The position numbers and the translations under genes are program-made. 35,991 bases of DNA from a virus, in the IMG/VR virus record IMGVR_UViG_3300044623_000255, positions 1 through 35,991 of that record; one strand, given 5' to 3'. Below the pieces are notes generated by a model. It was not told the origin of the DNA. It did no database searches and was given only the letters and a program-made list of their open reading frames with translations. This document shows positions 1-35,991 of the stretch, piece after piece (the first letter of the stretch is position 1; every line of letters starts with the position of its first letter).

Positions 1-505
1 TAGTACTACCAGTTCCAACTTGTACAGCATTTATATAACAAATTTGACTACCGGATGTAAATGTAAAAACAACTTGATACCAATTAGTAGTATTCATATA
101 AGTTGCTGTCGCGGGATTAATGGTATTAATTAATCCACTTGCTGTAGTATTAACTCTACATACGATGCCGCCGCCTTCCTGAAACAAAGAATATTGGCTG
201 TTTACAGTACCTTTTTCAAACCAAAATCCAGCCTGATTTGTGGTATTTGTTCTTACCCAAACTTCAATAGTAAAAGTTTGTACATCTAATGCTGTTGAGT
301 TTGGAAATCTAATATAGTCATCCGTCACAAAAGAAAAATAACCGTTTGTATTAAATGTTGGAGAATTTACTGTTTCTCCAACAGTTGTTTGTCCGGCTAA
401 ATCATAACAAGCAGTTCCTGTACCGAGATAAGATTTAATGTTTCTAGCATCAAAATTAAAAACAAGACCATTAGTAACTACTTTTGGATTATATGCGATA
501 CCCAT
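1..505 (-). CDS. LamG/concanavalin A-like lectin-fold virion protein (3' truncated by window)
   Basis: Open reading frame on the minus strand that begins at ATG 505-503 and runs off the left edge without a stop; 168 codons are visible. The product starts MGIAYNPKVVTNGLVFNFDA, followed by a KSYLGTG..CYDLAGQ stretch and later FTIEVWVRTN, WYQVVFTF and ICYINAVQVG. This layout (a GLVxxxDA opening, then the W-V-R and Y-IN-xxx strands) is typical of Laminin-G-like jelly-roll domains in T4-like phage adhesion proteins. A GGAG-type ribosome binding site lies about 9 bases upstream, and the start is 2 bases after the stop of the collagen-like fibre gene, so it is probably co-transcribed with it. It probably binds glycans at the virion surface. 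Family-level recognition is good, but the exact ligand is unknown and the C-terminus is not in the window. Confidence 0.8.
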   Translation of the reverse strand, partial: MGIAYNPKVVTNGLVFNFDARNIKSYLGTGTACYDLAGQTTVGETVNSPTFNTNGYFSFVTDDYIRFPNSTALDVQTFTIEVWVRTNTTNQAGFWFEKGTVNSQYSLFQEGGGIVCRVNTTASGLINTINPATATYMNTTNWYQVVFTFTSGSQICYINAVQVGTGST

Positions 506-507
506 CG

Positions 508-3500
508 TCAATACTCCACAATAAGTTTATCAACATCTTTACGTTCGGCATTAATCATGTAGAAGCAGTTGATGTTTGCGTTTCCACCAATGTATACTTT
601 GTTATCTTCAATTTTCTCAACATAAAGGGTTTGGTGTGTTCCAATTGGTGTCAACGTCACAGTAATCGATTCATCATCAATTAGCCATGTCCAGTATTCA
701 GGCAGTTCAATCACATTTGTATTAGTACGGCCACGAACATAGACACCGTTTTCAGGACCTTCAAGCGAACCGTGTCTTAGTTTATGGTTAGGCTTGCTTT
801 GATGGTCAATTACGAATGACTTTGTTTGAGCAGCAAATGAGCCAGCAACTTCCAGTTTATATGCTGAAGATGTAGTGCCAATGCATACATTACCAAAAGA
901 ATCAATACGTATGCGTTCGGTATTGTTAGTAGCAAGAATAATTGCAGCATCGCTATCAACGCGCATAATTGAACTGGCTTCATTGTAGTTAATGAAGGCT
1001 CTCTCAACTGAACCTATTAAAAAGTTGATTTTTGATTCCGTTGGATCTGAAACGGATAGTTTTGCGCTGGGACTAGATGTTCCAATACCAAAACTACCAC
1101 TATTGACATATGAAGAACCACCATCATTAGTAAATACGTATTTGATATTATTGGAAGCATCGACTCCAATTGTATAACCACGGACTCTTGCTGAACCTAT
1201 TACGTCTAAAGCATATGCAGGTGCGATTCCAATACCAACACGACCAGAAGTGTCTATGAATACTACACCAGTATCCGAAGAGTTTCTAAACTCATAGGAT
1301 CCGTCACCAGAACCAAAATATGTTCTACCGTTTGTTCCATAATAAAATCTATTTTTATTGTCATCTGAAACATGCCAAGTACTAACAGCAAACTTAGTGG
1401 CACCATTAAAGTATGATGTGCCACTAACTTGAAATTTATGTGATGGTGTTGCGCTACCAATGCCAACATTACCGTCGTGATTAACTCTCATAGCAATAGT
1501 ACCTGTGCCGGCAATATCACTACTGGTACCATTTGCCCAGAATATAAAACTGCCTGCCGGTGAAGAATAGTCAACGCCGATACCTGAATATTTGCTATTA
1601 TTTGAGTTGAACGTAATTACCGGATATGTCGCAACAAGATCAAGACTTTTGTTCCAACCTGCTGTCATGGCAGGACCGCCATTTATTGTCACACGACCAA
1701 CAGAAGATGTTGTGCCAATAGCAACATTACCTATAACACTCAACGTATTAGATGAAGGATTATATGTAAAACCTGGAGACGTTTGCGCTGTCTGGTTTGA
1801 GCCAGCATCTGTTACGAATACTGGAAATACAGTATCGTTAACTGTAACGGCAGTAGCGTTGATAAGAGTTGAAGGTCCAGTTGTACCTTGAACACCCAAT
1901 ATGCCTTGAATACCTTGGAATCCTTGAAGACCTGTTGTGCCTTGGATACCTTGAATACCTTGAGATCCTGTAGTACCTTGGATGCCTTGAATACCTTGAA
2001 TACCTTGAATACCTTGGAATCCATTAGCGCCTTGAATACCTTGACGACCTTGAATACCTTGAGATCCATCTGTACCTTGACGACCCTGAGTACCTTGTAT
2101 ACCTTGGAATCCATTGGCGCCTTGAATGCCTGTTGTACCCTGAGTGCCATTAGTGCCTTGAGTACCTGTTGTTCCTTGTGTCCCGGTAGTGCCTTGAAGA
2201 CCTTGGAATCCATTGGCGCCTTGAGTACCTGTTGTGCCTTGAATGCCTTGAGTGCCGTTAGCACCTTGACGACCTTGAATGCCCTGTGTACCTGTTGTGC
2301 CTTGAATGCCTTGAAATCCATTAGCACCTTGAGTACCTGTGGTACCTTGAGTACCAGTTGCGCCTTGAGTACCTGTCGCACCTTGAGTACCAGTTGTGCC
2401 CTGTGTGCCTGTGGTACCTTGAAGACCAGTTGTTCCCTGAATACCTTGAGTGCCGTTAGCACCTTGAGTACCAGTTGCGCCTTGAGTACCAGTTGTTCCC
2501 TGTGTTCCAGTAGTACCCTGAAATCCGTTAGCACCTTGAATACCCTGACGACCTTGAATGCCTTGAGATCCATCTGTACCTTGACGACCCTGAGTGCCTT
2601 GAATGCCTTGAAAGCCATTAGCACCCTGAGTACCAGTGGTGCCTTGAGTACCAGTTGTACCTTGACTACCATTAGTGCCTTGAGTACCAGTTATACCTTG
2701 GAATCCATTAGCGCCTTGGATGCCTTGACGACCTTGTAGACCTTGTACACCTTGAATACCCTGGAATCCGTTAGCACCCTGAGATCCTGTGGTACCTTGG
2801 ATACCTTGAAATCCGTTAGCGCCCTGAGATCCTGTGGTGCCTTGAATGCCTTGTAATCCATTGGCTCCTTGTATACCTTGAATACCATTTGCGCCTTGAG
2901 TTCCTGTTGTGCCCTGAATACCCTGGAACCCACTAGCTCCTTGTATGCCTTGGAATCCATTAGCGCCTTGACGACCCTGTAAACCTTGTATACCTTGAAA
3001 TCCATTAGCGCCTTGAGTGCCCTGTAGTCCCTGAAAGCCATTGGCTCCCTGAATACCCTGACGACCTTGAATACCTTGGAATCCATCTGTACCTTGACGA
3101 CCTTGAGTGCCTTGTATACCTTGGAATCCATTTGCACCTTGAGTACCAGTAGTACCTTGAGTACCAGTAGTACCTTGAATACCTTGTGTGCCTGTTGTAC
3201 CCTGAGTACCGGTTGTTCCCTGAGTGCCTGTTGTTCCTTGTGTTCCATTTATACCTTGGAATCCGTTAGCGCCTTGAGTGCCTTGAATACCTTGGAATCC
3301 GTTTGCGCCTTGAATACCTTGACGACCTTGAATACCTTGAGATCCATCTGTACCTTGACGACCCTGAGTACCTTGAAGACCCTGGAATCCGTTAGCGCCT
3401 TGAAGACCATCTGTGCCCTGACGGCCTTGAGTACCTTGTATACCTTGAAAGCCATTAGCACCTTGAAGTCCAGTTGTACCTTGAATACCTTGAAATCCAT

Positions 3501-4296
3501 TAGCACCTTGCGTACCTGTAGTGCCTTGAATGCCTTGACGACCTTGAAGTCCATCTGTGCCTTGACGACCCTGAGTACCTTGAAGACCCTGAAAGCCATT
3601 AGCGCCTTGAGAACCTGTTGTTCCCTGGATGCCTTGAAATCCGTTAGCGCCTTGTGTACCAGTTGTACCCTGAATACCTTGAACACCTTGAGTTCCCGTA
3701 GTACCTTGAAGTCCAGTTGTGCCTTGAGTACCTGTAGTTCCTTGAGTACCTGCTGCGGCTGCTAGAAGATCAGTACCGACGCCGGCCAAAGCTGACGCCA
3801 AATTGATATACACACCACGGGCCGAACCGCCTTGTTCAAAGATGCGGATTTTATCTTGATAAGCATCAATGGTTATACCGCCATTTAAATTTCCACTAGG
3901 TGGTTTTTCTAAAAGTATCTCACCGCCTTCATCACCACCTACTGCTCCGGCTATAAATTTACCACCACCTCTTACTGTCGTATCGCCATAAAATATTGGA
4001 TTATCTTTTAGACCAATGGTAATTGTATCGTTGATAGCACTACCAACAATGCTTATATTATTACCTGGTGTAATTGTTAGAATATCGCCTACAGTGTCAG
4101 CCACAAGTAATGTGCCATTAGCACTAACTGTACTGAAAGATAATATTGTTGGTGAAATTTCTACAATAGAACTTGTGGTGTTCTTATAGTACAGTTTACC
4201 GTCGGCAAAGTTAATCGCTAACTCGCCGTTCGCCAAATCTGCTGGTTTAGCACTTGGTGTGCTTGATTTTTTAAGCTGGATTGTTGTATTTGGCAT
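508..4296 (-). CDS. Collagen-like tail fibre protein (1262 aa)
   Basis: Long fibre protein with three parts. Residues 1-182 are a head that opens MPNTTIQLKKSSTPSAKPAD and continues ELAINFADGKLYY, the standard N-terminal module of cyanophage-type T4 fibres. Residues 183 to about 808 are an uninterrupted Gly-X-Y collagen-like rod of about 208 triplets (mainly GxQ, GTT and GAN) with no proline until its last triplet. The rest carries about five GIGTxxPxxKLxV modules and, from about residue 1154, a conserved C-terminal domain (SFVIDH..KPNHKLRHGSLE, then ERKDVDKLIVEY) widespread in marine T4-like fibres. The start overlaps the previous stop as TAATG, so translation is probably coupled. It probably trimerises as a side fibre. 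The receptor-binding part is inferred to be the C-terminal portion or a partner protein. No S74 protease signature was seen here, unlike the fibre gene at 10124-11539. Confidence 0.9.
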   Translation of the reverse strand: MPNTTIQLKKSSTPSAKPADLANGELAINFADGKLYYKNTTSSIVEISPTILSFSTVSANGTLLVADTVGDILTITPGNNISIVGSAINDTITIGLKDNPIFYGDTTVRGGGKFIAGAVGGDEGGEILLEKPPSGNLNGGITIDAYQDKIRIFEQGGSARGVYINLASALAGVGTDLLAAAAGTQGTTGTQGTTGLQGTTGTQGVQGIQGTTGTQGANGFQGIQGTTGSQGANGFQGLQGTQGRQGTDGLQGRQGIQGTTGTQGANGFQGIQGTTGLQGANGFQGIQGTQGRQGTDGLQGANGFQGLQGTQGRQGTDGSQGIQGRQGIQGANGFQGIQGTQGANGFQGINGTQGTTGTQGTTGTQGTTGTQGIQGTTGTQGTTGTQGANGFQGIQGTQGRQGTDGFQGIQGRQGIQGANGFQGLQGTQGANGFQGIQGLQGRQGANGFQGIQGASGFQGIQGTTGTQGANGIQGIQGANGLQGIQGTTGSQGANGFQGIQGTTGSQGANGFQGIQGVQGLQGRQGIQGANGFQGITGTQGTNGSQGTTGTQGTTGTQGANGFQGIQGTQGRQGTDGSQGIQGRQGIQGANGFQGTTGTQGTTGTQGATGTQGANGTQGIQGTTGLQGTTGTQGTTGTQGATGTQGATGTQGTTGTQGANGFQGIQGTTGTQGIQGRQGANGTQGIQGTTGTQGANGFQGLQGTTGTQGTTGTQGTNGTQGTTGIQGANGFQGIQGTQGRQGTDGSQGIQGRQGIQGANGFQGIQGIQGIQGIQGTTGSQGIQGIQGTTGLQGFQGIQGILGVQGTTGPSTLINATAVTVNDTVFPVFVTDAGSNQTAQTSPGFTYNPSSNTLSVIGNVAIGTTSSVGRVTINGGPAMTAGWNKSLDLVATYPVITFNSNNSKYSGIGVDYSSPAGSFIFWANGTSSDIAGTGTIAMRVNHDGNVGIGSATPSHKFQVSGTSYFNGATKFAVSTWHVSDDNKNRFYYGTNGRTYFGSGDGSYEFRNSSDTGVVFIDTSGRVGIGIAPAYALDVIGSARVRGYTIGVDASNNIKYVFTNDGGSSYVNSGSFGIGTSSPSAKLSVSDPTESKINFLIGSVERAFINYNEASSIMRVDSDAAIILATNNTERIRIDSFGNVCIGTTSSAYKLEVAGSFAAQTKSFVIDHQSKPNHKLRHGSLEGPENGVYVRGRTNTNVIELPEYWTWLIDDESITVTLTPIGTHQTLYVEKIEDNKVYIGGNANINCFYMINAERKDVDKLIVEY
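1874..3750 (-). repeat. DNA encoding about 208 collagen-like Gly-X-Y triplets
   Basis: A 1.9-kb stretch of degenerate 9-bp-based tandem repeats (complement of GG-N-N-N-CAA type codons) encodes the collagen rod. Larger blocks recur, such as GANGFQGIQ, GTQGRQGTDG and GIQGRQGIQGAN, which indicates expansion by duplication of multi-triplet blocks as well as single triplets. All six frames are largely free of stops here, which produces long spurious reading frames on both strands. Confidence 0.95.
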
Positions 4297-4907
4297 TAGA
4301 AATCGTCATCTGGTTCTTTCGTTTTCGTCTTAGTATTTAGTTGAACCTTTACCGTAGATGACTCTTTGACATTCTTTGCCACCTCAGGTTTTGGAACAGG
4401 TGGAGGTGGTGCTAGTTTTTCTAATTTTTGAGTTAGTTCCAAAATTAACTTATCCTTATCATTTAAGGTAGAAGTTATGTTATCAATTTTTTCGTTGTAT
4501 ATCGATATTTCAGCATCTTTGGCAACTAGATTATTATTTAAAGATGATATTTGGTCATCTCTAGTCTTAATTTCATTTTTCATATCAGTTAATTGTTTTA
4601 ACAAAGTATCCATGTGGGAAACTTTTGAACTGATTGCGTTATGAGATTCTTCAGCTATTTTGAGCTTTTCTTGACAAGAAAGTAATGCCACTCTTACTGT
4701 TTCATTATTATCTTGATTTGTAGAAAAATTATTTTTTATGTTTTCAATTTCGCCAGTTAATTGTGCGATAGTAACATCCTTTTCGACCAACAGATCATTA
4801 GCCAGTTTTAACTGGGTCTTAAGTTGAATACTACTCCCCACATATTCGTGGAGAGTAGCTATTGTTGTATCAATATAGGTATTAATAAACTTGTTTGGAT
4901 CACTCAT
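4296..4907 (-). CDS. Coiled-coil virion-associated protein (203 aa)
   Basis: Begins MSDPNKFINTYIDTTIATLH, a start seen in small structural proteins beside fibre genes in T4-like cyanophages. Residues of about 25-165 are dense in Leu/Ile/Lys/Glu with heptad-like spacing (for example KEKLKIAEES.., KDKLILELTQKLEKL), which predicts a long coiled coil. This is followed by a short proline run (APPPPVPKPE) and a charged C-terminus ending EPDDDF. The stop overlaps the start of the collagen-like fibre gene by one base (TAATG). Function is not known. Its position and coiled coil suggest a connector or a trimerisation partner for the neighbouring fibres. No catalytic motif was seen. Confidence 0.75.
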   Translation of the reverse strand: MSDPNKFINTYIDTTIATLHEYVGSSIQLKTQLKLANDLLVEKDVTIAQLTGEIENIKNNFSTNQDNNETVRVALLSCQEKLKIAEESHNAISSKVSHMDTLLKQLTDMKNEIKTRDDQISSLNNNLVAKDAEISIYNEKIDNITSTLNDKDKLILELTQKLEKLAPPPPVPKPEVAKNVKESSTVKVQLNTKTKTKEPDDDF

Positions 4908-4933
4908 TATAAAATACTCGCTTTGTTAATTGT

Positions 4934-6568
4934 TTAGAAAGTGCCTCCATCAAGCATACCGAACAATGGTGTACCCTGAGCGTTTACCTGAAGAACATTT
5001 CCTTCTGTGCCTGCTGCGGTAACTCTGATTCCACTTGTAGTATTACCGAATAGAATACCATTGTTTGCGAATGTTGTTCTACCTGTACCACCAACCGATA
5101 CGCCAACCACACCTGTAGTTATGTATGTACCATTAGCAGCATTAGTATTTGCGCCGTTGATGATAGGAATCAAGTAGTTATTAGCGCCAGCACCAACTGC
5201 TGTGTTAGCGCCCGCAATTACAGCCAAGAGGTAATTGTTAGCACCAGCACCAACCGCTGTATTTGCGCCTGCTATGGTAGCAGCAGCAAAAGCATTAGCA
5301 CCAGCACCAACTGCGGTATTAGCTCCTGCTATGATAGAAATTAGATAGCTGTTAGCGCCTGCTATTGTCGCAGCAGAGAAAGCATTTGCACCTGCACCGA
5401 CTGCTGAGTTAGCACCAGCAATAGTAGCAGCAGCAAAAGCATTAGCCGCAGTACCAACACCAGCGATTGTTAGGATTGCGTTAGCACCACCAAGAATCAA
5501 GTTGCTTGTTCTGATTGTAGCATTAAGGACTGCTAAACTGAAACCGTTCGCTGTTGTGTTAATATGATTTGGAATTGGTTCTTGATTGTAACCATCAAAA
5601 ACATAGTATTCCTTTACTGTCGCATCGCGGAAAATACCAGTGTGTAGATTTGCTGAACCAGTGTTATAGTTACCTACAAAACCAATATCAACAATGTCGG
5701 AAGTATAGTTGTTACCAGCAAGATAAATTAGAGGATCGGAAACTCTTAGTGTTTCTGTGTCAATTGTAAACGCATTGCCGGATACTGTCAAACTACCTGT
5801 AATCGCAAGATTGCCTGTGATAGTTTGATTAGCTGCTACACGCTTAATAAATGTTCCGTCAGCGTAGTTGTTGGCACCAGCAGCGGCAGCAGTAGCAAAT
5901 GCGTTAGCGCCCGCGCCTACTGCGGTATTAGCTCCTGCTATTGTCGCAGCAGAGAACGCATTAGCACCAGCACCTACCGCAGTATTAGCACCCGCAATTA
6001 CAGCAAGTAAGTAGTTGTTAGCGCCAGTAGAAGCAGCAGTTGCGAAGGCATTAGCACCAGCACCGACTGCTGTGTTAGCACCTGCAATTACAGCGAGTAG
6101 ATAGTTATTGGCACCTGCACCAACTGCGGTATTAGCACCAGCTATTGTCGCAGCAGAGAAAGCATTAGCACCTGCACCAACTGCGGTATTAGCACCTGCT
6201 ATGACAGCAAGTAGATAGTTATTAGCACCAGCGCCTACACCTGCTGAGGTAGAAGAAGCAAATGCGTTAGCGCCAGCACCAACAGCAGAGTTTGCGCCTG
6301 CTATTGTGGCATAAACGTTTGAATAGGAATTGGCAGCAGTAAAAGCGGCAACTGCTCTATCATTTGCTGTATTTGCTGCGCTGAAAGCTTGAATAGCGGT
6401 GTTAACATAGTAGCGGCCGCCAATTTCAATTACTTGAGATCCATCGGAAGAACCGATGAATAACTTGTCGGAAAGATATGAATACGCTGGTTCCGCAGCA
6501 GATAGCGAACCAGCCGTAGGCGCGGTTGTTACCGTGCTTCTTTTAATTTGAATGACTGTATTCGCCAT
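4934..6568 (-). CDS. Tail fibre protein with AGAN repeats (544 aa)
   Basis: The N-terminus MANTVIQIKRSTVTTAPTAG followed by LSAAEPAYSYLSDKLFIG is the fibre-head module also present in the 508-4296 protein, and it probably anchors to the same baseplate or fibre site. Two blocks of AGANxAVGAGANxF repeats (about residues 87-237 and 376-480) flank a central domain with an ITGNLAITGSLTVSGN motif and a DPLIYLAGN..DIGFVGNYN region, typical of T4-like cyanophage fibre/structural proteins. The C-terminus ends FGMLDGGTF; the four-residue GGTF ending is shared with the next gene upstream. A GGAGGAAC ribosome binding site is formed by the last codons of the upstream gene, and the ATG follows that gene's stop directly. 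Probably a trimeric side fibre or baseplate appendage. The exact role is inferred. Confidence 0.85.
   Translation of the reverse strand: MANTVIQIKRSTVTTAPTAGSLSAAEPAYSYLSDKLFIGSSDGSQVIEIGGRYYVNTAIQAFSAANTANDRAVAAFTAANSYSNVYATIAGANSAVGAGANAFASSTSAGVGAGANNYLLAVIAGANTAVGAGANAFSAATIAGANTAVGAGANNYLLAVIAGANTAVGAGANAFATAASTGANNYLLAVIAGANTAVGAGANAFSAATIAGANTAVGAGANAFATAAAAGANNYADGTFIKRVAANQTITGNLAITGSLTVSGNAFTIDTETLRVSDPLIYLAGNNYTSDIVDIGFVGNYNTGSANLHTGIFRDATVKEYYVFDGYNQEPIPNHINTTANGFSLAVLNATIRTSNLILGGANAILTIAGVGTAANAFAAATIAGANSAVGAGANAFSAATIAGANSYLISIIAGANTAVGAGANAFAAATIAGANTAVGAGANNYLLAVIAGANTAVGAGANNYLIPIINGANTNAANGTYITTGVVGVSVGGTGRTTFANNGILFGNTTSGIRVTAAGTEGNVLQVNAQGTPLFGMLDGGTF
5130..5440 (-). repeat. 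AGAN repeat block, 3' part of fibre gene
   Basis: Encodes consecutive GAN-containing units in which successive AGAN motifs are spaced alternately by 8 and 11 residues. The DNA units are near-identical to those at 5860-6310 and 10750-11380. Confidence 0.85.
5860..6310 (-). repeat. AGAN repeat block, 5' part of fibre gene
   Basis: About ten imperfect units of the same 8/11-residue AGAN pattern. The 29 bases at 6048-6076 are identical to 11106-11134 in the second AGAN fibre gene, so the two genes share substantial tracts for recombination. Confidence 0.85.
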
Positions 6569-6811
6569 TTAGAATGTTCCTCCATTTATATTGGGTAGTT
6601 CTTTGACTACAAATTTATCGGTTGCTTCATCATAAACTAGAGTTTCATTATTATCTAAGCTTGTAGCATCAACATCAGATAGGTTTACAAGTCTATTGAT
6701 AATATTAGCTTCTGGTGGAGCAACACCGACAGTTCTAATTGTTGTTCTCTGTTGATTATTTATAGATACTCGATTCGGACTGACTGAATTTACCGTTACT
6801 TTTACGGCCAT
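6569..6811 (-). CDS. Small virion protein ending in GGTF (80 aa)
   Basis: The product begins MAVKVTVNSVSPNRVSINNQ and ends ELPNINGGTF. Small proteins of this kind, with an N-terminal beta-strand and a LVNLSDVD..L segment followed by a TLVYDEATDKFVV strand and a C-terminal GGTF, occur next to fibre genes in T4-like cyanophages. No function has been established that I can name. The GGTF ending matches the C-terminus of the downstream fibre protein, and its codons supply the ribosome binding site for that gene. A TAGGA site lies about 10 bases upstream of the chosen ATG. It sits between two structural genes with almost no spacing, so it is probably a virion component. Confidence 0.75.
   Translation of the reverse strand: MAVKVTVNSVSPNRVSINNQQRTTIRTVGVAPPEANIINRLVNLSDVDATSLDNNETLVYDEATDKFVVKELPNINGGTF
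6757..6764 (-). promoter_or_regulatory. Candidate internal T4-type late promoter (TATAAATA)
   Basis: Exact minus-strand match to the T4 late promoter octamer. It is inside the 80-residue gene and would start transcription near 6751, about 180 bases before the AGAN fibre gene. Because it lies in coding sequence it could be coincidental. Confidence 0.4.
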
Positions 6812-6821
6812 TGGTTTATTC

Positions 6822-7160
6822 CTATCTCGTTACTTGTGGCGTTACTGTTATGATACCTTCAAGCACTCGACTGACAAAACCATTTCCATCTACGGTTTCC
6901 AGATCAAATAGATATCTTCCAGCTTTTATACTGGAAGTGTTTGCTGAATCCAGGGACATTGTAATTTCGCCATTGCTGGAATCTGTTATAGTACATATAA
7001 TATTGGCACTTGCGTTTATTGAATAGTATGATCTACGCATTTGACTACGAACATTATAACTCGCAAGGGAAATAACAGAATTCGTAACATCATCGGTTAG
7101 ATTGATGACATTTCTAAAATTAGCACCCTGATCTATATAAAGTTCTACGTAAGCTGCCAT
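6822..7160 (-). CDS. Small beta-sandwich baseplate/fibre accessory protein (112 aa)
   Basis: The protein opens MAAYVELYIDQGANFRNVIN and continues with a LASYNVRSQMRRSYYS segment, a DSSNGEITMSLDS turn and a C-terminal VLEGIITVTPQVTR. This succession matches the small immunoglobulin-like/BppU-N-terminal-like domain found beside fibre genes in many marine T4-like phages. There are no catalytic residues, so a structural or connector role is inferred. It is the first gene after the late promoter at 7179-7186, with an AAAAGG ribosome binding site about 5 bases from its ATG. Ten bases separate it from the next gene. Confidence 0.75.
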   Translation of the reverse strand: MAAYVELYIDQGANFRNVINLTDDVTNSVISLASYNVRSQMRRSYYSINASANIICTITDSSNGEITMSLDSANTSSIKAGRYLFDLETVDGNGFVSRVLEGIITVTPQVTR

Positions 7161-7190
7161 TTGAATACCTTTTTCTTTTATTTATATAAT
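7161..7190 (+). promoter_or_regulatory. Candidate sigma70-type promoter for the dioxygenase gene
   Basis: TTGAAT at 7161-7166, an 18-base spacer, and a perfect TATAAT at 7185-7190. Predicted start is near 7197, giving a leader of about 43 bases with TTGGAG just upstream of the ATG at 7240. It overlaps the opposing late promoter element. Confidence 0.5.
7179..7186 (-). promoter_or_regulatory. T4-type late promoter (TATAAATA) for the fibre block
   Basis: Exact TATAAATA on the minus strand, 18 bases upstream of the ATG at 7160. T4 geometry puts the transcript start near 7173, leaving a 13-base leader that still contains AAAAGG. Late promoters of this kind are recognised by the phage sigma gp55 with its coactivator and clamp. 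Confidence 0.75.
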
Positions 7191-7239
7191 CCGCCTGCTT
7201 GTATATATAGTTGTAACTACATTACTTGGAGACTATATT

Positions 7240-8496
7240 ATGACCGAAGAAACCGAAATCATGACCCTTGCGGAATATTTCAAAGAAAAGAAGTATGCTA
7301 TTGTGGATTCTGCTGTTCCAGTGGATATCTGTCAAAATCTATCGGATTATATCTTAAAACTGGTAGAAGACAAGAAAACGACAAAAGATCCGCAATGTCC
7401 TTTGTCGGAATCAATCTATGGCGATCCTATGTTAGATATTCTTTTAGAGGATGTTCGTCCGACTCTGGAAAAAGCAACTGGTCTAAACCTTATTCCAACA
7501 TACTCATATGCCAGAAAATATCTACCTGGCAATGAACTAAAACCACATCTCGATAGAGAAGCCTGTGAAATCAGTGCAACAATCACACTTGGATACGAAG
7601 GGGATTTGTGGCCAATCCACGTTTCGACAGATGATAAAGTAGAAAATGATATTGGTGAAATCCTTATTGATGTTGGAAGTATGGTAGTTTACAGAGGCAC
7701 GGAAATTAATCATTGGAGAGAACCATATACTCAGGGAAAATGGCAGTGTCAAGTATTTCTTCACTATGTTGATGCTGATGGTCCGCATAAGGATCTCAAA
7801 TATGACGGCAGAGAATCTTTAGGTACTAAAAAAATAATAGAATCCAATAATTCTAATAGTGATGAGTCAATAGAATCCAATAATTCTAATAATGATGAGT
7901 CATTAGATTCCTATTGGTTTTTTGGTTATGTTCCACATACCAAATGTCTATACATGACCAGAGAAGGTGTGTTATCCGCACCTTTGATCGATTCTATTAT
8001 TTTACACGGCAGTAAGAATACTGAGTTAGCTAGAATTGGTAGCAGAGATTTCAACAGTGAGGGTGTTGTCGATACGAAGATTCGAAATGTCTCGCATTCA
8101 TGGTTACCATTTGATAAGTTCGGTTGGCTTTATTCATTATTAGAAGAAGAAATCAAAAATATGAATTGGTTAAACTTCAAATATGTTTTGAATCAAATGG
8201 AAAAAATTGACTATCTAGAATATTATGCTGGCGAAGAAGCTGGTAAGTACGATGCTCACATTGATGGTGGTATAAATTCAAATAGAAAGTTATCATTCTC
8301 AGTTCTACTATCAGACCCAAGTGAGTATGATGGAGGTGATTTGATCATATACGAAGGTAAAAATCCAATGATTATTCCTAAACGCCAAGGAATGATGACA
8401 TTTTTTCCATCAAATGTTTTGCACGAAGTTACTCCAGTAACAAGAGGCGTTAGACGGTCTATCGTCTCTTGGATACATGGACCAGTTTTCTGTTAA
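7240..8496 (+). CDS. Tandem-domain 2-oxoglutarate/Fe(II) dioxygenase (prolyl-4-hydroxylase/PKHD-like), 418 aa
   Basis: Two complete oxygenase domains in one chain. Domain 1 (about 1-195) has the iron ligands H103 and D105 (KPHLDREAC) and distal H158, with Lys167 the likely 2-oxoglutarate anchor. Domain 2 (about 225-418) has H340 and D342 (YDAHIDGG), then SVLLSDPSEYDGGDL, distal H395 (SNVLHEVTPV) and R405/R406, the layout of PiuC/PKHD-type hydroxylases. A low-complexity linker (about 199-223) contains a duplicated IESNNSN.DES unit. The enzyme class couples decarboxylation of 2-oxoglutarate to hydroxylation; the substrate here is unknown. It is the only plus-strand gene among the fibre genes, has its own promoter-like sequence and TTGGAG site, and overlaps the convergent neighbour by 4 bases. 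Nearby candidate substrates include the polyproline stalk at 13960-14199. Enzyme class is confident; substrate is inference. Confidence 0.92.
   Translation: MTEETEIMTLAEYFKEKKYAIVDSAVPVDICQNLSDYILKLVEDKKTTKDPQCPLSESIYGDPMLDILLEDVRPTLEKATGLNLIPTYSYARKYLPGNELKPHLDREACEISATITLGYEGDLWPIHVSTDDKVENDIGEILIDVGSMVVYRGTEINHWREPYTQGKWQCQVFLHYVDADGPHKDLKYDGRESLGTKKIIESNNSNSDESIESNNSNNDESLDSYWFFGYVPHTKCLYMTREGVLSAPLIDSIILHGSKNTELARIGSRDFNSEGVVDTKIRNVSHSWLPFDKFGWLYSLLEEEIKNMNWLNFKYVLNQMEKIDYLEYYAGEEAGKYDAHIDGGINSNRKLSFSVLLSDPSEYDGGDLIIYEGKNPMIIPKRQGMMTFFPSNVLHEVTPVTRGVRRSIVSWIHGPVFC
7837..7902 (+). repeat. Two tandem 33-bp repeats in the oxygenase linker
   Basis: Units 7837-7869 and 7870-7902 differ at one base. 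They keep the reading frame and encode an 11-residue Ser/Asn/Glu/Asp-rich unit twice, lengthening the interdomain linker. Confidence 0.9.
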
Positions 8497-9167
8497 CCAG
8501 TTATATAATCACCAATTGTCGTTGCAGCAAAAGTATCATAAATTACTTTTGCTGCTTGATCGGTACTAGCGCCTGCTATATTCTTTTTAGCCGCAAGTCT
8601 TGCTAATCTTAAACTTGCGCCAAAATTTTTCCAAATTGTGCGAGTACTGACGATAAGTTCAGCAGATTCCCTGATAGTTTCTACCTCTCGGTCTAAAGAT
8701 GCTGAATATGTGATACCTATATCTGCGGCAACATAAGGATAATCTTCATTAACAATTACATCATTTGGATCTAACTGTGTGATAGCTAAAGCTTCAGCAT
8801 ATGCCTGATCGTATTCAGCGTATTGTCCTGCAAACTTAGTTGCAACTTCCGTTCTAAGAACTTCTGCGTGTTCGTCTACGGCAATCTGCATATTCTCTTT
8901 TGCAGCTGGTATAAAAGTATAACTCCAGGTTTCTGTCGGCAAACCATTAATTAAAGCATATGACGGAATATTTGCTCTTTCGAATCTATCATCAAATTCT
9001 CTATAATTTATTTGCTCGACTTCATATATTCCTACAGCTTCATTCTCTTCTTTTGTATGAGCCGTAATTTCCCACATTGTTTGATTTGTGAGAGTTATGA
9101 AATACGGCATGGGACCAGGTCCCCAAAGAGTTTCATCATTAACTACATATGCGTATCTTGTTATCAT
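8493..9167 (-). CDS. Fibre-associated protein of unknown function (224 aa)
   Basis: Begins MITRYAYVVNDETLWGPGPM and then PYFITLTNQTMWEITAHTKE. A middle segment (INGLPTETWSYTFIPAAKEN) leads into an alanine- and glutamate-rich, probably helical region at about 105-140 and a positively charged helix near 190. I recognise it as a conserved neighbour of fibre/adhesin genes in T4-like phages but know no demonstrated function. Directly downstream of the glycine-rich adhesin-like gene, it could be that protein's assembly chaperone; this is inference from position. An AGAGGA site sits about 6 bases before the ATG. Its last codons overlap the end of the plus-strand dioxygenase by 4 bases, so the two genes converge with no room for a terminator. 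Confidence 0.75.
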   Translation of the reverse strand: MITRYAYVVNDETLWGPGPMPYFITLTNQTMWEITAHTKEENEAVGIYEVEQINYREFDDRFERANIPSYALINGLPTETWSYTFIPAAKENMQIAVDEHAEVLRTEVATKFAGQYAEYDQAYAEALAITQLDPNDVIVNEDYPYVAADIGITYSASLDREVETIRESAELIVSTRTIWKNFGASLRLARLAAKKNIAGASTDQAAKVIYDTFAATTIGDYITG

Positions 9168-9183
9168 TTTTATCCTCTAATTT

Positions 9184-10122
9184 TTAACCTGCTGTTGGAC
9201 CTAAAATTGTTCCAGTTGTTGGAACGGTTACCACAGACCATCCTTGTACTGAAATACCTGCCGCGCCGCCCGCGCGGGCGGCAGGGGCGTTGCCTATCCC
9301 GCCATTATTGCCAGCGGTACCCCAATTTCCGCCAGTGCCGCCTGCGCCTGCAGTGCCAGCACCCGGCCCGCCAGTGCCGCCTGCGGTAATTGTGCCGACT
9401 TGACCTGCGCCGCCGGGATTCGCATTGGGACCATCTGCGGGTCCAGGTGCACCGCCGGCAGAATTTGTTCTACCAGTTCGACCGCCGCCTCCGCCTCCGC
9501 CGCCATTATTAAATGGTAGTGGACTAAATGGCGGAGAAAGAGGAGTGATACCTGTCGTTCCATCGCCACCACCGCCACCTCCACCGCCACCACCGATGGT
9601 ACCGCTATTAACTAAAGTCATGGCGCGCTGTGCTCTTAATGCCGGACCTCCGGCATTACCAGGTTGTGCATTATTGAAATCGTCCTCGCCGCCGGCGCCG
9701 CCGGCACCGCCCATACCTAAAATAAATCCATTATTATAAACAACAATAGTAGATGGTCCTGGCCAAGGACCACCAGTATCCATTCCATATGCTCCTGTTG
9801 ATGAAGATGAAACGTAAATTCCTCCGTTAACCACAACGTCAGCAGATCCTTTTGATGTTGTAGTCCAGCCGGTATTAACTAATGCTGTTCTAATATCATA
9901 AGTGGTATTATAATCTGCGGCGATAGTAAATCTTTGATAAGCATTACCGCGAAGAGAAGAAAGAGCAAGTGAAGCATTTTGAGCGGTATCAGTGAGTCTG
10001 GATCTAAATGTTGCATCGTTTAATGGAAAACTGCTGTAAGCACCTGGATTACCAAGACCGGTGTGCATTTCACTTCTTAACTGCGAAAAAGATATCGCTG
10101 CTGTTCCTGTTGGTATTGGCAT
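9184..10122 (-). CDS. Glycine-rich adhesin-like tail protein (312 aa)
   Basis: The N-terminus MPIPTGTAAISFSQLRSEM followed by a NDATFRSRLTDTAQNASLALSSLRG segment is a common module in phage tail-tip proteins. From about residue 132 the chain becomes glycine-dominated: GMGGAGGAGGEDD, a run of ten glycines near 180, a run of eight near 212, then repeated GGxGxxG motifs to about 290. A short ordered end (VQGWSVVTVPTTGTILGPT) follows. Glycine-rich motifs of this kind form packed polyglycine-II helices in the gp38-type adhesins of T-even relatives, with receptor specificity held in the intervening loops. Adhesin function is therefore plausible but inferred. The glycine codons make this stretch visibly GC-rich in an AT-rich genome. 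It follows the S74 fibre gene by one base, as expected for an adhesin that caps that fibre. Confidence 0.8.
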   Translation of the reverse strand: MPIPTGTAAISFSQLRSEMHTGLGNPGAYSSFPLNDATFRSRLTDTAQNASLALSSLRGNAYQRFTIAADYNTTYDIRTALVNTGWTTTSKGSADVVVNGGIYVSSSSTGAYGMDTGGPWPGPSTIVVYNNGFILGMGGAGGAGGEDDFNNAQPGNAGGPALRAQRAMTLVNSGTIGGGGGGGGGGDGTTGITPLSPPFSPLPFNNGGGGGGGGRTGRTNSAGGAPGPADGPNANPGGAGQVGTITAGGTGGPGAGTAGAGGTGGNWGTAGNNGGIGNAPAARAGGAAGISVQGWSVVTVPTTGTILGPTAG

Positions 10123-10123
10123 C

Positions 10124-11539
10124 TTACTTCTTTAATTCCTCAATTTCCAACTTCATAGATTCTACTTGCGTGCTTAGTTCTTTGATTGCTTCAATAAGAA
10201 GAGAAACAATCTTATCGTATTTAACTGTTTTATAATTCTCACCTGATTTAGATGTTCCATCATCTGCAATGTCGAATGGTGCTGGAACTACTACTTCAGG
10301 AAGAACAGCTTCAACCTCTTGAGCAAGAACACCAGCAAATCTGTTTTCGTCTGTATATCCAAATGATTTGGCTAGATCATTATGTCTATATGTAATACCT
10401 GTAATTAACTTTACCTTAGATAAAGCGTCAACAATTATTTGAATATCGCCTTTCAATCTAGCATCGGAACTAAATGCTGTAATATCATCAGTCGCGGTTA
10501 TAGCGCCAGATACAGCAAGTGATGATAGTCCTGAGATAGAACCGCCTGAAATTGATACCGAGCTTGAAGCTTGTGTGGCCATTGTGCCAAGACCTAAACC
10601 GCTTCTTGCCGTAGCTTGATCATTGCCTCCTGTACCGCCATATGTAACAGAAATTGCAGTTCCATTCCAAACACCTGTTGTGATTGTGCCTACGCCTGTA
10701 ATTCTCGCAGAAGGAACTGTACCTGATGTTAAGTTTGTGGCATCTCTTGCGGCAGTATTAGCGCCATTTAGTGTAGCTATAGTGAAGTTATTAGCACCAG
10801 CACCAACTGCTGTATTAGCACCTGCTATAATAGCACGTAGATAGTTATTAGCACCAGTACCCACAGCAGAATTAGCACCTGCTATTGTGGCAGCAGAGAA
10901 AGCATTAGCACCAGCACCTACCGCAGTATTAGCACCTGCTATAATAGCACGTAGATAGTTATTAGCGCCACCGCCAACTGCTGTATTAGCACCTGCTATT
11001 GTGGCAGCAGAGAAAGCATTAGCGCCAGCACCGACTGCTGTATTAGCACCATTTAGTGTGGCTGTAAAACTAACACCTGATGTTGAACTTATTGATAAAG
11101 CATAAGCATTAGCACCAGCACCGACTGCTGTGTTTGCCCCAGCTATGGTAGCCGCAGCAAAAGCATTAGCACCAGCGCCCACAGCAGTATTAGCTCCAGC
11201 AATAGTTGCTTTAGCAAAGTTATTAGCACCAGCACCGACTGCTGTGTTTGCTCCAGTTATAACAGCTAGAAGATAGTTATTAGCACCTGCTATTGTGGCA
11301 GCAGAAAAAGCATTAGCACCCGCACCGACTGCTGTATTAGCTCCAGCTATTGTGGCTGAAGCAAAAGCATTTGCTGTTACACCAATGTTGTTAGCATATG
11401 CGTAAGAAGGAGAATTATTGCTTTTATTATACAGAAATAACATATCGTTTTCATAAACATTACTTTGAACGACCAGCTGATTTGTTCTAGTGCGCCACTC
11501 ATCAAATGTGTTTGTTAGTGCTACGTTTGCTAATGCCAT
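10124..11539 (-). CDS. Tail fibre with AGAN repeats and C-terminal S74 intramolecular chaperone (471 aa)
   Basis: After a short head (MALANVALTNTFDEWRTRTN, then QSNVYENDMLFLYN), residues of about 55-262 are AGANTAVGAGAN repeats. A short beta-rich segment with VTYGGTGGNDQATARSGLGL follows. The C-terminus from about 356 is a Peptidase_S74 domain: SSDARLKGDI provides the Ser358/Lys363 dyad, followed by ALSKVKLITGITYRHN and FAGVLAQEVEAVLPEVV, and a final coiled coil (IKELSTQVESMKLEIEELKK). S74 domains trimerise, guide fibre folding and then cut themselves off, so the mature fibre probably ends near residue 357. It is followed after one base by the glycine-rich adhesin-like gene. It probably forms a trimeric receptor-binding fibre. 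Confidence 0.9.
   Translation of the reverse strand: MALANVALTNTFDEWRTRTNQLVVQSNVYENDMLFLYNKSNNSPSYAYANNIGVTANAFASATIAGANTAVGAGANAFSAATIAGANNYLLAVITGANTAVGAGANNFAKATIAGANTAVGAGANAFAAATIAGANTAVGAGANAYALSISSTSGVSFTATLNGANTAVGAGANAFSAATIAGANTAVGGGANNYLRAIIAGANTAVGAGANAFSAATIAGANSAVGTGANNYLRAIIAGANTAVGAGANNFTIATLNGANTAARDATNLTSGTVPSARITGVGTITTGVWNGTAISVTYGGTGGNDQATARSGLGLGTMATQASSSVSISGGSISGLSSLAVSGAITATDDITAFSSDARLKGDIQIIVDALSKVKLITGITYRHNDLAKSFGYTDENRFAGVLAQEVEAVLPEVVVPAPFDIADDGTSKSGENYKTVKYDKIVSLLIEAIKELSTQVESMKLEIEELKK
10750..11380 (-). repeat. AGAN repeat block in the S74 fibre gene
   Basis: About 630 bases of imperfect repeats encoding GANxAVGAGANxF units with alternating 8- and 11-residue spacing. 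It shares exact tracts with the fibre gene at 4934-6568 (for example 11106-11134 with 6048-6076). Confidence 0.85.
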
Positions 11540-11543
11540 TTGT

Positions 11544-11759
11544 CTATTCTACCAACTTTTTTAATAGTGATTTGATTTCTTCCAGATCGTTTTCCAGCTT
11601 ATCAATCTTAGATACTTTTTCTTCTAAAGTATTTATCTGTTTCTCAGTTCTTCTCGCATTGTCGCGTCTCTTTCTGTATTTCTGAAGGGCCTCGTTATCT
11701 TTGTTAACGAGGACACCTTCCGAAACTTTATATATTCCTGGAATCTCAGTTTTTTTCAT
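11544..11759 (-). CDS. Small coiled-coil protein (71 aa)
   Basis: The product begins MKKTEIPGIYKVSEGVLVNK, continues DNEALQKYRKRRDNARR, and ends in a clear coiled coil (INTLEEKVSKIDKLENDLEEIKSLLKKL with Leu/Ile at heptad positions). Small proteins with an IYKxxEGVLVNKDNxAL start are regular neighbours of DUF4815/fibre genes in T4-like cyanophages. No function is known to me. It sits 4 bases from each neighbour in the same orientation. A structural connector or an assembly factor is plausible. Confidence 0.75.
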   Translation of the reverse strand: MKKTEIPGIYKVSEGVLVNKDNEALQKYRKRRDNARRTEKQINTLEEKVSKIDKLENDLEEIKSLLKKLVE

Positions 11760-11763
11760 AATT

Positions 11764-14700
11764 TTAAACCTGTAATGCTATTGTTCTTAGATCAGCAACT
11801 CTTGGAACAACTGCGCTGTTTCCACCATCAATACAACCAAGAAGACCGACTTTGATCTGGAATGATTTGAAAGACTTAAATGTCACACCTGCAGTGTTTA
11901 AGTATGTGAATATTCCATCAGTGTCCAAAGATGTTGCTGGCAAGACAAACTTATATTCTTTGAAATCATTCTTGTTTGCGAATGAGGAATATGTGCTGTC
12001 ACCACCATAAATCTTTTCCATTTCAATCCAGTTTATTTGTGCCATAGGATCTGAATCTTCGCCATTCAACAGTTTGATCCAAACTTTCACATCTGTTGTT
12101 GGTGGACGATAAGCAGTTAAGAACACATTCATATCTTCAGCATCTTGGAAATCTGCTAGAGTTATGATCTTTGAGATGTACTTGTTAAATAACTGTCCAC
12201 CATCTGTTTCGTTTTCACCAGTAACATCTGAATTTATCAAGTTATCAACGATAACAGAATGTGATCTTGAAAGATCAAATATTGGAGTCAGATAGTTTGT
12301 ATCCGTAGACATTGTAATTCTAACTCTATTAGAACGCGCTGAACCCAAATTAGCAACTTCATTAGAACGAGAGAAAATTGCCTTTTCTTCGTCAAAGGCA
12401 TAGTTTTCACCAGCATCAAAATTGAAATATGTATCGATACCACTTCCACTTGAATTTGAACTTACTGCCATTTCATATACAGTTCTAGTGCCAGCAAAAT
12501 TGATAATTGTAGGCTCAAAATCTACAACAGAATATCTTTGATTTTCTATAGATTCAATAGTTCCATAACCCTCATCTGAAATATCAAATACAATTTCACC
12601 ATTTGAGAACAAGCTATTTGAATTGGTCAATATCATTTGAGTTTTTGTTGGAGATTCCTTATAATATTCAAGATATCCAATGCCTCTACCGATAGTAGCG
12701 ATGCTACTTACATCTGAACTATCTGATGATGCTTTAACAACACCATTTGCTCCATACCTAATCGTCACAGCTTCACTAGAAGCAAATCTAATGTTTGATG
12801 TTTTATAGGTACCACTAGAAACACTGATAACCTTAGCGTTGATTCCAGATGTTTTGCCGATGATAAAGTCGCTTGTATTAGCTTGAATTCCAGTTAGAGT
12901 GATTCTTTCTCCTGTTACGAAAGGCTCGCCAAATCCTTCTAAGCTGCCAACAATATCTTTCATGTAGAACTTTTCTTTTGGTTTATTTCCAATTTCAAAT
13001 GTTCCTGTTCCTGTATAGAATGCTGCTCTATACCACTTACATGTTAGATCGATTTGGTCTTGTAGAACCCAAATCGTATCATTGTTTGTTGTAAATAGTG
13101 TACCAGTCCAAGAACGACTATTCACTGGTTGCCCTGTGTTAATATCAGTCTGACCGATTCTTGACATCCAGAAGTAATAGTTTGGATTGCCTGCTTCTGG
13201 ATGAATAATAAACGCATATGATTTATTAGCATATAGGAATATTGGTGCTTGGAAATTGACCTTTAATCCATTTGTTCTTCCATCAGTTGAAATTGGAATT
13301 TCACCGTTTCTAAACCATACAGCAGATAATGGAACAGCATTTCTAGTAATACCGCCACCAGCATCAAGTTCTCTAACTTCACACCACATTCCAAGTGTAG
13401 GATGTTTTTCCGCACAGAATATTTCAACGGCTGACAAGAATATGCCCTCTTCAGTTCCAGGAACTTTAATAGGTAGCACATATGCCATACAGACACCGCT
13501 ACCCGAACCACTCTTATTGTGTGTTAAGAAGTCTTCAACCCAATATGTGTGATCTGAAGTATCATCAAGAGTTAGAGCATATACTTTATTATTAGCGTCA
13601 TCTTTTTGTGTAACAATCTCATTAACTGGGACAAATCCACTTGTATGAAGAACATCTTCATTATTAGTCATTGGATCCCAATTGATGTTTGTAACATTAT
13701 CACGAACAAGATGATTGTGATAATCGCCAATCTTGTAAGATGACCAACCTTTATTTGTCAAGAATGGATGATCTTCAGTAGCGAATGGCTCATGACCAGC
13801 AAAACCGTATATTTCTCTATTACCAAGATCAGTGATGATAATATCGGTTACCATCGCACTACCAGTTCTGCTAAGAACTTTATCGCCGTTCTCAACATCA
13901 CAAATTGCTTTCTTAGTACCGTCGGCCATAGTTACCATAGCATAAGGCACAAAGCAACATATTGGTTGCGGCCTAACTGGCGGTGGTGGCGGCACAATTC
14001 GCGGTCTGCGCGGCGGCGGCGGTGGCACCGGAGTAGGCGGTGGCGGTGGCGGCGGCGGCGGAATATAAGGCGGCGGCGAAGGCGGATTCGGCGGTGGAGG
14101 TGGAGGTGGTACCGGCGGCAACACTGGAGGTGGTGCTGGCGGCGGTGGCTCAGGTGGTGGTGGCGCAGGAGGAGGTGGTGGCGCAGGCAATGGCGGTAAA
14201 GTATCAAATGTATTGTAGCCAACACTCTCAGTTAAAGGAGTACTTCTTACATCAACCTGTCTTGTTGAAAGAATTGTTTCTTGCTTAGTTTCGATCATGC
14301 CTTGAGCAAAGAATGTCTTTGTGGCATAAGATGTTTCTTCGGATGTATTTGTCATACTATCCGTAATCTTAACTACCTTTGAACCTACAGTAAATCTTAA
14401 GTTATTCGAATTTGGCAAACTTAATCTAAACCACAACTGTCCTTCTGGATTGGCTAGAAGATCATCACCAATAGAGAATGTTGGATTTAAAGTATCAAAA
14501 CTGAGATATTCATCATAAGTTATTGGTCTGACATAACTTGTCATATCAATATTGTCAAAGAATATCTTATATTTTGCGTATGGTTTAATACCACTAACAG
14601 ATCCTATCAATACCTGAGGTCTGATATAAGGCACAATTTCGGTACTTACAAGTTTAGTTCCTGTAGAAACGGTATCCTGATCTACAAATGTATATGATTC

Positions 14701-17700
14701 CGAACCAGTTCTATCATTTTGATAAGATGTTTCAATTGTTGCGCCAAGTGATGTTGTTCTAATATTTTGAGCTTGATTGTACGCTTCATTGTATGTTGAG
14801 TATGTTCCAATTAATACTCTACTATCTGCTGTTTCTTGATAAACTTTATATCCAGTAATATGAGTTTGCCAAGCGTTCCATGTAGTTGTTACCCCACCAA
14901 CTTGCTGGGCATCTGCTAAACCATCAAGATTTGCATCTGAAAAAGATACTGTTTGAGGAGTTAGAGTTGTTGTATCAACCCATATGTCACTATCTGGAAT
15001 AAGTGTCATATTTCCAATAAAGGCATATGATGATTTTTCTGTGTTTATTGTAGCAGTAACAGAGGATACGTTAGCATACTCAACTTCATAGTAATCGAGA
15101 GTGACTATATCGTTTATTCTTCTTACGTTTGCTCCTGATAAGTAGTCATAATCAATAGACTGCATAGAGTATAGAGGACGAATGCTATTTTCAGCAGGAT
15201 CTACAACAATACGGTAATCTTCATTTGATGTGTCGCCTAGTGTGTGATTACGGAAAGTATCAACAAAGATACCATTTTTAAATCTATCAACACCAGCTTC
15301 ATCTTGAATTAACATATCAGCAGCACTCTTCTCTAACAAACTAAGAGAAGCATAATACTCAAGACTTGCAATTCTGTTCTTCATAACGCCAAGATCACGC
15401 ATTGTCTGACGAACAGGAGCAATTTTTCTACTTGCACATGCGATATCTTGTCTGCCTATAAGTTTAGCATAGTATGGAGAGATAGATGGAAATGGAGCAA
15501 TAGTTAATTGAGCAAGACCCAATTCATTTTCTGGTATTTGTGGTGTAACAGGGAAAGGTCCTGGTTCTCCCTGCGTAATAGTAAACACTTTATTTTTACT
15601 TACAGAAACGATATCTTTTCTTGCCACATAATATGAGTAATCAAAGTCAATCTCAGAAGATGGTGAAACCAAAGCAAGAGAGCTTAATGTGAAGTTAAAT
15701 GTGTTTGATTTTCCTGGACTTACTGTTACACTAGCACTTGCAGGATCTGTTATGTCGTTGGCTGTAAGTGACTTTACAGGTCTAAAATCAATATAATTTC
15801 TTAAGTCATATTTCCTACCAGACGATGGAGATTTGTAGATAGGAATTTCGGCTGTACTTATTGTTGAGCTTGAAGATACAAGATCGTTTACTGGATAAGA
15901 ATCAACAGTAAAGAATCCTTTACCTACTGAGAAGTCAGGTATAAAATAATCCAATTCAACAAGAAGTCTGTCTGCTGTAGTAAGACTTGTTGTTGGTTTA
16001 ATAGTGGCCAAATCATATAGAGTATCTTTTTGACCATTGTTAAAGAGGAATTGAGATGTAACTACTGTTCCATCAGTATTTGATGTTGGGAAACTCGAAG
16101 TTTTCTTTACGATACTCTTTATTCTATAAACGTCAGAGAATCCAAGATTATAAGGCCCAGTTGTGCCTGAGGCAGCAGCGGCACAATTGATCTTAACGTA
16201 TCTGCTTGGTCTTAATGTTTTGCCTGTTTGTATAGCATCCGTTCTTGATATTCTGAAAGATACCGCTGCTGTTGTAGATGCTGGGAAAGTTTCACCTAAA
16301 TTAAACTGTAATGTTTGAGTGCCTCCGATAACTCCAACAGTACGAGAAGTTCCAGTTGCCATACCAAATGATGTTAGATCAATGTAGCTACCAGCACCAT
16401 AATGTCTATACATTACACTACCACCAGTAGGTGTAGCATACATGAAAGCTTCTGCAAGTTGTAATTCTGTATCGCTTGTAGGTGTAGTCAAAACAGTGTA
16501 TGTATTAGAGTGCCCTGTAAACTGAATCTTTTCTCCAGCTGTTAAGCGTCTGAAAGTTGTGCCAGATCCTGTGATAACATTTGATCTTGTTTCGCCTAGA
16601 GTTTCTGTTGTTGAATTTGATGAGAAATTTCCCATAGCAACATTTACTGGTGTATTTTCTAGACTTAAGAAGATTTCTCTCTTGTCTGTTGTCGATAGTG
16701 TCCCTGTATAAGGAACATTGGCACCAGCAACAGATGCGGTAAATGTACCATAACTACCAGAATCGGTAATTGTTACTGGTATTGTTGTGGTATAATAATA
16801 AGTTGTTTTTGAAACATCGCCGTTACTTCCGTCTCTTACTTTTCTGGTAAAGTTCGAACCTGTGTAATACAATAGAGGTCCGTTAAATGGCTCTCTTAAA
16901 ACTGTATTGTTTGTTGTAATATCTGGAACAATATCGGCACCAAAATCAGCAAGGCCCGCACCATTATCGATATACAAACTCTTTACAGAGGAAAAACTAC
17001 TGCTTCCTATCATACGAATATCTGATAGATAGATATCTGCTCTACCATCAGATGTTCCTAATACACCACTGTTATATTCAATACTCATTACAGTGGCTGT
17101 ACCGATAATATTGCCTATAGCTGCTGCTGTAAATATGCCATTTGAAATTCTTCTATTATATGTATCAAGAAGAGTTATTTCTGTGCCTTCGTCAAGTTCA
17201 AAATGACCTACCATGTTATTTGCTGTAACATAAGATCCCATAAAAGCGGATACGATTTGAGAACTGACATTAGTATAATTTAAAGATTTAGGAGTTGAAA
17301 GATATTCAGCAACAGCAGTTCCAACTTCATATCCCTTAACATAAGCTGTACCAGCACTTATACGAACTGCTATAACATTAGCATCAGGATTTTCTGAAGC
17401 GGCAACTAAACCACCATTTGTTCCTGAATCAGCATTTTCTCTAAGCTCAACATCTAGACCCGAAACATAGTAATCTCCAGACTCGTCAAAGGTTCTCTTC
17501 GCAAGTTCATCTTTAAGAATACTGTATTCGGTTCTTTGATTATATGTTTGAATTACACCTTCTTGAATAGTGAAGAGAGTTGAAAAATCTGGAACACCTG
17601 ATGTATCATCAAATGCGCGAGATTCAAGAACTGCGGACAATCTCAAACGATCTGCGCCAGGTGCGGAATAGTTAGAAGACTCAAGAGCAGGATCAAGCAG

Positions 17701-18429
17701 ACTGCTATCAAGTGTATAATCGACAATATTTTCTACAATATTAAATCCAACTTTAGCTGTTGGTTTATCATTGTAACGATCTAAAATAACTTCTTGTTCT
17801 GGGAAATATATAAAATGTTCTTTAGCAAATAGAACGCCTTCTGTAATACGGAAAGCTGATCCTTTACCTAAAGGATTTGTTGCTGATGATAGAACTACAA
17901 CATTACCTACATTCGATACAAGAGTTTCATCAGGAGAAAATGTTTTTTGTGCTGTATTTGCTAAATCAACTGATAGATAATCAACATAGAGTGTTTTGGC
18001 ATTGGTATTAGCACTAATTTCTGAACCGTCGGCAACAATACTAATCTGTGCTGTAACATTAGAAGTTGCGCCACGGACTATAACACCATCAAAGTTAGAA
18101 AGTGATATTGTATTGCCTGTATTATCAATATCTTTGATCTTTACATAATTGAGAGGTCCAGTTGAAGAAATGTTATTGGCAAAAAGTTGGAAATTGCCAG
18201 GAATAACAACAGTGCCTTCTTTGAAGACATGTCTACCAAATCGCGTAATCTGCTTTTGCAGAATTGTCTGCATTTGAGTAAGTTCGCGGCCTTGTACGGC
18301 AAATCCAGGCTTATAGAGGATTCTGTAATACTCTTTGGTATCTTTGTAATCATCATAATATGGAGTTACATTCAAATCTGTCGATAAGTTGTAAGCCTCT
18401 GTATTTGCGTAATCTGAACCTACAGTCAT
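11764..18429 (-). CDS. Giant DUF4815-type baseplate protein with polyproline stalk and internal Hint domain (2221 aa)
   Basis: Residues 1 to about 1000 match the DUF4815 class of T4-like cyanophage structural proteins (MTVGSDYANTEAYNLSTDLN..., then YKPGFAVQGRELTQMQTILQ). This continues to about 1410 with the usual wedge-like region ending RQVDVRSTPLTE. There follows an insertion: an 80-residue tract with 56 prolines (1411-1490), then a 147-residue Hint domain (C1492 to N1638) and a GSGSG linker. The family C-terminal part then resumes (EEGIFLSAVEIFCAEKHPTL onward, to SPVI-type wedge domains at the end). If the Hint domain is active the chain would be cut into about 1491- and 583-residue parts. 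A GAGGAAA site precedes the ATG. The gene follows gp8, where T4 has its gp9/gp10 peripheral baseplate genes. The peripheral-baseplate role is inferred from position. Confidence 0.9.
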   Translation of the reverse strand: MTVGSDYANTEAYNLSTDLNVTPYYDDYKDTKEYYRILYKPGFAVQGRELTQMQTILQKQITRFGRHVFKEGTVVIPGNFQLFANNISSTGPLNYVKIKDIDNTGNTISLSNFDGVIVRGATSNVTAQISIVADGSEISANTNAKTLYVDYLSVDLANTAQKTFSPDETLVSNVGNVVVLSSATNPLGKGSAFRITEGVLFAKEHFIYFPEQEVILDRYNDKPTAKVGFNIVENIVDYTLDSSLLDPALESSNYSAPGADRLRLSAVLESRAFDDTSGVPDFSTLFTIQEGVIQTYNQRTEYSILKDELAKRTFDESGDYYVSGLDVELRENADSGTNGGLVAASENPDANVIAVRISAGTAYVKGYEVGTAVAEYLSTPKSLNYTNVSSQIVSAFMGSYVTANNMVGHFELDEGTEITLLDTYNRRISNGIFTAAAIGNIIGTATVMSIEYNSGVLGTSDGRADIYLSDIRMIGSSSFSSVKSLYIDNGAGLADFGADIVPDITTNNTVLREPFNGPLLYYTGSNFTRKVRDGSNGDVSKTTYYYTTTIPVTITDSGSYGTFTASVAGANVPYTGTLSTTDKREIFLSLENTPVNVAMGNFSSNSTTETLGETRSNVITGSGTTFRRLTAGEKIQFTGHSNTYTVLTTPTSDTELQLAEAFMYATPTGGSVMYRHYGAGSYIDLTSFGMATGTSRTVGVIGGTQTLQFNLGETFPASTTAAVSFRISRTDAIQTGKTLRPSRYVKINCAAAASGTTGPYNLGFSDVYRIKSIVKKTSSFPTSNTDGTVVTSQFLFNNGQKDTLYDLATIKPTTSLTTADRLLVELDYFIPDFSVGKGFFTVDSYPVNDLVSSSSTISTAEIPIYKSPSSGRKYDLRNYIDFRPVKSLTANDITDPASASVTVSPGKSNTFNFTLSSLALVSPSSEIDFDYSYYVARKDIVSVSKNKVFTITQGEPGPFPVTPQIPENELGLAQLTIAPFPSISPYYAKLIGRQDIACASRKIAPVRQTMRDLGVMKNRIASLEYYASLSLLEKSAADMLIQDEAGVDRFKNGIFVDTFRNHTLGDTSNEDYRIVVDPAENSIRPLYSMQSIDYDYLSGANVRRINDIVTLDYYEVEYANVSSVTATINTEKSSYAFIGNMTLIPDSDIWVDTTTLTPQTVSFSDANLDGLADAQQVGGVTTTWNAWQTHITGYKVYQETADSRVLIGTYSTYNEAYNQAQNIRTTSLGATIETSYQNDRTGSESYTFVDQDTVSTGTKLVSTEIVPYIRPQVLIGSVSGIKPYAKYKIFFDNIDMTSYVRPITYDEYLSFDTLNPTFSIGDDLLANPEGQLWFRLSLPNSNNLRFTVGSKVVKITDSMTNTSEETSYATKTFFAQGMIETKQETILSTRQVDVRSTPLTESVGYNTFDTLPPLPAPPPPPAPPPPEPPPPAPPPVLPPVPPPPPPPNPPSPPPYIPPPPPPPPPTPVPPPPPRRPRIVPPPPPVRPQPICCFVPYAMVTMADGTKKAICDVENGDKVLSRTGSAMVTDIIITDLGNREIYGFAGHEPFATEDHPFLTNKGWSSYKIGDYHNHLVRDNVTNINWDPMTNNEDVLHTSGFVPVNEIVTQKDDANNKVYALTLDDTSDHTYWVEDFLTHNKSGSGSGVCMAYVLPIKVPGTEEGIFLSAVEIFCAEKHPTLGMWCEVRELDAGGGITRNAVPLSAVWFRNGEIPISTDGRTNGLKVNFQAPIFLYANKSYAFIIHPEAGNPNYYFWMSRIGQTDINTGQPVNSRSWTGTLFTTNNDTIWVLQDQIDLTCKWYRAAFYTGTGTFEIGNKPKEKFYMKDIVGSLEGFGEPFVTGERITLTGIQANTSDFIIGKTSGINAKVISVSSGTYKTSNIRFASSEAVTIRYGANGVVKASSDSSDVSSIATIGRGIGYLEYYKESPTKTQMILTNSNSLFSNGEIVFDISDEGYGTIESIENQRYSVVDFEPTIINFAGTRTVYEMAVSSNSSGSGIDTYFNFDAGENYAFDEEKAIFSRSNEVANLGSARSNRVRITMSTDTNYLTPIFDLSRSHSVIVDNLINSDVTGENETDGGQLFNKYISKIITLADFQDAEDMNVFLTAYRPPTTDVKVWIKLLNGEDSDPMAQINWIEMEKIYGGDSTYSSFANKNDFKEYKFVLPATSLDTDGIFTYLNTAGVTFKSFKSFQIKVGLLGCIDGGNSAVVPRVADLRTIALQV
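13516..13956 (-). other. Hint (bacterial-intein-like) autoprocessing domain within the DUF4815 protein
   Basis: Residues 1492-1638. Block A is CFVPYAMVTMADGTKKAICD followed by VENGDKVLS. Block B has the TxxH signature in ATEDHPFLTNKGW. The C-terminal blocks are VYALTLDD, then HTYWVEDFLTHN, ending in His1637-Asn1638. All splicing-type catalytic positions (Cys1, Thr/His, terminal His-Asn) are present and there is no homing-endonuclease insert. The residue after Asn is Lys1639 rather than Cys/Ser/Thr, as in A-type bacterial-intein-like domains, which favours cleavage over clean splicing. Confidence 0.88.
13960..14199 (-). repeat. Polyproline-encoding tract (80 residues, 56 Pro)
   Basis: GC-rich run of CCN codons encoding residues 1411-1490, with proline runs up to nine long broken by Ala, Glu, Val, Asn, Ser and Arg. 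It should form a stiff polyproline-II stalk directly before the Hint domain. Spurious Arg/Ala-rich reading frames appear on the other strand here. Confidence 0.93.
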
Positions 18430-18454
18430 TTAGTCTTTTTCCTCTTCACTGGGA

Positions 18455-19795
18455 TTAAAATGAAACCACGATCTTAAAGTCTTCTGTCTGATCTGTAGCT
18501 CTTTGAATTGGTGCTATATTATTTATGTACAATAAAGTTCCTGTATATGGAGTAAAAGCTTTGTCAATGCTATCTAAAACCAGACGGGAAGCTTTTGAAG
18601 TATCGCCTGTTAATCCATCGGTTGTTAAAGTTCCAGACACATCTATCAAATTTAAAAGATTTTGTGCTGAATTCCAGCTTACAACTCTACCTTTAAATGA
18701 AGCAGCAGATAAACTTGCTCCTTGGAAAACATATTCATCTTCTATATAATTATCACCTGTAGGTTCTACTTCTACTGTTGTTGTCTGAGAATATACAATT
18801 CCAGAAGCTATTGTAACACCATCTCTCAATACAGGGTTTTTAATTAATGCTATCTGTCTAATTTCGTTTTGAGTATCAAAAATACCCGATTCTGATCCTC
18901 TTAATCTTGGATTAATCATAACAAAAGATCCTCCAAGTTCTTCTACAGGATCAGCACCGTGGCCGCCTGTAGGACTCATGATAGCTCTTGCGTTTGCTCC
19001 GCTACCAATAGCAGAAATTATAGCAACATTAGCATATGTGTAATTCTGACCCTTATTAGTTATAAGAATACTTTCTATACCAGATGTGGTTACATTAAGA
19101 GTTGCGGCAGCTTCGGCACCTGTACCATCACCTGTAATGGTAATCGTAGGAGTAGTTAAATAACCAGATCCTGTGTCTACAATCTTTATTGATCCAATAG
19201 ATCCTTGTACAGCACTATTTTGAACGTGCCACTGTAATGTTCCGTTGTCTTCTGTTAATGTGCGAACTGGGATATAATTCTCTGTCGTAAAACGAAGCTT
19301 TTCTTCGTCCGAAAGGGTATACATATATTTCCAGATATACTTATCGGCCACTCGTTCGGCAATGTATGTATTGATAGTTGTTGGCTTAACTGTCGATACG
19401 CCGCCATTATTATTGCCTAGACATTTATATACATTCCATTCATCAGTAAGAACATAAAACTTAACGTCAGGATCATTCATATCTAAGTTTGCTTCAGAAT
19501 CATCATATTCATCATAAACTGTTCCTGATACCCAATCAAATCTGCGAATAGCTAATCGAACATCATTACCAACAATCTTCTTGGCACCCATCATATTTTT
19601 CCAAACTTGATTGAATGTAGCAACAGAACTATTAGCCTGAGAAGGAGGATCTTCTTGAGGAGGATTAATTATACTTGGCCACGGTTCTACCTTACCGAAT
19701 GTAAAGTACACATATGGTTCACTGGCATCTCCAACCGATGCCTTAAAATTTTCGGCATTAAATATTTGCGTACTTTTGGTGTATATCGAAACCAT
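18455..19795 (-). CDS. 8: Baseplate wedge protein gp8 homologue (446 aa)
   Basis: Recognised by the gp8-family core: FNQVWKNMMGAKKIVGNDV, then DEWNVYKCLGNNNGGVSTV (residues of about 110-130) and KYIWKYMYTLSDEEKLRFTT, and late DTQNEIRQIALIKNPVLRDG. T4 gp8 is about 334 residues; the extra length here includes an inserted module at about 199-273 (GSGYLTTPTITITGDGTGA), which also occurs in the neighbouring gp6 and gp7-like proteins. gp8 forms a dimer in each baseplate wedge and contacts gp6, gp7 and gp10 in T4. AGGAAAAG lies just before the ATG. It is in the baseplate operon, between the gp7-position protein and the DUF4815 protein. Confidence 0.85.
   Translation of the reverse strand: MVSIYTKSTQIFNAENFKASVGDASEPYVYFTFGKVEPWPSIINPPQEDPPSQANSSVATFNQVWKNMMGAKKIVGNDVRLAIRRFDWVSGTVYDEYDDSEANLDMNDPDVKFYVLTDEWNVYKCLGNNNGGVSTVKPTTINTYIAERVADKYIWKYMYTLSDEEKLRFTTENYIPVRTLTEDNGTLQWHVQNSAVQGSIGSIKIVDTGSGYLTTPTITITGDGTGAEAAATLNVTTSGIESILITNKGQNYTYANVAIISAIGSGANARAIMSPTGGHGADPVEELGGSFVMINPRLRGSESGIFDTQNEIRQIALIKNPVLRDGVTIASGIVYSQTTTVEVEPTGDNYIEDEYVFQGASLSAASFKGRVVSWNSAQNLLNLIDVSGTLTTDGLTGDTSKASRLVLDSIDKAFTPYTGTLLYINNIAPIQRATDQTEDFKIVVSF
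18520..18527 (-). promoter_or_regulatory. Weak candidate late promoter (CATAAATA) upstream of the DUF4815 gene
   Basis: One mismatch from TATAAATA, inside the end of gene 8 and about 90 bases before the 18429 start. Similar one-mismatch octamers occur in other coding regions, so this is only a candidate. Confidence 0.25.
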
Positions 19796-19817
19796 TTCTT
19801 TTCCTATTTTGTACTAT

Positions 19818-22004
19818 TTAGTATATAACTTTGCCAACATTTACTGTTCCTGATGTATTAGGAAGAAGGATATTGGCTAGATATGTTAGATTGCTGGTAT
19901 TTGCTATGTATTGAACAGTATTGACGATGAACTGATTTGAATTAACCACTGTCTTGACCGCATACGGTCCCTTGATACTATCATATGGATGTGCTGTCGT
20001 TACATTACCAGCAGCCAAATTACCAGTTATCCAGTCCAGATATACTGTATTGCCTGTTTGTAATCCATGAGAAGTGTAGTTAATATATACATTTCCAGTT
20101 TCAAAACGATATGTTCTTGTTGTAGTTGAAACTAGATTATCGGATGTTTCTCTGATAGGTATGTTTAGATTTGCTCCTTCATCTATCGTTACATACTCGC
20201 CAAATAGCTTCATTCCAGCAGGATGTATTAGATTTTTAAGAACCGAGCGGTACTTATCTATAGATTCTCTCACTTTAACGACATAAGAGAATTTCTGGTA
20301 ATAGTCTCTATCTTGAATAAAGTTATATGATGAAATGTGCCCATCATCATTTAGATATCTACCAGGATAGGTAAATGCTCCCGTGATGATTGTTGCCACA
20401 GCCTGAGCAGTTCCATCACCAGATTGTGTAAGATTTAAAGTGGGTGCAGTTGTATATCCTATACCACTCTGTAAGATTTGTAAACTTAAAATTTTACCTT
20501 GTATTGAGTTAGCGGAATATAAAGTTTCTCCTGATCCGAGAACGGCTGTAACTTCAATACTAGCATTAGAGGCTAAAACATTTGATGATATAACATTAGC
20601 TCTTGGTAAAAAGAGTTGATCGTATCCAGAACCGCCAGTAATTTGACCAGGAACGTTTACAAATCTTACAGCACTGATTGTATTAGACTGTGATGTGTCA
20701 ACATTACTAACTATGGCATTTGCACCCGATCCAACTCCACCAGGAACATTTATAAACTCGATTTTGTCTCCAATATAGTATCCAGTACCGCCATTAACAA
20801 TTCTCATTTTACCGAGAATACCAAGATTTCTTACTCTTGTATTAGCTTGAGCAGTGATTGAAGGAGAAGATAGATAACCAGAACCCAGATTGTATAGAAG
20901 AACGCTTGTAATTGGGCCAGTGTTAGCATAAACAAAGTAAGAAAGAGAGTTTGCTAGTGTAGTGTTAGCATTAGCAGGATTTGTAAATCCAGAGAAATAC
21001 AGACCATAGTTAACGTTATTGATATTTGCACTTGCTATCGATTCTATAGTAGTATAGATAATATTGTATGAATTAGGATGATAGAAATTATCTGCTGAAA
21101 CAGTAGTAACGTTAGCATTTGCGCCTGTACCGCCACCGCCAGTAATTAGAACTTGATTTCCTACTTGAAATCCAGCGCCGCCGTTTAGAGCAGCAATGGA
21201 TGTCAAGTTACCGCTGCTAACAGACGAAACAATAATTTCCGCACCACTGCCCGTTTCACTCTCAATTATTACCTGATCACCGATTTGATATCTCGTTCCA
21301 CCATTGGTAAGTTCAATAGTATTGATACCGCCAGAGAATAGATCAGCAGTAATTGTTTTTTCAGTGTCGCCCTCAGAAAATGTTGTAGTTATACTTTCGC
21401 CTGAACCAAAATCTCTATATTGATTTGATAATTTGAGTTCACGAACAAGAGAAGTGCCTTCGTAGTATGATGAAGTTCTTTCAACTAGCGCATAGGCATT
21501 TGAAGTATCGCCTGTAATTCTTCTGTTAATGAATTTAGTTTCTATGCCTAATTCATTATTGGCAATACCTTCAACTCTTATATTTGTAATTTTAACAGAT
21601 TTTTCTTGGAACCATTTGCCGTCAGAGACTTTCAGAACGTCTTTTTGTGGATAATAGAACTCCACATCTTCATCGAACAAGATTCTCATAAGGAATCGAA
21701 TAGATTTCTCGGTACCTCTAGAACGATAGAAATCCTTGATGTGTTTTATAATGAGAGTTTTATCTACAGCAGTATTTTTTGGAATAAATGGAAGAAAGTT
21801 ATCGTAGAACTTCTCAACAAAGATATCAGTCAAGTCAACATCTGCTTGATCTAATAGGTTCTTAGAGACATTCACAACACCCGTTTGCTGTTCTAGGAAC
21901 TCATAGTAAGCTTCCACAAAAGCAATGAAGTTTTCATGGTCATTCCTAACAAAGAATGGAACTTGAGACGCGACTAGATTTGATATTTTGTTGTTGCTGA
22001 TCAT
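19818..22004 (-). CDS. Baseplate wedge protein in the gp7 position (728 aa)
   Basis: The N-terminus MISNNKISNLVASQVPFFVR, then ENFIAFVEAYYEFLEQ and YRSRGTEKSIRFLMRILF, is a conserved module of T4-like cyanophage and marine-phage baseplate proteins. The middle (about 228-540) has several repeats of the form NGGxxYxxGDxVxI and SGxGYTTAPTLNL, related to modules in gp6 and gp8. The C-terminal part (YYQKFSYVVKVRESIDKYRS, LIHPAGMKLFGEYV) is again family-typical. Located between gp6 and gp8, it occupies the place of T4 gene 7, although T4 gp7 is longer (about 1030 residues) and I cannot confirm homology by eye. Role inferred: wedge initiator/connector. No strong Shine-Dalgarno was seen, so translation may depend on coupling to gp6, whose stop is 4 bases upstream. 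Confidence 0.8.
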   Translation of the reverse strand: MISNNKISNLVASQVPFFVRNDHENFIAFVEAYYEFLEQQTGVVNVSKNLLDQADVDLTDIFVEKFYDNFLPFIPKNTAVDKTLIIKHIKDFYRSRGTEKSIRFLMRILFDEDVEFYYPQKDVLKVSDGKWFQEKSVKITNIRVEGIANNELGIETKFINRRITGDTSNAYALVERTSSYYEGTSLVRELKLSNQYRDFGSGESITTTFSEGDTEKTITADLFSGGINTIELTNGGTRYQIGDQVIIESETGSGAEIIVSSVSSGNLTSIAALNGGAGFQVGNQVLITGGGGTGANANVTTVSADNFYHPNSYNIIYTTIESIASANINNVNYGLYFSGFTNPANANTTLANSLSYFVYANTGPITSVLLYNLGSGYLSSPSITAQANTRVRNLGILGKMRIVNGGTGYYIGDKIEFINVPGGVGSGANAIVSNVDTSQSNTISAVRFVNVPGQITGGSGYDQLFLPRANVISSNVLASNASIEVTAVLGSGETLYSANSIQGKILSLQILQSGIGYTTAPTLNLTQSGDGTAQAVATIITGAFTYPGRYLNDDGHISSYNFIQDRDYYQKFSYVVKVRESIDKYRSVLKNLIHPAGMKLFGEYVTIDEGANLNIPIRETSDNLVSTTTRTYRFETGNVYINYTSHGLQTGNTVYLDWITGNLAAGNVTTAHPYDSIKGPYAVKTVVNSNQFIVNTVQYIANTSNLTYLANILLPNTSGTVNVGKVIY

Positions 22005-22007
22005 CTT

Positions 22008-24080
22008 TTATGCTGAAACAATTTCTATTTGATATGAGAGTGGATTATCAACATCAATGTCTATAATCTTATTTCGGATAGAGGTAATAATTTCTTTTTC
22101 TACAAATGTATTTATCGTCAATACATTTGGTTCATAATAAGCATTTGAAGCTACTGACACTGGCAACAACGATGTAAGAACAATAATACCATTATCGTAG
22201 TCTATTGTTCCAGCATTACTATTAACGAATATCTTTTCTCCACTTTCATTTAGATAATATGTTCTAAGAGTGCCAATGCGAGATTGGAGAATAGGTTCTA
22301 CAACTACGCCTATTCCTGTCTCTCCTGATATTGACACAGAGGCTCTTGTATAGTTAGAACCTCTATTTGTCATTTCGATTGAAGTCACTCTACCACCATA
22401 GATTTTAGCTATACCTGTTGCGCCTGTGCCATCACCGACAATAGTAACTGTTGGAACTGTAGTATAGTTTACACCACCATTTATAATATCAATTTTCTCA
22501 ATACCAGAGTTTATTGATGGCACTTCTTCGAAAAATACTTGCCTTGTGATAAAGTTTGTATCGACAATACCTAATGAAGGATAAGATGAAATCGAGCTAT
22601 TGAAATCGCCTTTTTTTATAGGTACTCCAAAGTCAACCGTATAGCTTTTTGTTTGATTTAGAGTGATCGGAACTCTCTTTTGGAGTATAACTTTGATATC
22701 GGAACCAGTGATAGATTTTTCTGAGTCCTGAATATACTGTTGTATTACCGACTTTTGAAAGCCAGACTTGAACTTACCAAGATAATCTGTCTTGTAATCT
22801 TCAATAGAAGCCACAACAAAGCTTCTAATTTGAGCCGCTGAATATTGAGTTAAAGTTGCATCGTAGTATGCTGATCCGCGAACAAGGATATATGTATACG
22901 AAGGATCAATAATTTCAGGCGTAACAGTTAAAACATTTCTGTTTTCAATCAAAGTGTTCTTAATGTTTTCTTTTTCCAAATTGGTTAGAAAGAAGTTTTC
23001 CTTAGTCTTCAGTGATAAGAATACCTTACCATAAACAACAGGAACATTGTCTTCACCACCCCATACAGCTACCGAATCAATGTTTGGATAGTCTTTGGTA
23101 ATTAGTGTTTCATAGTCATATGTGGTGATAGCGCGGTTCTGTGCTGAGTAGAAATATGGTGCGCGGTACTTGACCTGCTCAATTGTTTCTTTTTCCGATC
23201 CAGAATAGGACGAGCTGGTAGAAGATACGCTAACATTATCATTATATAATCCACCAATAGTGTTTGCCATGGAAAATGATGATATCTTGTTGCCGATAGA
23301 ACCCAATGTATCGATGTAGGTAACGTTGATTATATTGCCATTTGTTGGCTTCTTACCGATTACATCATCACCAAAGTATATTCTATAATTTCCATCTTCA
23401 TTTTCTTCAATAAAGTATACCTTCGAATCTCTTGTGATTTCAGTCAAGTCTTCTGCGATATTATAAACAGAGGTATTGGTACTTGCTGCTGACTCCTGAA
23501 CAGTAACAATTACTGTATTGAGATCGATATTTTCTGAAGGAATTTCAAATCTTCTCTTGGTGTTTGTTGGATCCATTAGGAACTGGCGAGTAACAACTTC
23601 ACCTTGTTTAATGGTAACATTGCTGAATAAAAATGAATTCCCATCTTTATTAACTGTATAAGAATCCAAGACAACAAATGGATAATTAACACCATCAAGG
23701 GCGCCGCCAAAGAGCCTGGTATACTTGTCTAACGTTAGACTGCTGGTATTTTGATCCTCACTTGTTGAGGGAGTCACTCTAATGTTAAGCTTGGCCTCCG
23801 CGCCATGACTACTTTCTGGCACGTAATTGATTAGCTTGGCATGAGATACGGTAGACTGGCGCAGCTTCGAAGTGTCAAGGAACATTTCATTGGCAATCAT
23901 ATTCAGGTAGAAGGCATTATAGTGAGTATTGTATGCTAGAAGATCCAGCAAAACACTCATGCCTGAACCTTCAAAGTCAAAGTCCTGGAATTGTGACTGG
24001 CTTCTTAGGAATGTCTTGAGGTTGTTCTTGATTGAATCAAAATCAAGATCGGTAACTGTTAGCGTTGTATTAGCTGCCAT
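22008..24080 (-). CDS. 6: Baseplate wedge protein gp6 homologue (690 aa)
   Basis: The N-terminal signature of gp6/gpJ-like proteins is clear: TDLDFDSIKNNLKTFLRSQ, then FEGSGMSVLLDLLAYNTHYN and FYLNMIANEMFLDTSKLRQS. Later the core has EQVKYRAPYFYSAQNRAITT and DYETLITKDYPNIDSVAVWG, the hallmark of the baseplate_J/gp6 fold. T4 gp6 is 660 residues; this one carries an extra GGVNYTTVPTVTIVGDGTGA module at about 524-594. gp6 dimers build the continuous inner ring of the baseplate and change shape on contraction. The start overlaps the gp25 stop as TAATG, implying translational coupling of these two interacting proteins. Confidence 0.93.
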   Translation of the reverse strand: MAANTTLTVTDLDFDSIKNNLKTFLRSQSQFQDFDFEGSGMSVLLDLLAYNTHYNAFYLNMIANEMFLDTSKLRQSTVSHAKLINYVPESSHGAEAKLNIRVTPSTSEDQNTSSLTLDKYTRLFGGALDGVNYPFVVLDSYTVNKDGNSFLFSNVTIKQGEVVTRQFLMDPTNTKRRFEIPSENIDLNTVIVTVQESAASTNTSVYNIAEDLTEITRDSKVYFIEENEDGNYRIYFGDDVIGKKPTNGNIINVTYIDTLGSIGNKISSFSMANTIGGLYNDNVSVSSTSSSYSGSEKETIEQVKYRAPYFYSAQNRAITTYDYETLITKDYPNIDSVAVWGGEDNVPVVYGKVFLSLKTKENFFLTNLEKENIKNTLIENRNVLTVTPEIIDPSYTYILVRGSAYYDATLTQYSAAQIRSFVVASIEDYKTDYLGKFKSGFQKSVIQQYIQDSEKSITGSDIKVILQKRVPITLNQTKSYTVDFGVPIKKGDFNSSISSYPSLGIVDTNFITRQVFFEEVPSINSGIEKIDIINGGVNYTTVPTVTIVGDGTGATGIAKIYGGRVTSIEMTNRGSNYTRASVSISGETGIGVVVEPILQSRIGTLRTYYLNESGEKIFVNSNAGTIDYDNGIIVLTSLLPVSVASNAYYEPNVLTINTFVEKEIITSIRNKIIDIDVDNPLSYQIEIVSA

Positions 24081-24487
24081 TAGCGGACTCTTTCTAGAAA
24101 TATGGTGGTGGTCAGTGGCTGATTTCTATTGAGAACAATAAAGTCAAGTCTTGCTGTGTATCCATTGTTATCGTAATCTGGTTGGACTGTAACTTTTATA
24201 ATTTCCACACGTGGTTCATAGTTTTGAATGACTTCATATATAGCGTTCTCTAAGAAATTAGAAACAAGCGGAGACATATTATCGAATAGTAATTTAACTG
24301 CGTTAGAACCAACACCATGTCTAAAAGGTTTTTCATAGAAATTTGTGAGAATAAGATTGCGAACCGAACGCTTGATAGCATCCGCGCCAGTCTTAATAGT
24401 CACATCCTTTGTTGTGGGATGTGCTATGAAATCCAAATCTAAATCGGAATAGTCTGGTGATCTTGAAACTACTATTGGTTGTGCCAT
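24080..24487 (-). CDS. 25: Baseplate wedge protein gp25 homologue (135 aa)
   Basis: Full-length gp25/GPW family protein: DLDLDFIAHPTTKDVTIKTG, then DAIKRSVRNLILTNFYEKPF and RHGVGSNAVKLLFDNMSPLV, with the ExR region YEPRVEIIKVTV. T4 gp25 is 132 residues. In contractile systems this protein joins the baseplate wedge core to the first sheath ring and is needed for sheath assembly. It lies 8 bases after the needle gene and overlaps gp6 by one base, matching the conserved association of gp25 with gp6-like proteins. Confidence 0.95.
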   Translation of the reverse strand: MAQPIVVSRSPDYSDLDLDFIAHPTTKDVTIKTGADAIKRSVRNLILTNFYEKPFRHGVGSNAVKLLFDNMSPLVSNFLENAIYEVIQNYEPRVEIIKVTVQPDYDNNGYTARLDFIVLNRNQPLTTTIFLERVR

Positions 24488-24495
24488 GTGATTAT

Positions 24496-25311
24496 TTATG
24501 TTTCTCTAGCAGGTGATGTTGGTTTCTTAAATGATACTTCGGTAGAATCGGCATCGACAGAAGCACCAGAAGCAAGTAGAATATTAGGTGCGCCATCGGA
24601 ACCATCAGCAGCAATAGAGCCAGCTTTTAGTGATAACTTCGCACCGGTCTGTAGGTTCATGGCGGTATCAGATTTAACATGCATACTGCTTCCAGCTTCT
24701 ATCATCATTTTTCTACCTGATTTAATTCCGACGCTTTGTTTTGCGCCAAGAGCTACGGAATCACTGGTAGACACTAGAGATAGGCCGCCATCAGATACAA
24801 TAGAGGTAATACCTTGAGATGTAATCTTACTTGATCCCTCAATATTAGTAGACATTTCCTTGGCAGTAGTGTCCATATTACCACGAATTGTTTGATTTAA
24901 ATTCTTAGCTGTCAAGTTCATATCGCCAACGACGGTGGTATTATGATTACCTTCCACAGTCATATTATAATCGCCTTTTACATATAAGCTACCACCGCCT
25001 TGAACAGTAATATCCTGAGCGCCAGTGATGAGCATTCTATTCTCACCAAATATAATCTGATACATTCCATTCTGTGCGCCAAATGATATAGCACCATCAG
25101 GCATAAATTGGATCATAGAACCGCCGCGGTGTTGAATAGTTACATGCTCACTACCTTTGGTGTCATCAGTCATAATGACATGACCTGATTTAGTCTTGGC
25201 TATTACATTATAATTTGGATATTCACCACCAGTATCTCTAGCATCTGGCGGACCAGACCAATCAGTTGGTGTTACATTCTTAGGATTGCCTGGTGGTTTA
25301 TAAACGCCCAT
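24496..25311 (-). CDS. Baseplate central spike, gp5C-like beta-helix needle (271 aa)
   Basis: Residues of about 55-250 form a run of short beta-repeats of the VxG/T type (DITVQGGGSLYVKGDYNMTV, then EGNHNTTVVGDMNLTAKNLN and so on), as in the triple-stranded beta-helix of T4 gp5 C-terminus and VgrG spikes. A small N-terminal part contains HVTIQHRGGSMIQFMPDGAI. There is no lysozyme and no OB domain in this chain; the OB domain is encoded by the gene immediately upstream. It should trimerise into the membrane-piercing needle and may receive a tip protein. The AAGTGATG leader is acceptable but weak. Confidence 0.88.
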   Translation of the reverse strand: MGVYKPPGNPKNVTPTDWSGPPDARDTGGEYPNYNVIAKTKSGHVIMTDDTKGSEHVTIQHRGGSMIQFMPDGAISFGAQNGMYQIIFGENRMLITGAQDITVQGGGSLYVKGDYNMTVEGNHNTTVVGDMNLTAKNLNQTIRGNMDTTAKEMSTNIEGSSKITSQGITSIVSDGGLSLVSTSDSVALGAKQSVGIKSGRKMMIEAGSSMHVKSDTAMNLQTGAKLSLKAGSIAADGSDGAPNILLASGASVDADSTEVSFKKPTSPARET

Positions 25312-25325
25312 TATTCATCACTTTC

Positions 25326-26576
25326 TTATGTTAATACTGAAAAAATATTAGTTGCTTGGTGTGCTAATTGATTTGTTCTATTTAATAGTGTCTGAGCCTT
25401 GGTACCTGGAGCAATTACTTTTTCCATCATACTCTTTGCTACTGTCTGCGATTCGGGCGGCAGTCTATTAAACATATCGGACATAACCTTAGAAGAATTG
25501 CCAAACATATTACCAAGAGAAGCACCAGGAAAACCAGCACCAGAAGACATTAAACTACCAAACGCATCAATTGATTTCTGTACAGCCTCCGGAGTTGTTA
25601 TCTTAATTGCTCCAGTAGCAGATAGATCCATAGATATATCACCAAAAGCGGTAGGAATAGTAAATGGTGTAGAGGCCAATTTATCTAGACCAAATAATGA
25701 AGTGTCATATTGAAGGCGTTGCATATTGGTAATTATTTCACCAAGAGACTGATTACCTTTTAATAGAGAAACGGCATTGGCCAAGTATGTAGTTGGATCT
25801 ACCTTACCCGCTGTAGCAAAGCCACCACCCTCAGATACTTCCATTGATTGCATTAAATTAAACATACTCTGTATACCCTGAGCTAATTCAGGTGATAATG
25901 AAGATAATAATTCGTCAGCTACGGATGAGGTAAGCGATGATAAAATAGAACCAACTGAGAAATTAGCACCAGGTAAACCAGAAAGCATAGAACCAGTCAG
26001 AATATTACTGAAAGACTGTGTGGCCGTAGAAACGCTGTTTATTTGTTTTAATGGCATACCAGCTAGATTATATGATGCTCCGTGAGATGGAATACCTCTC
26101 AATAGGTCATGCTTATGTCTCTGCCCTTTTTCTTGTATTTGACGAATTCGAGTGCCGCCTGACGTTACCTCTTTAACATTTGGTGGAATACTAATATTTA
26201 ATTCGGTAGCACCCGCTTTTTTAGGAGCATTAAACTCCATTAAATTTCTATTACCCTTCATACCGCCGTCTTGTCTATTTGTTGGTATTGAACCGAGAAC
26301 AATCAATGTGGAATCGCCTGGCGGCCCGTTCTTCATACACAATAAAGCTTGACCAGGATCTACCACTCCATTAAACTGAGTAGCACCGGCCTGATTTGGA
26401 GGCATAACTACGACAGAAAAACCTAGATCACCTTCTTTTACATTATCACCGTGGACTTGTGGCAAATAAACTCGGCATAGTCCATTTTGGTTTGGATCTG
26501 GATCCGCATCATGTCCACCGACACATATACCACATAATAAGCTATTTTCTGTTGTAGGATCTTTTGGTCTACTCAT
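25326..26576 (-). CDS. 5: gp5-type hub protein with N-terminal OB domain, lacking lysozyme (416 aa)
   Basis: The N-terminal 110 residues match the gp5/VgrG OB fold: LCGICVGGHDADPDPNQNGL, CRVYLPQVHG, VVMPPNQAGATQFNGVVDPG and ALLCMKNGPPGDSTLIVLGS. A linker with RIRQIQEKGQRHKHD follows, then a long Ser/Leu/Met-rich region (about 190-416) that looks helical and low in complexity. T4 gp5 carries OB, lysozyme and beta-helix in one chain of 575 residues; here no lysozyme signature is visible and the beta-helix is a separate gene 14 bases downstream. Expected position: central hub, between the gp27-like ring and the needle. Function of the long C-terminal part is unknown. Confidence 0.82.
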   Translation of the reverse strand: MSRPKDPTTENSLLCGICVGGHDADPDPNQNGLCRVYLPQVHGDNVKEGDLGFSVVVMPPNQAGATQFNGVVDPGQALLCMKNGPPGDSTLIVLGSIPTNRQDGGMKGNRNLMEFNAPKKAGATELNISIPPNVKEVTSGGTRIRQIQEKGQRHKHDLLRGIPSHGASYNLAGMPLKQINSVSTATQSFSNILTGSMLSGLPGANFSVGSILSSLTSSVADELLSSLSPELAQGIQSMFNLMQSMEVSEGGGFATAGKVDPTTYLANAVSLLKGNQSLGEIITNMQRLQYDTSLFGLDKLASTPFTIPTAFGDISMDLSATGAIKITTPEAVQKSIDAFGSLMSSGAGFPGASLGNMFGNSSKVMSDMFNRLPPESQTVAKSMMEKVIAPGTKAQTLLNRTNQLAHQATNIFSVLT

Positions 26577-26577
26577 A

Positions 26578-27840
26578 TTATACTATTCCCTGCCCTGCTG
26601 TCTGCGCTACACATTCCATAGTAGTTGTCGAGAAACCACCATTTTTAATCGAATGAGTTAAATTAACAATTAAATATCTACCAGAACCATATAGTAATTT
26701 ATCTTCGCGCCCAGCAGAAGCTTCGACGCCTTTTCTAGGTAGCTCAACATCGATCATTTTACCAGCGTGAAGCATTGGATTCCATGGTACTGTGAGAGAT
26801 AGAGCTATTTTGTCTTGTTCTAGTAATGACATTCTAGCCTGTCTTTTTAATAGATATTTCTCAATTTCTGACGGGCACTGGTCTTGAGCTTTTTCTGTAT
26901 TGTAATTAGTCTTACCAATATTCATATTACCACCGCCTAATCCGCAACCGGTAGATTGATTGCCTAATAAACTAAAGAAACCGCCAAGAAGATTGCCAAA
27001 GATACCTGAGCTAATAAATTTACCATCTGTATCAATACCATTCAGAATATCAGATAATAGGTCAAAATCACATGGAAAACTATAGGTCATAATACTAAGT
27101 GGATTACCATAACCAGAGGCCGCGCCTGTTTCAGCAAATACGAATGGCTTATTAATTGGTGGTGCTTCTTTAGTAAGTGAATAAATTGACCTGAAATGGT
27201 GTGTACCGAAGTCTTTATATGTCATGTAATGAACAAACGATGGGTCATTACCATTAGCTAGAGCAGCATTGGCCTGCTGTGCTACCACCTGAAATGGATG
27301 AATATTCTCAGCAATATAATCTCGGATTGGTGTGCTGGGTTCTACATCTAGGTTTCTAACACCAGCGCAGGTGCGTAATACTTCAGAAACAATATTAGAT
27401 GGAGCAGTACATTTCCATGGTTTACTGACAAGCGATCTGGCATCATTTAATAGGCTATCATCACACGCATGGATACGGAATTGTTCATTACTGTTATTTA
27501 ATAGCTTACGTTGGTCTACTCGGTATATTCTCTGAGAAACATCTAGAGTAGTATCCATTCCAAAGAAATCAAGGAGCTTTCTTTCAAGCTTAATTTCCAT
27601 CATTTTATTTTTGAAATCATCATAATTCTTTGGAGGACCAACTTTACCTTCGCCATCAGGTGAGGCATGGAGGAAGCTGTTTACCAGCACAGATGTTTGA
27701 AGGCCTGGAGTTAATAGGCTCTCTCCTAATGTAATCTCACGAATCGTTATTTCTCTGGTATTCTGCTCATCAACACCATTAAACGCCACCGTAAAATCGA
27801 CCTTCGACTCTTCAATTGGTGGTAAATTAACATTGACCAT
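26578..27840 (-). CDS. Baseplate hub protein, gp27-like (420 aa)
   Basis: N-terminal tube-like strands (SKVDFTVAFNGVDEQ, REITLGESLLTPGLQTSVLV) are followed by a SQRIYRVDQRKLLNNSNEQF segment, a middle with HPFQVVAQQANAALANGND and YMTYKDFGTHHFRSI, and a C-terminal strand set (LSLTVPWNPMLHAGKMIDVE, YLIVNLTHSIKNGGFSTTTM). The order fits the gp27/VgrG-N/gpD-type hub that adapts the sixfold tube to the threefold spike. T4 gp27 is 391 residues. It lies directly upstream of the gp5 OB gene, with one base between them, consistent with a gp27-gp5 complex. Assignment is by fold-like pattern and context, not strong sequence identity. Confidence 0.75.
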   Translation of the reverse strand: MVNVNLPPIEESKVDFTVAFNGVDEQNTREITIREITLGESLLTPGLQTSVLVNSFLHASPDGEGKVGPPKNYDDFKNKMMEIKLERKLLDFFGMDTTLDVSQRIYRVDQRKLLNNSNEQFRIHACDDSLLNDARSLVSKPWKCTAPSNIVSEVLRTCAGVRNLDVEPSTPIRDYIAENIHPFQVVAQQANAALANGNDPSFVHYMTYKDFGTHHFRSIYSLTKEAPPINKPFVFAETGAASGYGNPLSIMTYSFPCDFDLLSDILNGIDTDGKFISSGIFGNLLGGFFSLLGNQSTGCGLGGGNMNIGKTNYNTEKAQDQCPSEIEKYLLKRQARMSLLEQDKIALSLTVPWNPMLHAGKMIDVELPRKGVEASAGREDKLLYGSGRYLIVNLTHSIKNGGFSTTTMECVAQTAGQGIV

Positions 27841-27843
27841 GCT

Positions 27844-28599
27844 TTATGATACTCGTCTCAAAAATGATGGCGTATTTCTATTGGTAAGAATACCAAATTC
27901 TGTATTCATTTGTGTGTAATACTCTTTCTTTATTATTCGAATGGTGCGCTTGGCCTCGTTTAATTCATCCTCATAATCATAATAGGTAACCTTATTACGA
28001 TATACTGTCTGAATTACTGTCTGGCCATCTATTGTTAAATTAACTGGTGTTACATCCTGAACATCGGCCAAATCATCATAATAATCATGTGGCACACCTA
28101 CTAGCTCATCATCGGTCAATAGTGATTTATTGATTATAAATCGTGTTTCCGTAGTTACCTGTGCTGCTTGATTTTCTAGCTTTACCACTTTCTCATAGTG
28201 GTGATATGAGGGTTCATTGGTGGTATCCTGTGTCCATGCGACTACCTCATAATCTTCTAATGTTTCACCGCGATCAGCTTCGGCCATGCTACGATATTTA
28301 TCCGCAATATACTTAGGAAAAACAACAGAGGTCAGTGGCCAGTCATATTGAGCATCTAACATATCATTGGCATATAATATCATCCAGTGAGCCTGTGGAT
28401 CACCATATATCTTGGAAGCTAATATTTCTGGTGTATCACCATCACGAATAATATAGCGAATATATGATGAGGAATTGCTTAAAGCTTCACGAATAATAGA
28501 GGTGCGGAATAAAAGATTTCGAATAGTCTGAAAGCTCGAATATTTAACACCTGATATTTGGTAGCGAATTGATGGGAATTTATCAAAATAAGTACTCAT
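27844..28599 (-). CDS. 53: Baseplate wedge protein gp53 homologue (251 aa)
   Basis: The core IIRDGDTPEILASKIYGDPQ followed by AHWMILYANDMLDAQYDWPL is the gp53 family signature (LysM-like segment; T4 has PEELANAIYGNPQLYWVLL). The N-terminus YFDKFPSIRYQISG is typical of the cyanophage-type versions. T4 gp53 is 196 residues; the extra 55 residues here are in the charged C-terminal half (YEKVVKLENQ..., then YYDYEDELNEAKRTIRIIKK). In T4 gp53 clamps adjacent wedges around the hub. AAGGAT precedes the ATG, and 2 bases separate it from the upstream gene. Confidence 0.92.
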   Translation of the reverse strand: MSTYFDKFPSIRYQISGVKYSSFQTIRNLLFRTSIIREALSNSSSYIRYIIRDGDTPEILASKIYGDPQAHWMILYANDMLDAQYDWPLTSVVFPKYIADKYRSMAEADRGETLEDYEVVAWTQDTTNEPSYHHYEKVVKLENQAAQVTTETRFIINKSLLTDDELVGVPHDYYDDLADVQDVTPVNLTIDGQTVIQTVYRNKVTYYDYEDELNEAKRTIRIIKKEYYTQMNTEFGILTNRNTPSFLRRVS

Positions 28600-28601
28600 T
28601 C

Positions 28602-29636
28602 TTAGAATCCTTGGAGAACGCGGCGCTTGTGGACAACTTCAATTTCTCTCATACCTAAGCTAAGTCTGGCTGCTACTGGATGGCCATTAGAGAAGGTTGA
28701 ATATACACCCTGTGGCGCATAGTCTACCTCAATACGATCTAGAACACATGTATTTACTCTTGGAATATTTGTATTTTCTACACCTTTATTATAGAAGGTA
28801 ACATCGAATTCAGCAGGTGGAATCCACGTGAAGCCCGCTGTAGTCGAGTCTAATTCTGGTGCTGAGTGGAATCGGAGTGTACGAATAATAGCTTTCATAT
28901 TCTCGGACTCTTGCTCATTTCTTGGTGCCATTAAAAATTCAAATACAAACTGGCGGAGATTTGTTTTAGAGAACATTACCTCAACTCGCGGATTAATTGG
29001 ATAACCAGCAAGTCTTGAGACTTTACCAAGAAATTCACCACTGCCATTCGCTATACTAGCACCTGTCTCACCAAATACAGTACCAGCTAGAAGAGCCGCC
29101 GCACCTGTGGCCAATCCGCTAGCCATACCAGTCAAGCTTATTTCTTGAAATTCATTGATAGTATTAAATACTACAGGATTAGGCATAAACATGGCAATGG
29201 ATTCTTTAATGCGGCGAGTATATCGAGGAATAGCCAATGGTTCTGATCTTAAAGCATCACCGCCTGTAACTGGGCTGGTACCGCCTACATTCTCAGCATT
29301 GCCAAAACGTAATGTGTCTACCTTTGAATATTCTTTTTCTAATATATTCTGACCAAAACCAGATCCACCATATGATGTTCTAGCCGAACCATCGCGGGCA
29401 AATACAGGAACATTAATATTAATTATCATATAATGGCCAATATAATCATTGGCCAAGTCAGCAGGAAATACGCGGTACCTAAAATCATATTCCGACTGAC
29501 CTAGAGTACTATCATCAATATTATAATCTAAAGCATCGCGTGATTTTATATCTACTTCGTTAATAACTGATAGAACATTCTCGCCAGCGCGGTACATATT
29601 TTGCCCGATGCCGTATAATTCTTCCCATACCGTCAT
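28602..29636 (-). CDS. Baseplate tail-tube junction protein, gp48/gp54 family (345 aa)
   Basis: The start at 29636 (MTVWEELYGIGQNMYRAGEN) is preferred over an ATG 32 codons upstream because it begins downstream of the late promoter and an AAGGG site precedes it. The body contains FPADLANDYIGHYMIININV, SIAMFMPNPVVFNTINEFQE, INPRVEVMFSKTNLRQFVFE and the C-terminal VNTCVLDRIEVDYAPQGVYS, SNGHPVAARLSLGMREIEVV. These fit the gp48/gp54 tube-cap family of T4-like cyanophages, which starts tube polymerisation on the hub. I cannot decide between 48 and 54 by eye. First gene of the late baseplate operon. Confidence 0.85.
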   Translation of the reverse strand: MTVWEELYGIGQNMYRAGENVLSVINEVDIKSRDALDYNIDDSTLGQSEYDFRYRVFPADLANDYIGHYMIININVPVFARDGSARTSYGGSGFGQNILEKEYSKVDTLRFGNAENVGGTSPVTGGDALRSEPLAIPRYTRRIKESIAMFMPNPVVFNTINEFQEISLTGMASGLATGAAALLAGTVFGETGASIANGSGEFLGKVSRLAGYPINPRVEVMFSKTNLRQFVFEFLMAPRNEQESENMKAIIRTLRFHSAPELDSTTAGFTWIPPAEFDVTFYNKGVENTNIPRVNTCVLDRIEVDYAPQGVYSTFSNGHPVAARLSLGMREIEVVHKRRVLQGF

Positions 29637-29664
29637 TGAATTGCCCTTGGAATTGTTTTCTATA

Positions 29665-29672
29665 TATTTATA
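29665..29672 (-). promoter_or_regulatory. T4-type late promoter (TATAAATA) for the baseplate operon
   Basis: Exact TATAAATA on the minus strand. Predicted start near 29659 gives a 23-base leader with AAGGG before the ATG at 29636. The element overlaps the ATG of the divergent gp4 gene (29672), so the two genes share their control region. Confidence 0.78.
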
Positions 29673-30112
29673 TGAAAACTTATAAGGGCAGGTACAGCCC
29701 AAAGCACCCGGAAAAATATAAAGGTGACCCAACGGGAATCATATACCGTTCGTTATGGGAACGAAAGCTTATGGTCTATCTGGATGAGAATAAATCGATT
29801 ATTCAGTGGTCATCTGAGGAAATAGCAATACCATATATATCGCCATTAGATAACAGGTACCATAGGTATTTCCCCGACTTCTACATAAAGGCTATAGATA
29901 AGAATGGTAATATTGTAGAACAACTATTGGAAGTAAAGCCCAAGAAAGAAACAACTGAACCCAAGAAAAAGAAGCGTATTACCAAACAGTATATTACTGA
30001 GGTAACTACATGGGGTAAGAATCAAGCTAAGTGGAAAGCTGCTGAAGAATACTGTCTAGATAGAGGATGGCAGTTTAAGCTTATCACAGAGAAAGAATTA
30101 GGTATTAAATAG
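29672..30112 (+). CDS. 4: Head completion protein gp4 (gp50/65) homologue (146 aa)
   Basis: Strong match along its length to the T4 gp4 family: MKTYKGRYSPKHPEKYKGDP, TGIIYRSLWERKLMVYLDEN, QWSSEEIAIPYISPLDNRYH, RYFPDFYIKA, a VEQLLEVKPKKET strand, then TTWGKNQAKWKAAEEYC. The family is a nuclease-like fold (E..PDF..E.KP pattern) that acts on packaged heads before tail joining. An ATG 12 codons upstream exists, but homologues start at the YKGRY segment, so 29672 is chosen; no good ribosome site is seen for either. In T4 gene 4 also adjoins 53; here it diverges from that operon. Confidence 0.92.
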   Translation: MKTYKGRYSPKHPEKYKGDPTGIIYRSLWERKLMVYLDENKSIIQWSSEEIAIPYISPLDNRYHRYFPDFYIKAIDKNGNIVEQLLEVKPKKETTEPKKKKRITKQYITEVTTWGKNQAKWKAAEEYCLDRGWQFKLITEKELGIK

Positions 30113-30139
30113 TATTATTCATTGCTACAGCACATAGCC

Positions 30140-30168
30140 ATTATATAGTCATGTCAAGTGGCTGTCAA
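30140..30168 (-). promoter_or_regulatory. Perfect consensus sigma70 promoter pointing leftward
   Basis: Minus strand TTGACA at 30168-30163, a 17-base spacer, TATAAT at 30145-30140; predicted start near 30133. The CACTTGACA context is repeated 11 bases away (30152-30160) and is also found in the gene 32 promoter. Transcription would run antisense through gp4 toward the baseplate operon. Confidence 0.7.
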
Positions 30169-30185
30169 GTGAAATAAATACAATT

Positions 30186-30689
30186 ATGGCAAAGAATTAC
30201 ACAAATCAAGAAATAGGCAATTGGATGACGGGCAAGGCTAAAAGCGCCTCTGGCTACCGTAATAAGATCATGTCCAATAATGACCGGAATAGAGATAGTA
30301 CCGTAATAGGTAAAATGTACTTCTTCTGGTACGATCCAAAGCACAAAGATACCCTTCCTATGTATGATCGATTCCCACTGGTATTTCCCATTGAGCGTTA
30401 TCCAGATGGCTTTCTAGGTCTTAATATGCATTACCTATCATTCAATGAGCGCAGCGCCCTATTAAATAGTTTAATGAAATTCCGAAATAATAATAATATG
30501 AATGCGACCACCAAGCTTCGCGTCACATACGATCTATTAAATAGCACCAGTAGAATAGCTGGTGCTATGCGCCCATGTATTAAAAGATACCTATTCACAC
30601 AGGTCAGATCCTCATTTGTCGAAGTTACAGCCGATGAATGGGATAAGGCCATGCAATTACCTGTCGCAGTATGGGTTTCACAAGGATAA
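30186..30689 (+). CDS. Conserved T4-like phage protein of unknown function (167 aa)
   Basis: Product MAKNYTNQEIGNWMTGKAKS continues with GKMYFFWYDPKHKDTLPMYD and RFPLVFPIERYPDGFLGLNM, then HYLSFNERSALLNSLMKF and a C-terminal DKAMQLPVAVWVSQ. I recognise the YDRFPL..P.....GFLGLNxHYL pattern as conserved in T4-like cyanophage and rhizobial-phage genomes near the tail genes, but I know no assigned function. There is no signal peptide or membrane segment. The leader lacks a clear Shine-Dalgarno. It is 5 bases upstream of the tube-fold gene and so is probably in the same plus-strand tail-assembly operon. Confidence 0.8.
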   Translation: MAKNYTNQEIGNWMTGKAKSASGYRNKIMSNNDRNRDSTVIGKMYFFWYDPKHKDTLPMYDRFPLVFPIERYPDGFLGLNMHYLSFNERSALLNSLMKFRNNNNMNATTKLRVTYDLLNSTSRIAGAMRPCIKRYLFTQVRSSFVEVTADEWDKAMQLPVAVWVSQG

Positions 30690-30694
30690 AATAA

Positions 30695-31399
30695 ATGCCT
30701 AGTTATCAAATAGACAATCAGCCAACATATCTTAGAATGCAGGATTTCTTTGCTTATTCCTCAGCATTTAATGGACTGGTTAAATCAAGTCGATTTGCCG
30801 TACAGATTGTGCCAAGTGGTGTTGATTCATTTCTAACAAAGCTTGGTTATAGTGAATTAATGAGGCAGTTCACGTATCTGTGTGAAGCTGCTGAATTCCC
30901 TGGTCGTGGCTTTATGAATATGGATATGAGATATTATGGATCAAACTTTAAGGTTCCATATCAGTCCGACTATCAAGAAACAGCCATGACATTTCTATGC
31001 CGTACGGATTCATATGAAAGACAATTCTTTGATGACTGGATGGAAATAATTAATCCAACCAATACATTTGATTTCTCTTATAAAGATAATTATAAGTGCC
31101 AGATTAATATGTTCCAATTCAGCGAACAGGCTCAAAATGCCAATCAAACCGAACCTATAGCCACTTATGCTTGGACACTCCACGATGCTTGGCCTATTCT
31201 TGTTAATCCACAGCCAGTCACATGGGCAGATGACAATTTCCAACGTCTATCTATTTCCTTCTCATATAACAAGTGGACTCGAAAGAATAGAGATCCTCAA
31301 TCAGGCACCTTCACATTGGCCGCGGGTACACGCACTGGTGGTCCTGGTGGAGGTCCATTAGAAATCGACATACCTGGCGGCGATCTACCAACCGGCTGA
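30695..31399 (+). CDS. Tail-tube-fold (gp19-like) structural protein (234 aa)
   Basis: The order of elements follows T4 gp19 and its baseplate paralogues: SSRFAVQIVP, YLCEAAEFPGRGFMNMDMRY, VPYQSDYQETAMTFLCRTDS, YERQFFDDWMEIINPTNTFD, ATYAWTLHDAWPILVNPQPV and LSISFSYNKWTRKNR. At 234 residues it is longer than gp19 (163), with a Gly/Pro-rich tail (GGPGGGPLEIDIPGGDLP) at the end. It could be a tube-initiating baseplate protein of the gp54 kind rather than the main tube protein; the long loops and its position next to gp26 favour that. AAGGAT precedes the ATG by about 7 bases. Confidence 0.8.
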   Translation: MPSYQIDNQPTYLRMQDFFAYSSAFNGLVKSSRFAVQIVPSGVDSFLTKLGYSELMRQFTYLCEAAEFPGRGFMNMDMRYYGSNFKVPYQSDYQETAMTFLCRTDSYERQFFDDWMEIINPTNTFDFSYKDNYKCQINMFQFSEQAQNANQTEPIATYAWTLHDAWPILVNPQPVTWADDNFQRLSISFSYNKWTRKNRDPQSGTFTLAAGTRTGGPGGGPLEIDIPGGDLPTG

Positions 31400-31430
31400 C
31401 AATAATATTAATTATAGAGGATGAAAATAT

Positions 31431-32156
31431 ATGACTATACCTAAAATTGATGTGCCGATTTATGATATAACCTTGCCATCGACAGGTAAGACTATTAAGA
31501 TTCGGCCATTTGTGGTAAAAGAAGAAAAGCTTTTACTTATGGCAATCGAATCAAAAGACAATGAGAATATCATCAAAACCACCAAGCAAGTGATCAATAA
31601 CTGTATTGTTTCTGGTGATCTTGACCTAGAAAAGATGCCATTCTTTGATGTGGACTACCTGTTTATTGCTTTGAGAGCCAAGTCAATCGGAGAAAAGATT
31701 GAGACTTCCTATGTCTGTAATAATCTGGTAGATGGTAATAAATGCGGTGGTGTATTTGAGGCTGTTATTGATATATCCAATTGTATCATCGAAAAGAAAG
31801 ATGATATTACCATGGATATTACTCTATCAAGCAAAATTGCTATCAAAATGAAATACCCATCTTATTCTATTATGAAGATGATTACAGGCAATGAGAGCAA
31901 TTTTCAAAAGAAAATCAGAGTTATTTCCAGCTGTATTGATCGAATTACATCTGGTGATAAGACATATTCTAGTAAAGACTATTCAAAGGAAGAACTGGTA
32001 GAATTCATTGAAGGTCTTACCAGTGAGCAGTACGTTAAGCTAGAGAATTTTGTAGATAACCTACCATCTTTTGCTATTGAAACGAGTGGTGTATGTCCTA
32101 AGTGTGGATTCAAGCATGAGATTAAATACACGGACTTTACCCGTTTTTTTCAATAA
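31431..32156 (+). CDS. 26: Baseplate hub protein gp26 homologue (T4_baseplate family), 241 aa
   Basis: The N-terminal half has the T4_baseplate family pattern: YDITLPSTGKTIKIRPFVVK followed by EEKLLLMAIESKDNENIIKT and CIVSGDLDLEKMPFFDVDYL. Two cysteine clusters (YVCNN..NKCGG near 105-115 and VCPKCGFKH near 223-231) form a likely zinc ribbon. T4 gp26 is about 208 residues and is needed for central hub assembly. AGAGGA lies 9 bases before the ATG. The last codons run through a T7 stretch in the exact X-XXY-YYZ phase just before the stop, and the next gene lies in the -1 frame, so a minority fusion of about 307 residues is predicted (see the separate site). Confidence 0.88.
   Translation: MTIPKIDVPIYDITLPSTGKTIKIRPFVVKEEKLLLMAIESKDNENIIKTTKQVINNCIVSGDLDLEKMPFFDVDYLFIALRAKSIGEKIETSYVCNNLVDGNKCGGVFEAVIDISNCIIEKKDDITMDITLSSKIAIKMKYPSYSIMKMITGNESNFQKKIRVISSCIDRITSGDKTYSSKDYSKEELVEFIEGLTSEQYVKLENFVDNLPSFAIETSGVCPKCGFKHEIKYTDFTRFFQ
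32144..32150 (+). other. Candidate -1 ribosomal frameshift site (T-TTT-TTT)
   Basis: Seven T residues read in frame 0 as cgT TTT TTT caa taa. A one-base slip gives TTT TTT tca ata atg and enters the 32156-32353 frame with no intervening stop. The downstream gene has no ribosome binding site of its own. I could not see an obvious pseudoknot downstream. Confidence 0.6.
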
Positions 32157-32353
32157 TGCTTGGCCATGACAAACTAATGAATCATTACAAGACTAACTTC
32201 GCACTCATGCAGTTCCATAAGTATAGTCTAACCGAATTAGACGGAATGATTCCTTGGGAAAGATTTATTTACGTTGATTTGCTCAAAGAACACATAAAAG
32301 AACAAGAGCAGAAAAATCGTGACCAAGCAGCAACATTTAAAAAGAGAAGATAA
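32156..32353 (+). CDS. Small gp51-position protein, possibly expressed as a -1 frameshift extension of gp26 (65 aa)
   Basis: Product MLGHDKLMNHYKTNFALMQF, HKYSLTELDGMIPWERFIYV, then DLLKEHIKEQEQ. The short helical pattern with a MIPWERxxYVxLL core resembles the T part of GT tail-assembly chaperones and the small protein that follows gp26 in cyanophages. Its ATG overlaps the gp26 stop (TAATG), the sequence before it is a T-run with no Shine-Dalgarno, and its frame is -1 relative to gp26. Expression is therefore either by coupling or by frameshifting into a gp26 fusion. The function as a chaperone for hub or tape-measure assembly is inferred. The next gene starts directly after its stop. Confidence 0.8.
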   Translation: MLGHDKLMNHYKTNFALMQFHKYSLTELDGMIPWERFIYVDLLKEHIKEQEQKNRDQAATFKKRR

Positions 32354-34606
32354 ATGGCATTTAATCTAGAGAATATGACCATAGACTATAAGAAAATGCT
32401 CCGTATGGTACCATCGGATCGAACATCACTTGCTCAAAGCGGTGCTGTTAGCGATCTGATATCATCATTAACTCCTGGTCAATTAGTCAATTTATTTCCT
32501 AGATATTATCGTGATCAGCTACCAGATGTTGGTAAAGCTGTTAGTTCATTAGGCGGCGCTTTATCTGGTGGTACTAATCTAAGTGGCGGTAGCAGTGGCG
32601 GTAATACGTATACGCCAAACACATCAAAGCCTATTAAAAGTCCTTCAGCAGAAGAAACAGCAATTCAAAATCTTCTTCATGAAGCTAATGTTTTAGGCGA
32701 AGATGCTGCTAAACCAGGAACTGAAGGATTAGAACCTGGTAGACAACAGCGAATGAAGATGACATATGACGCATTTACCGCAGCTGGTTTTAGTCACAAA
32801 CAATCACTAGCTCTAACTGCTGAAGTTGGTAGAGAAAATGGTTATCAAGAAAAGTTTATGTTTGGAACACATAGCGATCCATACAATAATGCGACAAATC
32901 TTGGTATGCTTTCTATGCAGGGTCCTAGACTTACACAGCTAAAAGAAGCTCTTAAGACTGAAGGCAGATTTGATGTTAATGGAGAGCTGATCCGCGATCA
33001 AGAGACTATGAACGCAATGGCCAGATTCTACATGAATGAAATGCAAACTTCTGAGAATACCAAGAAAACTCAAGAATTTCTAAGCAATCCTGATATTGAT
33101 CCTCAAAGAGCGGGTGAGCTTTTAGGTAAAGGATATATTAGATGGCGTTATGATGATCCAAGATATGCTCATCATCATGAGTTTAGAAATCGCTACTATA
33201 ATGAGGTAGATAATATTACAGCACAATACGTTGAAAATATTGAAAGTGCTGGAGATGAGATAAACAATCTTGAAACTGTTATAACCAAGTTTGATCCAGG
33301 TATGATTGATCAACTTGATGAAAGAATGAAGAAGTGGTATGAAAATGCTGGAGAAGTTCAGAAAAAGAGATTTGAAACTGCATTAGAAAGATTAGGTGTG
33401 GAACGTTTCAATGAAGTAATGAAGAATCAACCAGTTAATAATGCTACACTACAGGCAGTTAGTGTTGTTGGTTCTTCAAGTGAATATGTATTGACTGATA
33501 AGCTTGGTAATATTACACCTAATTTGAGAAGATATGATCCTAATGTGGATGATCCAGGCGCATCAGCACCTGGCGAATTCAATTATTCTCTTTCTCAAGA
33601 GGGAATACAGAGATTTAATTTGGCCGATGAGACTGGAAGAATAACACCGAGTTCAGTTGAAAAAAATCTGGTCGAAATTGAAACTAATGGCGGTGTTAAA
33701 GTTAAAGTTCACAAAGATGTAGCAGAAAATACCAGAGCATTTTTAAATGGTTTGGAAGCTAGAGGATATCCTGTTAGATCAGCAGATACAGCAGGATATT
33801 CATTTAGAGGTAAAAATGGCGGAGCAGGTAGTGGATTAAGCACACACTCAACCGGCACAACTTTTGATATTAACGCTGGAACAAATTGGGGAACAATGGA
33901 AGGCGGTAATGGTACGATTGATATGCCACCCGACATTGAGAAATTAGCCAACTATCATGGATTCTCATGGGGAGCCAAATTTGGCGATCCAATGCATTTC
34001 GAAACAATGTCACCAGAACTTCATGCTCAGAAACTAAAAGAACTTGAAGACCAAGGTTATGTACAAAGACGAGATGATAAGATAAGAGCAGAAGCAGAAG
34101 CTATAGCACAAGCTGATCCTGTTGCAGCAGCACAGAACAATATGCAACCGTCTGTGCCTCCTACAGAATTGCCGGCAGTAGAAATTCCAACTGCAACTGT
34201 ACCCGCACTATCAACTGGCGGTACTGTGGAAATGCCACCAGCGGTACCAGGAGAAGGTATAGCAGGTGTTGATATGAAAACCGGCGCGTTGAAGTTTGTA
34301 GGTAATGATAGGGAACTTTATACTCAAGATGATCAGGGCAATCTCAGAGTTGATCCGTCAACTATAAGACGAGAAGATCAAAAGGTTGAAATAGCCTCTG
34401 CTGAACCGCAGAGAGTTGAAACACCAAATCAACCTGCACAAAGAAGACCAGAACAGCCAATGCCAGTAAGTACACCTGATCCAAACTTCTTAGAAACAAT
34501 GTCTTCTGGTTCAATGGCATCATCACCATCACAACTAAGAGCATTGAATAGAGCAAAGCTTTATAGCGAGAATAGTAGTAGCTTAGTCAATGGGCACTTC
34601 TCATAA
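32354..34606 (+). CDS. Bifunctional tail peptidoglycan hydrolase: lysozyme-like plus M15 peptidase (750 aa)
   Basis: Residues 1-95 are a structural head followed by a Gly/Ser linker. Residues of about 98-285 form a phage tail lysozyme-like domain: ALTAEVGRENGYQEKFMFGT, where E157 is the candidate acid, then TNLGMLSMQGPRLTQLKEAL and YIRWRYDDPRYAHHH. Residues of about 440-560 are an M15-type LD/DD-peptidase with the S496-x-H498-xx-G-xxx-D505 motif and D545PMHFE (zinc ligands H498, D505, H548). The C-terminal 180 residues are Pro/Ala/Glu-rich and disordered. Together the two regions would cut glycan and peptide bonds during DNA entry. It occupies the position after the gp26 pair where many phages encode the tape measure, and it may replace the lysozyme that is missing from gp5 here. 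Virion location is inferred. Confidence 0.85.
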   Translation: MAFNLENMTIDYKKMLRMVPSDRTSLAQSGAVSDLISSLTPGQLVNLFPRYYRDQLPDVGKAVSSLGGALSGGTNLSGGSSGGNTYTPNTSKPIKSPSAEETAIQNLLHEANVLGEDAAKPGTEGLEPGRQQRMKMTYDAFTAAGFSHKQSLALTAEVGRENGYQEKFMFGTHSDPYNNATNLGMLSMQGPRLTQLKEALKTEGRFDVNGELIRDQETMNAMARFYMNEMQTSENTKKTQEFLSNPDIDPQRAGELLGKGYIRWRYDDPRYAHHHEFRNRYYNEVDNITAQYVENIESAGDEINNLETVITKFDPGMIDQLDERMKKWYENAGEVQKKRFETALERLGVERFNEVMKNQPVNNATLQAVSVVGSSSEYVLTDKLGNITPNLRRYDPNVDDPGASAPGEFNYSLSQEGIQRFNLADETGRITPSSVEKNLVEIETNGGVKVKVHKDVAENTRAFLNGLEARGYPVRSADTAGYSFRGKNGGAGSGLSTHSTGTTFDINAGTNWGTMEGGNGTIDMPPDIEKLANYHGFSWGAKFGDPMHFETMSPELHAQKLKELEDQGYVQRRDDKIRAEAEAIAQADPVAAAQNNMQPSVPPTELPAVEIPTATVPALSTGGTVEMPPAVPGEGIAGVDMKTGALKFVGNDRELYTQDDQGNLRVDPSTIRREDQKVEIASAEPQRVETPNQPAQRRPEQPMPVSTPDPNFLETMSSGSMASSPSQLRALNRAKLYSENSSSLVNGHFS

Positions 34607-34633
34607 AAGAAAAGGGCAGCCCGAAAGCTGCCC
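34600..34633 (-). terminator. Rho-independent terminator after gene 32
   Basis: GGGCAGC (34614-34620), a 6-base loop, GCTGCCC (34627-34633): a perfect 7-bp GC-rich stem with a TTTCGG loop on the minus strand, followed by TTTTCTTTTA. The T-rich tail favours the minus strand, ending gene 32 transcription. It lies between convergent genes and may also slow plus-strand transcription. Confidence 0.85.
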
Positions 34634-34667
34634 AATTCATTCGACCGACTGGAATCACCAGTATTTA

Positions 34668-35588
34668 TTACTCGTCAGCAAGACCCTTGAAGTAGTTCAG
34701 GTCTTCATCCTCAGTATCAAATGGAACATCATCAGCCGCAGACTTGCGCGGCTTCGCAGGTTCAAAAGAAGGCTTAGAAGAAACTGCGGTCTGTTCAACC
34801 GTAGATGAAGGTTCAGCCGAACCGAGAGTTGCGCCAAGAACGTCCTCGAGCTTACGCTTGAGTTCGTCATATGACTTGAAGTTCTTCGGATCAAGAACTT
34901 CCTTTAGAGAATGCTCGGACTTCCAAATCTTCTCAAGCTGTGCGTCATCATCAAGCAGAGGACCAGGAGTGTCGAACGATGAAGTATCGTAGTTGACATA
35001 ACCAGCAACCATCTTAGAACGGAGCTTGAAGTTAGCACCAGACCAGAAGTCGAACGGGTTGAGCGGCTTGTCGCCTTCATACTCGGGATTCATAGCAGAG
35101 GTAAGCTTGTCGAAAATCTTCTTGCCGAACTTATACAAGAAGACCTTGCCTTCGTTAGCAGGATTAGAAGGATCCTTCACCACATAGATGTTAGCAACAT
35201 AGTGGAGACGGCGCTTCTGCTCACGTGCCTGCTTCCGCTGCCATGAGTTTTCATCGCTTGAAGCATTCCAAAGTTGAGAGTTGAATTCGGACACAGGATC
35301 TTTTTGTCCGAGAGAGGTAAGCGAGTTCTCAATAAACCACTTACCGGTAGGGCCCTTGAAGCCATGATCGAAATAGCGAATCCAAGGAAGAGCGTCATCG
35401 CCATCTACTGCGGGAGCAGGCAGGAAGCGAAAGACCGCCATGCCGTTGCCGGCCTTATCGCGGTTGAGCTTCCAATAGCGATCATCTTCCGCACGGCCTT
35501 CGCCTTGAGGTTGATTGATCTTTTCGATTTCCTTGGTAAGACGACCAATATCGGCCGAAGACTTCTTGAGGGATGCAAAGTTTGACAT
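34668..35588 (-). CDS. 32: Single-stranded DNA-binding protein gp32 homologue (306 aa)
   Basis: Matches T4 gp32 core: WKLNRDKAGNGMAVFRFLPA, FDHGFKGPTGKWFIENS, YVANIYVVKDPSNPANEGKV, FLYKFGKKIFDKL and NPFDFWSGANFKLRSKMVAG, with an acidic tail (DVPFDTEDEDLNYF). An N-terminal LKKSS resembles the cooperative-binding KRKST motif. The start at 35588 is preferred over an ATG 10 codons upstream, because GGAG lies 8 bases before it and homologues begin at MSNFASLKK. H75 is kept, but the three T4 zinc cysteines are absent (ENSLTSLGQKDPVSEF replaces that loop), as in cyanophage gp32. Part of the gene is notably GC-rich (38 of 60 bases at 35401-35460). Confidence 0.95.
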   Translation of the reverse strand: MSNFASLKKSSADIGRLTKEIEKINQPQGEGRAEDDRYWKLNRDKAGNGMAVFRFLPAPAVDGDDALPWIRYFDHGFKGPTGKWFIENSLTSLGQKDPVSEFNSQLWNASSDENSWQRKQAREQKRRLHYVANIYVVKDPSNPANEGKVFLYKFGKKIFDKLTSAMNPEYEGDKPLNPFDFWSGANFKLRSKMVAGYVNYDTSSFDTPGPLLDDDAQLEKIWKSEHSLKEVLDPKNFKSYDELKRKLEDVLGATLGSAEPSSTVEQTAVSSKPSFEPAKPRKSAADDVPFDTEDEDLNYFKGLADE

Positions 35589-35630
35589 TGTATTTTCTCC
35601 GTATGTTTTGTATGACATTGTATGTTAAGT

Positions 35631-35659
35631 ATAATAGCACAGGAATCTCCCTGTGTCAA
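35631..35659 (-). promoter_or_regulatory. Sigma70-type promoter for gene 32
   Basis: TTGACA at 35659-35654, a 17-base spacer, TATTAT at 35636-35631. The -35 overlaps the stop codon of the upstream gp59 gene, and the predicted start near 35624 gives a leader of about 36 bases ending in a GGAG site. It shares CACTTGACA with the promoter at 30140-30168. Confidence 0.78.
35638..35655. promoter_or_regulatory. Inverted repeat in the gene 32 promoter spacer (possible operator)
   Basis: Perfect 6-bp arms CACAGG and CCTGTG separated by 6 bases, filling the -35 to -10 spacer. The position fits a repressor or activator site; its sequence does not match an operator I recognise. Confidence 0.45.
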
Positions 35660-35991
35660 GTGTATATAGTATCTTCCACGTGGGATTTCAAGAGGTCTGC
35701 GAACTTTTTTTTGTCTATCTGTGGAAGAATAAACGGTGCAAACTTCTTGGCTTTGAAACTAATCTTAGACCAAATGAAATCATCTGGTAGTTTAGCATCA
35801 AACTTCGAAACGAACTGGATAAAATAGTTGAGTATCACAAAGGTCTGATAAGATATAGATCCAGCCATTAGAGTCGGTATAATGTTTGGATATTGACTAT
35901 CAAACCGTAAGGCGGGTTTGATATCTCCTATCGTCGCCAGTTCGTTCCGAAATACATAAGACATGGATTGGTTGGTTTTCATATATGCCTT
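35656..35991 (-). CDS. 59: Helicase loader gp59 homologue, C-terminal part (5' truncated by window)
   Basis: The visible 111 codons match the C-terminal half of T4 gp59: PNIIPTLMAGSISYQTFVIL, NYFIQFVSKFDAKLPDDFIW, then SKISFKAKKFAPFILPQIDK. The corresponding T4 segment has LQSNIISFETFILLDSFLNI and LVWNNYSIKLKAYRKIL. The frame stays open to the right edge (Lys-Ala-Tyr before the Met at 35982), so that Met is internal. gp59 loads the gp41 helicase on gp32-coated DNA. In T4 genes 59 and 32 are also adjacent and in this order. Confidence 0.85.
   Translation of the reverse strand, partial: KAYMKTNQSMSYVFRNELATIGDIKPALRFDSQYPNIIPTLMAGSISYQTFVILNYFIQFVSKFDAKLPDDFIWSKISFKAKKFAPFILPQIDKKKFADLLKSHVEDTIYT

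Follow-up and report, generated by a model that had tools for sequence, protein, structure and literature searches.

A predicted Hint domain followed by a conserved lysine at the module junction of a phage baseplate-associated protein

Introduction

Why would a phage baseplate protein carry, between two parts that its relatives join by a short linker, a domain resembling those of inteins, BIL domains and hedgehog proteins? The question is raised by a 2221-residue protein encoded in IMG/VR virus record IMGVR_UViG_3300044623_000255, whose 35,991 nucleotides are the stretch of DNA analysed here (the window). The answer we favour, with a probability of about 0.6, is that the domain is an active autoprocessing Hint of a viral class ending in His-Asn followed by Lys (HNK), that it lies in a flexible linker and that it separates or rejoins the body of the protein and its C-terminal module (C-module); this reading is drawn from sequence comparison and predicted structures.

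The host protein and its surroundings

The protein belongs to the DUF4815/VrlC baseplate proteins, as PF16075 scores 152.9 bits in Pfam against a cut-off of 30, phrog_358 in PHROGs matches with E=0, and genes for baseplate wedge subunits adjoin the gene; phi812 ORF65 (9euf) is a solved relative. A near-DNA search with the window matched no phage records. The parts of the gene, in window coordinates, are as follows.

11764..18429, minus strand: DUF4815/VrlC baseplate protein gene, 2221 aa (PF16075, phrog_358)
14218..18429, minus strand: body (N-part), residues 1-1404; relatives align up to about 1402
13960..14199, minus strand: Pro-rich linker, residues 1411-1490, read from sequence
13516..13956, minus strand: predicted Hint domain, Cys1492-Asn1638, from structure prediction, fold search and profile matches
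13954..13956, minus strand: Cys1 (Cys1492), expected N-terminal nucleophile; aligned to intein residue 1 and class-invariant
13768..13779, minus strand: block B TEDH, Thr1551-His1554, from sequence; His invariant in all aligned Hints
13516..13521, minus strand: His1637-Asn1638, expected C-terminal cyclisation site; aligned to the intein terminal HN and invariant
13513..13515, minus strand: +1 Lys1639; Lys in 21 of 21 aligned class members, with +1 left free in the scans
13495..13512, minus strand: short Ser/Gly linker, residues 1640-1645; length and sequence vary among relatives
11767..13494, minus strand: C-terminal module, residues 1646-2221; separate gene in several phages, with a match to phi812 ORF65

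The sequence-only reading of this locus had placed a Hint at 13510-13956, a span that does hold the domain and runs on over Lys1639 and Ser1640. The Pro-rich linker ahead of it differs in length and sequence among the related proteins of L002, L003 and L005. A second cysteine at -1 (Cys1491, window 13957-13959, minus strand) directly precedes Cys1 and is also present in most DUF4815 Hints (window, L002, L003, L005, L134, L207, L225, L227 and L264); it is conceivable that it acts as a redox lock on Cys1. The plus strand has an Arg/Trp-rich ORF of 143 aa (window 13768-14199); it is only antisense to the Pro-rich linker and the Hint, and no gene.

Several neighbouring tail genes deserve mention in their own right. 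A collagen-repeat protein of 1262 aa (window 508-4296, minus strand; PF01391, 325 bits) is likely a tail fibre, and a 2OG-Fe(II) oxygenase gene (window 7240-8496, plus strand; PF13640, 63.2 bits), which lies in the tail cluster on the opposite strand, is a neighbour of a collagen-like fibre gene and of the gene for the Pro-rich baseplate protein; a prolyl hydroxylase acting on both products is conceivable. Two fibre-like proteins (window 4934-6568 and 10124-11539, minus strand) have one long repeat in common (TIAGANTAVGAGANAFSAA), which suggests, at the sequence level, repeat exchange between tail genes.

Fold and catalytic residues of the Hint domain

An AlphaFold2 model of the domain, built from ten related Hints (pLDDT 80.8, pTM 0.79), found Hint folds throughout its top solved matches, spanning BIL, intein and hedgehog structures. 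The first of these was Tetrahymena thermophila BIL2, with a Foldseek E of 1e-8 and a VIA Z of 19.3 (rmsd 2.0, 139 aligned), followed by the gp41-1 intein (Z 17.6), the Clostridium thermocellum BIL (Z 16.8) and hedgehog (Z 15.3). Model residue 5, which is Cys1492, corresponds to intein residue 1, and model residue 151, Asn1638, to the last intein Asn; because of the former correspondence Cys1492, rather than Cys1491, is taken as Cys1.

In Pfam the isolated domain stays below the cut-off of every Hint family, with Hom_end_hint at 26.6 bits (cut-off 32.1) and Vint at 24.9 (cut-off 27), while relatives of the same class reach the cut-offs. The structure prediction and profile search proposed earlier thus gave a matched Hint fold on the one side and, on the other, Pfam matches that are consistent yet below the cut-offs. 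For the superfamily assignment we let the predicted fold outweigh these scores, and residues 1492-1638 are settled as a Hint domain by the predicted structure. Neither PHROGs nor NCBIfam holds a specific family for it; phrog_21587 takes in a Hint related to the L213 type described below.

The residues expected of the superfamily are in place, with Cys1492 at position 1 and His1554 in block B, and the Cys1, the block B His, the HN and the Lys are invariant over 21 divergent clusters of the HNK class. Chance resemblance to a Hint is ruled out by the structure match together with this conservation. The original proposal of a Hint/BIL-like domain with intact catalytic residues in a baseplate-associated protein is therefore borne out by the fold match, Cys1492, TEDH, His1637-Asn1638 and the lack of an endonuclease. 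At the position of the intein block F Asp the window Hint has Ala, which suggests, from the sequence, an altered coupling of the reaction steps.

The junction in related phages

Hint-less relatives pass from the body through a short linker to a C-terminal module that opens with a DPLAQTF-like motif. The alignment to such homologues that had been called for is provided by Ochrobactrum phage OC, which aligns to the window protein in two stretches, 9-1402 and 1648-2220, separated by a 38-residue linker. It had been claimed that the Hint is inserted exactly where family members run straight on; the junction is indeed crossed by Hint-less relatives, but the Pro-rich linker is missing there too, and linker and Hint together make up about 240 residues absent from the relatives. 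A model of the C-module (residues 1645-2221, pLDDT 73) matches residues 791-1152 of the phi812 DUF4815 protein (9euf chain 0; Z 18.5, rmsd 3.8, 351 aligned), and this match, with the direct crossing in Hint-less relatives, places the Hint at a module boundary. None of 80 loci in a sample of relatives picked by their C-module carries a junction Hint, which makes the Hint-bearing state the rarer one; the C- and N-terminal samples pooled together contain 101 fused, Hint-less loci.

Where Hints do occur at or near this junction, five arrangements can be told apart.

Type A: body, Hint (HNK) and C-module in one chain (window/L001, L002, L003/L004, L131); also with the body gene truncated or broken earlier (L005/L016, L134, L233)
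Type B: gene stops 19-37 residues past HN and is directly followed by a gene for the C-module (L207, L225/L249/L212, L227, L264)
Type C: gene ends in a second Hint type without HN, with a small gene between it and the gene for the C-module (L024/L026, L027/L125, L029/L124); the L024 contig stops ahead of the C-module
Type D: Stenotrophomonas phage DLP6, whose first gene ends in a third Hint type (...YSHNASISYEKM) and whose second gene is the C-module
Type E: HNK Hint and a C-terminal DLP6-type Hint within one protein (L271, L209)

Body and C-module are thus separate genes in eight lineages (DLP6, L026, L027, L029, L207, L225, L227 and L264), in which the upstream gene still terminates in a Hint, of three sequence types; in DLP6 the two genes overlap by one base. 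By manual count, 8 of 13 lineages with a Hint have a separate C-module vs 5 of 106 without a Hint, and the Fisher p of about 2e-6 is descriptive only, given different searches and non-independent loci. Separately encoded C-modules begin 5-11 residues ahead of the motif, and in fused forms 2-16 residues lie between HN and motif; it is mainly this agreement that argues for the border between Hint and module as a real protein end. The suggestion that a C-terminal piece of some 583 residues could exist on its own is upheld by DLP6 and several uncultivated phages, where it is a separate gene with an equivalent start. For the small gene that lies between the genes of body and C-module in L026, L027 and L029, an acetyltransferase was considered on the strength of one sub-cut-off Pfam match, and no use is made of that reading.

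A lysine after the terminal asparagine

To address the residue after HN, 2.9 million viral contigs were scanned with two DNA patterns in which residues inside the Hint were fixed and +1 was left free. The first scan gave 76 in-frame Hints with Lys at +1 in 69, Ser in four, Cys in two and Arg in one; the second, with a different N-terminal pattern and overlapping the first, gave Lys in 52, Cys in five and Gly and Ser in one each. Merged at 80% identity they form 35 clusters, of which 21 have Lys, seven Cys, five Ser, one Arg and one Gly; at 50% identity they form 20, with Cys in seven, Lys in six, Ser in five and Arg and Gly in one each. The number of lineages behind the lysine rule is thus between 6 and 21, according to the threshold applied. 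The residues at -1 and +2 vary among the clusters. From their context, the viral Hints with Cys or Ser at +1 look like ordinary inteins.

Bacterial genomes, searched with a profile built without +1, yielded 26 distinct full-length Hints ending in HN, with Asp next in eight, Glu in five, Ala in four, Lys and Cys in three each and other residues in three, and four bacterial or plasmid control Hints have Glu, Ala, Ala and Cys. Among +1 residues other than Cys, Ser or Thr, Lys accounts for 21 of 23 in viruses vs 3 of 23 in bacteria (p 1e-7, with the two sets clustered differently). The viral DNA pattern found no HNK Hint in genome contigs, and tblastn found no close relative of the class in named phage records.

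The L324 protein has three tandem Hints, each with HNK and with only KADD between the first two; tandem Hints within one phage protein also occur in L229, L222 and L221, and the proteins of L017-L021 terminate exactly at HNK. Because of the tandem HNK units, the proteins ending there and the +1 counts, Lys is best regarded as a working part of the Hint, not an accident of the C-terminal partner. HNK accordingly denotes a large viral Hint class with Lys at +1 as its signature. The view of Lys1639 as the mark of an odd, splicing-impaired intein finds no support in that form; as a class signature the residue is under selection, and it may itself act as the acceptor.

The largest HNK cluster (L213, L210; viral contigs) comprises Pro-rich proteins of unknown function, and the class is not limited to baseplates, since the L213 gene lies near a major head protein gene. 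In bacterial genomes from the phylum of G003, Hints in long proteins (L375, L376 and L378-L389) show a recurrent VHN-[D/E/A/N]-(E)-K-G motif, with Lys at +2 or +3.

Selection and movement of the Hint

Values of dN/dS for the Hint are 0.10 (window vs L002), 0.18 (vs L003) and 0.13 (vs L005), and by this measure the domain is under purifying selection. Between L005 and the window the Hint is 76% identical in amino acids (76% in nucleotides) and the flanks 25% and 31% in amino acids; this Hint has therefore either been transferred from one DUF4815 protein to the corresponding junction of another, diverged one or been gene-converted. It has no homing endonuclease inside, and its 147 residues leave no room for one.

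Proposed autoprocessing and its alternatives

In related domains Cys1 forms a thioester and the terminal Asn cyclises, and BIL domains without a +1 nucleophile cleave (PMC4031507, PMC7765530); going by titles cited in these papers, some such BIL domains splice and ligate. By the same scheme Cys1492 would form a thioester at 1491/1492, where the Pro-rich linker ends, and Asn1638, aided by His1637, would cyclise, cutting the chain at 1638/1639. Lys1639 would become the new N-terminus of the C-terminal module (1639-2221) and may take up the thioester; the 147-residue Hint would leave, and body (1-1491) and module would be two chains or be rejoined at Lys1639. The two-chain outcome would be the arrangement that other phages encode as two genes. 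That these reactions occur, in this order and with this role for Lys, is what we infer.

Separating the halves is not the general purpose of the class, given HNK-ending proteins and same-class Hints beside a separate C-module; Lys as acceptor, or thioester transfer elsewhere, would fit the split-gene and HNK-ending cases better than plain separation. In the first of these, the amine of the +1 Lys (side-chain or freed alpha) would attack the thioester at Cys1 and form a stable amide, possibly an isopeptide bond, with the parts rejoined, a version that we hold only tentatively and consider unlikely. Hedgehog-like transfer of the body to an outside nucleophile such as a virion protein or a surface amine, with the C-terminal cut secondary, would explain why Cys1 is kept in all three junction Hint types, even the HN-less type C, and agrees with other phage tail proteins that carry Hints at their extreme C-terminus; it has no known acceptor, however, and pure N-terminal chemistry needs neither the HN nor the Lys that the window class strictly keeps, which leaves it rather improbable.

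A passenger with no assembly role, a mini-intein-like element that ligates at Lys1639 and restores a neutral linker, would account for the movement between diverged proteins (76% vs 25-31% flanks), the permissive low-complexity linkers and the tandem arrays. Such an element would be expected to fare badly with the lack of a homing endonuclease, with one junction hit repeatedly by three sequence types, also in phages with a separate C-module, and with class members that have no C-terminal partner past Lys; we consider it very unlikely. The lowest probability goes to an inactive spacer whose fold is kept purely for structure, to which the block F Ala and the flexible linkers could point, but which should have lost the Cys1, block B His, HN and Lys that divergent members keep, and with which the low dN/dS disagrees. 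We thus return to an active autoprocessing Hint as the preferred reading.

Significance and other phage Hints

The literature searched, on Hint and BIL domains in phage tails, baseplates and DUF4815 and on lysine or isopeptide inteins, contains inteins in phage enzymes and terminases and no description of the window class, of rejoining through lysine by any Hint domain, or of Hint autoprocessing of structural proteins as a step in virion assembly. A class with a fixed +1 Lys at a baseplate site of split genes makes the idea of processing during assembly testable, and if Lys is the acceptor it would be a +1 residue of a kind new to protein splicing and could offer a tool for ligation. Cultured carriers of related Hints without the Lys (DLP6 and Xanthomonas phages XacN1, LucasX and PhiXhv-12) are open to virion proteomics.

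A second phage Hint type (L119, L120, L121, L033), with a Gly-rich linker, Cys1 and a terminal HN plus 7-9 residues, has no Pfam match and ends tail proteins of XacN1, PhiXhv-12, LucasX and DLP6; in PhiXhv-12 the next gene contains a degenerate copy.

Comparison with known systems

A-type BIL domains, defined by a terminal His-Asn and the lack of an intein-type +1 nucleophile (PMC7765530), are represented among solved structures by the C. thermocellum BIL (2lwy, Z 16.8) and T. thermophila BUBL1 BIL2 (6y75, Z 19.3). With these the window Hint has in common the fold, Cys1, the terminal His-Asn, and the absence of an endonuclease and of a +1 Cys, Ser or Thr. They differ in that +1 is variable in A-type BILs and a conserved Lys in the window class, and in that the latter resides in virion proteins, with 22-26% identity to solved BIL domains; as for location, A-type BILs lie in variable regions of proteins that are not conserved, and the window Hint agrees with them in part, its linker being variable and its host a conserved baseplate protein.

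Class 1 mini-inteins (gp41-1, Ssp DnaB) likewise have the fold, Cys1, a block B TxxH and the terminal HN in common with the window Hint, which lacks the usual +1 nucleophile and lies in a variable linker instead of a conserved enzyme site. A true intein is ruled out by Lys1639 at +1 (not Cys, Ser or Thr), the missing endonuclease and the variable site. The pretoxin Hint profile (PT-HINT, PF07591) covers nearly the whole domain weakly, below its cut-off (E 0.0035), and a toxin-releasing role was rejected as the part downstream matches the baseplate protein's own C-terminus, so that the C-terminal partner is the protein's own module. A hedgehog Hog domain was also rejected, since it needs a C-terminal Hint and a sterol-recognition region, and here the Hint is succeeded by 583 residues of baseplate module.

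Hint-less DUF4815/VrlC proteins (cyanophages, HTVC008M, phi812 ORF65) have the body and C-terminal module in common with the window protein, with a short linker in place of the Pro-rich segment and Hint and a single continuous reading frame. On predicted fold and residues, the window domain would thus be of a viral BIL/Hint kind, new in its class-conserved +1 residue and its conserved virion protein host, and the lysine might bring new chemistry as well.
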